Shown here: positions 1-64,000 of the stretch, in pieces
How positions within the stretch are numbered: position 1 is the stretch's first letter
Layout of the letters: every line of letters begins with the position of its first letter
From: Prasinococcaceae sp. CCMP 1430
Lineage: Eukaryota; Prasinodermophyta; Palmophyllophyceae; Prasinococcales; Prasinococcaceae
DNA length: 64,000 bases
NCBI GenBank assembly: GCA_013416795.1
Contig: RQSC01000032.1
Span: 781,397-845,396, forward strand
Reading direction: 5' to 3'
Notes under the pieces: generated by a model
Seen by the model: only the letters and a program-made list of their open reading frames with translations
What the model was told of the DNA's origin: nothing
The model's database searches: none
Translations under genes and position numbers: made by a program

Positions 1-348
1 GCCCGCGCGCGCCGCCAGCATGAGCGGGGTCCGCGAGCGCGCGTCGCGTGCGTTTGGGCGGGCGCCTGCCGCGAGGAGGGCGGCCACCGCGGCAGCGCTG
101 CCCTCGTCACCGCCCGCGCCGCCGTCCGCGGTGCCGCCCCTGCCCGCTGCGGCAACACGCGGCCCAGCCGCGCACGCAAAATGGAGCGGCGTGAAGCCCA
201 TGCCGTAGAAGAGCGAGCGCCGGGCCAGCGCTGGCCGCGCGCGCAGCAGCGCGGCGACCTCTTCGCCATCGCGGGCGCGTATAGACTCCATCAGGGCCTC
301 GCGCCCGCCCCCGCCCCCGACGCCCGTGCAGCTCAGCGCGGCGCCCAT
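1..348 (-). CDS. N-myristoylated ankyrin-repeat protein, N-terminal fragment (runs off left edge)
   Basis: The minus strand from an ATG at 348 is open to base 1, giving 116 codons. The protein begins MGAALSC: Gly2 with small or polar residues at 5-6 fits N-myristoylation, and Cys7 could be palmitoylated. Around residue 50 comes GFTPLHFACAAG, the TPLHxAA signature of an ankyrin repeat, and later RTPLMLAARAG, the start of a second one. Ala/Gly-rich loops lie between the helices. A myristoylated start followed by ankyrins is typical of plant XBAT/XB3-type RING E3 ligases, but no RING domain lies inside the window, so that link is inference. The start is only 75 bp from the gap at 422. Confidence 0.6.
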   Translation of the reverse strand, partial: MGAALSCTGVGGGGGREALMESIRARDGEEVAALLRARPALARRSLFYGMGFTPLHFACAAGPRVAAAGRGGTADGGAGGDEGSAAAVAALLAAGARPNARDARSRTPLMLAARAG

Positions 349-421
349 GGCGCCCCACCCAAGCGCGCGGCGCCGCCGACTGCGCGGCAGCGCGCGCGAG
401 CGACGTAAAAAAAAAAAGAAG

Positions 422-422
422 N
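422..422. other. Single-N assembly gap
   Basis: One N follows a run of A. The receiver domain of the hybrid histidine kinase on the minus strand stops here after about 18 residues, and the next base belongs to unrelated sequence upstream of the ankyrin gene. The N therefore most likely stands for missing sequence rather than one unread base. Confidence 0.6.
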
Positions 423-795
423 CAGCAGCCGGACGAAAATTTTGCGGTTGAGCGGCGCGTCCTCCACGACCAGGGCGCGCGCGCGCCGCGTGCCCCCCCC
501 GCCCTCAGGGCGCGTGTCCATCGCCGCCGTGACGGCGGCGAGCTCGGCGCCGCCATCTTCGCCGTCGTCGCCGTCAGCAGCTCCGCCTGCGGGATGGATG
601 GGGGCGGGGGCTACCATGTCCTCGCCGACAGCGGCGGTGGGCATGGTTGGCATCGCGCAGGCGGGCACGCGCAGGTGAATGCTGAACGTAGAGCCCTCGC
701 CCACTTTCGACTCCAGCTCGAGCTTGCCGCCGTGCAAATCCACGATGATGCGGCAGAGGTAGAGCCCGAGGCCGCTCGAGTGTTTTGCATTGCGG
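423..795 (-). CDS. Hybrid sensor histidine kinase, fragment (ATPase G2 box plus start of receiver)
   Basis: Read on the minus strand, this piece contains [18 protein letters not shown] followed by [13 protein letters not shown], the G2 box and terminal strand of a HATPase_c domain. An Ala/Gly/Asp-rich linker of about 60 residues leads to [18 protein letters not shown], the first strand and acidic pair of a CheY-like receiver domain. The order kinase then receiver makes it a hybrid kinase of a phosphorelay. The 5' part (sensor, phospho-acceptor His, N and G1 boxes) is not recognisable upstream of about 795, probably because of an intron or assembly breakage. The receiver is cut by the N at 422 before its phospho-accepting Asp. 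Exact exon limits are uncertain. Confidence 0.7.
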
Positions 796-1191
796 GCGAG
801 CCGGCGCGCGGGCGGGCCGCGGCGCGGCGCGGCATGGGTGTTGCGGAAAGGGACATGGGACAGGGATTTAGATTTAAATTCCGGTTCGAGAAGCCTCCGG
901 ACCGGGCTATAAGGTAAAACCTCCTTTTAGGCTCACATGACTCCCGGCTGATATGGCTGGAGCTCTTTTCGGTTGTTGGTTGGTGGGCGGGATTGCAATT
1001 GGTTCGTTGTTGGCACGTTCAAATTCAGTTGCAATGCAATGCAACGATGGTGGATGCCCGCCCGCGTTCGAAAAGGCCCGAGGAAATGAAGGAGGGCGCG
1101 CACGCGTGGTTGGCCGAGGGCGCGCCACGGCGGCGCGCGCGCGCGCGGGATGCCGCGGGGTTGGGGTTCGCGGTGCTGTCGGCGCGCGGCG

Positions 1192-1192
1192 N
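1192..1192. other. Single-N assembly gap
   Basis: One N interrupts a minus-strand coding region that starts at 1522. Sequence on the far side (423-1191) belongs to a different fragment. This matches the behaviour of the other single N bases in the window. Confidence 0.5.
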
Positions 1193-1522
1193 GCCGGGTG
1201 GCTCCGGCGCCGAGGACACCGAGGACAACACCGAGGGTGCCGCCGCAGCCGTACCTGCCGATGCCGGCTCAAAAGCCTGTGCCACCGACGTCGTGGGCGT
1301 CGGCAGCGTCGTCGACGGCGTGACGTACGCCGTCGAGCTGCTAGCCACGGTAGCGGGCGCCGGCACGGCCACCGGCCCCGGCCCCGCCGCCGTCGCCGAC
1401 GCCGGCGAGTGCCCGGGCGAGGGCGCCACTTCGGCGATGCCCAGCTTGGCACGCAGCGCCGCCAGGCGCGCCCGCGAGCTGCCGCATCCCGCCGCCCCCG
1501 CAGCGGAAGCAGCTTCCGACAT
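1193..1522 (-). CDS. Unknown protein, N-terminal fragment
   Basis: From an ATG at 1522 the minus strand encodes 110 residues up to the gap. It starts MSEAASAAGAAG, then has a short basic helix (SRARLAALRAKLGI) and a long Ala/Pro/Ser/Thr-rich, probably disordered segment. No domain is recognisable. The choice of strand rests on a plausible start with a short helical segment; the plus-strand alternative is purely low complexity. A fragment of a longer gene cut by the N is the simplest reading, but this could still be a spurious ORF. Confidence 0.3.
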
Positions 1523-2043
1523 CGATCCTTCCTCCCCACACACACGCCGCGCGGCCGCGCGGCGTCTGGCGGGCGCACCACCCCCGCCTCCCCACCCCCT
1601 CCCCCCACCCCCGCCTCCCCGCGCCCGCGCCCCGCGCCCGCGCGTCCGCGCGGTTTGAATTCCTGTCTCCCGTGGGTAATTATAACATTCTTGTGAATGA
1701 GAGTACTCTGCAACGCAAACACGAGCAAAATAGTCTCCCGTCGGGTTCATTGACACTAATTAGGATTTGGTGTCGCATGTGTGCGCGCGTTTGCATCGCG
1801 TTTGTGCGGGTGGTGCGTGAGTGGCGTGGTGGGCGTGCGTCTGCAGGAGCGCACGGAGGATGAAGGAGGTGGGATGGGTGGGTGGCTGGGCTGGGGGAGC
1901 GCGTGTGGGCGCGCGCCACTCGGCGGGCGCGCTGCAGCGCGGCCCGCGGCGCCCGGGCGAGGCATTCAAGCCTGGAGGGGGCAGCGGGGGGGGGGGGACG
2001 GGGAGAGAGCAGGCGGTAGGGGGACAGGTCCGCGACTGCGACC
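1523..2043. other. Divergent intergenic region upstream of the WDR3 gene
   Basis: There is no gene here. The stretch includes a C-rich run (about 1575-1655), an AT-richer patch (about 1665-1780) and a G run at about 1990. It would hold the promoters of the minus-strand fragment at 1522 and the plus-strand WDR3 gene at 2044. I see no clear TATA box. Confidence 0.4.
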
Positions 2044-5000
2044 ATGGTGAAGGCGTACCTGCGCTACGAACAGAGCGCACTTTGTGGCGTGGTATCGAGC
2101 GCGCGCGGTGGCGGCGGCGTGGCGTTCGCCGACGCGGACGGCGCGGCCGTCGCCGTCGCGGCGGTCGAGCGCGTCAACGTGTGGTCGGTGCGTGCAGGCG
2201 AGCTCGCCGCGAGCCTCGCGCAAGAGGGCAATACGAGCGGCGTCGGCGGGCAGGAGCGTCTTCCCGAGTGCACGAGCCTGCTCGCGCTCGCGGGCGCGCA
2301 CGCGCGCTCCGACCGACTGCTCATCGCGGGGTACGCCGATGGCCACGTCCGCGTGTGGGAGAGCGACGGCGGATGCCGGGCGCAGCTGCGCGGCCACCGC
2401 CGGCCAGTGACGGCGCTCGCCGGCTCAGCGGACGGCGCGGCGCTCGCCAGCGGCGCGGCAGACGGCGATGTGGTGGTGTGGGACGCGCTCGCCGATGCCG
2501 GCGTGTGCCGCCTCAAGGGCCATCGCGGACAAGTCACCTGCCTTGCGTTCCTTGAGGCGTACGGCGCGCACACCGCCGGCCGCGCCGGGTCGAGCGCGCG
2601 CGCAAGCACGAGCGGCGGCGGCAGCGGCGCGTGGCTCGCCTCGGGCTCGAAAGACGGCATGGTGCGCGTGTGGCACGTGGCGACGCGGCACTGCGTGCAG
2701 GTGCTGCAGGCGTGGCGCGGCGAGGTCTGGTCGCTCGCGCTCCATCCCGAGGGGGAGCGTCTGGTGGTGGGCACCGGCGACGAGTATCTGCGCCTCTTCG
2801 ACGTGGACGTCGCCGCGGGCGAAGCGCTCGCCGCGGCGGCCGTCGACGCGGACGCTGCGCTGGCGCGGCGAGAGGGCGACGCCGAGCCCGCTGCGGGCAC
2901 CAAGCGCAAAGGCGGAGGGGGCGACGGCGAGGACGACGGCGAGGGCGAGAATGGCGGTGAAGGTGAGCGGGCCGAACGCTTCCTCGGCGGCATTGCCGGC
3001 AGCCTGGTGGGCGCCGCCACCGACGTTGAGGTGCTGCGTGAGTCGGGTAGGTTGAAGCGCTCTGCGGCGGCGGGCACGCACCGGGCGAGCGCGCTCGAGT
3101 TTTCTGCCGATGGTCTGCTGCTCGCCGCCGCCTCGTCGGGCCGTCTGGTCGAGCTCTATCGCGTGCTCGACGGCGCCGCCGCGCAGAGGCGCGCGAAGCG
3201 ACGCGTGAAGCGCGCGAAAGAGAAGGCCGCCAAGCGCAAGGCGGCCCTCAAGGGCGAGCTCGAGTCACTCGCCGACGGCGATCCGCAGCTGGAGGAGCTC
3301 GAGGCGGAGCTTGCTGAGGCCGAGCGCGAGCTCGCGGAGGGCGTGCACGCGGTGGACACACTGCAGCTGCAGGCGGCGGTCACCACCAAGGCGCGTGTCG
3401 CGGGCGTGGCGTTCGCCGAGCCTGGCGGACCATGGGCGCCGAGGAAGGGGGGGACGGGCAAGGGCGATTCGAGCAAGGGCGGTGCCACGCAGCGGCTGGC
3501 GGTGGCACTCTCCAACAACTCGGTAGAGATCGTGCACGTGTCGCCACCCGCCGACAAGGGCGACGAGGGTGTGGAGCTCGCGCACACGCTCGACGCCGCG
3601 GGCCATCGCGCGGACGTGCGCGCTGTGGCGCTCTCCGCCGACGACCGCCTTCTGGTGACCGCGTCGAGCGGCCTGGTTAAGGTGTGGCCGACCGATGCCA
3701 AGTCCGGCGCACCGCCGACCGCGACCATGTCCTGCGGCTACGCGTTGTGCACGCTGGTGGCACCCGGCGGGCGCTTCGCGGTGGTGGGCACCAAGTCTGG
3801 CAGCCTGCAGGTTTTCGACCTGGGCGCCGCAGCGATGGTCGACGAGGTGGAGGCTCACAAGGGCGAGTGCTGGAGCATCGCCGCGATGCCCGACGGCTCG
3901 GGCCTCGTCTCAGGTGGCGCTGACCGTCGCGTGCGCTTCTGGGAGTACGCCGTCACGCAGCCGGCTGGCGGCGCCGCCTCGATCACGCTGCGCGAGTCCA
4001 AGTCCATGTCCATGTCTGACGACGTGCTCAGCGTGCGCTTCGGTGGATCCGGCGGCAAGTACCTCGCTGTCTCGCTGCTGGATTCGACCGTCAAGGTCTT
4101 CTTCGCCGACACGCTCAAATTCTTCCTCAGTCTCTATGGACACAAGCTCCCAGTGCTGTGCATGGACGCCTCGGACGATGGCGCGCTGCTGGCGACTGGC
4201 GGTGCCGACAAGAACGTGAAGCTCTGGGGGTTGGACTTCGGTGACTGCCACAGGAGCCTGTTCGCGCACGACGGGAGCGTCATGGGTGTGGCGTTCGTGC
4301 CACGCACGCACTACCTCTTCAGCGTCGGCAAGGACGGCTCGCTCAAGTACTGGGACGCCGACAAGTTCGAGCTGCTGCTCACGCTTGAGGGGCACCACTC
4401 GCAGGTCTGGGGCCTGACCGTGTCAAGTCGTGGCGATTTCGTGGTGACGGCAGGCGCGGACAAGTCGGTGCGACGCTGGGTGCGCACTGATGAGCCCTTC
4501 TTCATCGAGGAGGAGCGCGAGCGCAAGATGGACTCCCTCTTCGAGGCTGAGGGAGCGGGAGGCGGTGGCGAGGGTGCGGTGCTCGAGGGCGCGCTGGCCC
4601 CTGCCTCGAACCCGGAGATGGACGCGAGCCTCGCTGGCAGGCGCACGGGGGAGACGGCCGACGCCGCCGATAAGATCATCGAGGCGCTGGATATGGCGGC
4701 AACGGAGGAAAAGCGTCTCAACGAGGCAGCCACCGAAGGTGCGGACAAGGCCGGCGCGGCGAATCCGCTCATGCTGGGCATGGGTCCAGATCCGTACCTG
4801 CTGCGCACGGTGCGCTCAGTGCGTGCGTCGGAGCTCGAGCAAGCGCTGCTCGTGCTGCCCTTTGAGCACGCGATGCAGCTGGTGGGCTTCCTCGCGCGCA
4901 TGCTCCGTGCCGGCGGCGCGCACGTGGAGCTGTGCGCCAAGGCGGCGACAACCATCGCGCGCCTCCACCACGACCAGCTGTCGGGCGCGCACGCCGCACG

Positions 5001-5289
5001 CTCTGCGCTCGAGGAGCTGCGCGACGCCTGCCGGCCGGCCGCGCAGCGCCTGCGGGACACCATGGGCCTCAATCTCGCCGCCGTTCGCATCATCCAGCAG
5101 CGCATCGAGGCCGACCGCGCGGGCCTCCTCGGGGCTGCGGAAGAGCGCGTCGCGCAGCTGCGCGCAGCGTCGGCGCGCATGGCGGCGGTGGCAGCGGGCG
5201 GTGCCACACTTGGCACGAAGGCGGGGGCTGCCGCGGAGGCGACCAAGAGCGAGGCCGGCAGGCGCAGGAAGTCGCGCAGGCTCGCGTAG
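2044..5289 (+). CDS. WDR3: WDR3/Utp12 (Dip2) U3 snoRNP WD40 protein
   Basis: This single exon of 1081 residues matches the usual WDR3 length (about 940) plus insertions. It begins MVKAYLRYEQSALCGVV, equivalent to the conserved start of WDR3/Utp12, and carries two WD40 propellers with repeats such as VRVWESDGG, MVRVWHVAT, VRFWEYAV and VKLWGLDFG. A Lys/Glu-rich coiled insertion lies near residues 385-430. The C-terminal third (about residues 910-1030, from LLRTVRSVRASELEQALLVLPF) is a Utp12 domain, and the tail RRRKSRRLA looks like a nucleolar localisation signal. In other eukaryotes this protein belongs to the UtpB subcomplex of the small-subunit processome and acts in 18S rRNA processing in the nucleolus. 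The ATG at 2044 follows a C-rich leader and agrees with family N-termini. Confidence 0.93.
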   Translation: MVKAYLRYEQSALCGVVSSARGGGGVAFADADGAAVAVAAVERVNVWSVRAGELAASLAQEGNTSGVGGQERLPECTSLLALAGAHARSDRLLIAGYADGHVRVWESDGGCRAQLRGHRRPVTALAGSADGAALASGAADGDVVVWDALADAGVCRLKGHRGQVTCLAFLEAYGAHTAGRAGSSARASTSGGGSGAWLASGSKDGMVRVWHVATRHCVQVLQAWRGEVWSLALHPEGERLVVGTGDEYLRLFDVDVAAGEALAAAAVDADAALARREGDAEPAAGTKRKGGGGDGEDDGEGENGGEGERAERFLGGIAGSLVGAATDVEVLRESGRLKRSAAAGTHRASALEFSADGLLLAAASSGRLVELYRVLDGAAAQRRAKRRVKRAKEKAAKRKAALKGELESLADGDPQLEELEAELAEAERELAEGVHAVDTLQLQAAVTTKARVAGVAFAEPGGPWAPRKGGTGKGDSSKGGATQRLAVALSNNSVEIVHVSPPADKGDEGVELAHTLDAAGHRADVRAVALSADDRLLVTASSGLVKVWPTDAKSGAPPTATMSCGYALCTLVAPGGRFAVVGTKSGSLQVFDLGAAAMVDEVEAHKGECWSIAAMPDGSGLVSGGADRRVRFWEYAVTQPAGGAASITLRESKSMSMSDDVLSVRFGGSGGKYLAVSLLDSTVKVFFADTLKFFLSLYGHKLPVLCMDASDDGALLATGGADKNVKLWGLDFGDCHRSLFAHDGSVMGVAFVPRTHYLFSVGKDGSLKYWDADKFELLLTLEGHHSQVWGLTVSSRGDFVVTAGADKSVRRWVRTDEPFFIEEERERKMDSLFEAEGAGGGGEGAVLEGALAPASNPEMDASLAGRRTGETADAADKIIEALDMAATEEKRLNEAATEGADKAGAANPLMLGMGPDPYLLRTVRSVRASELEQALLVLPFEHAMQLVGFLARMLRAGGAHVELCAKAATTIARLHHDQLSGAHAARSALEELRDACRPAAQRLRDTMGLNLAAVRIIQQRIEADRAGLLGAAEERVAQLRAASARMAAVAAGGATLGTKAGAAAEATKSEAGRRRKSRRLA

Positions 5290-5462
5290 GCGCGCGGGGG
5301 GGGGGAGGGGGGCCGCGTGGGCGCCCGTTCTCGCGGGGCGCGCGCGCGCGCATCCCGCGCTGGCGGCCCGCGGACCGCTGAGTGGCTCTGCTGGGGAAAA
5401 AATAATTAATGCTTAAACCATCACACACACAAGGGACCCTCGCCAGCCCCGCCGCTCCGGCT

Positions 5463-8363
5463 TCACGCTGGCAAAAAGACCTCGCGGATGGCCCGCGCGG
5501 CCACCCGCGACGTGAGCCTCTCGGTCAGCTCGGGCAGCACCTGGCTGGCCACGCGCGGCAGCAGCGGCGCGATTTCCGCCAGCTGCTCCTGCGTGAGCGT
5601 GCCGCTGCTGTTGCCGCCGCTGCTGCCCCCCGCCACCAGGAACTGCACCATCTTCGTGACGTTCTCGACCTGCTTGCGGTCTTCCTCGCTCACCTCGGGC
5701 ACGAGCTGGAGCGAGTTGATTGCGCCCGGGAGAGGGACAGGGACGGCGAGAGACGAGACACCAAGCGACGACGCCAGCAGCACCAGCTGATCGCGCGAAA
5801 GGGCGTCGATGGACTTCACCACCTCGTCGAGCACGAACTCCCTGAAGAAGCCGCCCTCCTCGGACAGCACGAACGTCAGGGCCTCACGAGAGGAGCCACT
5901 GCCGCCGTCACCACCGCCGCTCGCCGCCCCACCGAGAGACGAGAGCTGCATGGCGCCGAAAGGCGGCGTCGCCAACCCCGCGCCGTCGGCGAAGACGCCG
6001 CTGAGCTGCGGGGGCAGCGGCAGGCCAGCCGGCAGCGGCGGCAGCGGCAGGCCGGCGGGAAGCGGAGGCAGCGGGAAGCCGCCAGGGAGCGGCAGCGTCG
6101 GCGCGCTGGCTAGCGCCGGCACCAGGCTGCCTCCCTGACCGGATCCCTGGCTGCTGGTTGCGGCCGCGCCGCTGCTGGCGCGATCGTCCTGCGCGGCGTC
6201 CTTCTCGCCACCGTCCGGGGCGCCGTCGCCCATGGCAGTGCGCGAAGCCGCGGCGTAGGTCTCGAGTGCCTCCAGTAGGTCGATGACGCGGTCGGCATCG
6301 AAGGTGGTGCCCTTCCCGTAGACCATGTAACGCAAAGCAGCCCGCAGGCGCGGCGAGTCGTCCGTCAGCAGGCGGCGGGAAAGGTAGGGGTACGCCTCGT
6401 CGATGATTGCGAAGTCCTCGTCGGCCGTGAGCGCGATGCCCTCGAGCACACCAATGGCGCGGATGACGATGGCGAAGTAGGGAGGGATCTTGAAGGGGAA
6501 ATCGAACGTGATCTGCGCGAGGTCGGCGGCCAGGTCCTGGAAGTTGATGGCCTTGGCGCCGCCACCTGCGAGGGCCGCGTCGAACACGCGCGCGAGGGCG
6601 GGTTTGATGGGGTCCGTATCGACGCCCGGGTCGATGAAGTCCAGGGTGACGAAGTCGTCCGCGATAGCGTCATAATCCCTGTGGATCAGGTGCGAGACCG
6701 CCTCGATCATGCCGATTTTGATGTCCTGGTCGAGCTCGGTCATCAGCCCGAAGTCAAGCACGGCGAGCTTGCCGTCGGGCGTCCTGATGAGGTTGCCAGG
6801 GTGCGGGTCAGCATGGAAGAAGCCGGTGTCCAGGAGCTGCTTCAGGTAGCACAGCACGCCCACATTGACGAGGTCGCCGACGTCGTCGGCGGTCGACTGG
6901 CTGAGCTTCTCGCCTTCAACCCACGAGGTCGTGAGCACCTTCCGCGAGGTGTACTCCGCGTAGGTCTTCGGCACGACCACCTGCGGCAGATCGGCCTGCA
7001 TCTGCTCGGCGAAGCGCGTGGCGTTGTCGCCCTCGCGCACGTAGTCGAGCTCCTCGAAGAACCGCGCGGCCCACTCGTCGAGCAACGCGACAACATCCAC
7101 GCGCTCGACGAGCTCGGGGAAGTTGCGCAGCCACAGCCCGATCGTCCGGATGATGTACAGGTCGATGGTGACCGTCTCAAGGACGAAGGGGCGCTGCACC
7201 TTGACCGCCACGGTCTCCCCGGAATACAGCTTGCCCTTGTATACCTGTCCCAGGCTCGCCGCGGCGATGGGCTCGGGGGTGAGCTCGGCGTACACCTCGG
7301 AAACGGGCTTGCCGAGCTCCTCCTCGATGCACTCGTAGGCGATCTTGGAATCGAAGGAGGGCACCTTGTCGCACAGGCGCTGCAGCTCGACCATGGCAGC
7401 CGGCGAGAGCAGGTCGGGCCGGATCGCCAACGCCTGGCCGATCTTAATGTACGCGGGGCCCAGCGAGGTAACGATGTCGCGCAGCTCGATGGCGCGCTTC
7501 ACCTCGTTCTCCTTGAGGGTGCCGCGCACGGCGTCCAGCGCGAGGCCGGCCACGAACGAGCCGGCCACCGAGGTGAGCTGCACGATGCGCTTCGCGATGG
7601 CACCCTTGCGCGCACCCCAGTACGCGGCGATGCCCGTCGGCGAGTACACCAGCGGCAGCGCGTCCTCGGAGCCGACGTTGGCGGAGCTGCCGTCGAAGTC
7701 GAGCAGCCGCATGTTGACGTCGGCGCTCGCAAAGTCCTCCTCGTTGAGGTTTGAGCCGCGAAGGCCTGCCATCAGCGCGCTGAGGTCCTCGTCCTCCTCC
7801 ATCTGGCGCCGCACGTCCTTCATCTGCGCGGCCATCTCCTTGACGTTCACCGAGCCGCCGCCAAAGCCGAGGAAGCTGCCGCCGAACGCGCTGACGTTGC
7901 GGTTGCGGCTCGACTGGCGGTCATAGGCCGAGGCGCGATAGTCGCGCTTGGCCTGGTCGGTCGCCCGCATGTCGAACTTCACCTTGGCGGTGATCGAGCC
8001 GTCGGTCACCACGATCCGGTTGATCCCCAGCATCACCATCGAGGCAAGCAGCTGCTGGCGCGACTTGGCCATGACGATGCGCGCGGCGTTGACGAAGCCG
8101 ATCTCGGCCTCCTCCTCGCTCAGGTCCGACGGAGCCGGGCCGCTCATGCCGAGCGTCGCGTGGATTTCGCTCAGCGCGGCTTCCTCGTCCTCCCCGGTGA
8201 CGCGCAGCTTCGACTTGCCGCTGTCCTCGTCGACATCGAGCGCGAGCAGGTCGGGGAAGCGATCGACCATGTAATCGCGGCCCTGACCCATGCCGATATT
8301 CTCGGCCATATACTCCTCCGCGGTCTTGGCGACGGCGGAGATCAGCTCGGCATAGGCCCGCAT
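5463..8363 (-). CDS. Plastid-type ABC1/UbiB atypical kinase with a foreign-looking N-terminal domain
   Basis: The ORF encodes 966 residues. Roughly residues 230-720 form a complete ABC1K domain: GPAYIKIGQA (KxGQ), EPIAAASLGQVYKG (Ala-rich nucleotide loop), VAVKVQRP (catalytic Lys), HADPHPGNL and LDFGL. It resembles plastoglobule ABC1K1/ABC1K3-type proteins, which regulate prenylquinone metabolism. A Pro/Leu repeat linker (PLPPLPAGL, three copies) and an about 150-residue C-terminal tail follow. The first about 180 residues match no ABC1K I know and read like a bacterial protein: four of five Tyr codons are TAT, against two of twenty in the rest. There is no obvious transit peptide, and GCGTAGCAG directly before the ATG looks like a splice acceptor, so an upstream exon is possible. 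Confidence 0.85.
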   Translation of the reverse strand: MRAYAELISAVAKTAEEYMAENIGMGQGRDYMVDRFPDLLALDVDEDSGKSKLRVTGEDEEAALSEIHATLGMSGPAPSDLSEEEAEIGFVNAARIVMAKSRQQLLASMVMLGINRIVVTDGSITAKVKFDMRATDQAKRDYRASAYDRQSSRNRNVSAFGGSFLGFGGGSVNVKEMAAQMKDVRRQMEEDEDLSALMAGLRGSNLNEEDFASADVNMRLLDFDGSSANVGSEDALPLVYSPTGIAAYWGARKGAIAKRIVQLTSVAGSFVAGLALDAVRGTLKENEVKRAIELRDIVTSLGPAYIKIGQALAIRPDLLSPAAMVELQRLCDKVPSFDSKIAYECIEEELGKPVSEVYAELTPEPIAAASLGQVYKGKLYSGETVAVKVQRPFVLETVTIDLYIIRTIGLWLRNFPELVERVDVVALLDEWAARFFEELDYVREGDNATRFAEQMQADLPQVVVPKTYAEYTSRKVLTTSWVEGEKLSQSTADDVGDLVNVGVLCYLKQLLDTGFFHADPHPGNLIRTPDGKLAVLDFGLMTELDQDIKIGMIEAVSHLIHRDYDAIADDFVTLDFIDPGVDTDPIKPALARVFDAALAGGGAKAINFQDLAADLAQITFDFPFKIPPYFAIVIRAIGVLEGIALTADEDFAIIDEAYPYLSRRLLTDDSPRLRAALRYMVYGKGTTFDADRVIDLLEALETYAAASRTAMGDGAPDGGEKDAAQDDRASSGAAATSSQGSGQGGSLVPALASAPTLPLPGGFPLPPLPAGLPLPPLPAGLPLPPQLSGVFADGAGLATPPFGAMQLSSLGGAASGGGDGGSGSSREALTFVLSEEGGFFREFVLDEVVKSIDALSRDQLVLLASSLGVSSLAVPVPLPGAINSLQLVPEVSEEDRKQVENVTKMVQFLVAGGSSGGNSSGTLTQEQLAEIAPLLPRVASQVLPELTERLTSRVAARAIREVFLPA

Positions 8364-8981
8364 CTGCTACGCGCCCCGGCGGAATTCGGCGCGAGCGGCT
8401 CTGGGGGCGCCCGCGGCTCGCCACGCGTGGCGCGCTCTCGGGCGGCAGGCGGATGCGCATGCGGATGCGGATTGGTTGGGATGGGTTGGAGAGTATCGCA
8501 GATGCTGCTGCTGCCGAGGCCGGATCCGCTGTCCTGCCTGGCGCCGCCGCAGGAAGCGGGAGCGGAAGCGCCGCCCAGGTCGAATCGATCCATCAATCCA
8601 TCCATGTCCGTTCTGCCACCAAATGTATCCACATGGGATAAAATTTGCCGCGAAATGATCCCATATGGATGCACTACATTTCGGACGCTGGGAGGTAGAA
8701 CGGACATCGATCGATCGATGGATCGATGGAGTTTCGATCGAGATCGAGCATCGACGAAATGTGAATGAATCCGAGGTTGGAACGCGGGTGGAAGCGCGCG
8801 CCGACGGCGCGACGCTCGCAGAGGATCGGATCCGATTTCTGGGGCGCGAATCTCCGAGCCGAGCCGAGCTCGGGCGCGAGGCGCGGCGGTCGGTCGGCAG
8901 CCGGCGCGCTGCCGCCTCGCTGGCGAGGGGGGCGAGGGACGCGCGGAGGGGGCGGGCGGGCGCGCGCGGCGGGCGCGCGCC
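8364..8981. other. Head-to-head intergenic region between ABC1K and P2X
   Basis: This 618 bp region carries no convincing exon. It holds GGATGCG and GATCGATC short tandem motifs and an imperfect hairpin described separately. It must contain the promoters of both flanking genes and possibly a missed first exon of the ABC1K gene. Confidence 0.4.
8606..8705. repeat. Imperfect inverted repeat (hairpin) in the ABC1K-P2X intergenic region
   Basis: The left arm contains GTCCGTTCT (8606-8614), AAATGTA (8621-8627) and ATGGGAT (8633-8639). The right arm contains their complements in reverse order: ATCCCAT (8658-8664), TACATTT (8675-8681) and AGAACGGAC (8697-8705). Pairing is interrupted and the right arm is longer by about 14 bases. 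GATCGATC tetranucleotide repeats lie just outside. It could be an eroded miniature element or a paired regulatory site. Confidence 0.6.
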
Positions 8982-10250
8982 ATGGCGCGCCTCTTCATGC
9001 AGCGCATCGCGAGCGCGCTGTCCTACACGACTGTGCGGCAGGTCAAGGTCCACTCCGTCACGGTGGGCCTCATCTACGCGGGCCTGTGCGCCGTCATCGT
9101 CGCGTACGTGCTGGGCTACGAGTTCTTCCTTGGCCACGGATACCAGGACGCCGAGACGGTGAAGGGGACCGTCCAGGTCAAGGTGAAGGGCACAGCGCGG
9201 TCGGACTGCGCGATGGGGCTCCGGGACTGCGTGGACGGCATGCGCGTGTGGGACACCACCGACCTGACCCTCAAGGCTGAAAACAGCGTGTTCATCACGA
9301 CCGCGCTGCAAAACACGGTGCAAACGCAGGGGCGATGTGCGGGCGCGCGCTCGGACCCGTTGCAGCCCCACTTCGACGAAAACTGCACGGCCGCGCCGAC
9401 GGGCATGTGCCTGGACGGGCACGTGAGCTGGTCGGGGGTGCAGACGGGCAGGTGCCTGCCCGCAGACCAGGAAGGCACGCGCTGGTGCGAGGTGCGCGGC
9501 TGGTGCCCCGCCGAGAGAGAGCGGGTGGAGCCGCTTCCAATGCAAGGCGTGGACGAATGGACGCTCTTCGTGCGGCTCTACGGCGAATTCGCCAAGTTCG
9601 GCGAGTCGTTCGACAATGCCAACGGCACGAGCCTCGTGGAGGGATACAACCTCTTCTCGGTGCGGGACCTGCTTGGCCGCGCGGGGATCGAGTACGATAC
9701 GATACGCTCGGGTGGCGTCGACCTGCTCATGCAATTTGCGCTGGATTGCAATCTGGACTCAAGCGAACAGTGCGTGCCCGCTCTCACCGTGGCGCGCGTC
9801 GAGGCGGAAGACTCCGAACTCAGCAAGGGTTTCAACGAGCGGACCGCCATCCTTTTCTCGCAGCTCCAGGGCAACGCCACGGACGGGAGCGCCGAGACCA
9901 AGCTCGCGCGCGAGCTGTGGAAGCGATACGGCATCAAAGTGCGCATACTGCTCACCGGCCAAGCGAGGAGGTTCGACGCCGTTGTGGCTGCGACGCGGCT
10001 GGGCGCTGGCTTGGCGTTGTTGAGTGTCGCCACTGTGATTGCGGACTTGCTCATCCTGTATGTTCTGCCGCGCAGGAGCGAGTACTACAGCCACAAATTC
10101 GATGAAGTGTACATCAACCATGACCATGATGGAGCACACGACGGTACGGAAGCCCATGAGGACGAGCTCGCCGGGGCGTGGAGGCAGGCCCCTCCGTCAG
10201 CGGCGCAGACCGCGAGGGAGCCGCTCATGCTCGGAACGTCGCGCGGGTGA
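8982..10250 (+). CDS. P2X-type ATP-gated cation channel
   Basis: This single-exon protein of 422 residues has P2X architecture: a short cytosolic N-terminus with the T-x-R/K site (TTVRQVK), TM1 (about 25-46), a Cys-rich ectodomain, TM2 (about 334-362) and a cytosolic tail. ATP-contacting residues of the family can be seen: K67 and K69 in VKVKG, N285 and R287 in FNERT (vertebrate NFR), and K314 in LWKRYGI. The segment from YGIKVRILLTGQARRFDA into TM2 is typical. The tail has the YxxxK surface-retention motif at Y368-K372. P2X receptors are known in animals, Dictyostelium, choanoflagellates and some green algae, where they act at the plasma membrane or contractile vacuole. The ATG sits in a good GCCATGG context. 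Confidence 0.9.
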   Translation: MARLFMQRIASALSYTTVRQVKVHSVTVGLIYAGLCAVIVAYVLGYEFFLGHGYQDAETVKGTVQVKVKGTARSDCAMGLRDCVDGMRVWDTTDLTLKAENSVFITTALQNTVQTQGRCAGARSDPLQPHFDENCTAAPTGMCLDGHVSWSGVQTGRCLPADQEGTRWCEVRGWCPAERERVEPLPMQGVDEWTLFVRLYGEFAKFGESFDNANGTSLVEGYNLFSVRDLLGRAGIEYDTIRSGGVDLLMQFALDCNLDSSEQCVPALTVARVEAEDSELSKGFNERTAILFSQLQGNATDGSAETKLARELWKRYGIKVRILLTGQARRFDAVVAATRLGAGLALLSVATVIADLLILYVLPRRSEYYSHKFDEVYINHDHDGAHDGTEAHEDELAGAWRQAPPSAAQTAREPLMLGTSRG

Positions 10251-10376
10251 CCAGCAGCTGTAACAAACACAACGCAGGGAATTTTGAGAGCGAGCGCGTC
10301 GTGCCTCACAGACGTTGGTTTGCATTTTCTTAAATTAGAGGAGTCCCACTGATGAGCGGGCTTTGCACGAGCCCGC

Positions 10377-13300
10377 TCACTTCCAGCGCCTCGCGAGGTC
10401 CTTGCGGTGCGCCAGCTTCGACGCGACAAGCGTGGCCACGACCATACCCACAACTGTGACGGTGAGCAGAAGGTAGTTGAAGCTGTCCGAGATGGTGTCG
10501 TAGGAGCGCGAGGGCGCCAGCCGTGTCAAATACCTGTCGAGCCCCACGGCGAACACCAGGCAGGTGCTCTCCAGATGCGTGGGCGCCACCTCAATGAGGC
10601 GAAGCTTCGCCACGGTGTGCTTGTGCGTCAGCATGCGCCGCGGGTCGACCGGCAACATTTCTGAGTAGGGCGGTAGGCGCTCCTCCTTGCTTGCCGCCGT
10701 GGGCTTGAGCGGCCTGCGCGGATCGAGCAGCCTGCGGTCGAGCGCGAGCACCTGATCCGTCCCCGTGCCTAGCAGCACCTGCCGCGCGGTCACTCCCTGC
10801 GCTGTGCTCGTCGCGGCCATCGCGCGGGCGCTCATTGGAATGTAGTAGGTCTGCGCGAGCACGCGCAGGGGCGGCAGCGAGTGTGAGCTCGCTGTGGGCG
10901 CCTCCACTTCGGCGCCCAGCAGCCGCATGATGCCCTCCTTGATATGGGACGGCCGGTCGCGCGTGTCGTCGAAGAGCTCGAGCACGCTCATCTCGTTGCG
11001 CATGGCCTCCTCACTCCAGTAGTGGTACACCACCCAGTTCTCGTAGAACGCCGCCTGCACGGGGCCGCTGCTGCCAAGGTGCAGCGTGCGGTACAGCACG
11101 CGACCGGTGGCGGTGTCCAGGATGTACACGACCAGCCCAGGCACGACAGGAGCGCTGCCAACGCTGGCGTCCGCGCCGCTCTCAGCGCCATCCTCGTCGT
11201 CCTGCGCGCGCACAGCGGTGGCGAAGACAGCGGCCGTGTTGGGGCCGAGGTATTTGTAGAGCGCGGATCGGTCACCGAGCACCTTGACCTGCGTGTGCAC
11301 GGCGTCGGCGGTGCGCTCCACGACTGCCTCCATGCGTTCGCTGGGCGGAAGCGTCAGCTGCCACAGCGGCGCGCGGCGCACGCCCACGGCGGCGGCCGCA
11401 TCGGGCACCAGTCCGTAGCCGCGAATCTCGCCAGAAACCTCGTCGGACTCGTAGTAGAACACTTTGCTCGCACGCGATGCAAGCGCCTCGCGCGCGTCGG
11501 CCGCGGCGATGGGATCGGCGGCATCGCCACCGGTCACACCCACGAGGTGCAGCTCGCCGGACGCGCCAACGAGTAGCACGGGGCGCTCGCCGCGCGAGCC
11601 CTCGAAGGCCTCGCCCGCCAACGGGATGGCGCGCGTCGCGGCGATGGGCAGCACCTCCTCGGCCAGCACCGCGCCGTCCGAAGCGCGGATCCACATTGCG
11701 CGGGTAGTGGCGCCGCCAGGGACCGCCCCCAGCGCGAGGAGTTCGTGCTCGGTGCCATCTTCACCGCCCTCACGCCAAGGCAACACCGCGCGCAGAGCAC
11801 CATCGCCCGCAGCGCCAGCGCCAAGGTACGCGCTCCACAGGGCGCGCCCGTCGCCCGAGTGTAGCCCGAAGACCTTGCCAGCGGCAGTGAGGCATACGAT
11901 GAGCTGACGCAGCCCCACCGGGTCGCGGTGGGGATTTGTCTTGGAAGGGTCGGCAGCGCGGAGCACCTGCAGCTCCTCGTATTCGGCGCGGGTGGCCAAA
12001 CGGAGGCTGAGCTTCATGTTGAGTACTTGCATCCGCCACAGCTCGTCCGGCGAGCGGCTGCTGGCGACCGGAACGGCGCCGGCGCTCTCGTCGACAGGGA
12101 GCTCAACGAAGTGCGCGGTCACAATTGAGGCCAGCGCTTCCTCGCGCTCCCACGCCACGACGCCCTGCTGCATCAGCGCAAGGGAGTGGTCCTCGCTGGC
12201 GAGCACGCAGCGGTAGCCAGCGCTGCCATCCTTGCGAGTGTACACAGAGAGCGTCGCCAACACTGCACCGCCGTGCGCCGCACCGCCGCGCCCGTCGACG
12301 TCCATCGTGGACACGATTGAACCATCGGAAAAGTCAAAGACTGTGAGGCGCGTCGCATCGGCGGCCGATGCGTCCACAATCGCGCCGAGCACCGCAGCCG
12401 ATTTCGGTGCGATGACCGCAGCCGTAGCAGCTGCGCCTGCTGGCACTGCGTGGATCACCCTGGGCGGCGCTGCGGCCGAGACGGAGAGAACCGCACCGCT
12501 CACCACAGATCCGTCTGCGCCACGCGCACGCAGGCCGATCGCACCGGCGGGCGCATCCTCGCCCAGCGCGTGGGCCGCCACGCGCGAGCCTGGTGCGTTT
12601 GTGTCGACAATGCCAGCAAGCGGGTACTGCGCAGCCTTGATCTTTTTGCCAGCGGCCTCCGCGGTGGCAACGACGAGCGCATCACCCGCGGCGCTAACGC
12701 CTACCAGTGCTGTGCCTTGCCCCGCCACTGCTAGCCCCGCTCCGGTCGCCACCTCCTTTGGCAGGCGCTGCGAGGCTGAGCGCTCGATGTCGCCGAGCTG
12801 TACGTCATAGCGCAGTGCCTCCAGCGTGCCGGCGGCGCCCGAGGTCACATCCGCGAGCGCGGCAACAACGAGCGCATCCGCGCCAGAGCCTTCCACGAGC
12901 GGCTGGTACATCGCCACGGGCCGCGCGTCCGTCGCAGCGAGCTTGGTGGCTGCATCCGACGCCCACACGAGCTCACCATCGACGGCCGAGTGCACGCTCA
13001 CGCCGCCAGCGGAGAGCACGGCGAGATCTGGCTCACCGTCGCGGTCGGCATCGGTGCGCAGCGCAAGCAGCGCGACGGCAGTGCGGCGCGGGTCCTGTGC
13101 AGCCTCGTCACCGCCGTACACAAGCGTCTCCCAAAGCAGCGTGCCGTCCTCGGGCGCCCACGCGCGCAGGTGCTTGCCGCCACCGGAGAGCGACACGAGC
13201 GCGCCGCCTGCCCACGTGAGCGCATCGGCTTCGTCACCGTCGTCCAGAACGTGTCGCCACGCGAGCTCGCCAGTCTTGAGCTCTATGCATGCGAGCGCGC

Positions 13301-13520
13301 CGCTCGCGCCTGCCACGTACGCGTGCCGCCGGCGCGCGGCGGGCAGCAGCACGTGCGCGACCTCACCGATGCCCTGCGCGTGCCAGTCGATCACGCCCAC
13401 CTGGTCGGCGGTGAGCGCGCGTGCCGCACGCGGCGCGAGCGCAGCGGCGAGCAGCGCGAGCGCGGCGGATGCCACCAGGGCGGCCGGGCCCGCACGGCGG
13501 GGTGATCGGCGAGGCGCCAT
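10377..13520 (-). CDS. EMC1: ER membrane protein complex subunit 1 (EMC1)
   Basis: I start at the ATG at 13520, giving 1047 residues, because it opens directly into a signal peptide (about residues 1-37, LVASAALALLAAALAPRAARA) followed by DQVGVIDWHAQGIGEV, the conserved EMC1 start. Upstream Met codons in the same frame only add Arg-rich sequence. The lumenal region is a PQQ-like beta propeller (GALACIELKTGELAWRHVL and similar blades). The C-terminal DUF1620-type region contains FAVGLDRYLTRLAPSRSYD, and a single TM (YLLLTVTVVGMVVATLVASKL) is followed by a basic tail. EMC1 is the large lumenal subunit of the EMC insertase. The gene converges on P2X with 126 bp between stops. Confidence 0.92.
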   Translation of the reverse strand: MAPRRSPRRAGPAALVASAALALLAAALAPRAARALTADQVGVIDWHAQGIGEVAHVLLPAARRRHAYVAGASGALACIELKTGELAWRHVLDDGDEADALTWAGGALVSLSGGGKHLRAWAPEDGTLLWETLVYGGDEAAQDPRRTAVALLALRTDADRDGEPDLAVLSAGGVSVHSAVDGELVWASDAATKLAATDARPVAMYQPLVEGSGADALVVAALADVTSGAAGTLEALRYDVQLGDIERSASQRLPKEVATGAGLAVAGQGTALVGVSAAGDALVVATAEAAGKKIKAAQYPLAGIVDTNAPGSRVAAHALGEDAPAGAIGLRARGADGSVVSGAVLSVSAAAPPRVIHAVPAGAAATAAVIAPKSAAVLGAIVDASAADATRLTVFDFSDGSIVSTMDVDGRGGAAHGGAVLATLSVYTRKDGSAGYRCVLASEDHSLALMQQGVVAWEREEALASIVTAHFVELPVDESAGAVPVASSRSPDELWRMQVLNMKLSLRLATRAEYEELQVLRAADPSKTNPHRDPVGLRQLIVCLTAAGKVFGLHSGDGRALWSAYLGAGAAGDGALRAVLPWREGGEDGTEHELLALGAVPGGATTRAMWIRASDGAVLAEEVLPIAATRAIPLAGEAFEGSRGERPVLLVGASGELHLVGVTGGDAADPIAAADAREALASRASKVFYYESDEVSGEIRGYGLVPDAAAAVGVRRAPLWQLTLPPSERMEAVVERTADAVHTQVKVLGDRSALYKYLGPNTAAVFATAVRAQDDEDGAESGADASVGSAPVVPGLVVYILDTATGRVLYRTLHLGSSGPVQAAFYENWVVYHYWSEEAMRNEMSVLELFDDTRDRPSHIKEGIMRLLGAEVEAPTASSHSLPPLRVLAQTYYIPMSARAMAATSTAQGVTARQVLLGTGTDQVLALDRRLLDPRRPLKPTAASKEERLPPYSEMLPVDPRRMLTHKHTVAKLRLIEVAPTHLESTCLVFAVGLDRYLTRLAPSRSYDTISDSFNYLLLTVTVVGMVVATLVASKLAHRKDLARRWK

Positions 13521-14008
13521 GGCGCCACCCCCGGGGAAGGGGTGGGGGGTAGGGCGCGCGCCGCGCGCACGCTCTGGCGCCGCCAATGGCCGAGGCGACC
13601 TAAACCTAACAAGCCTTTGATTGGGCAATTTCTTCGTGATTGTGGAGGTGGTTTGCTGGCGTTCGGCTGCTAGAGAGAGGGATGCGAGGACGCGAGCGAG
13701 CACGTCGCGCGAACACGCCAGCCGCCGCCACGGAGCTGGCAAGCGCGCCAGCGGTCCCCGCCAGCGCGCTGGAGCTTGGCGACGCGGCGTGCGAGTGCGA
13801 CGCCATTGCGGGCATTGACGGGTGGGCCGGACGCGCGCGGGTGGCCGCGGCGCGTAGCGCCACATGTGCCGGCAGCCCCTGAGCGAATTCACGAGCGCGC
13901 AGCTTGTTTGCCTCCTCGCACATCCGCGCGATTGTTACAGGTGCTCAGCGTCCGCACGGGCGGTGCTCGGGCCACATGGCTCGCCCTGCCGCCGTCACGC
14001 GTGCTTGC
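13521..14008. other. Intergenic region between EMC1 start and KDEL receptor stop
   Basis: This interval should hold the EMC1 promoter and the 3' UTR of the KDEL receptor gene. An AT-richer patch lies at about 13605-13650. I recognise no coding or RNA element. Confidence 0.4.
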
Positions 14009-15119
14009 TCACGCCGGCAGCGAGAGCCGCTCGTTGTTCTTCCAGCTGCAGGCGTGCGCGCGGCACAGCGCGTGTGGCAAGCGGAGGCGTCAGAGCGCGC
14101 TCAGGGGAAGGCGATCGCACGCACGCGCACGCGCGGGCGCGCGCGCACCTCAGGAGATAGTAGTAAAAGAAATCGCAGTAGATGGCCGTCTGGACCGCGC
14201 CCGAGATCCACACGATCCACTGCTTGTACCCCGGCTCGGTCATGTATCTGTACACCCAGTTGAGGAGATACAGGCCGCGGTACGCCCCCAGCGCAAACAC
14301 GTAGTTGCCCGTCAGGTTGTCGACATTCTTTGTGCGCTGCAGCAGCACGAGCTGGGGCAGGATCGCCACAGCCTCGAGGTAGATCGAAAACGTCCACAGC
14401 ACCTCGGTAAAGCTGAACTCGTGGTTGATCAGGAGGGCGAGGACGCCGCACGGCACGATGATGAAGAGGTACCGGAAGGTGTCCTGGTCCTTATCGTACG
14501 TCTGGGACACGACCTTGTGCGCGCGCATGTACCACACGATGGTGAATGCCGTGCCTAGGAAGATCAGCTTCATGCAGGTGTTGTACAGCGAGATGAACGA
14601 GTACAACAGGTCCAAGTAGCGCGTCATGAATACGAGGGCATACAGCTCCTGCGTCTTGAGCGAGATGCCTGCGAGCGGATTCGGCAGCGCAGCACGGGGC
14701 GATCGGTTGAGGGCGGTCAATCGCACGCGCGCGAGAGAGTGCAGGCGGTCGCGTCAGTGGAGGGAGCGCCGCGGCAGGGTCATGCATGCGCGGCACAGGC
14801 GAGCGCGGCGGCGCCGTGGCGCATGCTCGCACGTGCATGCAAGCGCGTGTCCAGTCACATACGCGACCCACGCGCGCACGAGCGCGCCAGCGAGGCGAGC
14901 GACCCAAATCCACCGCGCCCCCATCCATGGCCCCCACCCTGGCCTCCCATCACATGCCGTCACGCCTCCATCCTGTCCCGCCCCTTTGCCGCGGCGCGGC
15001 GCGCGCGTGCCCCCGCCCACCGCACCTGCGCACGACCGCGTCGCGTGGATCTTGAGCAGCAGCATGACGATCGACATGAGGTGCGTCATGTCGCCCATGA
15101 GCCTGAATATGTTCATCAT
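14009..15119 (-). CDS. ERD2: ER lumen protein-retaining (KDEL) receptor, three exons
   Basis: Exons are 15119-15026, 14668-14149 and 14045-14009. Exon 1 encodes MNIFRLMGDMTHLMSIVMLL, the canonical start (a second ATG at 15116 is equally possible). Exon 2 carries most of the seven TM segments, including TRYLDLLYSF, the conserved YDKDQDTFR loop and FSIYLEAVAILPQL. Exon 3 is only 37 bp and adds SWKNNERLSLPA-stop, the conserved C-terminus; without it the reading frame runs on into Arg-rich intron sequence. Junctions are CAG|GTGCGG...GCAG|GC and GAG|GTGCGC...GCAG|C, and phases join exactly, giving 216 residues against about 212-215 in the family. The receptor returns KDEL-bearing ER proteins from the Golgi. 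Confidence 0.95.
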
Positions 15120-15356
15120 GGCGAGCGGCGGTGGCGGTGGCGGCGGCCTCTCGGCGCTCTCCCTCGCTTCTCGGCTCGCTGCCTCCCCCCGGGTGTGCGC
15201 GCGGGGGCGCGGCGCGGCGGGGACGCCGCGCGGTGTCTGGCGCACGCGGCACCGCCGGCGCTGCCAGTACCGCTGGCAGAGGTGGTCTCCGACTGCATCT
15301 TGACAGCCCTTCGCCGGGCAGTCTGGACGCGCGCTCGCGGCGGCGCGCGCGGCGCC

Positions 15357-16180
15357 ATGCCCGGCATGAAGAGCAAGCCCGGCGATCCGGAGCGGCGGCG
15401 TGGCAAGGTGGGCGTGCGGCGAGGCTTCTCGCAGATGGACTGGATGCGGCTCGCCAACCGGCCGGGCGCCGACCTCACGGGGCTCGGGCCGGCGCACAGG
15501 CCGAGGCTCGTCACCATGGAAGAGGTAGGCGCGCAAGCCGCCGGTGGCGAGTGGGGGCGCGTCGAAGGCGTGCCGGGGGCGCGCAGTGACGCGTGTGTTG
15601 CACTTATGCGCTGCCCTTGCTGACTGCGCTCTGCCCGCGCCAGGTGCGTGCACACAAAGCGGAGGGTTGGACGGTGCTGCGGGGACGAGTGTATGCTGTA
15701 GCGCACTACGTGCCGTTCCATCCCGGCGGCAGCCGCACCATCATCCAAGGCGCAGGCAAAGACATGACCAAGCTCTTCGACAAGGTGCGTCTGCGCTCTC
15801 GCAACTCCACACGCCCATGCAACACGAGCGAGCGAGCGTCCGCGCGCGTCCGCATGCGCCCAAGAGCTGACGTTTCCGCGCGCTTGCTCATGCGCGCACT
15901 CGTCCGTGCGCTGCAGTTCCACCCATGGGTGAACGCCGATTTCATGCTGGAAAAGTGCCTGGTTGGCGCCCTCGCGGAGGGTGATCTGCCAGAGCCTGAG
16001 AGTGACGATGAGGAAATGCTGGCTGCGGATGGTGGCACTGACGACACCGGCGACGGCAGTGGCGACAGTGGCGGCGGCGGCGGCAGCGCAGGGGGTGACG
16101 AAGGCGCCAGAGGGCGCGGGGTCAGCAGTGGCGGCGCACAGCGACCAGGGAGCCCCATTATGGGCGTCGTGACGCCCTGA
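15357..16180 (+). CDS. Cytochrome b5-domain protein (Ncb5or/CYB5R4 N-terminal type), three exons
   Basis: Exons 15357-15524, 15644-15784 and 15917-16180 are all joined in phase 0 at GT-AG sites, giving 190 residues. The segment FSQMDWMRLANRPGADLTGL is the short conserved lead found before the b5 domain of cytochrome b5 reductase 4. The b5 core follows: the first haem His is in VPFHPGGSRTI and the second in LFDKFHPWVN. An acidic and Gly-rich disordered tail ends the protein, so the reductase part of CYB5R4 is absent. It is probably a soluble electron carrier. Its start lies 237 bp from the start of the KDEL receptor gene, head-to-head. Confidence 0.88.
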
Positions 16181-16352
16181 TCACGCGCCTTGGGGGTTGC
16201 GAGCGCGGCCGCTCTCTGCGCTATGTACCATAGGAATTTTCTTACGCCTCGCGTGACATGCCTTGGGCAGCCCAAAGTGCGCCACAGTTCGCGCGCGCAC
16301 CACGTGCGCTCGCGCACATGCGCCGCCCGCACAGGCGCCCAGACGTGCGCGC

Positions 16353-19224
16353 ATGTTGCGATCACCGGCCGCGCTCGCTTTCGCGCAGGGTACCCTAGTC
16401 GCGCTCGCCGCAGTGGCGCTCGCGCCGCCCGGCGCAGAGCATGCGTGGGAGGCAGCACGCGTAGCACCGCTGCAGGCGCGTTCGGCGGCGGCCGCCGCAG
16501 CGCTGCTTGCGCACGGTGCCTCGCGAGCATACCCATCGCTGGCGCGCGCCGCGCGTGCACGTAGCACGCGCGGAGGTGCGTATTTGGTGTTGTGGATCGC
16601 GCAGGCAGTCGATGCAGTGAGGCTCGTCGCGCTAGTCGCGTCGGCGATCCTTATTGAGGACGGTACGAACGCGTGTCGTGTGTGCGTGCAAAGCTGTGTC
16701 GAGCACACGCTGGCGCTGACTGGCGACCTGCTGCGCTATGCACTACGCACACCCAGGAGGTGCCTCGGATGCGTACACATGGCTGGCTGCGCTCGCATTC
16801 ATCTGCCGTCCTGCAGCAGCAGCGTGTGCCCATGGCCGTGGCGGCGGCGCAGCTGCCGCGGTCGCACAGCTCGTCCGGGCGTGCGCTGCTGCCGGCGCGC
16901 TGGCCGCCGTGCTGTTGCTGGGCGGCGACGATGTGCGCAAACGCGGAGTAGTAGGCCTCGCGGATGGCGCCGCCGACAGCGCGCTTGCGCTCGACCTACT
17001 GGGCTGGCATTGTCAACTTGCTGCGCCGCTCGCGCCGCTCGTGCCCGTGCTCGTGCGCAAGCACAGCAATACACGCAACGGACGCGCGGGCAGCGCGGGC
17101 GTGCACACACGACGTGCGCCATCGGATGCACTTGAACGGCGCACACAGAGCGATGCTCAGCTGTACTCGCACAGCACCGATGTGCAAGTACGCGACGCGG
17201 GCGAGACAGGAAGTGCACAGGCACGTGGGGACGACGCACGGGCTGCGACATGGTGGCAGCGGTGCGCACGTACATGCACCGAGGTGAGCGCATCCGCTGC
17301 TGAGGTTGGCATCGGCACCGCCGCAGTGTGGGCCGCGCGCGAATGGGTGCGTCCCGCAAGTGCGGGTACGCATGCGTCTATGGCAGCGTGTGCCGTGTGC
17401 GCGTCCGCGTTGGCGAGCGTGTCGCCCATGCCGCTCTTCATCGTCGCTTTCGCGCTGCGCACGGGAAGTCTATGCGGGGCGCTCGGGCCGCATGTCGACG
17501 CCGTGGCCGAGGTGGGGTTGACACTGTGTGCGGCGGGCGCGCTGGGAGCTCTACGCGCGCCACGACTCGAACGCATTCGTGCAGTGCATGGACTGGCGGC
17601 TGGTGTCGTGCTGAGCGCGTGTGTGCAGTGCCTGCCGGCAAACTTGGAGGCACAGGGAAAGAGTGATGTGGACGACACCGATGCTTACCTGCGCACGCTT
17701 TCGCCGCGTCTCCTCGTGGCTGTGGTGGGCCTCGTGTCTGCTTCTCTCCGTCTCTGGCTTGGGAAGGAACGCGCAAGCAAGCACTCACATCGCAGCGCTG
17801 GGCTCGCGCGGGCAGGAAAGGTGGCGTCACCGGTGGCGTCATCGCCGTCGCTATCACCGTGTTTACCCCACGGCCACGGCGATCCTCGTGCTTTTGTGTC
17901 GCCGCTCCCTTCGCCCATGGCATCGCCGATGGCATCCCCGCCGTCGTCGCCACGTTCTTCAAGGCGCGGTGGCAGGCGTGGAGGTGCTCTTCGTGCAGGC
18001 ATCACCGTCGGAAACACTGAAAGTGCTCCGTACGCCGGCAGCAGCGACAGGCAGGGTGGCCAGCGAATGCGCTTGGGTGCGGAAGAGGACCCTGCGGCGG
18101 CCTCTCCTCGCCTGCCACCTTCGCAGATCATTGCGCCACCGCCGCCACGCGGTAGTCCCCTGCTCGCAGGGGCATCCGCCGCCGCGTTGGTGGTGGCCAT
18201 CGCGACTGCACTTGACGCGCACGCCGTGCTGGCGAACGCTGATCCCGGCACTGGCATCGAGTGGGAGACGGCAGCGGGTGCTGTGACAACGGCACTGCCT
18301 ACGAGGGTAGGGCCTGCGCTCGCGCTCGCGGGCGCGGCGGCGATGGCTACTGGGGCGCTTGCGACGAAAGATCTTGTCTCAGGTGCAAGGTCTGGAAGAG
18401 CACACGCCATCGCGGCGATGGCGGCCGCGGCGCTCTGTCCATTGTCGCCGCTCTTTGCCGCTGCGAGTGCGGGCGTGGAACGTGACATGCACGACGGCAT
18501 TGAGGGCCGAGCTGCTGCAGTGTGTGCGTGTTTGTGCGCGCTTGTGCTGTGCGTGTACGCCACCGCGTACCTGCGACGTGCAGCGCAGCTCATCGGCGGT
18601 GCGAGCGGCGGCGGCGCTAGCGGCCTCACCGCAGCCGGTGCCGCCGCTGCTGTCGCGGTCTCTGCCACTGCCGCCCTATATGCGCTCGGCGGCGTCTGGA
18701 GCGCTTTCGGTGGCCAATGGGCCGGACCGCTAGCCTTCGGCCTCCTGTCGGTGACGGCAGTGTGCGGCGGCCGGGTCGGAGGCGGCGGCGGGGGCGGCGG
18801 CAGCGGGGTGGGCACTAGCATGAGTGCCAGGCGCAACCTTAAGCGTGCGGCCAATACGAGCAGGGCAGTGCTTTTCGCAGCTTTTGCTTGTGCGTTTGCG
18901 ACGGTTGCACGCACGCGTGTGAGTGAACTGGGCGAGCTGCGAAAGCTGCGGCCGCTGCTGACCGGCGTGGAATCCGCACAGAGCTGGGGTGGACTGAGGC
19001 AATCAGAGCATGTGACCGAGCCCGCCAAGTCGAGGCGCGCGTATGACGCATCTCATGCTGAATCCGCGGCTGCCCTCACGACTGAGGGTGAGTGTGATGG
19101 CCATGCAGCAGAGGCAGCGGAACGTGATGTCACACCAGTGCCAATGGTGGAGCACGAGGTGAGCGTGGCCAGCATGGGGCATGAGGAGGGGGCGCGTCGC
19201 AGCGAGTACATTGCACGAGCGTAA
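16353..19224 (+). CDS. Unknown polytopic membrane protein, reading frame interrupted by one-base frameshift
   Basis: From the ATG at 16353 (MLRSPAALAFAQ, signal-like hydrophobic start) the frame stays open to about 16750. From there the +1 frame stays open to a stop at 19222-19224. Removing one C from the CCC run at about 16750 would fuse LLRYALRT to PGGASDAYTWLAALAF and give one protein of about 956 residues. Many Ala/Leu/Val-rich segments look like 10-14 TM helices. A disordered loop with SPMASPMASPPSSPRSS sits at roughly residues 510-590. I recognise no family. Possible causes are a sequencing error, a real frameshift, or two genes with the second starting at 16738. Codon use on both sides is uniformly GC-rich. 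Confidence 0.5.
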
Positions 19225-19259
19225 GACTCCCGTACATATTACAGCGGCGCCGTCGAGCG

Positions 19260-20349
19260 CTACAAGCTCGCAGCCGTGACGTCCGCCTTCGCCTTGATGT
19301 GGCTTGAGAGGTACTTGTTCATTGAGAACATGGTGACTGACTTGTTGGGAAACACCTTGCTGAGCAGCTCGTCGACCATGATCTTGCGCTTGTCCTTGGG
19401 GTTCTGGAGCTCGTGCGCCCTCACGTACTCCCACACCCCCTTCACAACCTGCGTGCGCGACATCTCGTTGGAGCCAACCACGGCAGCAAGCTCGGGGCTC
19501 AAAACGCAGATCTGCGGGATCGGGATGGGCGCAAAGGACGGGCGCACGAGCGCGGGTCAGATGGGGCTTGAGCACGCGAGCGCACTCGCGGGCGCCGCCC
19601 CCGAGGCCGCCAGCGCATTCATGCTCCCCGATCCTCTTGCCCGAGAGGCTACCGCCTGCGATGGCATCAATTCGCACGCACCTGCTTGCTGAAGCCGCCC
19701 GTGCCGCCGCCGCCCTTCTTCTTCTCGATCTTCTTCTTGGGTGCGGGCCCCTTGCCCTTCTTGCGGAGAGCCTCGCGCGCCCAGCTGCGCGTGCCGCCAA
19801 GCGCTCCACCGTTGTCCTCCCCCTCATGCTCGTCCTGGCCGTCCTCTTCAGCCACCTCCGCGCCCTTCCCATTGTTGTACGCCTCTATCTCTGCCTTGTT
19901 GTTCGCCTCCTCGATGAAGCGAGCGATCTCATCCTTAATGAGAGCCTTGCGATCCCTGTGCTCGCGGAGCGTTGGAGCACGCGTTTGTGCAGCACGCAAA
20001 CGGCTGTCAGCGGCAGCTCCGCGGAATGAGTCGCGCGCGCACCCCAGGAGGCGCAGATTCACTCCAGGCGTCCCGATGAATGCAGGGCGTCGCGGCGAAC
20101 GCAACGCTGCGCGCTGTAGTCACGCGGCGGGTGACCTTCGCTCCGCTCGGCGCACTCGCTCACTCACCTCAGCTCGCAACCGAAGCGCGTCTCGAGCTGC
20201 TTGCGAAGACTCGACGCGCTCGTGGTGTTGAGGTCCGCGACCGCTAGCGCCTTGCGCAGCGCTCTGCGCAGTGTATTGTCGCTCGGGGGCAGGCTTGCCC
20301 CCGCTGGGTCAACAGGGTCCGGACTGGCGAGAGCCCACTCCACCACCAT
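19260..20349 (-). CDS. DEK_C-SWIB/MDM2 domain protein (UAF30/Spp27 type), three exons
   Basis: Exons are 20349-20168, 19955-19682 and 19511-19260; splice phases match and the product is 235 residues. Exons 1-2 encode a DEK C-terminal domain (LRRALRKALAVADL...LRKQLETRFG, then DRKALIKDEIARFIEEANN). A Glu/Asp stretch and a Lys/Gly-rich linker follow. Exon 3 encodes the SWIB domain (LSPELAAVVGSNEMSRTQVVKGVWEYVRAHELQ, then KVFPNKSVTMFSMNKYLSSHI). The same order is found in yeast Uaf30 and plant SWIB proteins that act in rDNA transcription or chromatin remodelling. A stop lies in frame shortly upstream of the chosen ATG, so the start is fairly secure unless a further 5' exon exists. The gene converges on the membrane-protein gene with 35 bp between stops. 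Confidence 0.9.
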
Positions 20350-21853
20350 CGCTGCCGCGGACAGGTCGGGGTACCCTTTCGCGGGCCGTGGCTAAGCTGG
20401 CCGCGGGGACTCCTGCCGTGCCACCTTCTTCGGAGCGCGCTCAAGCGGGAGCGTGCGAGCGCCCGCGCGCGCGAGCGCCGGCGCAGGCGGGCCCTCTCCC
20501 CCACTCGCGCCTCGCGCCTCGCGCCTTTCCCGTCTCCCCCTCGCCGCGGCTCTGGGAGGGGGCCACGCCTCCCGCGCCGGCCTCTAGGCCGACGCCGCTG
20601 CCGCGCTCGACGCCACGCGCGCACGCGCGCGCTCCGGAGACCCCGCGCGGCCTCGGCGGCGGCGCCACCGAAGCGCGCCATCGCTCCGCATGCGACCCGC
20701 ACCAGAACCGAAAACCTACTTTCTAACCCTTAATGCGCAATGCGCAGGACCATTTTGATCCAAAACTTCGTGCATGCACCGTACAGTGCTGCAACCCTAA
20801 AGCGACCTCTAATACCATCCGGATGGTACCACGACTACGGCGCCGCGCGTTCCCGCGGCGGCCGCGTCGGCGTACGTACCTGGATCTTTTTCTGGGTGCG
20901 TGCGCGTCTCCGCGCGGGCGGACGGCTTCGATGGGCTGCGAGCGCACTCAGTCATCAGTCATCATTCAGTCAGTCAGTCGGCCTCGGGAGCGGCGGCAGC
21001 GGCGCGCGACGGCGATGGGTGGATGGAGGATGTGCGGCCGGGCCACCCACCCGACAACGACAATCACATTCATCACTCGATCTATCGAAGCAAGCACCGA
21101 CGACAGCTCGTCAACAACACCAACGAGCACGATGCGGCGCGAACCACGGCGGGGATGCGCTCGGCTGGATTCGCGCTCTGGCTCGGGGCGGGCGGAGGGG
21201 CGCGCGGCGCCGCGCGCGCGGGCCTGGCGGACGATCAGGAAAGCCGGCGCTGCGCTCCCGCCCTCCTCTCCGTCGCTGCGCCCCACCCGACTGGCCGAAT
21301 CTTCGCGCGAAATCGCGAGCGAAAAAAGGAAAGAAAAATCGCCCCCGGCGGAGGTGCGCGGCGCATGCATTCATCGTTCGTTCTCCCGCCGCACGCGCGC
21401 GCGGCGACGCGGCGCCCAGCCCACACGCCGCGCGCCCGGCGGGAGGCGGGCGCCTCGCGCGCGCGCGCCGGCGCGCGGTGCCATCCGCGCCCCCCTTCCG
21501 GCCGGAATCGGAATCCGCCGCTGGCATCGGTCGGTCGGTCGGTCGGTCTGTTTCTTCGATGTGATGGCTGTTGGGGGACGGAGGGGGAACGAGCGATTCG
21601 GCGGGCCAGCTGGCGTTCGATCCGAGGGAGAGCTTTGGTGAGGTCAAATTCAATGTCAGGGGGGGGGGGGGGGGAAGGAGCCCGCGGCCGGAGCGCGCGT
21701 GCGGGCTCGGGGCATCCCGCCTGCTCGCGCGCGTGCTGATCCGTCGCGGCGGGCGCCCGGTCTGCCGCTGGCCTGTGTGTTTGCGTGGCGCGCACCGCGC
21801 ACGGGCGGGGCGGAGGGGGGCAGGGTAGAGACGAGCGGAGGGGAGCACGCCCC
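20350..21853. other. Long head-to-head intergenic region
   Basis: About 1.5 kb lies between the SWIB start and the ADA1-like start. Frames through 20400-20700 and 20900-21780 are open only because of GC bias and have no recognisable protein content. Visible features are an AT-richer patch at 20715-20830, CAGT/CATCAGT tandem motifs at 20948-20985, GGTC tandem repeats at about 21527-21550, and a G run of more than ten bases at 21660. The mid part (about 20940-21130) has the same GATC/ATCATTC-rich texture as the ABC1K-P2X spacer. Confidence 0.4.
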
Positions 21854-23338
21854 ATGGATTTCAGCGGGCTGGGGCCCGCCGGCGGGATCCCCGTCGGTGG
21901 CCCTGCGGGCGGTGTGCCCGTGGGCGGCCCCGCGGGCGGCGTGCCTGTCGGCGGCAGCGGCCCCGCGGGTGGCGTTCCAGTCGGCGGAGGGGAGTTGCTC
22001 GGGCCGCTGGACCCGTTTGCCACGCTCCCGTTGCACCCGAGCGGGACCGAGGCCGGGCAGGTGATCGTCACGCCTGGGATGGGCATGGTGCCCGTCGGTG
22101 CGACCGGCTCGCATGCCGCGCCGGTGCCAGCGGCGCGCGGCGGCATGGTGCCCACGCCCAATTTGGCGGGCACTCCAACCATGGTGCCCACCCCGAGATC
22201 GGGGGGGAGCGCCTCGAAAGCGTCCGGCGGTGAGAGGAAGCGCAAGGCACCCGCAAAGAAGCGCGCCTCGCCCGCAGAGAAGTCAGATCGCCCGGCGAGG
22301 CCGCCGCCTAAGAAGCCGCGCAAGACTGCCGCGGAGAAGAAGAGCGCGGCCGCCGCCAAGGCGGCTGCAGCAGCCGCGGCCAATGGCGGCAGCGGCGGCG
22401 CAGCGGCGACGCCCGCTTCCAACGGCGCACAGGCGGGCGCGCAGGCCACTGCCGCAGCCGGCGGCGGCAAGACACCCGCGCCATCGCGCGCAAAGTCCAA
22501 GAGCGGTGCTTCCAAGCCACGCAACTCCAAGGAGAAAACGCCAAAGGACAAGGCCCCCGCCAAGTCCAAGAGCGGCGCCAAGACGCCAAAGGGAAAGGCG
22601 ACGGCGAAAGCAAACGCTGCCGCGGCCGCTGCAGCGGCAACCACGGCCGCCAACGCTGCCGCAGTGGCTGCAGCCGCTTCGAAAGGATCCGCCGCCAGGG
22701 CGGCTGCGCCTGCCGGGGCCGCGTCTGCTGGCCATGTTCCGCCCGCAGCTGGTCGCAAGGAGAGCGCGGCCGCCGCTGCAAAAAAGCTCAAGACGGCCGC
22801 GCCGAAGGTGCAGCCTCCGAAACAGCTGAGCCATGCCGAGCTCGCCGCCAACCACCGCGCAGCCCTGGAGATGCTTCCTGCGCGCGGCGCGGTCGAGCCA
22901 CCGCTGGGCGTCGAGTGGGGCGCATCGACGGCAGGGCCGCGGCGAGCGCTCTTGCCGCAACACTCGAATGCGCGCGGTGGGCTGGGACTCTTTGGAGCGC
23001 TGCTCGACGACAACGCACTGCGCCTCTACATGCAGCTACTGGGCGCCGCCAGCGGCGTGACGCGCGTCACGTCAGACTCGGCAGCGCTCATGGGGAAGGC
23101 TGTGAGGGCATACATATCCAGGCTCGTTGCGAGCGGCATCGCGGCAGCGAGCGCGATGCCAGCGGATGGGGCCGGCAGCAGCGGCAGGAGTGCGGGAGGT
23201 GGAGGGAGGACAGCGGCGCAGCAGGCAGACGGACAGGAGCGCACGCTGCGCATCAGGGACCTGATCCATGCGGTGAGGCTCGACAGAACGCTCGACAGCG
23301 AGACGATAATGGAGCGCCTCTACAGCCAACTGCAATGA
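21854..23338 (+). CDS. Lys/Ala/Pro-rich nuclear protein with C-terminal ADA1/histone-fold-like region
   Basis: The ATG at 21854 gives 494 residues. Residues 1-80 contain a Gly-Pro-Val repeat (GPAGGVPVGG, four copies). About 110-325 are a histone-H1-like Lys/Ala/Pro-rich stretch with several nuclear localisation motifs (ERKRKAPAKKR). The C-terminal about 170 residues are the only folded-looking part: LFGALLDDNALRLYMQLL, RVTSDSAALMGKAVRAYISRLVASGI, and LRIRDLIHAVRLDRTLDSETIMERLYSQ. That pattern (helix, long amphipathic helix, then RIRDL...ERLY) recalls the SAGA subunit ADA1/TADA1 or another histone-fold TAF. This assignment is from pattern only. Confidence 0.5.
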   Translation: MDFSGLGPAGGIPVGGPAGGVPVGGPAGGVPVGGSGPAGGVPVGGGELLGPLDPFATLPLHPSGTEAGQVIVTPGMGMVPVGATGSHAAPVPAARGGMVPTPNLAGTPTMVPTPRSGGSASKASGGERKRKAPAKKRASPAEKSDRPARPPPKKPRKTAAEKKSAAAAKAAAAAAANGGSGGAAATPASNGAQAGAQATAAAGGGKTPAPSRAKSKSGASKPRNSKEKTPKDKAPAKSKSGAKTPKGKATAKANAAAAAAAATTAANAAAVAAAASKGSAARAAAPAGAASAGHVPPAAGRKESAAAAAKKLKTAAPKVQPPKQLSHAELAANHRAALEMLPARGAVEPPLGVEWGASTAGPRRALLPQHSNARGGLGLFGALLDDNALRLYMQLLGAASGVTRVTSDSAALMGKAVRAYISRLVASGIAAASAMPADGAGSSGRSAGGGGRTAAQQADGQERTLRIRDLIHAVRLDRTLDSETIMERLYSQLQ

Positions 23339-23451
23339 CGGCCTGCGCGCGACTGTGTAATGATGGGCGTATGTGTCACGGATCCAGCGTTCGCGCTGCC
23401 TGTTGTGGATGCGCAAGTCAAACATTCATATTCTACAACAGTGGGTGCCGC

Positions 23452-24945
23452 TCAGACAGAGGGCACGCGCATCTTTCCCTTGCGCAGCCGTGCTACGTCC
23501 CTGGGGTACACCCAATATAAGAGCCCGTAGAAGCTGAAACACAGGATCCACGGCACCATGCACGCGAGCACGACTGCGTCGCCCAGCGCCCGAGCGTTGT
23601 CGGCCGAGCCTGCGGGTGCGCCCCTGCGCCAGCCGCGCGCCTCGGCCAGCGCGCCCACCCCGACCGAGCTGAAGCTACTAATCAGCCCTTCAAAGCAGCG
23701 GTCGAAGGCGAAAATGGAACAATATCTCTCCGGAGGGACGACGGCGCTCATCATCGAGTTGTTGGTATTGCCGCACCAAGAGCAGCAAAGCGCTGTGAGC
23801 AGCGCGACGCACGCATACGCGGTCACCAGGGGCAATCGGTCGGACGAGGGATGCTCCAGCGGCATACCCAGGCCGCGGAAAATGAGGTACGCACCAGGCA
23901 TACCGAGGAGGACGCTCGTCTGCGCCGTCGCCGTGCGCCCGCCACTTGGCCAGCGAATGTGCCAGAAGTCGCCGACGTACCCACCGATCATGCCCCCAAA
24001 CGCGTTGCCAGCCAGCCACGCGCCCATAATGAAGCCCGCCTCGCCATCAGAGAACCCCGCCGTTTGCAGGTACATCGTCATGAAGAGCAGCGCCTTCCAC
24101 GGGATGCTGCCAACCGCGCCCTGCGCGCACACGACCTGCAGCGTTTGTACTCGCACGACAGCGCTGACGTCATGCACCGTGTTCCTGGAGAGCTTCACCA
24201 GCCAGCGCAGGGTGCCTGCCCACGTTGCATCCTTGTCAGGGAAGACTGTCCCACTCCCGGCCATCCCAGTCGCATTCGCACCGAGCCTCGTGTATCGCAC
24301 ATCGACCGTCTTCGCCAGCGCAATGCCCGCGACGACGCTCGCGCCTCCAACGAGCACGAACGCGACTCGCCAGCCCTCGGCACGCGCGCTGAGCGGCCAC
24401 ATCGGCACGCTCGCGGTGCTCAGCGGCGCCATTACTGCGGCCGCAACGGCGGTGCCACCGTACGAGATGATGTGGAGCCAGCCGAAGCCGCGGCCGCGGC
24501 GCTCATCTGCGAACGAGTCTGCAAGGACCGACTGCGTGGCAGGTATCGCGGCGGCCAGGGCGGCGCCCGTTACGGCACGCAGCACCAGGACGGCGCCAAG
24601 GGTGGGCGAGAGCGCCACGAGAAGGCTGAGCACGCCCCACACGACGCAGGCGCCGCCGACGACTGCGCATCGGTCGCTGCGGTCTGCCACCGCGCCCGCG
24701 GGCAGGCTGGCGAGCGCCTGCAGCGCAGCGCGCGCCGAGGTCAGCAGGCCCAGTTGCGCGGGCGTCGCCCCGAACGACCTGCCGACCGCGGCGTAGCACG
24801 CCGGGAGGAGCGCCTCGTCCGCCCTCTCCAGGAAGGCCACCGCGTAGAAGAGAGCGAGACGCTGCGCCCCGCCGCCGCCGAGCGCGCCCGACATCGCGGC
24901 GCGCCGCGTGGCTCCGCCCACCCAGCGCCCTCTCTGGCGCGCCAT
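23452..24945 (-). CDS. Major facilitator superfamily transporter
   Basis: Twelve hydrophobic helices are visible in about 497 residues. The MFS A-motif region is GAVADRSDRCAVVGG between TM2 and TM3, and LADSFADERRGRGFGW lies between TM4 and TM5, typical of MFS_1/spinster-like carriers. A second half-motif is GGYVGDFWHIRWPSGG. Start candidates are the ATGs at 24945 (MARQRGRW) and 24894 (MSGALGGG); the second gives a shorter cytosolic tail. A longer frame upstream is Arg-rich and unlikely. Substrate is unknown. The gene converges on the ADA1-like gene with 113 bp between stops. Confidence 0.8.
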   Translation of the reverse strand: MARQRGRWVGGATRRAAMSGALGGGGAQRLALFYAVAFLERADEALLPACYAAVGRSFGATPAQLGLLTSARAALQALASLPAGAVADRSDRCAVVGGACVVWGVLSLLVALSPTLGAVLVLRAVTGAALAAAIPATQSVLADSFADERRGRGFGWLHIISYGGTAVAAAVMAPLSTASVPMWPLSARAEGWRVAFVLVGGASVVAGIALAKTVDVRYTRLGANATGMAGSGTVFPDKDATWAGTLRWLVKLSRNTVHDVSAVVRVQTLQVVCAQGAVGSIPWKALLFMTMYLQTAGFSDGEAGFIMGAWLAGNAFGGMIGGYVGDFWHIRWPSGGRTATAQTSVLLGMPGAYLIFRGLGMPLEHPSSDRLPLVTAYACVALLTALCCSWCGNTNNSMMSAVVPPERYCSIFAFDRCFEGLISSFSSVGVGALAEARGWRRGAPAGSADNARALGDAVVLACMVPWILCFSFYGLLYWVYPRDVARLRKGKMRVPSV

Positions 24946-25336
24946 GTGGCGAGCGCCGCCCGGGGGAAGCGGGGGGGGAGAGCGTCCGCGCCCGCGCCGC
25001 GGCCCCACTTCGCGCGAGAAAGGAAAAGGCGCGCGCGTCAGAATTAGGGTCGATACCATTAGAGGGTCTACGCTGCACCTTTTTTTGTGCCGTCCGGGGC
25101 GATCACGCGCTGCTCGAGGCATTCTTGACATCGGCTCAATGCGGCTGACAATATCTTCTGCGCCGCGTGGTGTGGGCGTGGCCGTGCACGTTCAGTTGAG
25201 TGCTCGCTGTTCAGCCCACGTGGCCGCGGCGCGCAGCCAAAGAGATGGCCGCAAGGGAGCTCCCGCTGCGAGCGCTCCGGGGCTGGCTCGGTCCTGACAC
25301 GTCAGCGCGGGCGCGAAGGGGCGCGCGGCGCGCCCC

Positions 25337-25771
25337 TTGGGTGGCGGGCGCAGCCGGGGGCGCACGCACCGCCGCGCGAAGCGCAACGGCGGCGGCCCGC
25401 GCCGGGCGGCCGTCACGGCGCGAGCCGTGCCGAAGAGCGCCGAGGCCGTCGCTGCGAGGCTGCACAAGCTCCTGTACGATGACATCGCCCGGATGGACGC
25501 CGCGGCGGAGCGCGCGCGCATTCGCGCGGCCGCTCGCGCAAGCGGCCCGCCTTCTCCCTACCAACGGGGAAGGCGTCCAAGCAGCAACCTGCCAATCCAA
25601 GGGCAGGTACGCGTGTGTCCCATTGACGATGTTCAGCGATTAGATGACCTCCGTTGCCGCAAGGACGCGTGTGCTGACCAGCGCGCTGTTACCCTCACCC
25701 CCGCGTGCTTGCAGGACAACGGAGTGGACTGGAGGAAGATGGACGGCATGCAGGCGCAGAAGCAGTATGAC
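25337..25771 (+). CDS. Possible small spliced gene of unknown function
   Basis: An open frame ending at 25606 encodes a helical Ala/Arg-rich segment (AEAVAARLHKLLYDDIARMDAAAERARIRAA). It is followed by CAG|GTACGC and, after about 108 bp, GCTTGCAG|GAC, where 57 bp encode DNGVDWRKMDGMQAQKQYD and stop at GAC|GTGCGT, another typical donor. Phases are consistent. The first ATG in frame is near 25490, so the true start is not defined, and I could not place a convincing last exon (a candidate acceptor CTTTCTCAG occurs near 25910). No domain is recognised. Confidence 0.3.
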
Positions 25772-26226
25772 GTGCGTGCCGCGCGGCCGCGCGTGAGTCC
25801 TGTATGGGTGCGCGCGCTCATCTTCGCTCGCTACTAAGATCTGACGGCCTCTGTCTATCCCGCCTGGCCGCGCAAACGTCGTGCAAACGCATCCACACTT
25901 TCTCAGTGGTAAGCTTCCCCATCGCCGGCACTGTGATCTGCGCAGCAAAGCACACAGCGCGGGTGACGGTGCGGTGAACAACGAGCACGCCGCTTGTGAG
26001 CCGTCTCAGTCGCCTCCACACGCAGCACCGCGCTCCTCCCGCGATACAGTGCGTGTACACACATGCTCTTAATGATATGCATTGGAGAGAGTCGTCCCGA
26101 ACTAGGCCATGTCACGGGGCGCGCCGCTTCAACATCGCAACAACTTGTTCGGACAGACCCACCAGCGCGTGCTGTACGTCTTTTCGGGATGGCATAGCGT
26201 GTGTGGGGGCTATACATGCACACACA

Positions 26227-28052
26227 CTACTCCTCGGCTATTGTGCCCGAAGAAGAAGAAGACGCATTCCTGGAGGCCGCTCGCAGGTCGAAAGCATCCC
26301 ACGCCGCCTCTCGCCGGGCACTGTTACTGTGCTTCGCGGGGTGTGGCAGGCCTGCGCCTGCGCGCATCGTCCACGGCATGGCGGCGGCGACAGCCTCGGC
26401 GCGTGCGGGCGGCAGGACCTCGCCTTTTGGGCGCACCCTCAGCTCCCACTGACCGAGCCACGGCATGATGCACCCGTCACGCCCCTTCGGCGCGCAAGCG
26501 ACGAAGCCAAACGACGAGCGAAAGAGGAGCGCCGCCATGCGGGCCTCCAACATCGCCCGGAGTGTGGCCCGCTCATCGACGCACACCGGAGGCCTGATGG
26601 TGAGGCGAACGGCAGCACCCCCATCGGGATGCGTCAGTCGCTGCTCGCGCATGCCGTCGGCGTAGGCGGCCTGGATGCGCTCCAGGTATGCGTCGAGAAA
26701 GCTCGGGCACTTGTACTGTGCGAGGCGCGTCTGCGCCGCCGCCGCCTCGGCAGTCCTCTTCGAGCTGTGGTACGTGCACAGCACCGGCACGACTTCCTTC
26801 ACAGGCGGGCCATCGTGACCCGCCGCGTGGGTCGCGGCGAAGCGCGCCCCCAGGAAGTCCGCGTACTCCAGGCTCTCAAGGTGTGCAAAAGCCTGTGACT
26901 CGAATGGCACGTCTGAGCAGCGGAAGTGCACTACGGCCGCGTGAGCCCAGTCGACGTCCGCCAGCACGTCCGGGAAGGGCGCGCAGCCCACATATGCGGC
27001 CACGTACGCGCCGAGGGGAGTGACGGTGCGCGACCAGAAATCGGCGTAAGCGGTGACAGCCGCAGGCAGATCGGCACCCTCCGCCTCCGGGCCGCCCTGT
27101 CCATCGTGACGATGGCCACTGCTGCTGCCGCCGCTGAGAGGGTCGCGCCAAAACTGAAGCTGGAACACACTCGTGTCGCGGTACTCGCGAGAATACGCGT
27201 CGGCAGGTGCTGCGCGCGCCTCGTCGTAACCCATCTCGTCTGTGGGGCGTGCACTACCACCCGGGGATGCAACGAAGCCGAATGCGCCGCTGAGAGGAGG
27301 CTGCTTGAGAAGACCGTCCATTGCCAGTGTGCCTTCGCCTCCCAGGGCGCGGACGAGGGCCTCGTGCGCAGCCGAGGTGTTGATGGCGCCTTTGGAGGGC
27401 TTTGCGGCCTCGAGGACCGCACGTTCTCCTTCTCCGAGCAATGCGGTAGTGTCACCATCACGGTAATAGAACGGGAGTACTCCACGGCCTGCGCGCCGCG
27501 TCGCCATGTTGCCGAAGCGCTCGACCAACGGTGGGCTGCGAAAGGGGCATGCATTGGTCAACGCGCGCCGTGCGTCAGCGCAAAAGGGTCGATAGTCAGG
27601 GCGCTTCCTGTTGCGCGCACAGGGAGCGAGCGGCGCATTGTCCGGCTGCGTGCGCGGCGACAGCTCATGGGGGACGCCGCCGCTTCGTTCGCTCGAGCAC
27701 ACGGCGCTGCTGCTCGTCGCCTCTGTCGCTCGCTCGCTCCTACGCACCACCATCGCTGCGCCGTCGCGCCGCCCGCGTACGACACGTCTGCCTCGCTCCG
27801 CCCCACCGCGTGATCAAAGCGCGAGCGGTTGCCCTCGTAAGCGCCTGCCCACACGAGCTTCATCGGCCTTCTCTGCTCCTTGTACCCAGCATGCCGTGGA
27901 TGTACTCGCCACAGCCTGGCCAACAGGCGCTTGGTGTCCGGGCTCGCCGCCGCTCCCTGCAACGCGCGCGGCGTCGCGCCCGAGCCTGCTGCCGCCGCTG
28001 CCGCCAGCTCCATCATCATCAGCAGCAGCAGCGCCGCCGTTCGCGGCGCCAT
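26227..28052 (-). CDS. Secretory-pathway protein of probable glycosyltransferase type, two exons
   Basis: Two frames overlap here and are reconciled by an intron: exon 1 is 28052-27748 and exon 2 is 27535-26227, with donor TG|GTGCGT and acceptor CCCCTTTCGCAG|C. Phase 2 joins exactly, giving 537 residues. Exon 1 begins MAPRTAALLLLMMMELAAAAAAG, a clear signal peptide or anchor, then has PMKLVWAGAYEGNRSRFDHAV. Exon 2 continues PPLVERFGNMATRRAGRGVLPFYYRDGD and contains AAVVHFRCSDVPF, a motif I associate with fucosyltransferase-like or other protist glycosyltransferase folds. I cannot name a family. The product is probably a Golgi or secreted enzyme. Confidence 0.6.
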
Positions 28053-28760
28053 CCCGTGTGCCTGCGCGCGCATGCGCACGCGTGCGCCCTGTGGCGGGGG
28101 CTGTTCACGCGACGCGCCTGCACGAACCCGCCACCCATCGAGACGCTTCAAATTTTGCACACTTTTCTGGGAAGCCATCGTTGCGTCCAAAAATCGAACG
28201 CCGATGACGCCCGACTGTGGCACCCTGTGCAGAGATTTAGATTTGCACCCGTCGCGCGACACGTTTCGGAAGCAGCTCGCATGCGATGTGAAACCCAATG
28301 CGGCTGTGCTGTGCGCCGCCCCGCCGCTGGCAGCGCGGCGCTGGAGCAGGGGGGCTGGCAGCGGCGCCACAGAGCGCGCGGGGCGCCGCGCGCGCGCGGA
28401 GGGGAAGGGGGAGGGAGGGGTGTCCTGGGTCTGCCGGTCGACGGAGAGGCTTCGTCCTTCTCCGCTTTCCTACCGCGCGCCGTCCCAGCGGCGCGCGGGG
28501 GAGGCACGCTCGCGCCGCGGAGGTGATGCGGAGGCTGCGCACTGCGGCGGCGGAGCAGGAGGGCGGGCGTGGGTGTGTGGGGGGTCGGCGGGCGAGGGAG
28601 GGAGGGCGGCGCCGCGGCAGCGCGCCGGGAGCGCCCGCGGGGGACGAGCGCGGAGTGCGCGCGCGCGGTACGGACTTTTTTGCGCGTGGGCCAGGGTGCT
28701 GTGCGCAGGCGAGCGCACACTCGCGTCGTGCGCGCACTGCGGGAGAGACCCACCTCCACC
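28053..28760. other. Head-to-head intergenic region
   Basis: About 700 bp lie between the secretory protein start and the methyltransferase start. An AT-richer segment is at 28145-28270 and a strongly GC/GCG-rich one at 28370-28670. No supported exon was found. Confidence 0.35.
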
Positions 28761-30287
28761 ATGGGGTTGCGTGGAATGACCGCGGCGGAGCGCGAGACAG
28801 GCGTCCTAGAGGTGCGCGCGCGGTCGCGGCGGCGCGCGGGGCGGCCACACGTGCGTGCCACCGGCACGCGGAAACGCCATCGAGCGCATGGCCGCGATGA
28901 CGTTCACGACGACGGTAGTGCTGCCTTCCGCGCGGACGGTCCGGGCGGTGGCGCCGTACTACCGCACGACAGGGCGACGAAGGCGCTCGTGCTTTACTCG
29001 AAGCCCACTACCGTGCGTGAACACGCCACGCGCACAAGCACTATCAATCTCCTCGGGCCTCTTGCTGTCCCACGCTCACAGAACACGCGCTGACCCGCGC
29101 CACTCGCTCGCCGCGCCGGCCCGTGCGCCCCACGTGCTATCGACCGCAAAGGCTATCTATCGTCGACAGAGCGTCGTTGTGCAACCGCTGGACGGTCAGT
29201 ACTGGCTAAACATCCTGAGGACGAAGGCGCACAGCGAAGGCGATGGTGACGAATTGTCGGCAGCGCCGGGCGACCGGCGACCGGACGCCCAAGTGCTGTC
29301 CGACGAGGGCGACATGCGCCGCGTTACTGTGTACGCGGACGCAGCGAGCACGGGTGCGAGCAGCTTTGCGGCAGTGCGCTTTGACTTACACGAGCTCACC
29401 GAGCAGGAGGCGGGCCTCGGGCACGCGGTGTGGCCCGCCAGCGTCTGTGGCGCGAGCTGGCTGGCGCGTATGGGCGTGGCCACGGGCAAGAGCACGAACG
29501 GCACCCCGACTGCCCCTGCACTGGCTCTCAGGGGAGACATTCTAGAGCTAGGTTCAGGGGTCGGCGTCTTCGGAATTGCCGCCGGGGCAGCCGCATCCGC
29601 GCTTTGGCGTGCCGAGGCGAGCGCTTCGCCCGCGGGCAAGGACGGGCCACAGCCGCCTACGCTGACACTGTCTGACCTGAGTTCGGTGCTCGTTGAGAAT
29701 CTCGAGCGCAACCTCCAGGCGAATGCCGCGCTGTTGGACGGGCTGGCCGAGACGCGCGCTATCAAGGTGAGCCGCCAACGCGCGCGCATCGTTAACGCGC
29801 AAGACAGCGGCAGCGCGCGCTTCGTGTTGGAATGGCGAGGGTGAGTGTGCCTACGAGCTGACGGACGCATCAACGCCGCTTGCAGCTGAATTGGGACAGT
29901 GCATACCAAAGCAACTTCGTGCCTGAGCGGCGATACGACACGATCGTGGCCGCCGATGTCGTGTACAACCCGGGCAACGCACGCACGATGGCAGCATGTG
30001 CGATGGCACACCTGAAGGAGGGGGGGCGGCTGCTACTGGTGGTGCCGGCGAACCGCCGCGGCCTCGCAGAGGCCTTCAATGAGCTGCGCGAGCGCGGGGG
30101 CGTGAGCGTCCGTGTGCACGCGGCGCTCGCGCATCGCCCCGCAGAGGGCCTCGACGCGCACACGGGTACGAGCAGCAGCTCGCCATGGATCGCCGCAGCC
30201 CGCACCACAAGCGTGCACGGCATGGAGCTCGTCGTTGTCACAAAGTCATGCGAGCGTGGGCTGCCACCACCTGAGTCGACCGTATAG
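28761..30287 (+). CDS. METTL21-type (Methyltransf_16) protein lysine methyltransferase, spliced
   Basis: The last intron is clear: exon ...CGCGCTATCAAG|GTGAGC ends at 29766 and CTTGCAG|CTGAATTGGGAC resumes at 29886 in phase 0. The first of these exons encodes SAM motif I (LELGSGVGVFGIAAGA), a Trp-containing lead (GHAVWPASVCGASWLA) and TLTLSDLSSVLVENLERNL. The last exon encodes LNWDSAYQ, RYDTIVAADVVYNPGN (post-I motif with the family D-x-x-Y) and RLLLVVPANRRG. The 5' end is less sure: a small first exon at 28761-28811 (MGLRGMTAAERETGVLE|GTGCGC) joined to an acceptor before 29170 gives 349 residues in phase. Other Met codons near 28888 are possible starts. Confidence 0.75.
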
Positions 30288-30589
30288 CGCTCACAACGAG
30301 TGCAGCGCACTCAGCCGCTTCGAGGCATCTATATTGTGATCATCGCGGCGACCTATATTGTATTGGGTCGTGACAGCTCTGCGCGCAAACCTACAGTACG
30401 TAAGCAAGTGGTCGAGAACTGTACCTCTGTCTCGGTCCTCCGTGTGCGTGCGGCAGGTGATGCACGACGCCCCTTGTATGTTACAATACTCTATAGACAA
30501 TAAGCTTGTTAGCTGCTGCTCTTCTTCTCATGGCCCTCTCTTCCACCCGCCTCCCTCCTCGCGCGCGGGCCCGCATCGCTGTGTCGAGT

Positions 30590-30655
30590 GCGCGAGCTCA
30601 GGCAGCGACCCCTCACAAAGTTGTGAGTTTGGGCCGTGCCATCATGATCGTCACG
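30590..30655 (-). promoter_or_regulatory. SECIS element (selenocysteine insertion) of the DsbA-like selenoprotein
   Basis: It lies about 150 nt downstream of the selenoprotein stop on the same strand. Its parts are: core ATGA (30645-30642), T plus ten bases of helix II 5' strand (GGCACGGCCC), unpaired AAA (30630-30628), an apical mini-helix CTCACAA/TTGTGAG, the helix II 3' strand (GGGTCGCTGCC, one bulged C), and core TGA (30600-30598). The distance from ATGA to AAA is 11 nt, as expected for eukaryotic SECIS elements. The mini-helix makes it a form-2 type. Helix II has ten pairs including one G-U. The lower helix I is only partly paired. Confidence 0.85.
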
Positions 30656-30805
30656 TGCGATGACAGCCATTGGCGAGGATTCTGAAGGGGTGAGCCTGGA
30701 CAAGCAACGGCAGCAGCAGCTGGCGCCTCCACTGCGGTCTCAGAAAGCAGCAAGAGTGCGCTTTCGCGCATGCGTCGCGTAGCCTCAACGCGGCGCCTGT
30801 GGCTC

Positions 30806-31804
30806 CTAGATAGAAGGCGCCACGTCAGCCTCTGCTCCCTGTCCCGCCCCATTCGCCGCACGAAGCTCCGCGTCGACCATGGCCAAAAGAAGACGGTAGA
30901 ATTGCTCGTTCGATCCACTGCCTTGGTGCATCACCGCCCCTTCCGAGCCGTCTCCCCACGGTCCACCATTGGTGTATTTCGCAGGCCCGTCGTGGTTGAA
31001 TACAAAGTAGGGGATCGAGTGTATGTGGTGCACATGTATGGTCTCCCCGTACGATTTCCACACCTCGTCTGCCAGTTCGTCAGTATCGAGCCAAGCGTCG
31101 AGCGCGCCAACGTCCAGCCCAGCCTCCTCGGCGGCTTCGAGGATCGTGGAGCGCTCGCTGGCGGACTTCCGCTCCGTGAAGTGGCGCTTGCTCAGCGCAC
31201 TCATGAACTCCTCCTGCTTGCCCTGGCGCGCGGCCCACAAAAGCGTGCGCTGGCTCTCCACTGGCTGCCACTGGGTGTACACATCGTAGTTCAGCGTCGT
31301 CCCTGCCTGCTCAGCAAGCGAGCGCATCTGCGACTCGATTGCGTCGCGAGCGCGCGGGTCGCCGCCGACGTACGTCAAAAGGCTCTCGTGCCACGTGCCG
31401 GGTTTCAGCCGCACCTCGGCGCCCGGCGGCGCGTCGGCGATGAAGCTGTACGGCCGTCGGCGCACGTCGATGGACAGGTACACATCGGGGCACTCCTCAG
31501 CCAGCCGCTCGAGGGCGTGCTGGATGTTGAGCTTCCCGATGTATCCGTGTGGTCACTGTGTGCATGTCACAAAATCGCCGACCAGCCGCACCTCCGTGGC
31601 GCCGCTGTTTGTGGTCGGGGGCGTGCGCGAGCCCGGTAAGAGGTTGCGCACGCGCTGGGTGGCCTGTGGGACGCCTCCACCGGCGGCGGCGGCGCACGCG
31701 GCGTCGCCGGCGCCGTCGGCGGCGGAGTTCGCCGCGACGTGGGGCACGGTCGTGGTCATCAAGAAGGTCCGCGTGTCGCGCCGCGCCGCGCCACGCGGCG
31801 CCAA
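30806..31804 (-). CDS. DsbA/FrnE-family thioredoxin-fold selenoprotein with CxxU motif (in-frame TGA at 31555-31553)
   Basis: Reading through TGA at 31555-31553 gives one continuous protein of 332 residues (ATG at 31804) or 317 (ATG at 31759). Before the TGA is EVRLVGDFVTCTQ, a thioredoxin-fold first strand. After it comes PHGYIGKLNIQHALERLAEE, the lead helix seen after the CPxC motif of DsbA/FrnE and HCCA-isomerase proteins. The TGA thus sits at the redox centre, C66-T-Q-U69 counting from 31759. The rest of the fold follows: an alpha-helical insert and HIHSIPYFVFNHDGPAKYTNGG, the cis-Pro strand (SIPYF). A SECIS lies in the 3' UTR. Conventional annotation would start at 31483 and lose the active site. 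It is probably a thiol/selenol oxidoreductase; the compartment is uncertain, and the N-terminal 50 residues are low complexity. Confidence 0.85.
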
Positions 31805-31839
31805 AAGTGCTCGTGTCGGGCGCCGCCACCGTATGGCGC

Positions 31840-34800
31840 ATGCGCCCGCGCAGCTCCAGGGAACCGCCGCTGACGCGAGCGCGCCTCTGCCTCGAACAAC
31901 AGGACGGGTCCGATGGCCCCCAGATGCCTCTTGACGACGCTGGCGTTTACGCCATCGGCCGCAGCGACGAATGCGACGTGCGCGTCAACCGCGAGGGCGT
32001 CGAGGACGTGCACGTTGAGCTTATTGTCGAGGAGTACGCGCGCGGCGCAATGCTGTGCGCCATGGCGTCGGCTAATCCCGCTAGGCTCAACGACGCCCCC
32101 ATGGAGGGCGAGCAGAAGGTCCGCCTCCGCAACGGCGACACCTTCGAGGTCGGCGGCCGCCTCTTTCGCTACGAGACGGACGACACTGAGGAGCGCATTG
32201 CCGAGGAAGTCCTCGTGGCAAGCGCCAAAAAGAGTGCCAAGAAAGGTGAGCTCGCACCCAGCACCGTCCAAGGAGTGCCGCAGCTCTGCCTTGAAGCGCC
32301 CCATCCCACCCCCCGGTCCCCTCCCCGATCCCTCACTCAGACTTCGCCGGTCCAGCTGAATGTGCTGCGCGTGCTGACTTCCTAGCCTCCGCCAAACAAA
32401 CGCGTCTCGCTCATGCAGCCAAGCGCGTGTCGTTTACTTCGCCGATGTCGCGCAGCCCGCTTGGCGCCCACAACGCCAATCTCGCTGGCCGGCAGCCGAC
32501 GCCCTTCCGCAGTTCTTCGGCCAAGAGCCCGCTCAACGTGAGGAGCCCTATGACGCCGAAGGACAGCAACACCCCGAAGGCAAAGTCTTCAACGCCCAAG
32601 GCGGCCACCCCGAAGGCGGCCACGCCCAAGGCGGCCACGCCCAAGGCAGCCACGCCCAAGGCGGCCACGCCCAAGGCGGCCACGCCCAAGGCGGCCACCC
32701 CGAAGGCGGCCACGCCTAAGATGCCGACCCCCAAGGCGGCCACGCCGAAGGCGGCCACCCCCAAGGCGGCCACTCCGAAGGCGGCAACGCCCAAGAAAGA
32801 CCTAACCGAGACGCTTTTGTCGCCTGTTGCAGCTGTCGAAGGCGCCAACACGGCTATCTTCGAGGCTGACTATGGTGCGGATGATTTCACCAATGCTGTC
32901 TTCCCATCGATCAAGGCGGCCACCCCTAAGGTCACCACGTCCAAGGCGGCCACCCCGAAGGCGACCATCCCGAAGGCGACCACCCCGAAGGCGGCCACGC
33001 CCAAGGCGGCCACGCCCAAGGCGGCCACCCCCAAGGCGGCCACCCCCAAGGCGGCCACGCCCAAGGCGGCCACGCCTAAGATGCCGACCCCCAAGGCGGC
33101 CACCCCCAAGGCGGCCACCCCCAAGGCGGCCACCCCCAAGGCGGCCACCCCCAAGGCGGCCACGCCCAAGGCGGCCACGCCCAAGGCGGCCACCCCGAAG
33201 GCGGCCACGCCTAAGATGCCGACCCCCAAGGCGGCCACTCCGAAGGCGGCCACGCCCAAGGCGGCCACCCCGAAGGCCGCCACGCCCAAGGCGGCCACCC
33301 TCAAGGCGGCCACGCCCAAGGCGGCCACGCCCAAGGCGGCCACGCCCAAGGCGGCCACCCCGAAGGCGGCCACCCCGAAGGCGGCCACCCCGAAGGCGGC
33401 AACCCCGAAAGCAGCCACGCCTAAGGCAGTGTCCCCGAGGAGCCGCACGCCCAAGGCGGGGACGCCGACAGAGGTCGCTGTAATTGCGAATCTCTCCCCG
33501 GTGGTGCTGAATGACGTTGTCGAGGAGGGCTGCGAGGCCATCGTTGAGGACGTAGTCGACGTTGAGCAGGCGATGCCGGCCGCCTGCACGCTGGCTACCA
33601 GTGCAACAACCATGCGCTCACTGTCCACGTCTCTGCGCGCGGAGATCAATGCCAAGGGTGCAACGCCCACGCGGTCGACCCCCAAGGCTGCCACACCGAA
33701 GGCTGCTACCCCCAAGATGGCCACTCCGAAGACGTCAGCCAAGAAGGCTGCCGCTACGCCAAAGTCTGCGGCTGTGACCCCCGAGATCGCAGGTCTTCTC
33801 GACTCGCTGGTGGCCAGTGCGTCCAAAACCGGGCCGAGGAGCGCCGGTCGCCGTCGCAGCAGTGTCGGCAAGTTTGCGCTCGCCTCGCCCGTGTCGGCGA
33901 AGAAGCGGTCACTCGAGGACGAAGACATCGAGATGATGGAGGTGTCGCCGCCCGCGAAGCAGGCCAAGCAGGTGCAGCCCGAGGACGGAGCGGAGTCCGA
34001 GGAGGAGGTCGCTGAAGAGGACGCTGCCGCTCCCAGCCCAGTCGAGTTTGAGGTGCCCGCGTTTGAGGACGCTGCCGACGATGCGGCCGAGGATGCTTGC
34101 GAGGACGTTGAGGAGGCCGACGCCGATGTCAGCGCCGAGGTCGACGAGGCAGTAGTTAAGCCGGTCGGAGCAGTGGTCCGCATGCCGCGGGACCCGCGCG
34201 CGCTTCTGCACGCAGGTCTGCACAAGTCCAGCATGAACCGCGCCAACATGCGCCTCAAGGGCATGGTGCAAGATCTGGAGTCGAGGCTCGATGCAGCGCT
34301 CACTGCGCTTCAGCATTCCGAGAACGCGCGCGAGCGCGACGCGCGTCGCCTCGCCAAGGCGGCATCCAATGTCGCGCAGCTGCGCGCTGCCAACGCATCC
34401 CTGGAGAAGAAGCTCGCCAAGGCGAAGGCCGACTCAATCATCACCAAAAAGATTGCCCAGTACAAGGCCGACATGCAGATGAAGGCGATGATGGCAGCCC
34501 CCGAGATTGCCACAGCGCCCGCAGTTGAGCCTGCGGCCGTGACCGAGGAGGTGATCGTCGAGGAGGTCGTCGAAGAGGAGCCCGTCGCTGCCGCCGCCGA
34601 GGAGACCGATGAGGTGGTCGCCGAGGAAGTGGTCGCCGAGGAGGCCGAGGACACCGATGAGGTGGTCGCCGAGGAGGCCGAGGACGTCGAGGAGGCGGTC
34701 GCCGAGGAGGTCGACGAGGTCGAAGAGGCGGTCGCTGAGGAGGCGGTCGCCGAAGAGGCTGAGGAGGCGATTGTCGAAGTGGCGGTCGCCGAGGAGGATG

Positions 34801-35402
34801 AAGAGACGGCAGCTGAGGAGGAGATCGCCGAAGAGGCGATCGCCGACGAGCCCGAGCCCGAGGCCATGGATATTTCCATGGAGGACGTCGAGGACGTCGA
34901 GGAGTCTGAGGATGATGAGGTGGTGGTGAACAAGACCCCCACTCCCGCCAAGATCGCGCAGGAGATTGTCGTCCTCGAAGAATCAGACAACGACGCAGCG
35001 AACGATCAGGACGAGGTCGCCGACTCTGAGCCGCTCGAGGAGCAGGCTGAGGCTGAGGTCGAGACTGCTGTTGTTCAGAGCACGCCAGAGATCGTCGAGG
35101 TGGTCGCGGAGGCCGAGGCGGAAGGGGAAGGCGAAGAGGAGACTCCGTGCCTGGTCTGTGGCTCGTGCGACGACTCAGAGGAGATCATGCTTCTGTGCGA
35201 CGGCTGCGATAAAGCCTGCCATCTCTCCTGCGCGGGCTACAAGCGCGCACCCAAGGGCGACTGGTTCTGCATCGAGTGCAAGCCCACCAAGCGGGGCCTC
35301 GACGCCGCCGCCGCGTGGCGCAAGGCCAACGGCAAGGAAAACAACGCCGCGGAGGCCAACGCGGCGCCTGTAGCAAGGCGCTCTACGCGAAGCCGCCGGT
35401 AG
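31840..35402 (+). CDS. Ki-67-like FHA protein with PP1-binding RVSF, TPKAA repeats and C-terminal PHD finger, two exons
   Basis: Exons 31840-32245 and 32386-35402 join in phase (AAG|GTGAGC...TCCTAG|CC) and encode 1140 residues. Exon 1 is an FHA domain closest in pattern to Ki-67/MKI67: [48 protein letters not shown]. Exon 2 opens with [19 protein letters not shown] (residues 149-152) is the PP1-docking form used by Ki-67 and Repo-Man. Tandem TPKAA repeats with many TP sites follow, then a coiled coil (about residues 760-830), acidic EEVVAEE repeats and a C4HC3 PHD finger (from about residue 1057: [20 protein letters not shown]). It is likely a chromosome-associated scaffold, phosphorylated at TP sites in mitosis. 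The start is 35 or 80 bp from the divergent selenoprotein start. Confidence 0.85.
32577..33440 (+). repeat. 15-bp tandem repeat encoding TPKAA
   Basis: The unit AAGGCGGCCACGCCC and close variants occur about 15 times at 32577-32790 and about 35 times at 32912-33440, separated by about 120 bp of unique sequence. TPKMPTPK variants recur at the same phase in several blocks, which suggests higher-order duplication. Length may be polymorphic and may be collapsed in the assembly. The antisense frame is also open throughout but is an artefact of the repeat. Confidence 0.95.
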
Positions 35403-35616
35403 AAGGTCGTCTCACTGGCGCGGGCCTCGAGGTTGATGCGACGGCGGCAGCACTCCAGCATGCCGTCGGATACGCTCCTTCGGGCACGCCCACGCACCCC
35501 AGAGTAGCGTGTGAGCGAGCGAAGCTTTGTACAGTCACTAAAAGCAGCTATATTTTACCGCGTTGCTCGAGTATGAGCGCCTTATTAGTATTATACGCGC
35601 GAGCATTGTGCGCGCG

Positions 35617-35768
35617 TCACAGCTCCATCGCCTTGAGCGCATCCGCTGCGGCGCACGCGCCGTCGGCTGTGGCGGCTCGAGCTCTGGCCTCCGCCTCGGC
35701 ACGCTTCTTGGCGGCGTACGCCGCTCGCTTCTGCGCGAGGATAGGTACGCGCCGGGCACTCTCGAGTG

Positions 35769-35800
<32 letters not shown>

Positions 35801-36438
35801 GCGGGCGTCTCTGGAGTGCCGTCGACAGCCGCCGCGCGTGCTGAGGCATCCGCGGCGGCCACCCTCGCCCTGTGCTCCTCGGCGAGCAGCTCGGCCCCTC
35901 GGCGCGCCTCCATTTGTCGGGTGGTCGCCACTGGCGCTGCTGCTCGCGCGGGCAGGGGCGCGTCCACCTTCGCGCGCGTGAAAATTGCCCGCGCGCCCTC
36001 GACCCATGTCCCGCACGAGCACTTGGCGCCGGCAGACACGAGCGAGCCCACGCGCGCGCCGCACCGGGAGTTCGGGCACAGTAGGCGCACGGCCGCGGAC
36101 GGCTCCGCGTGCGTGGGCGTGGCCCCTGCTTGGGCCGCCCACTCAGGTGCGGACGTGAGGTAGTACACCGAGCAGTGCGCATGGCGCACGCCGAGCTCGG
36201 CGTCGAGCTCGTGGCGCTCGAAGAGCGCCGCGCGGCACTTCCTGCAGCGGAAGGTTCCGACCGCGGCGCCCAACCCAGCCGCTGCCTCCGCATCGCCTGC
36301 GCCGCCGTGGCCGCCGCAATGGCCCAGCGGCCGCGCTGCGGCGCGCGCCTGCTCCTCGGCGACGAAGAGCGCGCGCTCGCGGCGCGCAACGCGCGCCGCG
36401 GGCGTCTCCGCGAGGCGCGGCGCGCCCCCCCGAGGCAT
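35617..36438 (-). CDS. YVH1/DUSP12-type zinc-binding domain protein without phosphatase domain
   Basis: The protein has 273 residues. The zinc domain is clear: FRCRKCRAALF, HCSVYYLTSAPEW, LLCPNSRCGARVGSL, KCSCGTWVEGARAIFTRAKVD. This is the C-terminal module of dual-specificity phosphatase YVH1/DUSP12, which in yeast promotes release of Mrt4 from pre-60S ribosomes. No HCxxGxxRS phosphatase signature is present in this ORF. A basic Ala/Arg helical tail with a poly-Gln run follows. The start (MPRGGAPRLAETPAARVARRE) is short before the domain, so the phosphatase domain is either on a missed upstream exon or truly absent. Confidence 0.75.
35770..35800. repeat. CTG/CAG trinucleotide microsatellite encoding poly-Gln
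   Basis: About ten consecutive CTG triplets on the plus strand (CAG on the coding strand) encode ten Gln in the C-terminal part of the YVH1-type protein. Confidence 0.95.
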
Positions 36439-36806
36439 GGGTCTCCCCTCTTGCCCTCAAGCTCAGACCCCGGACCCCGCGAGGAGACCTGCTCGCCTCC
36501 CACTCCCACCCAGCAGGGGTGAGGGCGGGGCCTCCACCCGCTGCACGCGCGTGGTCTGGCACACACCGGGGCCGCCCCGCGCTGCTCGGATCGGCGAGCA
36601 CGGAGAAACGCGCCGCCGTGTTTGTCCCGCCTGAGCGCCGCTGTCACTCTGCGCGCACGCGGCGCCGTAGCGCGCGGCCAGCGGCGAGCGGGGCGCGCGG
36701 CAGAAGCCGCACCAGCGGCGCCCCCGGCGAGCTTCCGAGGAAGGCCGCCTGTGTCACACCCATCCCCCTCCGGCCTCCTGCACTCCCGCCCTCCCCCGCG
36801 CGCGCC
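36439..36806. other. Head-to-head spacer between the YVH1-type and IES6-like genes
   Basis: This is a 368 bp GC-rich divergent promoter region with several CCTCCC and GCGCG clusters. No ORF with protein-like content was found. Confidence 0.4.
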
Positions 36807-37712
36807 ATGCCGCGCAAGAGCGCGCGTGCGCAAAAGGCGACGGCCGCGTCGGTCGTCACCGATGAGATGCGCGCGATGGCCGCGCTCGCGAGGCTCGACG
36901 CGCTCAACAGGGACGATGGGTGCGTGTGCGCCGACCGGGATGCCCGCCCGCCCGCTCGCGTGACCGCGCGCCCGCCCCGCGCGTGCGCCGCCGCCGGGAG
37001 GCTGGGCACGTTTGGCGCGTCCAAGCGCGCTGACACCCCAGCTATGCTGCGTGGGCTCTGTTCCCAACGGGGTGCTCGCGCAAACTCGGTCGTGTGCGCG
37101 TGCGCACTCGCGCCCCCCCCCTGTGCCCGTGCGCGCACGCATTCAGTGGCGCTGCCGACGCCGAGGCCGAGGCGGAAGGCTCAGACGATGAATACGTCTT
37201 CGAAGGCGAGGAGGTCGACGAGGACGGCGACCTTGTGGAGAAGTCCTCGCGCAAGAAGGGCAAGGCCAAGGCCAGGGGGGGGGCGAAGGGACGCGGCAAG
37301 AAGGCGGTCGCTGCGGGTGTGGGCCCGCGGCGCACGAAGAAAACGCGCGCGGCTCGTGGCGCAGCCGCGTCCGCTGCGGCGCGTGCAGGACTCGCCTCGC
37401 TCCTGGAGGAGGCGCCAGGTACGTGCGCCCCCGATCGCGAGACCTCGCGCGCGGCGAGCGCGCGTGTACGTACTGACGCAGGCGCTCTTGGTCCTCCACG
37501 CGAGCTCAGAGGCCGCACGCCGCGCGTACCTGTTCGCGTCGGCCACGCCGAGCACGTATCCGTCCCGGCGCTTCTGCGACCTTAGCGGCAACGAGGCGAA
37601 GTACGTCGACCCCAACACGCGCATGCGGTACGCTGGGAGGAAGGAGTTCCGCATGATCCAGGAAATGCCGGCCCTGGCAGTGCAGGCGAGGACGCTCCGC
37701 AACGTCAGGTAG
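36807..37712 (+). CDS. YL1_C-domain protein, IES6/INO80C-like, three exons
   Basis: Exons 36807-36919, 37147-37418 and 37510-37712 join in phase and give 195 residues (the last acceptor is my choice; one at 37481 exists but is out of frame). The N-terminus MPRKSARAQKATAASVVTDEM is followed by an acidic patch (SDDEYVFEGEEVDED) and a Lys/Arg-rich linker. The C-terminal domain is YL1_C: STYPSRRFCDLSGNEAKYVDP, then MRYAGRKEFRMIQEMPALAVQARTLRNVR. The small size favours IES6/INO80C of the INO80 complex over YL1/Swc2, although the acidic region resembles YL1. It is probably a chromatin remodeller subunit. Confidence 0.75.
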   Translation: MPRKSARAQKATAASVVTDEMRAMAALARLDALNRDDGCVCADRDARPPARVTARPPRACAAAGRLGTFGASKRADTPAMLRGLCSQRGARANSVVCACALAPPPCARARTHSVALPTPRPRRKAQTMNTSSKARRSTRTATLWRSPRARRARPRPGGGRRDAARRRSLRVWARGARRKRARLVAQPRPLRRVQDSPRSWRRRQVRAPPIARPRARRARVYVLTQALLVLHASSEAARRAYLFASATPSTYPSRRFCDLSGNEAKYVDPNTRMRYAGRKEFRMIQEMPALAVQARTLRNVR

Positions 37713-37893
37713 CCCCTGCGGGCGCGAGCGCCGTCGGAATGCGGGTCCGCCCCTGGCCTCGCCTGAGATCGAGCTGGCAGGCTCTCGCTGGCACCACGCC
37801 ACGCATGGCACGGGCGTGCGCGCGCCCGCGAGCTCGTGCGCGCGACGAAGAATAATACTTACGAGATAATACAGCGGTGTCTCCGTAACAGGG

Positions 37894-38794
37894 CTAGGCC
37901 TTGTTGGGGTAGCTCCTAGCGCCGAAGATGGTGGAGCCAACGCGCACGTTGGTCGAGCCCATTCTCACGGCCGCCTCGAAGTCACCACTCATGCCCATCG
38001 ACAGGTCAAGCGCGTCCTCGTCGAGCGCGAGTGCCGCCGCGACCTCGGCGCGGCATCGCGCGAGGCACTCGAAGTTCTCGGGCTTGGAGGTGTAATCTGG
38101 CATGCCGATGGTCATCAACCCAAGGAGCTCCAGGTTCGGGCATGCCTCGCTCACGATGTGCTTGGCGAGCTCTACCGCCGCCTCGCCGGGCTCAACTCCT
38201 GCCTTCGACTCCTCGCCGGATGTGTTGACTTGCACCATCACGCCGAGCTTGTCGGCGCGCCCCGCGTTCTCGCACGCGTTACTGAGTTTGGTGGCGATCT
38301 TCGCAGAGTCCACGCTCTCGACGCACGCCAGCGATGGCACGCCCCTTCCGCACCACGCGTGGGGGCGCGCACGCGTCCCAGGGTCAGCTCGTGCATGCGC
38401 GCGGCTGCAACGCGGCGCGCAGAGCGGCGCGGCGCGACCACAACGCTGCGTCGTGCCACGCACTGCGGCGGAGCACCCGAGGGAGGCGAACGGCGCTCAC
38501 GCACTTGACTAGCGCATTCGCCTTGTTGGACTGCAAGTGTCCGATGTAGTGCCACTGCACGTCCTCGGGCATCTGCGGCGCCTTCTCTGTGATCTCCTGG
38601 ACGTAGTTCTCGCCGAACACGCGCTGGCCCGCCGCATACGCCTCGCGCAGCAGCTCGACAGGCTTTGTCTTCGAGACAGCCACGAGACGCGGCGCCCTGC
38701 CCCCACCCTCCCGCGCCGCCGCGGCGCCGTCGATGCGCTCGCGCACGTCCGCCAGCGCCGCGGCGACGTCGTGCACTGCGGCCTCTGCCGCCAT
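37894..38794 (-). CDS. PLPBP: PLP homeostasis protein (PLPBP/PROSC/YggS), two exons
   Basis: Exons 38794-38505 and 38344-37894 join across a 160 bp intron (AA|GTGCGTGAGC ... GGAAG|G), giving 246 residues, the normal family length. LVAVSKTKP holds the PLP-binding Lys (K42); [41 protein letters not shown] and [30 protein letters not shown] are all family signatures. The protein carries PLP and balances vitamin B6 pools. It has no evident organelle leader. It converges on the IES6-like gene with about 180 bp between stops. Confidence 0.95.
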
Positions 38795-39189
38795 CGCACA
38801 GGGCAGCGGTGCGCCGCGCGCGCGCTGTGGCGCGCCGCCGCCCCGCCTCGGGGCTCGGATCGGCGCCGGATCGCAATGCCATCAAAATGCGCTCTCAAAA
38901 AGGTTCTACGAATGGCCCTTGCCCCTTGATCACACATTCTCTTTTGCGCACGGACCACCGTTACGGTTAGGATAAAACCTTAACTCGTGTGGCGCCGCGG
39001 TCCCATCAAAACGCGTTGGATTTCGCCGGGCGCTTTTTGAGGAATTGATGGGACAGGGTGGGTGCGGCGGGCCGTTCCCGACCGCACGTGCGCCGGCGCC
39101 GGGCGCCCGCACAAACCGTAACTGACGCGCCAGGAGATGCAGCGCGCGGGCGGCAGGCGCGAGTGGGCGCGGGCGCGTCGCGAACGAAG
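38795..39189. other. Spacer between PLPBP start and gap at 39190
   Basis: About 395 bp of divergent upstream sequence. AT-richer stretches with CATCAAAA (38879, 39004) and AAAAAGG (38897) are visible. An ORF with no recognisable content crosses toward the N at 39190. The first exon or transit peptide of the carrier gene may be missing in the gap. Confidence 0.35.
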
Positions 39190-39190
39190 N
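39190..39190. other. Single-N assembly gap
   Basis: One N lies inside the Ala-rich leader of the mitochondrial carrier gene. The carrier core downstream is complete, so only the leader and promoter are in doubt here. Confidence 0.5.
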
Positions 39191-39276
39191 CCGTGGCGGC
39201 CGCGGCGGCAGCGGCGGGTGCGGCCGCTGTTGCGGCGGTCGCGGCACCCGCGCCTGCAAAAGCGCTGCAAGGTTCC

Positions 39277-40260
39277 ATGGCCCTCCTCCCCGCGTCGCAG
39301 ATGCGCGAGAACGCATCGTGGCGCCTTTTTGAAACCGCTGGTGAGCGCGTCGTCGCGAGTCACCCCTCGAGCCAGCATGCGGAGAAACTCGCCATCGGTG
39401 CCGTGGCCGGAGCGGTGTCCAAGACTGTCGTGGCGCCAGTCGAGCGCTGCCGCGAACTCGCGCAGGCGTCCGCGGGCGCCTCCAAGGGGCTGTTCGCGAT
39501 GCTCGCGGGCATCGTGCGAAACGAGGGGGCAGCGCAGCTATGGCGCGGCAACGGCCTCTCGCTGCTCAAAATAGTCCCCTACGTGGCACTGCAGTTCACG
39601 CTCTATGACGCGGCGAAGGACGCGCTCTCCCAAGCGCGCGGCCAGCTCGGGGTGGTAGAGCGGGTCGCTGCAGGCGTGATGGCTGGCGGCGTGGCCAGCC
39701 TAGTGACATACCCCTTCGACTGCCTCAAGACGCAAATCAGTGCGGGAGGGCTGAAAGGCTCCCTGCCGCAAGTGACGCGGAAGGTGGTCGCCAGGCTGGG
39801 GGTCGGGGGGCTCTACCAGGGCCTGATGCCGAGCCTCAGCATAAACGTCATTGGGACGGCCATCGGCTTCAACATAATGGACGCCATGGCCGACGCCTAC
39901 CGCGATTCGGTCGCGCGGGGGCGCCATCTGACAGCGCTTGAGACGGCTTTCCTGGGGGGCATTAGTGGAATCTGCTGCGCTGGCCTCTCGCTGCCCTTCT
40001 ACACCAGCTCGGCGCGCTTGCGCGTTCAGGGGCTCAAGGGATGGCCCGTGCGTTACGAGGGCATGACCCACTGCATCGCCACGATGGTTCGCACGGAGGG
40101 CGTGCGTTCGCTCTATCGCGGTGCCGTGCCGCTGATCGTCAAGATCTTCCCGCAGATCGGCATTATATACTACATAACAGAGGCGCTCCGCCGCCACTAC
40201 GGCGTGAGCGGGCTCAGCGTGTACGAGCAGGCAGCAGGCAGCACCGGCCGCGCGCTGTGA
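39277..40260 (+). CDS. Mitochondrial carrier family protein (adenine-nucleotide/APC-like)
   Basis: Starting at the ATG at 39277 (MALLPASQMRENASW) the protein has 327 residues and three carrier repeats. Signatures are APVERCRELAQ (repeat 1), YPFDCLKTQISA (repeat 2) and LPFYTSSARLRVQG (repeat 3), with the matching WRGNGLSLLKIVPY, YQGLMPSLSINVIG and YRGAVPLIVKIFPQIGI segments. Repeat 3 lacks the acidic residue of PX[DE]XX[KR] (PFYTSSAR), so its matrix salt bridge is altered. An upstream Ala-rich in-frame leader extends through the gap at 39190 and could be a plastid or mitochondrial presequence. The substrate is not deducible; the ADNT1/Brittle-1/ATP-Mg carrier group is the nearest in feel. Confidence 0.85.
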   Translation: MALLPASQMRENASWRLFETAGERVVASHPSSQHAEKLAIGAVAGAVSKTVVAPVERCRELAQASAGASKGLFAMLAGIVRNEGAAQLWRGNGLSLLKIVPYVALQFTLYDAAKDALSQARGQLGVVERVAAGVMAGGVASLVTYPFDCLKTQISAGGLKGSLPQVTRKVVARLGVGGLYQGLMPSLSINVIGTAIGFNIMDAMADAYRDSVARGRHLTALETAFLGGISGICCAGLSLPFYTSSARLRVQGLKGWPVRYEGMTHCIATMVRTEGVRSLYRGAVPLIVKIFPQIGIIYYITEALRRHYGVSGLSVYEQAAGSTGRAL

Positions 40261-40410
40261 GCGAGCGGCGGCGTGTCGCGCGGGCACATCGACCGCGGCG
40301 CAACACGCTCCTACAGCAGCACCAACACTACGAACAACGACATCTCTTTGTTTGACGGGTGCTTGTGCTGGGTCTCTCGGTGCTTGCTGCTGGCCGGGCC
40401 TTCATATCAG

Positions 40411-42354
40411 TCAGCAGGTTGCTTGCACGTGCGGCTCGAAGCGCCGCTCGTACAGCGGCGGCTTCGAGGGGCAGCGCTCGCGCATGTGCGCGAATGGCTC
40501 TACTTCGCTCCAGTGGCGCAGCATCATCTCATAATCGCCCATCACCTGCTTCGGCTCGGCGCTCGTGTCGAAGACGGCAAGCTCGGTGAGGTCAACGGGC
40601 GTAAACTCGGTGCACTGCACGGATGAGGCGCCACCTTCGACGCCGTCAAAGAAGCCCGCCTCCTTCCACATGCGGCAGACGAACGTGTCGCACACGGATG
40701 CAAGGCCAGCGGGATAGGCGCCGTTGGGCGCGCCCGGGTACTCCCAGTCGTCCTGCTCAGGCATGCGCACGAGGTCCAGGAAGGTCAGGTTGCGCTCGCG
40801 CGCCACCTTCAGCAGTGCGGCCGTCTCAAGGTCGTTGGGAAGCTGCAACCCCAGCCGCTTCGAGAGGGCCGAGTTCCAGAGGCTGGGGATGGGCAGGTCG
40901 GGTGAGGCGCGCGCGATGGCCCTGTCCAGCAGAGGATCGATGAGGGCGAAGCCGCACGCCACGAGACGCCAGTCGGCTGGAGACGGAAGGTTCTCATTGC
41001 CGAGGTCCAGGAACGTGAAGAGCATATTGACGTAGCCGTACAGCCTCCCCTCGTGCTCGTTCGCGAACACTTCGGCGATCCGACCCTCGCGCTGCGCGAA
41101 GAGCTTCGCATGCGACGCCGACAGGCGCAGATGCAGGACATTGTAGCTCGCCGCCTGCGCTTGCGCCATCCACTGGGCGTAAGGGGTCCGCTGCACGAAG
41201 TTTGTCGGCCAGTAGTTCGATTTTGTCTGCGACTCCACGATGTACAGCTCGCCGCCGAAGCGCAGCGCCATCACGCTGTGCCCGCAGTAGGAGCCGGTAC
41301 CCCACATGATGAGCGGATCCAGCCCGTCGAGCCGGACGATGCAGAAGTAGTCGCCGCTTTGCACGTCGGCCTCGGCCGGCACGCGCGTGCGCGCCGCCTC
41401 GCCCGCGCGCGGCCGCATGTCGATCCCCACGTAGTCGCGCAGGAAGGCCGCGTTGCGCGCGGCCGTGCCCGAATCCACGGGCTGCGTGAGGACGCCAACG
41501 AAGAGCAGCAGCGTCTCAAAAGTGGCGGACACGAGGTGGCGCGCATCCTCTTGGAAATGAAAGAGGCGCACGCCATCCTGGCGGAGCTCGTCGGCCTCTG
41601 ACGCGCTGAGGCCTTCCCAGCGCACTGTATGCGCGCCCGCACGCCCTCCGAGGCGCTCGACGTGCCAGCCGGTCGTCGTGAGCATCGCGTACCAGTCGCC
41701 GCACAGCGGTCCGCCGGTGGGTTCGGGCGTTTCCAGCGTGAGCGTCGCGGAGTACGTGCCATCCTCCGCGGCGGGCCCCTCGAGCGCGCCCATGCGCGCA
41801 GCGGTCCACGAGTAGCACGGCGTGCGGTACGAGCTGACGTTCCAGCGCAGCGCTGGCGCCGCCGCGTCCGCGCGCGCGGACCCAACAAACTCGGGGATCA
41901 TGCGCCACTCCTCCGCGGGCATCGGCAGCGCCTCGTGTTCGCCGCCGCCGCCGTCGGTCGCCAGCAGCCTGCGCATGGCGGCCGCGGCGGCAGTGGTGGC
42001 TGCTCCGACTCTGGGGCCGCCCGCGGCGTGCACTCCGACGGCTTGGGCAGAGGCGACACCGGACGCGCTCGCGAAGCCCAACGCGCGCGCGTACTCCGCG
42101 AGCGGGAGCGGCTCGGGGGGTAGCCCAGCGTCGAGGTCACGCACGAGCGTCGCGCGGGCGGCGTCGTGGCGCCACACGCGCTTGCCGCGGGGGGCGTCGC
42201 GCGGCTCGACCTCGCGCCACCGCTCGCCCAACGCACCGGCCTCGTCGCCGAGCGTGCCGAGCGCGGCGCATGCGTGCGCGGCCACCAGCGCCAGCACCAG
42301 AGCGCATGTGAGCACCGCCTGCGCGGCGCGCCCTCGTGCCACCCGCAAGGCCAT
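40411..42354 (-). CDS. Secreted protist-conserved protein with permuted papain (YiiX/NlpC-P60)-like signature
   Basis: The ATG at 42354 opens a signal peptide (AQAVLTCALVLALVAAHACAA) in a 647-residue protein. The central part contains GDYFCIVRLDGLDPLIMWGTG, then YCGHSVMALRFGGELYIVES and RTPYAQWMAQAQAASYNVLHLRL. Near the C-terminus comes ASVCDTFVCRMWKEAGFF. I know this arrangement from uncharacterised proteins of trypanosomatids, ciliates and algae. A His early (GHS) and a Cys late (DTFVC) is the order of circularly permuted NlpC/P60 peptidases such as YiiX, so a lumenal or secreted peptidase/acyltransferase is possible. Two NxS/T sites near the middle support passage through the ER. The enzymatic call is inference. 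Confidence 0.6.
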   Translation of the reverse strand: MALRVARGRAAQAVLTCALVLALVAAHACAALGTLGDEAGALGERWREVEPRDAPRGKRVWRHDAARATLVRDLDAGLPPEPLPLAEYARALGFASASGVASAQAVGVHAAGGPRVGAATTAAAAAMRRLLATDGGGGEHEALPMPAEEWRMIPEFVGSARADAAAPALRWNVSSYRTPCYSWTAARMGALEGPAAEDGTYSATLTLETPEPTGGPLCGDWYAMLTTTGWHVERLGGRAGAHTVRWEGLSASEADELRQDGVRLFHFQEDARHLVSATFETLLLFVGVLTQPVDSGTAARNAAFLRDYVGIDMRPRAGEAARTRVPAEADVQSGDYFCIVRLDGLDPLIMWGTGSYCGHSVMALRFGGELYIVESQTKSNYWPTNFVQRTPYAQWMAQAQAASYNVLHLRLSASHAKLFAQREGRIAEVFANEHEGRLYGYVNMLFTFLDLGNENLPSPADWRLVACGFALIDPLLDRAIARASPDLPIPSLWNSALSKRLGLQLPNDLETAALLKVARERNLTFLDLVRMPEQDDWEYPGAPNGAYPAGLASVCDTFVCRMWKEAGFFDGVEGGASSVQCTEFTPVDLTELAVFDTSAEPKQVMGDYEMMLRHWSEVEPFAHMRERCPSKPPLYERRFEPHVQATC

Positions 42355-43096
42355 CGCGTCCCGGGCTTGGCGGGCGGGACCCTCCAGGCACTCCCCACCC
42401 TGTCCTCGCGACCTCGGCAAACACCCAAAAAGCGAGAGCGCGCGCGGCCGGGTGCTCCGCGCTCCGCGCACGGCGCGCGTAGCGCTCGCCTCCCTGAAAC
42501 CCCACCGCCAACCACCCACACACGCCTCCTTCCCCTCCCCCGTCCCCCTTGCTCCGTGCCGCCGCGTGGCGCCGCCGTGCCGGGAAGGCGCCCGGCGGCC
42601 AGTGTGGCGCCACGTCCGCCCCTCGCTCTGCGGCGCCCCGCATCGCGCGTGTTTCGGCGGCGCGCAGGCGCTCACGCTGGGCGCTTTGGAACCCCTGAGG
42701 ACTTATTCAAAAATACAAAAACAAAGATGGATTCGCTGTAAAGAAGGGAATTATTGATGGAATCCACAGAATCCCTTTGCCTTTGCGCACGCGCGTGCGC
42801 GCGCGCGCGGCGCCGACTGCCGCCAGCCTGGCGCGCACCGTGCCGCCACACACGCGCGGGCACTCGCGCGCGCGCGCTCTCGCGCGCGTGGGTGTGCGCG
42901 CACGTGTGTCGACACGCGTGTGTGTGTGTCTTGGGGGGGGGGGAGTCACGTGTGGGGGCACGTGTGTGTGTGATTGCGTGCGTGTGCGTGCGCGTGCGTG
43001 CGCTCGCGCGCGTGCGTGTGTGCGCGAGTGCGCCCTCGCGCGCTGCCCGGCGAGGGCGTGGCCGGACGAGGGCGCCGCCCGGCGAGTGCGCTGGCG
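42355..43096. other. Head-to-head intergenic region with GT/CG-rich simple repeats
   Basis: The left part is C-rich (42480-42560). An AT-rich patch at 42695-42775 (AAAAATACAAAAACAAAG) could be a promoter core. From about 42785 to 43045 the strand is almost pure alternating G/C/T (CGCGCG, GTGTGT) with a G run at 42930; such sequence can form Z-DNA. Confidence 0.5.
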
Positions 43097-43882
43097 ATGC
43101 GCGAGGCGCAGGCGCTGAGCGTGGACCCGCGCGCGGCGTGCGCGGTGAGCTGGAGCGGCGGGAAGGACTGCAACCTGGCGCTCCTCCGCGCGTGGCGCGA
43201 GCCCTCGCTGGAAGTGCGCGCCCTCTGCGTGTTCCGCCCGCCGCGCGCCGCGTTCAGGGCGCACCCGCTTGCGCTGATGGAGGCGCAGGCGCGCGCGCTG
43301 GGGCTGCCGCTGCTGCACGCCGTCGTGGACGCGGAGGCGCACGCGGGCAGCTACGAGGCGGCCTACATCGCGGCGCTGGAGGGCCTGCACCGCGAGCACG
43401 GCATTGCGGTTGTGGCCAGCGGCGACATGGACCTCGTGGGCACCATGCCGCGCAACTGGCTGACACAGTGCTGCGAGGCGTGCTCGCCGCCGATGCGCGC
43501 CTTCCTGCCGCTTTGGGGCGCCGACCGCGAAGGGGTGCTGAGGGAGCTGCTCGACCAGGGCGTTGAACCCGTCTTCAGCTGCGTCAAGAGCCCCTTCTTC
43601 GACGAGTCGTGGATCGGTCGCAAGCTTGACGCCTCCGCGGTGGAGGAGATGAAGATAAAGCGCAGCAGCGGCGTCGGCAGCGACGAGGCAGGCCTCGACC
43701 TCTGCGGCGAGAGGGGGGAGTACCACACGATGGTGGTGGACGGCCCGCTATATGCGCGGCCGGTGGATGCGGCCAGCGGTCGCGCGGTCGAGCTCGTGGG
43801 TGAAAAGGGGCAGCCCGAAGGGCAGAGATGGTGGGTGCTGCAGCTGCCGCTCGGGCCGGAAGGCGAGGCGCTGGAGCGCTGA
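43097..43882 (+). CDS. DPH6: Diphthine-ammonia ligase-like ATP pyrophosphatase (DPH6)
   Basis: The protein has 261 residues. The PP-loop is VSWSGGKDCNLALL (residues 17-30); VVASGDMDLVGTMPRNWLTQCCE and FSCVKSPFFDESWIGRKLD follow; CGERGEYHTMVVDGPLY is the C-terminal DPH6 signature (CGENGEYHT). DPH6 converts diphthine to diphthamide on elongation factor 2 using ATP and ammonium. The final Cys in place of Ser in SGGKDS is common in eukaryotic members. I chose the ATG at 43097 because upstream frames are simple repeats. Confidence 0.85.
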   Translation: MREAQALSVDPRAACAVSWSGGKDCNLALLRAWREPSLEVRALCVFRPPRAAFRAHPLALMEAQARALGLPLLHAVVDAEAHAGSYEAAYIAALEGLHREHGIAVVASGDMDLVGTMPRNWLTQCCEACSPPMRAFLPLWGADREGVLRELLDQGVEPVFSCVKSPFFDESWIGRKLDASAVEEMKIKRSSGVGSDEAGLDLCGERGEYHTMVVDGPLYARPVDAASGRAVELVGEKGQPEGQRWWVLQLPLGPEGEALER

Positions 43883-43983
43883 GGATCGCCGCCGGTCGTA
43901 TCTTGTAACAATGAATGTACGTTAGTGCCTTGCGTCCTTTTAGTTGTACTACTGTATGGTTGTGTGCAGCGGTGCCGTCCACG

Positions 43984-45597
43984 TCAATCGTGGACGTCGG
44001 CTGGCTCAGCACCGGCGCTCTCATTCGATGCCGGCGCTGGCAGTGCGACCACGGGCGCTGCCGCCGCTACGAGGGGCGAAAAGGCAGGCATGACGTCGAG
44101 GCGGCCGACGGCGTTGTTGTTGTCCGCGCCAGAGCCGGCGAGCGGCATGACTTCGCTGTGGCACCAGTGCTCGCCGTTCACGATAAACTTGCACTCGAAC
44201 ACGGTCGGGTTGAGGTCCGTGTCGTCGTCAGCGGGGACGCGCGGCCCCGCGGCCTTCTTCGACGCGAAGAGCGACTTGAGCGACGCGGTGCGGATCGGGC
44301 AGGCGAGCGTGCAGCTCCAGCTCGAGCCCTGCGACCGCGGCAGGAGCGCGACTCGCCCTTTCCAGTCGTCCCAGCTGCCGGCCACCTCGACGCTCTCGAC
44401 TCGTCCCTCTTCGAGGTCCCTCGCGGCCGGGCTGAAATTCACGTCGAAGACCGCGATGACATCGAGGTATGCGTTGGCGATCAACGCATCGTCCATCATC
44501 GTCGCCTCTCGATTGTCCGATACGTCGCTCGCCTCGACCTCGATCACATCATCCTCGCTTGGTTCAACGACACCCGAGACCAACAGCTGAGGCCCTTCTT
44601 GATCTCTGAGAGCCTTGGGATCGCGCGTCGCCGCGGCTTCGAGTGCTTCGATCGTCGGCGCGGCTGCCTCGAGCATCGGCGCGGCTGCGTCGGGCGTCGG
44701 CAACGCCGCGTCTGACGTCACCGGAACTGCCGCGTCCTCAGGTGTGAGGATAGCGCCGCCGTCGGCTGTGCCACCCGCAGCGGACCCAGTGACCCTCATA
44801 GTCGTCACGGTCTCCGTGGTCACTGAGTGCTTCATCGTGATCTCGGCCGTTCCACCGCTCGCAGCGGCGGCGCCCGCGAGCCCGTAGACGTGCAGGGGGA
44901 GAACGCTGGCCGGGGACCCCGATGCCACCTCGCCAGCCTGATCAGGTCGCGCGAGCTCGCCCGGAGCTTGGTGAGGCACCAGGGCGCCGCTTTGGCGCGC
45001 GTCAGCAGCTGCAGCTGCGTCAGCAGCTCCAGCTGGGATCTGGAGCATCGCCAAGTCCGACACGCCGACGGCGCACTCCGGCGATGCGACGTGATCGAGG
45101 GACGTCGGCGCGGCGCCCTCCCGCCCGAGGCGCGCCCGAAGCACGAAGTTGCCCCCGTCGCTCGCCCCGATCCACGACGCGGGCGCGCCCTTCCGGAGGA
45201 CGACTATCTTGAACTCGGCCAGCGCCCCGCACGGCACGGCGATGTCCACCGACCACGCGTCCTCGGCGTCGGGACTTCCCGAATTCGCCATCGCGACGGC
45301 GCGGTCCAGGTCCCACTCGCCCAGCGCGGCGAGGCTCCCGCACACTGCCAGCTGTTCGCCGAACTCCACCCGGCGACGTGCCACGAGTCTCACCACGGCA
45401 GCCGCGCCCTGCTGCCCCTGGAGTGCAGCGCTTCCCTCCGTTTCCGCCGTGTTGCCGCCGACGGCCGACGCCCGGCACGTCCGGCGGTGGCTCGAGGTGG
45501 AGGGACTCCTCGCCCCGACAGCACCGCGTGGCCGCAGCGGCAGCAGCGGCTCGCGGCGCGCGCGCTGTGGCGCACCGCAGCGGCGTGCGGCGCACAT
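43984..45597 (-). CDS. Protein with N-terminal CBM20 and C-terminal CBM48/AMPK-beta-like carbohydrate-binding modules
   Basis: From the ATG at 45597 the protein has 537 residues (an ATG at 45660 would add 21). The leader CAARRCGAPQRARREPLLPLRPRGAVGARSPSTSS cut by spaces of Arg, Ser and Ala looks like a plastid transit peptide. About residues 70-170 are a CBM20: VVRLVARRRVEFGEQLAV, CGSLAALGEWDLDRAVAM, FKIVVLRKG. A long acidic Ala/Thr-rich linker follows. Near residues 410-510 is a CBM48/AMPK-beta-like module: VEVAGSWDDWKGRVALLPRS, FECKFIVNGEHWCHSE. No catalytic domain is visible. It could be a starch or glucan scaffold or targeting protein. Confidence 0.75.
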   Translation of the reverse strand: MCAARRCGAPQRARREPLLPLRPRGAVGARSPSTSSHRRTCRASAVGGNTAETEGSAALQGQQGAAAVVRLVARRRVEFGEQLAVCGSLAALGEWDLDRAVAMANSGSPDAEDAWSVDIAVPCGALAEFKIVVLRKGAPASWIGASDGGNFVLRARLGREGAAPTSLDHVASPECAVGVSDLAMLQIPAGAADAAAAADARQSGALVPHQAPGELARPDQAGEVASGSPASVLPLHVYGLAGAAAASGGTAEITMKHSVTTETVTTMRVTGSAAGGTADGGAILTPEDAAVPVTSDAALPTPDAAAPMLEAAAPTIEALEAAATRDPKALRDQEGPQLLVSGVVEPSEDDVIEVEASDVSDNREATMMDDALIANAYLDVIAVFDVNFSPAARDLEEGRVESVEVAGSWDDWKGRVALLPRSQGSSWSCTLACPIRTASLKSLFASKKAAGPRVPADDDTDLNPTVFECKFIVNGEHWCHSEVMPLAGSGADNNNAVGRLDVMPAFSPLVAAAAPVVALPAPASNESAGAEPADVHD

Positions 45598-46188
45598 CAA
45601 AACGAATGGAGCGCAGGTGATGGCGCGTGATGGTGGAACGCAGGTGCCATCAAATCGCATCGTTTGGTTGGGCTTCGCGCGAACGTTGGAAAAAACGCAT
45701 GCGCGCCGATGGCGGGGCCTTGCGCGGAAGCTTCAGAGATACTAAATAATATTTAAGATCAACTTACCACACGGGCGACCCTTATCCACACTCGATCGCG
45801 TGCCGCGGCCGCGCGCGTGGCGCGCGCGCGCGCGGGCGGGGATTCCCCGCCACACGCGCACAGGCGCGGGGCCGGGGCCAGAGGGGGTTGCGAGCGGCGA
45901 GGCGCGACTCTCCCGCCACACCTGCGGACGGCCTCCCTCGCCCGGAGACAGATGGCGTCCACCGCGGGGCGCTGTGGCGCGGCGCGCGGCGGCCGCGCCC
46001 CAGGGCACCCGCACCACCAGGGCGGCGCCAGAATCCCGCCGCAGCTCCTCGAGGACGAGTGGGCGCAGCGGCAGCAGGTGCGCGCGCGCGCATAGGGATG
46101 CGAGTGCGCCCGCGCCCGGGCCACAGCGCAGGCGGCGGCGGTGGCCGCGTGCCAGCGGAGGGAGCGGCGGAGGGGGCGGAGGGAGGAG
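45598..46188. other. Spacer upstream of the amine oxidase fragment
   Basis: An AT-rich patch at 45735-45775 is followed by GC-rich sequence. The amine oxidase must have exons 5' of 46189 (the FAD Rossmann domain), but none is recognisable in this stretch, so they are either absent or distant. Confidence 0.35.
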
Positions 46189-46645
46189 ATCTTGTGCGAT
46201 GCGGTCCTTGTCACGGTACCACTGGGCGTGCTCAAGGCCGGCTCGATCGAGTTTGACCCACCGTTGCCGCGCGCGAAGCGCAATGCCATTGACAAGCTCT
46301 GCTGTGGCGGGCTTGAAAAGCTGGTGCTCGAATTCCCGCAGTCTTTCTGGAAGGATCATCCGGCATTCGCTGGACCCATGGTCAGCGTGGTCGCCGAGCC
46401 TGAGGAAGGTGCAGGCGCCGAGGCTGCTGAGGCGGCGAAGAGGACGGATGGTGACAGCGACAGCGACGACGACGCTGACCGCGGCGTGGAAGCTTTCGAC
46501 GGCGCATCGCTCACAAGCTCCGTCGCTGGGCGCTGCTTCATGTTCTGGAACGGCGAGCTCGTGCACGGAAAGCCGATATTGACGACGCTGCTCGCCGGCG
46601 AGGCCGCACATGCTGCACTGCGGCCCGGTGGCGGCGAAGCCGCCA
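46189..46645 (+). CDS. FAD-dependent amine oxidase (LSD1/polyamine oxidase type), internal fragment
   Basis: The fragment encodes ILCDAVLVTVPLGVLK, SIEFDPPLPRAKRNAIDKL, GGLEKLVLEFPQSFW, then after an acidic insert GRCFMFWNGELVHGKPILTTLLAGEAAHA. These are the substrate-domain landmarks of LSD1 and plant polyamine oxidases. The acidic insert (about 40 residues, GDSDSDDDAD) is unusual. The exon probably begins at an AG near 46188. The gene stops at the N at 46646 with the C-terminal FAD-binding motif missing, and the N-terminal GxGxxG half is not found upstream. Histone demethylase versus polyamine oxidase cannot be decided. Confidence 0.75.
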
Positions 46646-46646
46646 A
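46646..46646. other. Single-N assembly gap
   Basis: One N truncates the amine oxidase in its C-terminal half; 276 bp later an unrelated gene starts. Confidence 0.6.
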
Positions 46647-46921
46647 NGCGCCAGAGCGCGCGCGCGCGCGCGGGCGCGCGAGCGCGCGCGGGGCGGGGCC
46701 CCCAGGGGGGGAGAGAGAGAGAGAGAGAGAGCGAGGGGGAGGGGGCCGGCGCGAGGGCTCCGGCAGGCAAGGGGCGGGGGGGGAGGTCCCGAGGCGCGCC
46801 CCTCCTCTTCGGGGGATTTCGAGGGGAGGCGCGGCGCGGCAGGCGCAACAGCTGCTAATTTGGCGCGGTTTCGCGCGCGCGCTTTTTTCCGAGGCGCGCA
46901 GCGATCGGGGCTCCGGCGAGA

Positions 46922-49900
46922 ATGCCGTACCGCGAGTACGCGCCCGGCGGGGCGTCCCAGCCGCTGCACTCGCAGTACATGCCGCCGCCGCCAGCGCAGC
47001 AGCCCCGGGGGCAGCCTCCGGCGCCGCCGCCACCGCAGCAGCAGCAGCCGCCACTCGCTCACCCGCTGCACGCGCCGCCGGGGCTGGGGCGCGCGCGCGC
47101 GCCGCAGCCGCAGACCCGAGGCGGCGGCCCGCACTCAAGCGGCGGGTCGTCGGTGTCGTACCCGATGCCGCCCCAACAGCACAACTCCGCACTGGGGCAG
47201 CGCCAGCACCACTCCGGCGGCCACCCGGGGGCGGCGGTGACCACCGCAGGCGGCGGCGGTCCGCCGCAGCCGCAGCCGCACGCGGGCGGCAGCTTCACGC
47301 GCGTGTCCGCCGGAGGTCAGGGCGGACTGGGCTCGTCGCTGGCGCTCCAGGAGGCCAAGCGGCTCAACGGCGAGCTGGTGCGCGCGCCGACCGTCGACCA
47401 CCTCTTCTACCTCATCGACCAGCGCGTGAGCGATTTCTCGCACATCAACAGCTCGACGGCCCTGCATCGGCTGGCGCGCCTGTCCAAGCAGGAGGGGCTG
47501 TTCACGCTCGAGGAGATGGTGATGGGACCGATGGGCCAGGCGCGCGCGTGGGCCTTCGAGAGGCTCATGGCCTCCATAGAGTCGCACCTGATCGAGTTCA
47601 ACACGCAGTCCCTGGCCAACATCCTGTGGGGCATGGCGTCGCTCTCCTACCACCCCGGTGACCTGTTGGACCTCATGGCGGTGGAGGCTTTGAAGCGCAT
47701 ACGCTCTTTCAACCCACAGGAGCTCGCCAACACGGTGTGGGCGCTCGCGAAGCTCTCGCGCTTCGCGCGCTTCACTCACCAGCAGCAGCAGCTGGTGGAC
47801 GCCATCGCAGTCGAGTGCAGGCGCAAGTTGGACGCGTACAATCCGCAAAACCTAGTCAACACAGTGTGGGCGTACGCCACCCTCGCGAGGCACCCCGGCG
47901 ACGCGATGCTGCAGGCGGTCGTCGAGAACAGCCACGCCAAGATCCAGGACTTCAATCCACAGAACATCAGCAACCTGCTGTGGGCGCTCGCGACGCTTCA
48001 CTACTACCCCGGGGACGCGCTGCTCGAGGCCGTGCAGGAGGAGGCCATGTGGAAGCTGCGCGACTTCAACAGCCAAAACCTCGCGAACACCCTCTGGGCA
48101 TTCGCGTCGCTCGGCCATCACCCAGGGCGGCTGGCGGACGCCATTGCGGCCGCGGCCGAGTCCAAGCTGCACAGCTTCACCTCGCAAGGTCTGTCAAACC
48201 TGCTGTGGGCCTTCGCCGCGCTGGGCCACCACCCGGGCACCCACATCGTCGAGTGCATCTCGGTCGAAGCCGAGCGCCAGCTGTACCACTTCAGCAGCCA
48301 GGAGCTCTCCAACACGTGCTTCGCGCTCGCAAAGCTGCACATGACGCAGGCGCACCCCGTGTCGCCAAGCGAGCGCCTGCTAATGCAGGCGATCGCCGCT
48401 GAGGCCGAGCGGAAGATCGCCAAATTCAAGCCGCGCGACCTGACCGACCTCCTGTGGGCGTTCGCCACCGAGGAGAACAGCGGCGAGAGCGACGGCGCGC
48501 GGCTCTCGGACAACGCGCTCGAGGTGGCGGCGTCGACGGTGGAGCGCTCCCCGGGGCAGTTCTCACCCGGAAACCTCGCTGTGGCCCTTTGGTCGCTCGC
48601 AGCGCTCGGCCACCGGCCGCGCGGGCCGGGCCTCTGCGAGGCGGCCGCCGCGGAGGCGCGCAGGCGCGCGGGCGAGCTCAAGGGCACCGATCTCGCCAAC
48701 CTGTTGCTTTCCTTCACCGCCTTCGAGGAGCCTGCCCTCGGTGCGCAGGCTTTGAGTGCCATCCAGCGCGGCGCCGACGTCTCCTCGCTGGTGGCCGAGC
48801 TGCCGGGTACCTTGATCTGCCAGGTGACCGCTGCTGCCGCCGACCTTGTGGAGGCCTCCGTAGAGGGCGACGCACCCACGCAGCTGTGGGAGGAGATGTA
48901 CGCGATCGACATCGACTCGCTCCTGCAGGGGCTGGCCGAGGAGCTCATCGAGCGTTTCCGCGCGCAGCTGTCGCGCGCGCAGCGCGGCGGCACGGCGGCG
49001 CGGCAGCAGCAGCCATTGGAGGCGCCTGCGGAGGACGATGTCCCGCTGTCAATGGCCGCCTTGGCGTCGCTGGGTCTCGGCAGGATGATCAGGGACCGCG
49101 CGCGCGACAGGGCCAGGAAGAAGAAGGCCGCAACCACCACCGAGTTAGGCGCCCCGGCTCCCGCAGAGGCAACCAACGACGACGGCGGCGCCGTCAAGCT
49201 CGCAACGGATGCCCTCAACGTGGCGGCCGACGTGCTGGCGGCCTCGCCTGCAGACCTTCCGCTGCATCCGCGCGCGACCGTCGAGGCCCTGTCGGCGTTC
49301 GCCGCCTCGGGTGTGCCGATGCGCCCAAGGACGGCGCAAACGATCCTACAGGCTGCGACGCGTGCCGTGCCCGCGATGACGGCCGGCGACCTGGCGGAGC
49401 TCATCGATGGCGTCGTGCGCATGGGTGTGCATGGCGGCAACCTCAAGGACACTGCCACGCAGCTGATCGACGCCGCGGGTGTGGGCATGTGCGCCGCGGT
49501 GCAGCAGGGCGATGAGCTGCGCCCTGCGGCGGCGGCGACGGCGCTGCGCGCCATCGCGCTCTCCGGGCGCCACCTGGGCCCGGGCCTGGCCATCGTGGCC
49601 GCGACTGCCGCGCTGTACGCACACAGCGAGCTCTCGGAGGGTAAGGTTCTCGACGCGTGCTGGGGTGCGGCCGTCCTCGGCGCGGGCAAATGCCCCGAGC
49701 GCCGCATGCTCCTCGCCGAGGTCGTCGTCGCCTCCTGCGGGCGCCTCTGCGGGCGCGAGGGCCAGAATGCGTCGACGGCGGTGCGAGCCGCGTGGGCGGC
49801 CGCGTGCCTGGCCGTGCGAGCTGCCGATGTTGGCGCCGACACAAGCGCCGACGATAGCGCGCCGCAGGCGCGGCAGCTCTCCGACGGTGTCATCGACGAC

Positions 49901-52600
49901 CTGGGTAGCATGTGGGCGGCCCTGCGCGGGGTCGACCCAATGGAGCTCGCAAATGAGGAACTCGAGCTGCTTTTCGAGCTCAGGATGGCCATGGAAGCGC
50001 TCGGGATCGCGGACGCCTTCCCCTCGGGTGCTAATACGTCGCTGATCGCCGCCGCGGCGGACGCATACGCCGAAGCGGAGCGCGAGCGGTGCAAGGGGCT
50101 GGAGGCCACCGCGCGTGCCGTCGCGGCGGCTCTGAATAGTAGCACGGACGCATCCACCACTACATGCGATGTGGTCGTCCTGGCAGAGCCTGAGGCCGAC
50201 AGACTGACGATAGACGCGCCTCCAGAGGCCACGCGTCTGAACGGCGCGCACGCGGACGCTGGGGAGAAGCACCTCGAGCGCTCGGACTGGCTTTTCGAGG
50301 GCCTGTCGGAGGATCCCAAGGGTGACGCCGTCGCGCTCGAATCGCTCGAACCAGAGAAGGAGCAACGCAGAAGTGCGAAGCAGACGGCGCAGCAAGAGGC
50401 GGCAAAGACGGTCGCCTCGGCGGCAAAAGCGCCGCCGGCCGAAGCACCACCCAGGGACGGGGTGAGCGAACGCACCAATTCCGTTTCCGGTGACGATCAT
50501 GCTGTCGCACTGCCTGCGCAAGACCAGCAGCCGCCGACCGAGGACAGCGCACGAAAGTGCGCCGAGCAAGGGGGTGCGCCCAGATGCCACCCTGCGCCGC
50601 CCCACGCGACGTACGTGGGCACGCGCGCGCCACCGCTTATCGCGGTCGCACTAAAGGATGGCACGCTCGCCATGGCCGTCGAGGACGACACTCTGTGGGC
50701 CCTCAACGCCGACGTGGCCATGGGACGCGCGGCAATGCGTCACGGGCTCGCCGCAGCGGCCCTCGCGCGCGGTGACTGGGCGGGCAGGCGCGTCGTGTGG
50801 GTCCGCGAGGGCGCACTGAAGCAACAGCTTGCGGAGTCGAGCGACGGCAATGCTCTGGCGGACTTCGTCGAGCGACTGGCCGACCAGGGATTCGGCAGCA
50901 CTGCGGACGAGCTCGAAACCGGCACAGGGGAAGGTTTGGAGGCTGCCACGCAGCAACTACGGCGCCTGGCAGGAGGTGGATTCATCGGCCCGCCTGCTTC
51001 GGCGGTAGCAGCAGGGGGGCGCGAGCTGATTGCGCCGGGGAGCTCGCCGCTCGACGTGAGTGGGGCTCAGTACCCGTTCGGCTACGGCACCACCACAGAC
51101 GCGTCGCAGAACCGGCATTCTACACCCCCCTCTCCGACGCCGTCATCCAAGGCCACCGGTAGCCCCGAGCTGTCGGTTGGCGCGGCACCTTTTCAGCCCG
51201 CCTCCCGCAGGTCTCCTCCGGGTGCAGGGTTCGCGAGCTCACCGGGAGGTTGGCAGCAGGAGCCCTCGCCGCGTGAAGGCGGGGCCGCAGGCTTTTCGTC
51301 GTCGTACCAATCAGAGGAGAGCTATGGCCTCGGCATGATGTCATCTGCAGGCATCGCGCAGCAGAGAGGCGCGGGCGCGTTCCTCTCCAGCGTGCCCGCG
51401 CCGAGGTATTACGACGACGACAGCACGGGCGCCGGCTCGCACGTGGCACGAGTTGGTGGTCAGGGGCTGCCCTCCGCGTCCAGCGCGGCCGAGCAGCTGG
51501 GTGTCCCCGCTGGCTTGTTGGCGTCGTCCCCGGGGGCGTCAGGGTACGACCTGGGGGCTGCTAGAGGTCAGTACTACGGCGGAGGCAGCGGCAGCGGCAT
51601 GATGCGCGCGGCGAGTACCGGCGGCTCGTCGTCCTTCGGCGGCGTCGGCAGCGTCAGGCCGGCGATGGGCGGCGCGTCCTCGCAGATGGGGCGCTTTGCA
51701 AACATGCGCCCCAGCCTCAGCCAGGCTCCTCGTGCCGCAGAGCACGGCGCCGCCGTTTCCTCCTCGGAGGTCGAGGTGGCTCAACTTGGCTCCCGCTTCG
51801 CCGGCATGTCCACGCGCCAGCAGCAGTACTCATTCCCCGAGTTTCGCGAGTCTAGCGGCAGTGGTGGCACCATCAGCTTCACCGCGCCGGGCGAGTGGAC
51901 GTCCTCGTCTGGGGTCACGGGGCCGCGCGCACAGCAGGAGCGCCCCCTGCAGTCGCGGCAGCGGCAGCAGGCGCAACTCCGGCAGCAGCAGTCCCAGCAT
52001 CGGGGCCAGTATGTGCCGTCCCAGACCACTGCTCCCCACTCCGAGTCGGGTTATGAACGAATGCAGCAGGCAGGCTTGAGCGCAGGGAGGAGCCAGACCC
52101 TTCCACCGCTAGGCTATCGCGGCGGCGGCGACTCTCTGCACCAGGCCTCGGCCCGCGCGCAAGAGCGCGACAACAGGACGTTGTGGGCGGGCGGAGGCAA
52201 TGGTAGTGGCCGCCCGTATGGCACCGACTGGGGATCCGGAGGCGGCGGCGCCGAGGCCAGTGGGGGAGGGGGCGGCTGGGCATCCGCTGGCGGGAGGGGA
52301 GGTCACCGTTCGTCGCAGCCGCCGCCGATGACAAGCTTTCTTCCGGCCACCTTGCTGTCTGAGCCCGATGTGGTCGGCGGACGGAGCGAGCCGGCGCCTG
52401 CTGCTGCATCGTCCAGTGCGGCGCCAACGTCTGCCGCTCCACAGCTGCTCTTCGGCGGCGGCCTCTTCTCTGGCAGCAGCTCCTCGGGGCGGAGCGGCGG
52501 GGGAAGCACCACCAACCCCGCGAGCTTCTTTCCATCTCAATCATCATCTTCTTCCTCGCAGCAGCAGCAGCAGCAGCAGTCTACCTACGGGCAGTTCTAG
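46922..52600 (+). CDS. Giant OPR/Tbc2-like helical-repeat protein with long prion-like C-terminus
   Basis: This single exon encodes 1892 residues. Residues 1-130 are Pro/Gln/Gly-rich. From about 225 to 520 run about eight helical repeats of 36-40 residues with the core F(N/T)xQxLxNxLWAxAxLxxHPG (for example FNPQELANTVWALAKL, FNPQNLVNTVWAYATL, FNSQNLANTLWAFASL). This is the pattern of octotricopeptide-like (Tbc2, RAP-associated) organelle RNA-binding proteins. Further degenerate helical sequence extends to about 1050. The last about 650 residues are Gly/Ser/Gln-rich with a terminal poly-Gln. No RAP domain is seen at the end. The start MPYREYAPGG has no classical transit peptide. Likely role: organelle RNA stability or translation. 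Confidence 0.75.
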   Translation: MPYREYAPGGASQPLHSQYMPPPPAQQPRGQPPAPPPPQQQQPPLAHPLHAPPGLGRARAPQPQTRGGGPHSSGGSSVSYPMPPQQHNSALGQRQHHSGGHPGAAVTTAGGGGPPQPQPHAGGSFTRVSAGGQGGLGSSLALQEAKRLNGELVRAPTVDHLFYLIDQRVSDFSHINSSTALHRLARLSKQEGLFTLEEMVMGPMGQARAWAFERLMASIESHLIEFNTQSLANILWGMASLSYHPGDLLDLMAVEALKRIRSFNPQELANTVWALAKLSRFARFTHQQQQLVDAIAVECRRKLDAYNPQNLVNTVWAYATLARHPGDAMLQAVVENSHAKIQDFNPQNISNLLWALATLHYYPGDALLEAVQEEAMWKLRDFNSQNLANTLWAFASLGHHPGRLADAIAAAAESKLHSFTSQGLSNLLWAFAALGHHPGTHIVECISVEAERQLYHFSSQELSNTCFALAKLHMTQAHPVSPSERLLMQAIAAEAERKIAKFKPRDLTDLLWAFATEENSGESDGARLSDNALEVAASTVERSPGQFSPGNLAVALWSLAALGHRPRGPGLCEAAAAEARRRAGELKGTDLANLLLSFTAFEEPALGAQALSAIQRGADVSSLVAELPGTLICQVTAAAADLVEASVEGDAPTQLWEEMYAIDIDSLLQGLAEELIERFRAQLSRAQRGGTAARQQQPLEAPAEDDVPLSMAALASLGLGRMIRDRARDRARKKKAATTTELGAPAPAEATNDDGGAVKLATDALNVAADVLAASPADLPLHPRATVEALSAFAASGVPMRPRTAQTILQAATRAVPAMTAGDLAELIDGVVRMGVHGGNLKDTATQLIDAAGVGMCAAVQQGDELRPAAAATALRAIALSGRHLGPGLAIVAATAALYAHSELSEGKVLDACWGAAVLGAGKCPERRMLLAEVVVASCGRLCGREGQNASTAVRAAWAAACLAVRAADVGADTSADDSAPQARQLSDGVIDDLGSMWAALRGVDPMELANEELELLFELRMAMEALGIADAFPSGANTSLIAAAADAYAEAERERCKGLEATARAVAAALNSSTDASTTTCDVVVLAEPEADRLTIDAPPEATRLNGAHADAGEKHLERSDWLFEGLSEDPKGDAVALESLEPEKEQRRSAKQTAQQEAAKTVASAAKAPPAEAPPRDGVSERTNSVSGDDHAVALPAQDQQPPTEDSARKCAEQGGAPRCHPAPPHATYVGTRAPPLIAVALKDGTLAMAVEDDTLWALNADVAMGRAAMRHGLAAAALARGDWAGRRVVWVREGALKQQLAESSDGNALADFVERLADQGFGSTADELETGTGEGLEAATQQLRRLAGGGFIGPPASAVAAGGRELIAPGSSPLDVSGAQYPFGYGTTTDASQNRHSTPPSPTPSSKATGSPELSVGAAPFQPASRRSPPGAGFASSPGGWQQEPSPREGGAAGFSSSYQSEESYGLGMMSSAGIAQQRGAGAFLSSVPAPRYYDDDSTGAGSHVARVGGQGLPSASSAAEQLGVPAGLLASSPGASGYDLGAARGQYYGGGSGSGMMRAASTGGSSSFGGVGSVRPAMGGASSQMGRFANMRPSLSQAPRAAEHGAAVSSSEVEVAQLGSRFAGMSTRQQQYSFPEFRESSGSGGTISFTAPGEWTSSSGVTGPRAQQERPLQSRQRQQAQLRQQQSQHRGQYVPSQTTAPHSESGYERMQQAGLSAGRSQTLPPLGYRGGGDSLHQASARAQERDNRTLWAGGGNGSGRPYGTDWGSGGGGAEASGGGGGWASAGGRGGHRSSQPPPMTSFLPATLLSEPDVVGGRSEPAPAAASSSAAPTSAAPQLLFGGGLFSGSSSSGRSGGGSTTNPASFFPSQSSSSSSQQQQQQQSTYGQF

Positions 52601-53051
52601 AGCTCGGCAGTGTGCGCGCGGCACTACTGGCGGCGCACGCGCCATCGCAGAACACGCTTCAGCCGGCGTACGACGGCGCCGCTCCCCGTCGCCCTTGCTG
52701 CCGCCACGAACCATCAATGAAGGCTGTGCCCTCGGTGGCGGCGCACATGAGGCACACGCGACTTCTTCAGAATCATGCACGCGACGACAACGAGTGTTGG
52801 CTTCGACTATGAGGCCGCCGAACACGCATACACGCAGCGGCGGCACACCGACAGAGCGCCTTCCTCGGACACACCACCCCCCTCACGAACACCTAACACG
52901 ACCGATCGACATCCACAAAGCCCCTTTCCCTGAACGAACTACGTGAGACATGCAATGAACTCTTCTTGATGTATGTGTAAGATCCCTAGAGAAATGGACA
53001 GACTCAAAGCAGGTGCCTTTTTATGTAAATTGCGTGGCGTCCGCTCACTCG
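52601..53051. other. 3' intergenic region between convergent genes
   Basis: This 451 bp interval holds the 3' ends of the OPR-like and sulfotransferase genes. It is AT-richer near 52930-53035, consistent with polyadenylation regions. No gene was seen. Confidence 0.4.
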
Positions 53052-54326
53052 TCAGTCGCCGCCGCCGCCGTTGGCAGCGGCGGTGCAGGCGGCTATGATT
53101 TCCGCCTTGGAGGCGTTGGCTGCAAGCGTCACCGCCGGAACGATGCTCCTGCTGTCAAGCTGTGACTCCTCCTTAGCGGCCTCCTTGGCAGTCTGCATGT
53201 CCTCGAACGCGCCGTACTTGCCCCAGCATTTGGCGTGACCGCCGATTGCGGCTTCGAGCGCCGGCCCCGTGTCCTCGCCCTCGATGTCCACCTCGATGAG
53301 CGGCCGACCGTAGCGTGCCGCCAGCTCGCGCACGCGATCCGCATGCGCGTCCATATAGTCCACAAGGGCGGCCTGCAGCTCGTTGCGCTCAAGCCGCCAG
53401 GCACCGCGGGCGTCGGCACGGGAGACCGCTGCGCTATGAGCGCTGTCGAAGGCAGGCGCATCCTGCGTGCACATGCGTAGACGCGTGAGCATACCGCCGC
53501 GCCAGTTGCGGGCGCTCTCGACCCAGTGCTCAGCAGGCCGACGGTTCAGCACGAACGTCGCCGTCGGGTAGTCGAGCATCAGGCGCTCGAGGTGCGAGCT
53601 CTGCGGCAAGAAGCAGTCGGGCGGAGTGGGCAAGTCGAAGCCGGCGTAGGCCTGGTGCGGTGGAATGCAGTCGAAGAGCGGGCGACCCGCCCGTGCACAG
53701 GCATGCGTGGCCATTCCCGCGTGCCCGCGGCCGTTCTTCTCTCCGTACACGCTGAAGACTAGCTCGGCCAGGGCCTGGTCGGTGCCGTTACGCACCTCCT
53801 CGAGCCAGGTGCTGGCGCCCACTCCCGAGTAGGCGCTCGACAGGCCAGAGCATCTGAAGTAGCGGTGGAGTGATGCGGTGCCACTCTTGGGCATGCCCAC
53901 CACTATCAGCGGTAACGAAACCTTAATGGTGTGGGCGGGGGAGGGCTCCTCCTCCTTCATGTCGGCGGCAAGTGCCGTCGACGTGTCATTGGCAAGCTCG
54001 TTCGCGGCTGGCGCCGTCTCGTTCGCCGCCGCCTTGCCGTTGTCCTCGCTGGTGGCGTTCACGGTGCTGCCCATGTGGCCGCTTGGTGCGATCCCGCTGG
54101 CATTGCTAGGGGCGAGCGCTGCCTCGGGCTCCTTGTCCGGCACGAAGTTGTAGGTGCGCACGGTGTTAGAGTAGCTAGAGGTGTAGTTCGTCCCCCTCAG
54201 CGGCGGGCCGGAAGTCCGACCTTTCATGTGCGTCCATGGCACTGCGTCCACCGCGACGCGGCCGGCGGGCGCCATCGCCATCGCCACCACCACCGCGGCG
54301 GCCGTCACGAGGGCGCCCTTCCCCAT
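53052..54326 (-). CDS. P-loop sulfotransferase-like type II membrane or secreted protein
   Basis: From the ATG at 54326 the protein has 424 residues: MGKGALVTAAAVVVAMAMAPAG is a signal anchor, followed by an Asn-glycosylation-rich stem (NYTSS, NATSE, NETAP, NDTST). The catalytic domain begins LIVVGMPKSGTASLHRYF (5'-phosphosulfate loop) and has TATFVLNRRPAEHWVESARNW (3'-phosphate-binding region with the conserved Arg and Ser). YGRPLIEVDIEGED and HAKCWGKYG resemble the end of algal and stramenopile sulfotransferase-like proteins. It probably transfers sulfate to glycans in the Golgi using PAPS. The donor-binding elements look intact; the acceptor is unknown. Confidence 0.75.
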   Translation of the reverse strand: MGKGALVTAAAVVVAMAMAPAGRVAVDAVPWTHMKGRTSGPPLRGTNYTSSYSNTVRTYNFVPDKEPEAALAPSNASGIAPSGHMGSTVNATSEDNGKAAANETAPAANELANDTSTALAADMKEEEPSPAHTIKVSLPLIVVGMPKSGTASLHRYFRCSGLSSAYSGVGASTWLEEVRNGTDQALAELVFSVYGEKNGRGHAGMATHACARAGRPLFDCIPPHQAYAGFDLPTPPDCFLPQSSHLERLMLDYPTATFVLNRRPAEHWVESARNWRGGMLTRLRMCTQDAPAFDSAHSAAVSRADARGAWRLERNELQAALVDYMDAHADRVRELAARYGRPLIEVDIEGEDTGPALEAAIGGHAKCWGKYGAFEDMQTAKEAAKEESQLDSRSIVPAVTLAANASKAEIIAACTAAANGGGGD

Positions 54327-54902
54327 CGCGCGGGCTGCCCGGCGCCTGTGAGGTAATCGCCACGCGCCCGCCCGCCCGCTCGCCACTTGCACCACGCCGC
54401 ACGACGCTCACGATCCGACGCTCCCGCTCGCTCGGGTCGGACGGGCGCGCGCACCGCGCCGACTGGAAGTAGCTGCGCTCCACCGAGCCCTCGCCGACGC
54501 CCCCTCCCCCGCCCTTCCAGTTCGAGCCAGAGGAGCGCGCTTTCTCCCGCGCCCGCCGCGCCGCGGAGGACGTGTGGCGGCGGCGGCTGCGCCCGCTCGC
54601 CCGCCACCCCCCTTCGGGCGCGCGCCCCCGCGGCGCGCTGTCTCATCATCAGCGCACTCAGCGGCGCCCGCGCGCGCGCGCGTTCAATGAGCGCAAATCA
54701 ATTGAAATCATTCACTTTAAACCCAAACACAAATCACTAAACCTAAACCAAAAACAATTATCGAAATGAATATCTTTCGCATCGCATAGAAACCCTGAAA
54801 GGCACGCAGAGGCGTGGCGGCGGCGCGTGAAGCGTGCAATGAGCTGCTGCCGCGGCGCAAGGCATTGAATGATCATGAGGGAATGCTGACCTGGCGCTCA
54901 TC
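54327..54902. other. Intergenic region upstream of the sulfotransferase
   Basis: GC-rich to about 54685, then an AT-rich block (54690-54790) containing TAAACCCAAACAC and AAACCTAAACC, then GC-rich again. No coding content recognised. Confidence 0.4.
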
Positions 54903-55128
54903 AGTGTGTGTGTGCGTGCGTGTGTGCGTGCGCGTGTGTGTGTGCGTGCGTGCGTGCGTGCGCGCGCGCGTGTGTGTGTGTGTGCGTGTGTGTGTGTGTG
55001 TGTGTTTTCGTGTGTGTGTGTGTGTTTTCGTGTGTGTGTGTGTGTGTGTGCATGTGTGTGTGTGTGTGTGTGTGCATGTGCATGTGTGCATGTGCATGTG
55101 TGTGTGTGTGTGTGTGTGTGTGTCTGCG
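54903..55128. repeat. TG-rich microsatellite
   Basis: About 225 bp of near-continuous (TG)n with interspersed CG, TTTTCG and CATG interruptions. All frames are open on both strands, giving meaningless Cys/Val or His/Thr ORFs. It lies just past the 3' end of the D-lactate dehydrogenase gene. Confidence 0.95.
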
Positions 55129-55225
55129 TGTACGCTCGTGCGCACGCAGCACGCGCCTGAGCTGCACACGGCGCCCCTCCCCCCGCCCCCCCCGTAGCGC
55201 GAGTGCGATACTGTACACACTAGTC

Positions 55226-56650
55226 TTACAGCGCCTCGCCGTAGGCGTGGGGCACGTGCCTCGACCCCAGCTTGAACGGGTTGAAGATGTCCTCGGGGTC
55301 CAGCGCGGCCTTGATGGCGCGCATCGCCTCGACGGCGACCGCGCCCGTCTCGGACTCGAGGTGCTTGAGCTTGCCGCAGCCGAGGCCGTGCTCGCCGGTG
55401 ACGGTCCCGCCCAGCGCGATCGCGCGGGCGACCAGGCGCGCGTTGGCCGCCTCGACGCGCGCGACGTCCGCGGCGTCCTCGCGGTCGACCAGGAGGATGA
55501 AGTGGGCGTTGCCATCCGTGGCGTGCGCCATGAGCGGCGCGCTGATGCCGCTTTCCTCCAGCTCCTTCGCCGTCTCGCCCACGTACTCGGCGAGGCGCGA
55601 GATGGGCACGCACGCGTCCGTCGGCCAGCCGACCTTGCCCGGCGCGGCCGCGAGCGCGGCCCAGTATGCCGTGTGCCGCGCGTGCCACAGCGCGCGCCGC
55701 TCGGCCGCGTCGACCGCGAAGGCGAAGCCGCCGCCGCCGCAGGCCTCGATGAGCTCGCGGGCGCCCGTCGCGAGCCGCGCGACGGCGTCGTCGTCCTCGC
55801 CCTGCCACTCCAGAAAGAGGCTGGCGGGCGCTTCGTCGTACGCGGTGTGCGAGTACGCATTGACCGCCGCGACGGCGCGCGCGTCCAGCAGCTCACAGCG
55901 CGCGAGCGGGGCGCCGCTCTGCGCGAGCGCCGCCGCCACGCCGCCGCCGCGTCGCACGCGTCGGCGAGCGAGGCGAAGCTGGCGCGAGCGGCCGCCTCGG
56001 CGGCGGGGCGCGGTCGCAGGCGCAGCGTGAGCTCGGTGATGAGCCCCAGCGTCCCCTCGCTGCCGACGAGCAAGGACTTGAGGTCGAGCCCTGCGCTCGA
56101 CTTGCGCGCGAGGCCGCCGGTGCGCAAAATTTCACCCGAGGGGAGCACGGCCTCGAGGCCAAGCACGTTCTCGCGCATCGTGCCGTGGGCGAACGCCGTC
56201 GTGCCGCTCGCGCGCGTGGCAGCCATGCCACCGACGGAGGCGTCGGCGCCTGGGTCGACGCTGAAGTGCAGCCCCGTGTCGCGAAGGTGGTCGTTGAGCG
56301 CGCGTCGGCGCACGCCGGCCTGGGCGACGCACGCCATGTCCTCGGCGCACACGTCGACCACGGCGTCGAGCGCGCTCGTGTCGATGCTGAGGCCACCTGC
56401 GAGCGCGTGCACGTGACCCTCGAGGCTCGTCCCCGCGCCGAAGGGCACCACCGGCACGCGCAGCGCACGCGCCACGCGCACCGCCTCCGCAGCCTGGGCG
56501 GTCGACGCGGGGGTCGCCACGACGTGCGGTGCGTGCCGCCGCCGCGAGGCGTCCGCCCCCGCCATGGCGGCGGACGCGCAAGCGCGGCGACCGCCGGGCG
56601 TGCCCGCGCAGCGCACGGCGGAGCTCCCGTGCTCGCGCGAGCTCCTCCTC
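55226..56650 (-). CDS. DLD: FAD-dependent D-lactate dehydrogenase (DLD/GlcD family) with an internal frameshift
   Basis: The N-terminal part is the FAD_binding_4 domain: HAPHVVATPASTAQAAEAVRVA, VPVVPFGAGTSLEGHV, VDPGADASVGGMAATRASGT, YGTMRENVLGLEAVLP-like FAHGTMRENVLGLEAVLPSG and VGSEGTLGLITELTLRL. The C-terminal part is FAD-oxidase_C: SHTAYDEAPASLFLEWQG, KVGWPTDACVPISRLAEYV, LMAHATDGNAHF, TGEHGLGCGKLKHL, ALDPEDIFNPFKL. The two halves lie in different frames, shifting within a GGC/GCG run at about 55940-55962; one base would restore them. The start is not fixed (homology already begins at REHG near 56640), so a mitochondrial leader is probably upstream. D-lactate or glycolate oxidation is expected. 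Confidence 0.85.
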
Positions 56651-57489
56651 AGGGTGGCTGTGTACGTTGCGCGTGTGCCCACAGCAACCCGCCGCCGGTG
56701 CGGCTGCTGGCGGAGCCGCTGCGCCCGCCCGCGGCTCTGCCCTGGCGTCCGCCGCCCCGTTCGCAGCAGCCGACGCCACGATTGCGGGAGGCGGCTACGC
56801 GCATGCAGCAGTGGCTGAGTGCCCCGCGGCTGACTCGCGCCGTCTCCTTCGCGCGTGTCCCCGTTCCTCCATCGCCCCCGCGTGGCGCCCATGTAGCGAG
56901 CCATCAGAGTTGGCGCCGGCCACAGCCGCCGAGCTCGAGGCGCTCGCGGAGCTGGCAATGCTGGCCGCGTACGGCACGCTGGGCGCCACGCGCAGGTGTG
57001 CGCTTCGGGCGCTGCGCGCAGACACGCTAGCCGTCAGCGTGCCCCCGAGCAGCAGGCGCGGCGCGGAGCCCCGCTGCGGCAGCGGCAGCGGCCGAGCGGT
57101 GCGCCCACACGAGGCGCACAACGCCGCCATTGCCGCGCTCACCGCGTATGGCGGCGAGCGCGGCGGCGCCGCTGTGCGCGTGCGCGTCGAGCGCACCGCT
57201 GCATTTGCCGTGGCGCTGCCATCGCTCGCACACGCTGATGAAGCGTGCTGGGGATGAGGCGGGCGCGCGCGTGCGGCGGTGGACGGCGGGCAATAATACA
57301 AGATCGTGGACATGTACGGCTCTGTCTCCTCCCTCGGGCGCGCGCCCTGCGGTGCGCGGCTGCGTGCGCATCGCGCGGCGGTCACGACAATAGCAATGCC
57401 AAGGTGTTTACTGCCTACACGCAGCCGGCACACAGACTGACAGAATGGCATGTCCCTGCATGCTCCGGGGAAAAAGTGTGCGTGTGTGT
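56651..57489. other. Region without a confident gene (possible 3' UTR/leader sequence)
   Basis: It includes the unplaced 5' end of the D-lactate dehydrogenase gene and a plus-strand open frame to 57257 encoding an Ala/Arg-rich sequence (LAAYGTLGATRRCALRALRADTL). I see no domain, and codon-position bias is not decisive, so I do not call a gene. The right part (57260-57489) should be the 3' UTR of acetyl-CoA synthetase. Confidence 0.35.
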
Positions 57490-57595
57490 CTACTTGCCAA
57501 TGTTGTCCACGAGCGTGTCCACGACCGACGGGTCCGCCAGAGTCGAGGTGTCGCCCAGCTGGTCGAGCTCGTTTGAGGCAATCTTGCGCAGCACG

Positions 57596-57631
<36 letters not shown>

Positions 57632-59653
57632 CCCGGGGCCCAGTGGATGGTGTCGGGGCCCGCGAAGGGGCCGATCTGCGAGCGCGGCATTCCGCGCAGC
57701 TCCATGCGCAGCTCGTCGCTGGGCTCCTCGCCATCCATGAGCGTCACGTAGGCGTAGATGGCCTGGCCCTTCACGGGGTGCTCCACGCCCACGACCGCGG
57801 CCTCGGCGCACTTCGGGTGCAGCACGAGCGCGCTCTCCACCTCGGCGGTGCCAATGCGGTGGCCAGACACGTTGATGACGTCGTCCACACGGCCGGTGAT
57901 CCACAGGTTGCCGTCGGCGTCGCGGCGCGCGCCATCGCCCGAGAAGTAGTAGCCCTTGCAGGGCGCGAAGTAGGTGGTCTCATAGCGCTCGTGGTCGCCG
58001 TACACCGTGCGCATGGCCGAGGGCCACGAGCCCTTCATGCACAGCAGGCCCTCGGCCTCGCCCTCGACCTCGTTGCCCTTCTCGTCGATGAGCACCGGGT
58101 TGGCGCCGAAGAATGGCGAGCGCGCCGCGCCGGGCAGCTGCGGCCCAACGCCTGGCAGCGGCGTGAGCATGTGCCCGGCGGTCTCGGTCTGCCACCAGGT
58201 GTCCACGATCGGGCAGCGCTTGTCGCCGACGACCTCGTAGTACCAGCGCCACGCCTCGGGGTTGATGGGCTCGCCGACGGTGCCCAGCACGCGCAGGCTC
58301 TCGCGCTTGGAGCGCGTGACGAAGTCGTCGCCCATGCTCATGAGCGAGCGGATGGCCGTCGGCGCCGTGTAGAACGCGCTGACGTTGTACTTGTCGATGA
58401 CGTCCCAGCACCGGCCCGCGTCGGGGTAGCTGGGCACGCCCTCGAAGACCACCTGGCTGGCGCCGTTGAACATGGGGCCGTACGCCAGGTACGAGTGGCC
58501 CGTGATCCAGCCGCAGTCGGCCGTGCACCAGAACACGCCCTCCTTCTGCTGCTGCTCGTTCCAGTCGAAGACGTATTTGAAGGTGGTGGCCGTGTACACC
58601 ATGTAGCCGCCGGTGGTGTGCAGCACGCCCTTGGGCTTGCCCGTCGAGCCCGAGGTGTAGAGCAGGAACGAGGGGTGCTCCGAATCAACCCACTCCACCT
58701 CGCTCTCCTCGGGCTGCGCCGCGACGGCCTCCTGCCACCATGCGTCGCGCCCCTCCACGAAGCCCGCGTCGGCGCGCGCCATCGCGCGCTCGTTGTCGTA
58801 GCACAGGCAGTGCCCCACGGGCTTGCCCTCCTTCTCGCAGATCTCCATGGCCGCGTCGGCGATGCTCTTGAGGCCGATGGACTTGGGCCCGCGCTTGACC
58901 CCCGTGCAGGTGAGCAGCACGTTGGCCTCGGAGTCGATGATGCGGCTGGCGAGCGCCTCGGCGGAGAAGCCGCCGAAGACCACGCTGTGAACAGCGCCGA
59001 TGCGCGCGCACGCCAGCATGGCGATGGGCAGCTCGCAGATCATGGGCAGGTAGATCACCACGCGGTCGCCCTTCTTGACGCCCACCGAGCGCAGGTGGTT
59101 GGCCAGGCGGGACACGGCGACCTGCACCTCGGCGTAGGTGAACTTCATGTCCTCGTCCACGTCGTTGCCCTCCCAGAAGAAGGCCACCTTGTCGCCGTTG
59201 CCGGCCTCGACGTGGCGGTCGACGGCGTTGTAGCAGAGGTTGGTCTCACCGCCCTCGAACCACTTGATGTCGATGGGCCCCTTGGTGACGTCCATGTTGT
59301 TGTCCGGGCAGCACACCGACGCGGGCTTCTTGTGCCAGTAGAACTCGTCGGCGATGCGCCCCCAGAAGGCGTCCGGGTCGTCGATGGACTCGCGCCACAT
59401 GGCCTCGTACTCCTCCTTCGATCCCACCAGCGCCGTCTCGGCGAACCCCTCGGGCATGGCCACGTAGTCGTGCGCCGCCGCCGCGACCTCGCTGCTCGTC
59501 GCCGCGCGCGCCGTGCACGCTTGCCTACTTCGCAGGCCCCGTCTGGAAGCCCCACTGAATCCCCGACGACGACACCCACCAACGTGCTGCCCCCAGGCGA
59601 GAGCTGCAACGGTGGCTGCGGCGTGCAGCGCCCTTCGGGCTGTTGGTGTGACG
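57490..59653 (-). CDS. ACS: Acetyl-CoA synthetase, 5' end cut at a gap
   Basis: About 720 codons are open up to the N. The mature part starts near YEAMWRESIDDPDAFWGRIADEFYWHK and carries all AMP-forming signatures: FLLYTSGSTGKPKGVLHTTGGY, WCTADCGWITGHSY, TWWQTETAGHM, YYFSGDGARRDADGNLWITGRVDDVINVSGHR, and TRSGKIMRRVLRKIA with the acetylatable catalytic Lys. About 65 residues before it (ARRALHAAATVAALAW..., Arg/Ala-rich) look like a plastid or mitochondrial presequence, but no Met is found before the gap, so the initiation codon is missing. It activates acetate to acetyl-CoA for lipid synthesis. It is arranged divergently from MsrA. Confidence 0.95.
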
Positions 59654-59654
59654 N
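59654..59654. other. Single-N assembly gap
   Basis: One N lies between the 5' ends of divergent acetyl-CoA synthetase and MsrA. Both lack their starts, and MsrA also lacks its catalytic motif, so more than one base must be missing. Confidence 0.7.
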
Positions 59655-60063
59655 AGGCGTCACCGGCCACGCCGAGGCGGTACAGGTCGTGTACGACCCG
59701 GCCGAGTGCACTTACGAGGACCTGCTGGACGCGTTCTTCCACAACATCGACCCCACGACGAAAGACAGACAGTTCGTGGACGCTGGCACGCAATATCGCT
59801 CCGCAATTTTCTACCAGGGCGATGGCCAGAGGGACGCCGCGCTCGCCGCTATCTCCAAGCTCGACGCCGCTGGCGTGTTCGGCGCTCCTATCGTCACTGA
59901 AGTCGTTGCGGCCACGCCGTTCTATGCTGCAGAAAACTATCACCAAAATTACTACGTGACGCACAAGCAGCGCTACGGCGTGTACCGTTCGCTCTCTGGC
60001 CGCGACGAGTACATCCAGCAGACATGGGGCGTCGACTATTGGCAGAAGCATCACCACGACTAG
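59655..60063 (+). CDS. MSRA: Peptide methionine sulfoxide reductase A, 5' truncated
   Basis: The frame from the gap encodes GVTGHAEAVQVVYDPAECTYEDLLDAFFHNIDPTT, then RQFVDAGTQYRSAIFY and a C-terminal ENYHQNYY...RYG region, all diagnostic of MsrA. About 60 N-terminal residues are missing, including the GCFWG catalytic motif; whether it holds Cys or Sec (as in Chlamydomonas MsrA) cannot be seen. The enzyme reduces Met-S-sulfoxide. The GCWC-like residues just before the N come from antisense acetyl-CoA synthetase sequence. The stop lies 28 bp before the GST start. Confidence 0.92.
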
Positions 60064-60091
60064 AGAGAGGTTTTCTTGCGTGCGTGGTGTA

Positions 60092-61352
60092 ATGTACAGG
60101 TCGCTCTCTCATCTGGGCCTGACCAGAGCCGCCATGAAGTGGCCCTGGCCTCCAGTGACCAGCCAAGCGCGCGCGCTCGCGTCGGCGGCCGCGGCCGCCG
60201 TGCCGCGGCTGACGTACTACTCGGCGTGGTTCTGCCCGTACGCGCACCGCGCGACCATCGCGCTGTCGTACCACGAGCGGAGCGTGAAGAGCGACTGGGT
60301 GGAGTCACTTGGCTGGGAGCGGAGGCCGACCGAGGACGCAAACACGCGTGCGCAGGGCGGCGAGCCGGCGCATGAGAACTGGTACCACTGGAAGAGCCCG
60401 GGTGAGCCCTCACCCTTCCCCTCCCCACCCCTCCCGCCCCGCGCGCGTGCGCGAGCCGCCGCCGCCGCCGTCAGCGCTCGCGCCTGCATCCGCAAAACGA
60501 AGCGCAGGCTCGCAACGCTGACACGCGGGCCCGCACGCGCACGCGACCCGCGGCATTCGCCACGCAGATTTGCTCAAGGCCAATCCGGAGGGCCTCATTC
60601 CCACGCTCGTCGACGAGAAGGGACGCGCCGTGCACGAGAGCCTGGTGACCATCGAATATGTCGACGAGCTCGCCGCGCGTAGCGGCGACCCCGCAGAGCG
60701 CGCGACGCCGCTGCTTCCGACCGACCCGGCCGAGCGCGCGCGCTGCCGGCTGGCAATGGACTGGGTCAACAGAAAGCTCTGCTCGCCGTACTACACAATG
60801 CTGGTGCGCACGGACCCGGGCGAGCGGCGCGCGGCCTTTGACACGCTCCTCGAGGACATCGCGACCTTCAGTCGGGACCGCCAAGGCACTTTCTACTGCG
60901 GAGACACCCTCTCCGCCCCAGACGTTGCGTTCCTCCCGTGGGCGTCGCGCTTTTACATCCTGGAGCACTACCGCAACTTCGTCATCCCCGACGAAGGCGA
61001 CCTCAAGGGCTACCACGAGTGGCTGCGCGCCGCGCTCGCGCTGCCCGAGGTCGCTCGCACAATGCCTGATCGCGCGCGCTATCTCGAGCACATCGGTCGC
61101 TACGCCGACGCGTCGGCGAGGTCCAAGGTGAGCCCCGACGCGCTCGCGCCCAGTTGCCCTCCGTGCTCGAGTACGAGCGCGAATTGGCGAGCTGTCTGCC
61201 GACTCGATCGCGGGACTGACACACGCGCCTGCGCATTTCCCCCCCGCCCTCCCTTTCCGCGTGCCTCCCGCTGGCCCCCTCGCCGCGCCCGCCAGGTGGC
61301 CAATGCCGTGCGCTCCGGCCGTGCGGCGCACGACCTGCAGCGCGACGACTGA
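60092..61352 (+). CDS. Omega-like glutathione S-transferase, three exons
   Basis: Exons 60092-60401, 60568-61127 and 61296-61352 join in phase (donors GTGAGC) and give 308 residues. An N-terminal leader (MYRSLSHLGLTRAAMKW..., about 37 residues) suggests organelle targeting. The thioredoxin-like half has SAWFCPYAHRATIALSY, with the catalytic Cys48 of omega/lambda/DHAR-type GSTs, and NPEGLIPTLVDEKGRAVHESLVTIEYVDE, the glutathione-binding cis-Pro and ES. The C-terminal half has GDTLSAPDVAFLPWASRF, the N-capping GST_C motif. The last exon encodes only 18 residues. The start is 28 bp past the MsrA stop on the same strand. Likely activities are thiol transfer or dehydroascorbate reduction. Confidence 0.88.
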
Positions 61353-61586
61353 AGCTCGATGCGGAGGAGCGCGCCGCTCGAGCCGTGCGCGCCTAGGGAC
61401 GTGTGCCGGCTCCAGCCCAGGCGCGAGGCCGCGCATAACGCTTCTAAATAATTTGGAGTAACTGTGTCAAACGCGGCAGCAGTGGCAGCGCCCTGCGCCC
61501 CGCCCGCAGTCGCCCCTGCCACAGTGCGCCCGCGGCGCGCTGCCGCAGCGCGCGGTTGGCCCGCGGCAAGCGGCGCTCGCGCGACG

Positions 61587-63146
61587 ATGGCCGGCGGCGA
61601 CAACGCGCGCAACGGGCAGGCGAGGGCGCACGAGTACGCGCGTGCAGCCGCGGCCGACGCGGCCGCGGCCGCGGAGGCTGCGGCGCTGGCGCTGGAGGGG
61701 CTCACTGGCGTGCACTCATCGACCGCTGCGCAGCCAGTTGCGTGCAAGCCCGCGCCGGCGGGCAGCGGCAGCGACGCGAAGGTGAGCGCAGCTTGTCGCT
61801 ACACGATGCGCCCGCGCTCGCGCGGGCGCCTTCAGCCCGGGCCGCCCACTGACGGTAGCTCACGCGCTCGTGCCTACCTTGCCTCTGTCCTGCGCGCGGC
61901 TGCGGCCATCTGCCCTGTCCGGCCCGAGCGCAGTGGGACCGGTCGTCCGAGGGCAATCCGGAGCTCAAGGCCATTCTCGAGCGCGTCGCCATCAACGGCG
62001 AGGTCATGGCGGCCGTCTCAAACAAGGCCCTCATCACGGAGGATGGGAAGTACGGCATGCTCGAAACGTTTGTCACCAACGTGAAGCGAGCGGGCGTCAC
62101 CAACTTCGTCCTGATCGCGCTGGACGATCACACGCACAACGCCATGAAGGCGATAGGTGTCGAGTCGTGGCGCGCGCACACTGAGACGCTGCTCAAGGTG
62201 CGCACGCGCACCGCTGGGCGCGCCGTGATCCCCTTACCCCGCCTTCCTCTCTGCGCGTGCTTGGCCGCTGACGTTGCCGTCCCGCTGACCCCACGCACGC
62301 TGCGGTGCGCCCCCGCCCGCGACCTGCCCCGCGCAGGATCGCGAGGCCTCCAATCACGGCATCTCGGGCCTCAAGTTTCAATTCATCCGACAGTTCCTGC
62401 TGCTCGGGTACAGCGTGCTTCTCTCAGACGTGGACATCGTCACTCTGCAAAATCCCTTCCAGTTCTTGCACCGCGACACCGACGTTGAGGCGCTCAGCGA
62501 CGGCTTCGACGACCGCACGGCCTACGGCTGGAACGACGGCATCGATGACCCCTCCATGGGATGGGCGAGATACGTGGCCACCATGCGCATCTACGTCATG
62601 AACTCGGGACTGGTGCGTGCGCCTCTCGCCGCTTCGCCCTGCGCGCGCGTGGCGCGTGCACACGCGGCTGCCGCTTCGCATGGAGTGCACGCGCGGGCGG
62701 CGCCCGCCTGGTCGCGCCTGGCGTGCACCCCTGTGCGCTGACGCGCCTGTCCACGCGACCTGCCCCGCCAGTTCTACGTGCGCCCGAGCGAGCGCACGGT
62801 GCACCTCATGGACCGCTGCACGGAGCAGCTCGCAACCAAGGGCGGCTGGGATCAGGTGGTGTTCAACGAGATGATCTTCTACCCGTCGCATGGTAAGTTC
62901 CAGGGCACGCACATCTCGACGCGCATCATGGACATCCACGACTTTGTCAACTCGAAGACGCTCTTCAAGTACATGCGCAAGGACCAGCGCTGGAGGAATC
63001 ACAAGCCGGTCATGGTCCACGTCAACTATCACCCAGACAAGTGGGATCGCATGAAGGCGATCGTCAAGCGCTACGTCGACGGCGACACGACCGCGCTCAA
63101 CAAGTTCCCCAACGGGTCATGTCCCAACGACGCGCCCAAGTGCTAA
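61587..63146 (+). CDS. GT77 nucleotide-diphospho-sugar transferase (RRA/XEG113 arabinosyltransferase-like), four exons
   Basis: Exons 61587-61781, 61934-62197, 62337-62612 and 62772-63146 join in phase 0 at GTGAGC or GTGCG donors, giving 369 residues. Domain landmarks are [70 protein letters not shown] (DxD at D184 and D186), [35 protein letters not shown] and [15 protein letters not shown]. These match plant RRA extensin arabinosyltransferases closely. No membrane anchor is seen after the chosen ATG; the frame is open upstream to about 61464 but without an ATG, so the true start may be on an upstream exon. Confidence 0.9.
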
Positions 63147-63290
63147 TCACAAGGGGCCTGCCCAATGCGACCCCACTGCCACGAACCCCTTTCTTCCCCA
63201 TACCGCGCGTGAGGCAGGGCCCGCCCACGTGCATCATTAATGTGACATCTTAGTGTACAACCCACTGGGGGCAGCGGTCGCGATGGCGGT

Positions 63291-64000
63291 CTACGCGGCC
63301 GCCTTCGCCGCGCTGGCCGCGTAGTTGGGCAGCTCGACGTCCGTGCGATCCTCGATGACCTGGATGCACTCGCTGACGCTCGCGCCGCGGTCCATCGCAA
63401 GAGCGAGCTCCTTGTGGACATCTTTGAACTCGCGCAGCAGCAGCACCGTCGCGAGCACCGCCCAGCGCACCTGCTTCGTAGCCTTCGACTGGTCGAAGCC
63501 GAGCGCCCTGAGCAGCCCGTCGAGCTGCGCGACGTCCGCGCTGCCGCCCTCCGCGCGCCCGAACGTCATCACCTCCGCCGCGATGCCCGCGAGCGCCACG
63601 CACGCGTACCTGTCGAGGTCGCTCGACTGCAGCTTTCCCTTGCTCACGGAGCGCTGGAAGTCGCCGTCGCAGAACAGGCAGCCCGCCTGCACGCGCAGCG
63701 CCCCGTACGTGCGCAGCGCGTCCCAACCGCTCAGCGTGTAGCCCCTCGGGAGGATGCCCACCAGGTACGCCACGAGGAAGTGGCCAGCCTCGTGCGCCGC
63801 GACGCGCTCGCGATAGCCACTCGCCGTGTAGCGCGCCAGCGAGTCGAGCACGAGCGCGCCGCCCGCCCCGCCGTAGGCCACCGTGTCGACGCCCAGCGCG
63901 AACAGGAAGGCGGAGCCGTCCACCGCAACCTGCTCGGGGGACAGGCCGAGCGCGACGGTCGCGCCCAGCGAGGCGGCCGCCAGCGAGTAGCCGATCGTGC
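63291..64000 (-). CDS. Plastid M41/FtsH-related HEAGH protein, 5' end beyond the window
   Basis: The frame is open from the stop at 63291 to the right edge (236 codons). ERVAAHEAGHFLVAYLVGILPRGYTL contains the zinc-binding HExxH (near 63777-63794). QAGCLFCDGDFQRSVSKGKL, CVALAGIAAEVMTFGRAEGGSADVAQLDGLLRALGF and QVRWAVLATVLLLREF follow. This is the plant stress-regulated protein family related to the FtsH peptidase domain but lacking the AAA module. Hydrophobic sequence before HEAGH (SLGATVALGL, LFALGVDTVAYGG) may form membrane helices. The function of the family is not well established; a thylakoid or envelope location is likely. Confidence 0.8.
   Translation of the reverse strand, partial: TIGYSLAAASLGATVALGLSPEQVAVDGSAFLFALGVDTVAYGGAGGALVLDSLARYTASGYRERVAAHEAGHFLVAYLVGILPRGYTLSGWDALRTYGALRVQAGCLFCDGDFQRSVSKGKLQSSDLDRYACVALAGIAAEVMTFGRAEGGSADVAQLDGLLRALGFDQSKATKQVRWAVLATVLLLREFKDVHKELALAMDRGASVSECIQVIEDRTDVELPNYAASAAKAAA

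Follow-up and report, generated by a model that had tools for sequence, protein, structure and literature searches.

The window, that is, the whole 64-kb stretch of DNA that was analysed, encodes on its minus strand a protein of 317 residues related to the DsbA/FrnE family, whose reading frame (31759-30806) is open from start to stop except for a single in-frame TGA, and which is followed in the 3′ UTR by a stem-loop with the layout of a SECIS element. The features at the locus are the following:

30806..31759, minus strand: predicted selenoprotein coding sequence, DsbA/FrnE-like, 317 residues, ATG at 31759-31757 and TAG at 30808-30806 (based on the frame, Pfam PF01323 and a family profile)
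31553..31555, minus strand: in-frame TGA, read as selenocysteine 69 (Sec69), aligned with the first Cys of CPWC
31562..31564, minus strand: Cys66 (TGC), position -3 from Sec; Asp at this position in the paralogue and in 7/7 CPWC homologues
31544..31546, minus strand: Gly72 (GGA), aligned with the second (resolving) Cys of CPWC; the paralogue has Gly here as well
30588..30654, minus strand: SECIS, form 2, with ATGA at 30645-30642, AAA, mini-helix and TGA at 30600-30598, starting 151 nt past the TAG stop
31760..31839, no strand: 80-bp gap separating the gene from the first ATG (31840) that is plausible as the start of a divergent FHA frame, possibly a shared promoter

When the TGA is read through, the peptide around it is DFVTCTQ-U-PHGYIGK (in longer context ...EVRLVGDFVTCTQ-U-PHGYIGKLNIQHALERL...), and the frame and its translation bear out both the TGA at 31555-31553 and the peptide CTQ-U-PHGYIGK that an earlier note on this DNA had reported. 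The read-through protein matched the Pfam DSBA family (PF01323) with an E-value of 3.1e-13 and 50.4 bits, above the gathering score of 25.6, and the 225-aa part from position 31483 taken alone gave an E-value of 1.4e-10; a search of NCBIfam with the window protein gave no match. Among solved structures, the best relatives of the window family by profile were FrnE (5cp1, E 2.5e-40; 5cnw, E 3.2e-40) and the putative DsbA oxidoreductase SCO1869 (3gl5, E 2.1e-34). The two FrnE chains, which we take to be from Deinococcus, differ from the window protein in carrying CPWC, with Cys at both positions. Coding similarity had also been described as running unbroken across the TGA. This holds for the downstream part, where the Pfam match lies, whereas the similarity upstream is weaker, the Pfam match beginning only about two residues ahead of the TGA. 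As had been anticipated, a shorter protein is what gets annotated: a GTG at 31483 opens a 225-aa ORF downstream of the TGA, and the protein database entry P0001, also of 225 aa, is 99% identical to the post-TGA part of the window gene.

In the stem-loop behind the stop codon, an ATGA is followed after 11 nt by AAA, then by an apical mini-helix of 6 bp, a return strand in which one base is bulged out, and a TGA. That is, the quartet, the AA/AAA motif, the two-part stem and the 3′ UTR location by which SECIS elements are judged are all found here, and the structure that the earlier note had placed about 150 nt past the stop was recovered with every part it listed. The proposal that the segment 30590-30655 folds as a SECIS likewise stood, with a folding z of -3.7 and 0/200 shuffles equally stable. 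When both strands of the 64-kb window were scanned for SECIS structures, two sites had energies of -12 kcal/mol or lower, the element being the best with -17.8 kcal/mol and the other site having -12.5 kcal/mol; when the 500 nt after the stop were shuffled preserving dinucleotides, none of 2000 shuffles reached -17.8 kcal/mol (best shuffle, -14.7).

The Rfam SECIS_1 model gave the element 18.6 bits (E 3.8 in 2.5 kb), which falls below the gathering score of 35. Over the whole source assembly (24.5 Mb, 145 contigs), the same model returned three matches at E<=10, of 20.6, 18.7 and 18.6 bits, all under that cut-off, and each of the three follows a redox frame with a TGA; two of these frames are GPX and the third is the window gene. 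The window element scores on a level with the two GPX elements of this genome (20.6 and 18.7). Both GPX frames read ...VENVAGLUGTTV..., with the TGA at the Sec column, and the one that was checked against Pfam matched GSHPx with an E-value of 1.2e-26. The GPX elements, being close copies, do not count as two independent controls; furthermore, their folding z values are modest (-1.13 and -1.20), so that a good z is no general mark of a SECIS in this genome. In one GPX-like frame (L003, G000:C68, about 520-700) the Sec segment LDLGAAKGKVALVENVAGLUGTTVKDY is tandemly duplicated in frame, resulting in two TGA codons; this frame could be a genuine GPX with two Sec residues, or else a pseudogene or an artefact of assembly.

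When the genome was searched in all six frames, a second DsbA-like locus came to light on contig C43 (195033-195608, minus strand; L006); it too contains a TGA. The product of this paralogue is 27% identical to the window protein over 66-254 and, when spliced over an inferred intron of ~114 nt, reads VAVELVSDTM-U-PNGYIGKRHVLNAMRR..., in which case its TGA falls at the same column as that of the window gene. Its centre, ...SDTM-U-PNGYIGK, has U-P-x-G-Y-I-G-K in common with the window gene, with Gly at the second-Cys column and Asp at position -3. A SECIS-like hairpin (ATGA...CGA) begins 126 nt past the paralogue's stop:

L006 about 1100-1165, minus strand: SECIS-like hairpin of the paralogue, with CAGAG instead of AAA and, on the 3′ side, CGA instead of TGA

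This hairpin was found with a looser pattern and a duplex scan and is accordingly weaker evidence than the element of the window gene; the Rfam SECIS search reported none at the paralogue locus, and the folding z of the hairpin was -1.63, with 13 of 200 shuffles as stable. A CGA on the 3′ side was also seen in one of the GPX elements (L003). P0048, which MMETSP and EukProt list along with other sources, matches the paralogue at 100%. If these labels stand for transcriptomes, as we presume, the paralogue gene is transcribed.

Homologues of the window protein were sought by scoring 8000 candidates, which gave 47 proteins, 40 of them close (E<=2.6e-26) and 7 distant and carrying CPWC, while the corresponding search with the paralogue gave 149 proteins, of which 120 were listed. 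All but one of the 40 close homologues of the window gene begin after the Sec column, and so do 118 of the 120 listed for the paralogue, which makes 157 of the 160 listed homologues for both clades together. A start after that column would be what gene callers yield when a stop codon lies there. The exceptions are P0008, in the clade of the window gene, which begins exactly at the Sec column with its start Met, and P0071 and P0154, in the clade of the paralogue, which in ungapped register reach the column with Leu and Pro and have nothing recognisable upstream. None of the 160 listed homologues has a Cys at the Sec column, and the three that reach the column carry Gly at the second-Cys column. 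The more distant homologues (P0041-P0047), taken to be bacterial, have CPWC in 7/7 cases, with Cys at the Sec column. The few named matches in the paralogue's clade, on which the assignment of the source to the algae is based, were Guillardia theta, Pycnococcus provasolii and 'Hemiselm...'. The viral contigs, scanned with a profile and with a TGA-containing pattern, gave no relative, nor did the scan of the genome contigs.

In a tree of 33 chosen rows, the window group (13 rows), the paralogue group (13) and the CPWC rows (7) each formed one group, with support of 100/98, 100/98 and 99/93, respectively; P0047 was flagged by the tree program for its long branch. The paralogue with its clade resembles the window gene in its UPxGYIGK centre, in the TGA at the Sec column and in its SECIS-like hairpin, and differs in having DxxUP (Asp at -3), an inferred intron just before the TGA and a tree group of its own.

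These comparisons bear on two simpler explanations. A TGA is a stop by default, and the post-TGA part of the gene is present in the databases as a shorter protein (P0001), so the locus could be read as a pseudogene or a sequencing error, with the TGA as a true stop in a broken DsbA gene. We consider this very unlikely, given that a SECIS is correctly placed, that the paralogue has its TGA at the same column, that homologues start past this column almost without exception, and that the frame is otherwise open and conserved. As for the possibility that the shorter form starting after the TGA, which is the form of the database proteins, is itself the true protein, such a product would be without the catalytic residue and the first strand, the first in-frame ATG past the TGA is reached only at MRSLAEQ, deep inside the conserved domain, and the same truncation recurs among the listed homologues of the paralogue; the chance of this being correct seems minute.

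The part of the window gene ahead of the TGA was also considered on its own. A protein search with this part alone gave nothing at E<=10. When peptides were scored against the 7 CPWC homologues, the 10-mer preceding the TGA was among the top 153 of 111,828 window 10-mers (0.14%), the 9-mer ranked at 680 of 113,265 window peptides (0.60%) and the 8-mer at 339 of 114,737 (0.30%). The upstream peptide of the paralogue scored far better, with only 2, 7 and 2 window peptides as good (8-, 9- and 10-mer, respectively). By codon statistics, the pre-TGA part scored higher in frame 0 (-0.04) than in the other two forward frames, yet one reverse frame (-0.029) did at least as well. The peptide comparison suggests, as support and not as proof, that the upstream part of the window gene is coding.

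Alternatively, the stretch before the TGA, including CTQ, could belong to the 3′ end of an intron with the terminal sequence ...CACACAG, in which case the Sec would be real and the Cys at -3 absent from the protein. The window DNA directly ahead of the TGA reads ...GCACACAG, the inferred intron of the paralogue ends in ...CACGCAG two bases ahead of its TGA, and introns ending right before the TGA would leave the TGA in place. However, the upstream peptide aligns without gaps with both the paralogue and the CPWC homologues, its 10-mer ranking as given above, and each of the seven in-phase GT-AG removals that end at the AG before the TGA (15-192 nt) loses part or all of this aligned stretch, EVRLVGDF being kept by the 15-nt one only. 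We therefore regard such an intron as improbable. The proteins that result from the seven removals are poor, and none was sensible. An intron that would take out the TGA itself can be considered as well: the first AG past the TGA follows at a distance of 22 bases, where the GYIGK codons end, and such an intron would therefore also remove the motif common with the paralogue.

Part of the selenocysteine machinery is encoded in the same assembly. SepSecS was found with an E-value of 4.2e-112, over the cut-off, in a search that also matches the control Bacillus subtilis; a TAG and a TAA fall within the match and presumably lie in introns. Three PSTK-like stretches within 0.9 kb of contig C54 (best E 3e-8, 36 bits against a family cut-off of 382) are likely to be exons. 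SPS/SelD was not found in the 24.5-Mb assembly, and the sole finding of that search was a 1495-aa frame with two AIRS_C matches, presumably PurL. For tRNA-Sec, no match above cut-off was obtained in the assembly, 53 of the 2117 first-look candidates having been scored; there were 11 weak matches, and at the 8 of these loci scanned with ARAGORN the program reported ordinary tRNAs. Since SPS is always encoded by selenoprotein genomes, as stated in the available text of PMC4561486, the failure to find SPS and tRNA-Sec is put down to an incomplete assembly or to what the tool could detect. A tRNA-His/tRNA-Cys pair is repeated on contigs C41 (twice, on opposite strands) and C98 (L011-L013), and is perhaps organelle sequence or an inverted repeat.

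At the active site, the ungapped register (DFVTCTQ-U in the window gene, ELVSDTM-U in the paralogue, DFVSDVS-C in a CPWC homologue) puts the TGA on the first Cys of CPWC, and hence at the redox centre, where the earlier note had also located it. That is, Sec69 stands where the first (attacking) Cys would be. The two-residue CPxC of the DsbA/FrnE dithiol oxidoreductases is not present, since the motif is U-P-H-G, a Sec and then a Gly; replacement of the second catalytic Cys by Gly had been recognised from the window sequence alone, and the alignment agrees, with Gly in the paralogue too. The further claim, that the active pair has moved upstream to a CxxU, is not borne out by the alignment. In CxxU selenoproteins, such as those of the SELENOW type, Cys and Sec form the CxxC pair where the active helix begins; here the letters C-T-Q-U are present, yet it is the Sec that falls on the first Cys of CPWC, with Cys66 opposite the Asp at -3. 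Moreover, the paralogue has Gly at the second-Cys column and yet Asp at -3, so that loss of the second Cys is uncoupled from the presence of a Cys at -3. Judging from the alignment, the Sec is not displaced, and at most its partner Cys would be new; the loss of the second Cys would be a trait common to the window gene and the paralogue.

Cys66 may nonetheless be the partner of Sec69. It is conceivable, though we doubt it, that the two form a selenenylsulfide (CxxU), the redox pair having then moved upstream by three residues relative to CPxC. The second Cys being Gly, no other thiol lies closer to the Sec along the chain than Cys66; this residue replaces an Asp that is found in all seven CPWC homologues and in the paralogue, and other Sec proteins with CxxU motifs appear in the available text of PMC13188914. 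However, the paralogue has the Gly without a Cys at -3, and a CxxU pair is therefore not required in the family. In the thioredoxin fold, furthermore, position -3 sits ahead of the active helix, and its reach to the Sec is not obvious. A related and rather unlikely scenario, which we put forward only tentatively, is that the resolving Cys of a DsbA-type selenoenzyme was lost, with Gly now in its place, and that a new Cys arose at -3 instead of the Asp, giving C-x-x-U-P-x-G with the Sec still at the nucleophile position; the redox pair would then have crossed over to the opposite side of the attacking residue.

What was observed directly at the locus and in the genome is the frame, the SECIS, the same pattern in the paralogue and part of the Sec machinery. 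We consider it highly probable (about 93%) that the window gene encodes a genuine eukaryotic (probably algal) DsbA/FrnE-like selenoprotein of the thioredoxin fold, in which UGA-69 would be recoded by way of the form-2 SECIS; the selenoprotein, its family and its SECIS, as first proposed, are backed by several independent tests. In the model that we propose for this selenoprotein, the form-2 SECIS of the 3′ UTR would direct the ribosome to insert selenocysteine at UGA-69, and the selenolate would stand at the beginning of the active-site helix, in the place that the attacking Cys of CPxC has in FrnE, and would attack disulfides or peroxides. Because the second Cys is Gly, another thiol would have to resolve the mixed intermediate, most likely a small thiol, e.g. 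glutathione, as in monothiol enzymes, and less likely Cys66 at -3.

Selenoprotein DsbA has been published for algae and marine invertebrates (PMC7539508, PMC3473315, PMC2874816), and the accessible portions of these reports describe, as in the window gene, Sec at the upstream active-site Cys and a SECIS downstream, which in both Ciona species is of form II. It is also argued in PMC2874816, in the text available, that the upstream Cys of E. coli DsbA can act without the downstream one, and a U-x-x-G centre therefore fits. Mamiellophyceae are described as having a Sec-containing FrnE (PMC6627142), which by that description is another case of Sec in an algal FrnE. Selenoprotein DsbA in algae is thus already known, and the unusual feature is the Cys three residues before the Sec: the published text consulted on eukaryotic selenoprotein DsbA names no residue for position -3, here Cys, or for the second Cys, here Gly. 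No description of CxxUPxG in eukaryotic DsbA was found in the literature text consulted, a weak negative given that alignments sit in figures and supplements.

Among prokaryotes, DsbA-like selenoproteins with UxxC and DxxUP motifs are listed in the available part of a 2026 review (PMC13188914), and the GOS survey, in its accessible text, has UxxC and UxxV forms (PMC2398784). The paralogue fits the DxxUP motif, whereas the window gene has CxxUP. The prokaryotic DxxUP type (form 2 in PMC13188914), compared here by its description, is like the window gene in belonging to PF01323 and in having Sec followed by Pro, and unlike it in the Asp at -3 and in being listed under the crotonase/enoyl-CoA hydratase family.

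The two DsbA-like genes found here both have the appearance of selenoprotein genes whose products lack a resolving Cys, and the occurrence of DxxUPxG and CxxUPxG paralogues in one organism would make the resolution step of a single-selenol DsbA directly testable. The start of nearly all listed homologues past the Sec column points to a widespread family whose annotations regularly lack the catalytic residue; DsbA records of Ciona and amphioxus are described as mis-annotated, with the Sec part left outside the coding region (PMC2874816, available text).

On the other side of the 80-bp gap, divergent frames at 31840-35402 on the plus strand encode an FHA domain (PF00498, E 2e-7). In a second divergent ORF, from 32427 on the plus strand, a PHD finger (PF00628, E 3.9e-6) occurs together with long ATPKAATPK repeats, and the two frames could perhaps belong to one nuclear protein with an intron. 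The region 32580-33480 on the plus strand contains dense repeats with units reading ATPKA.
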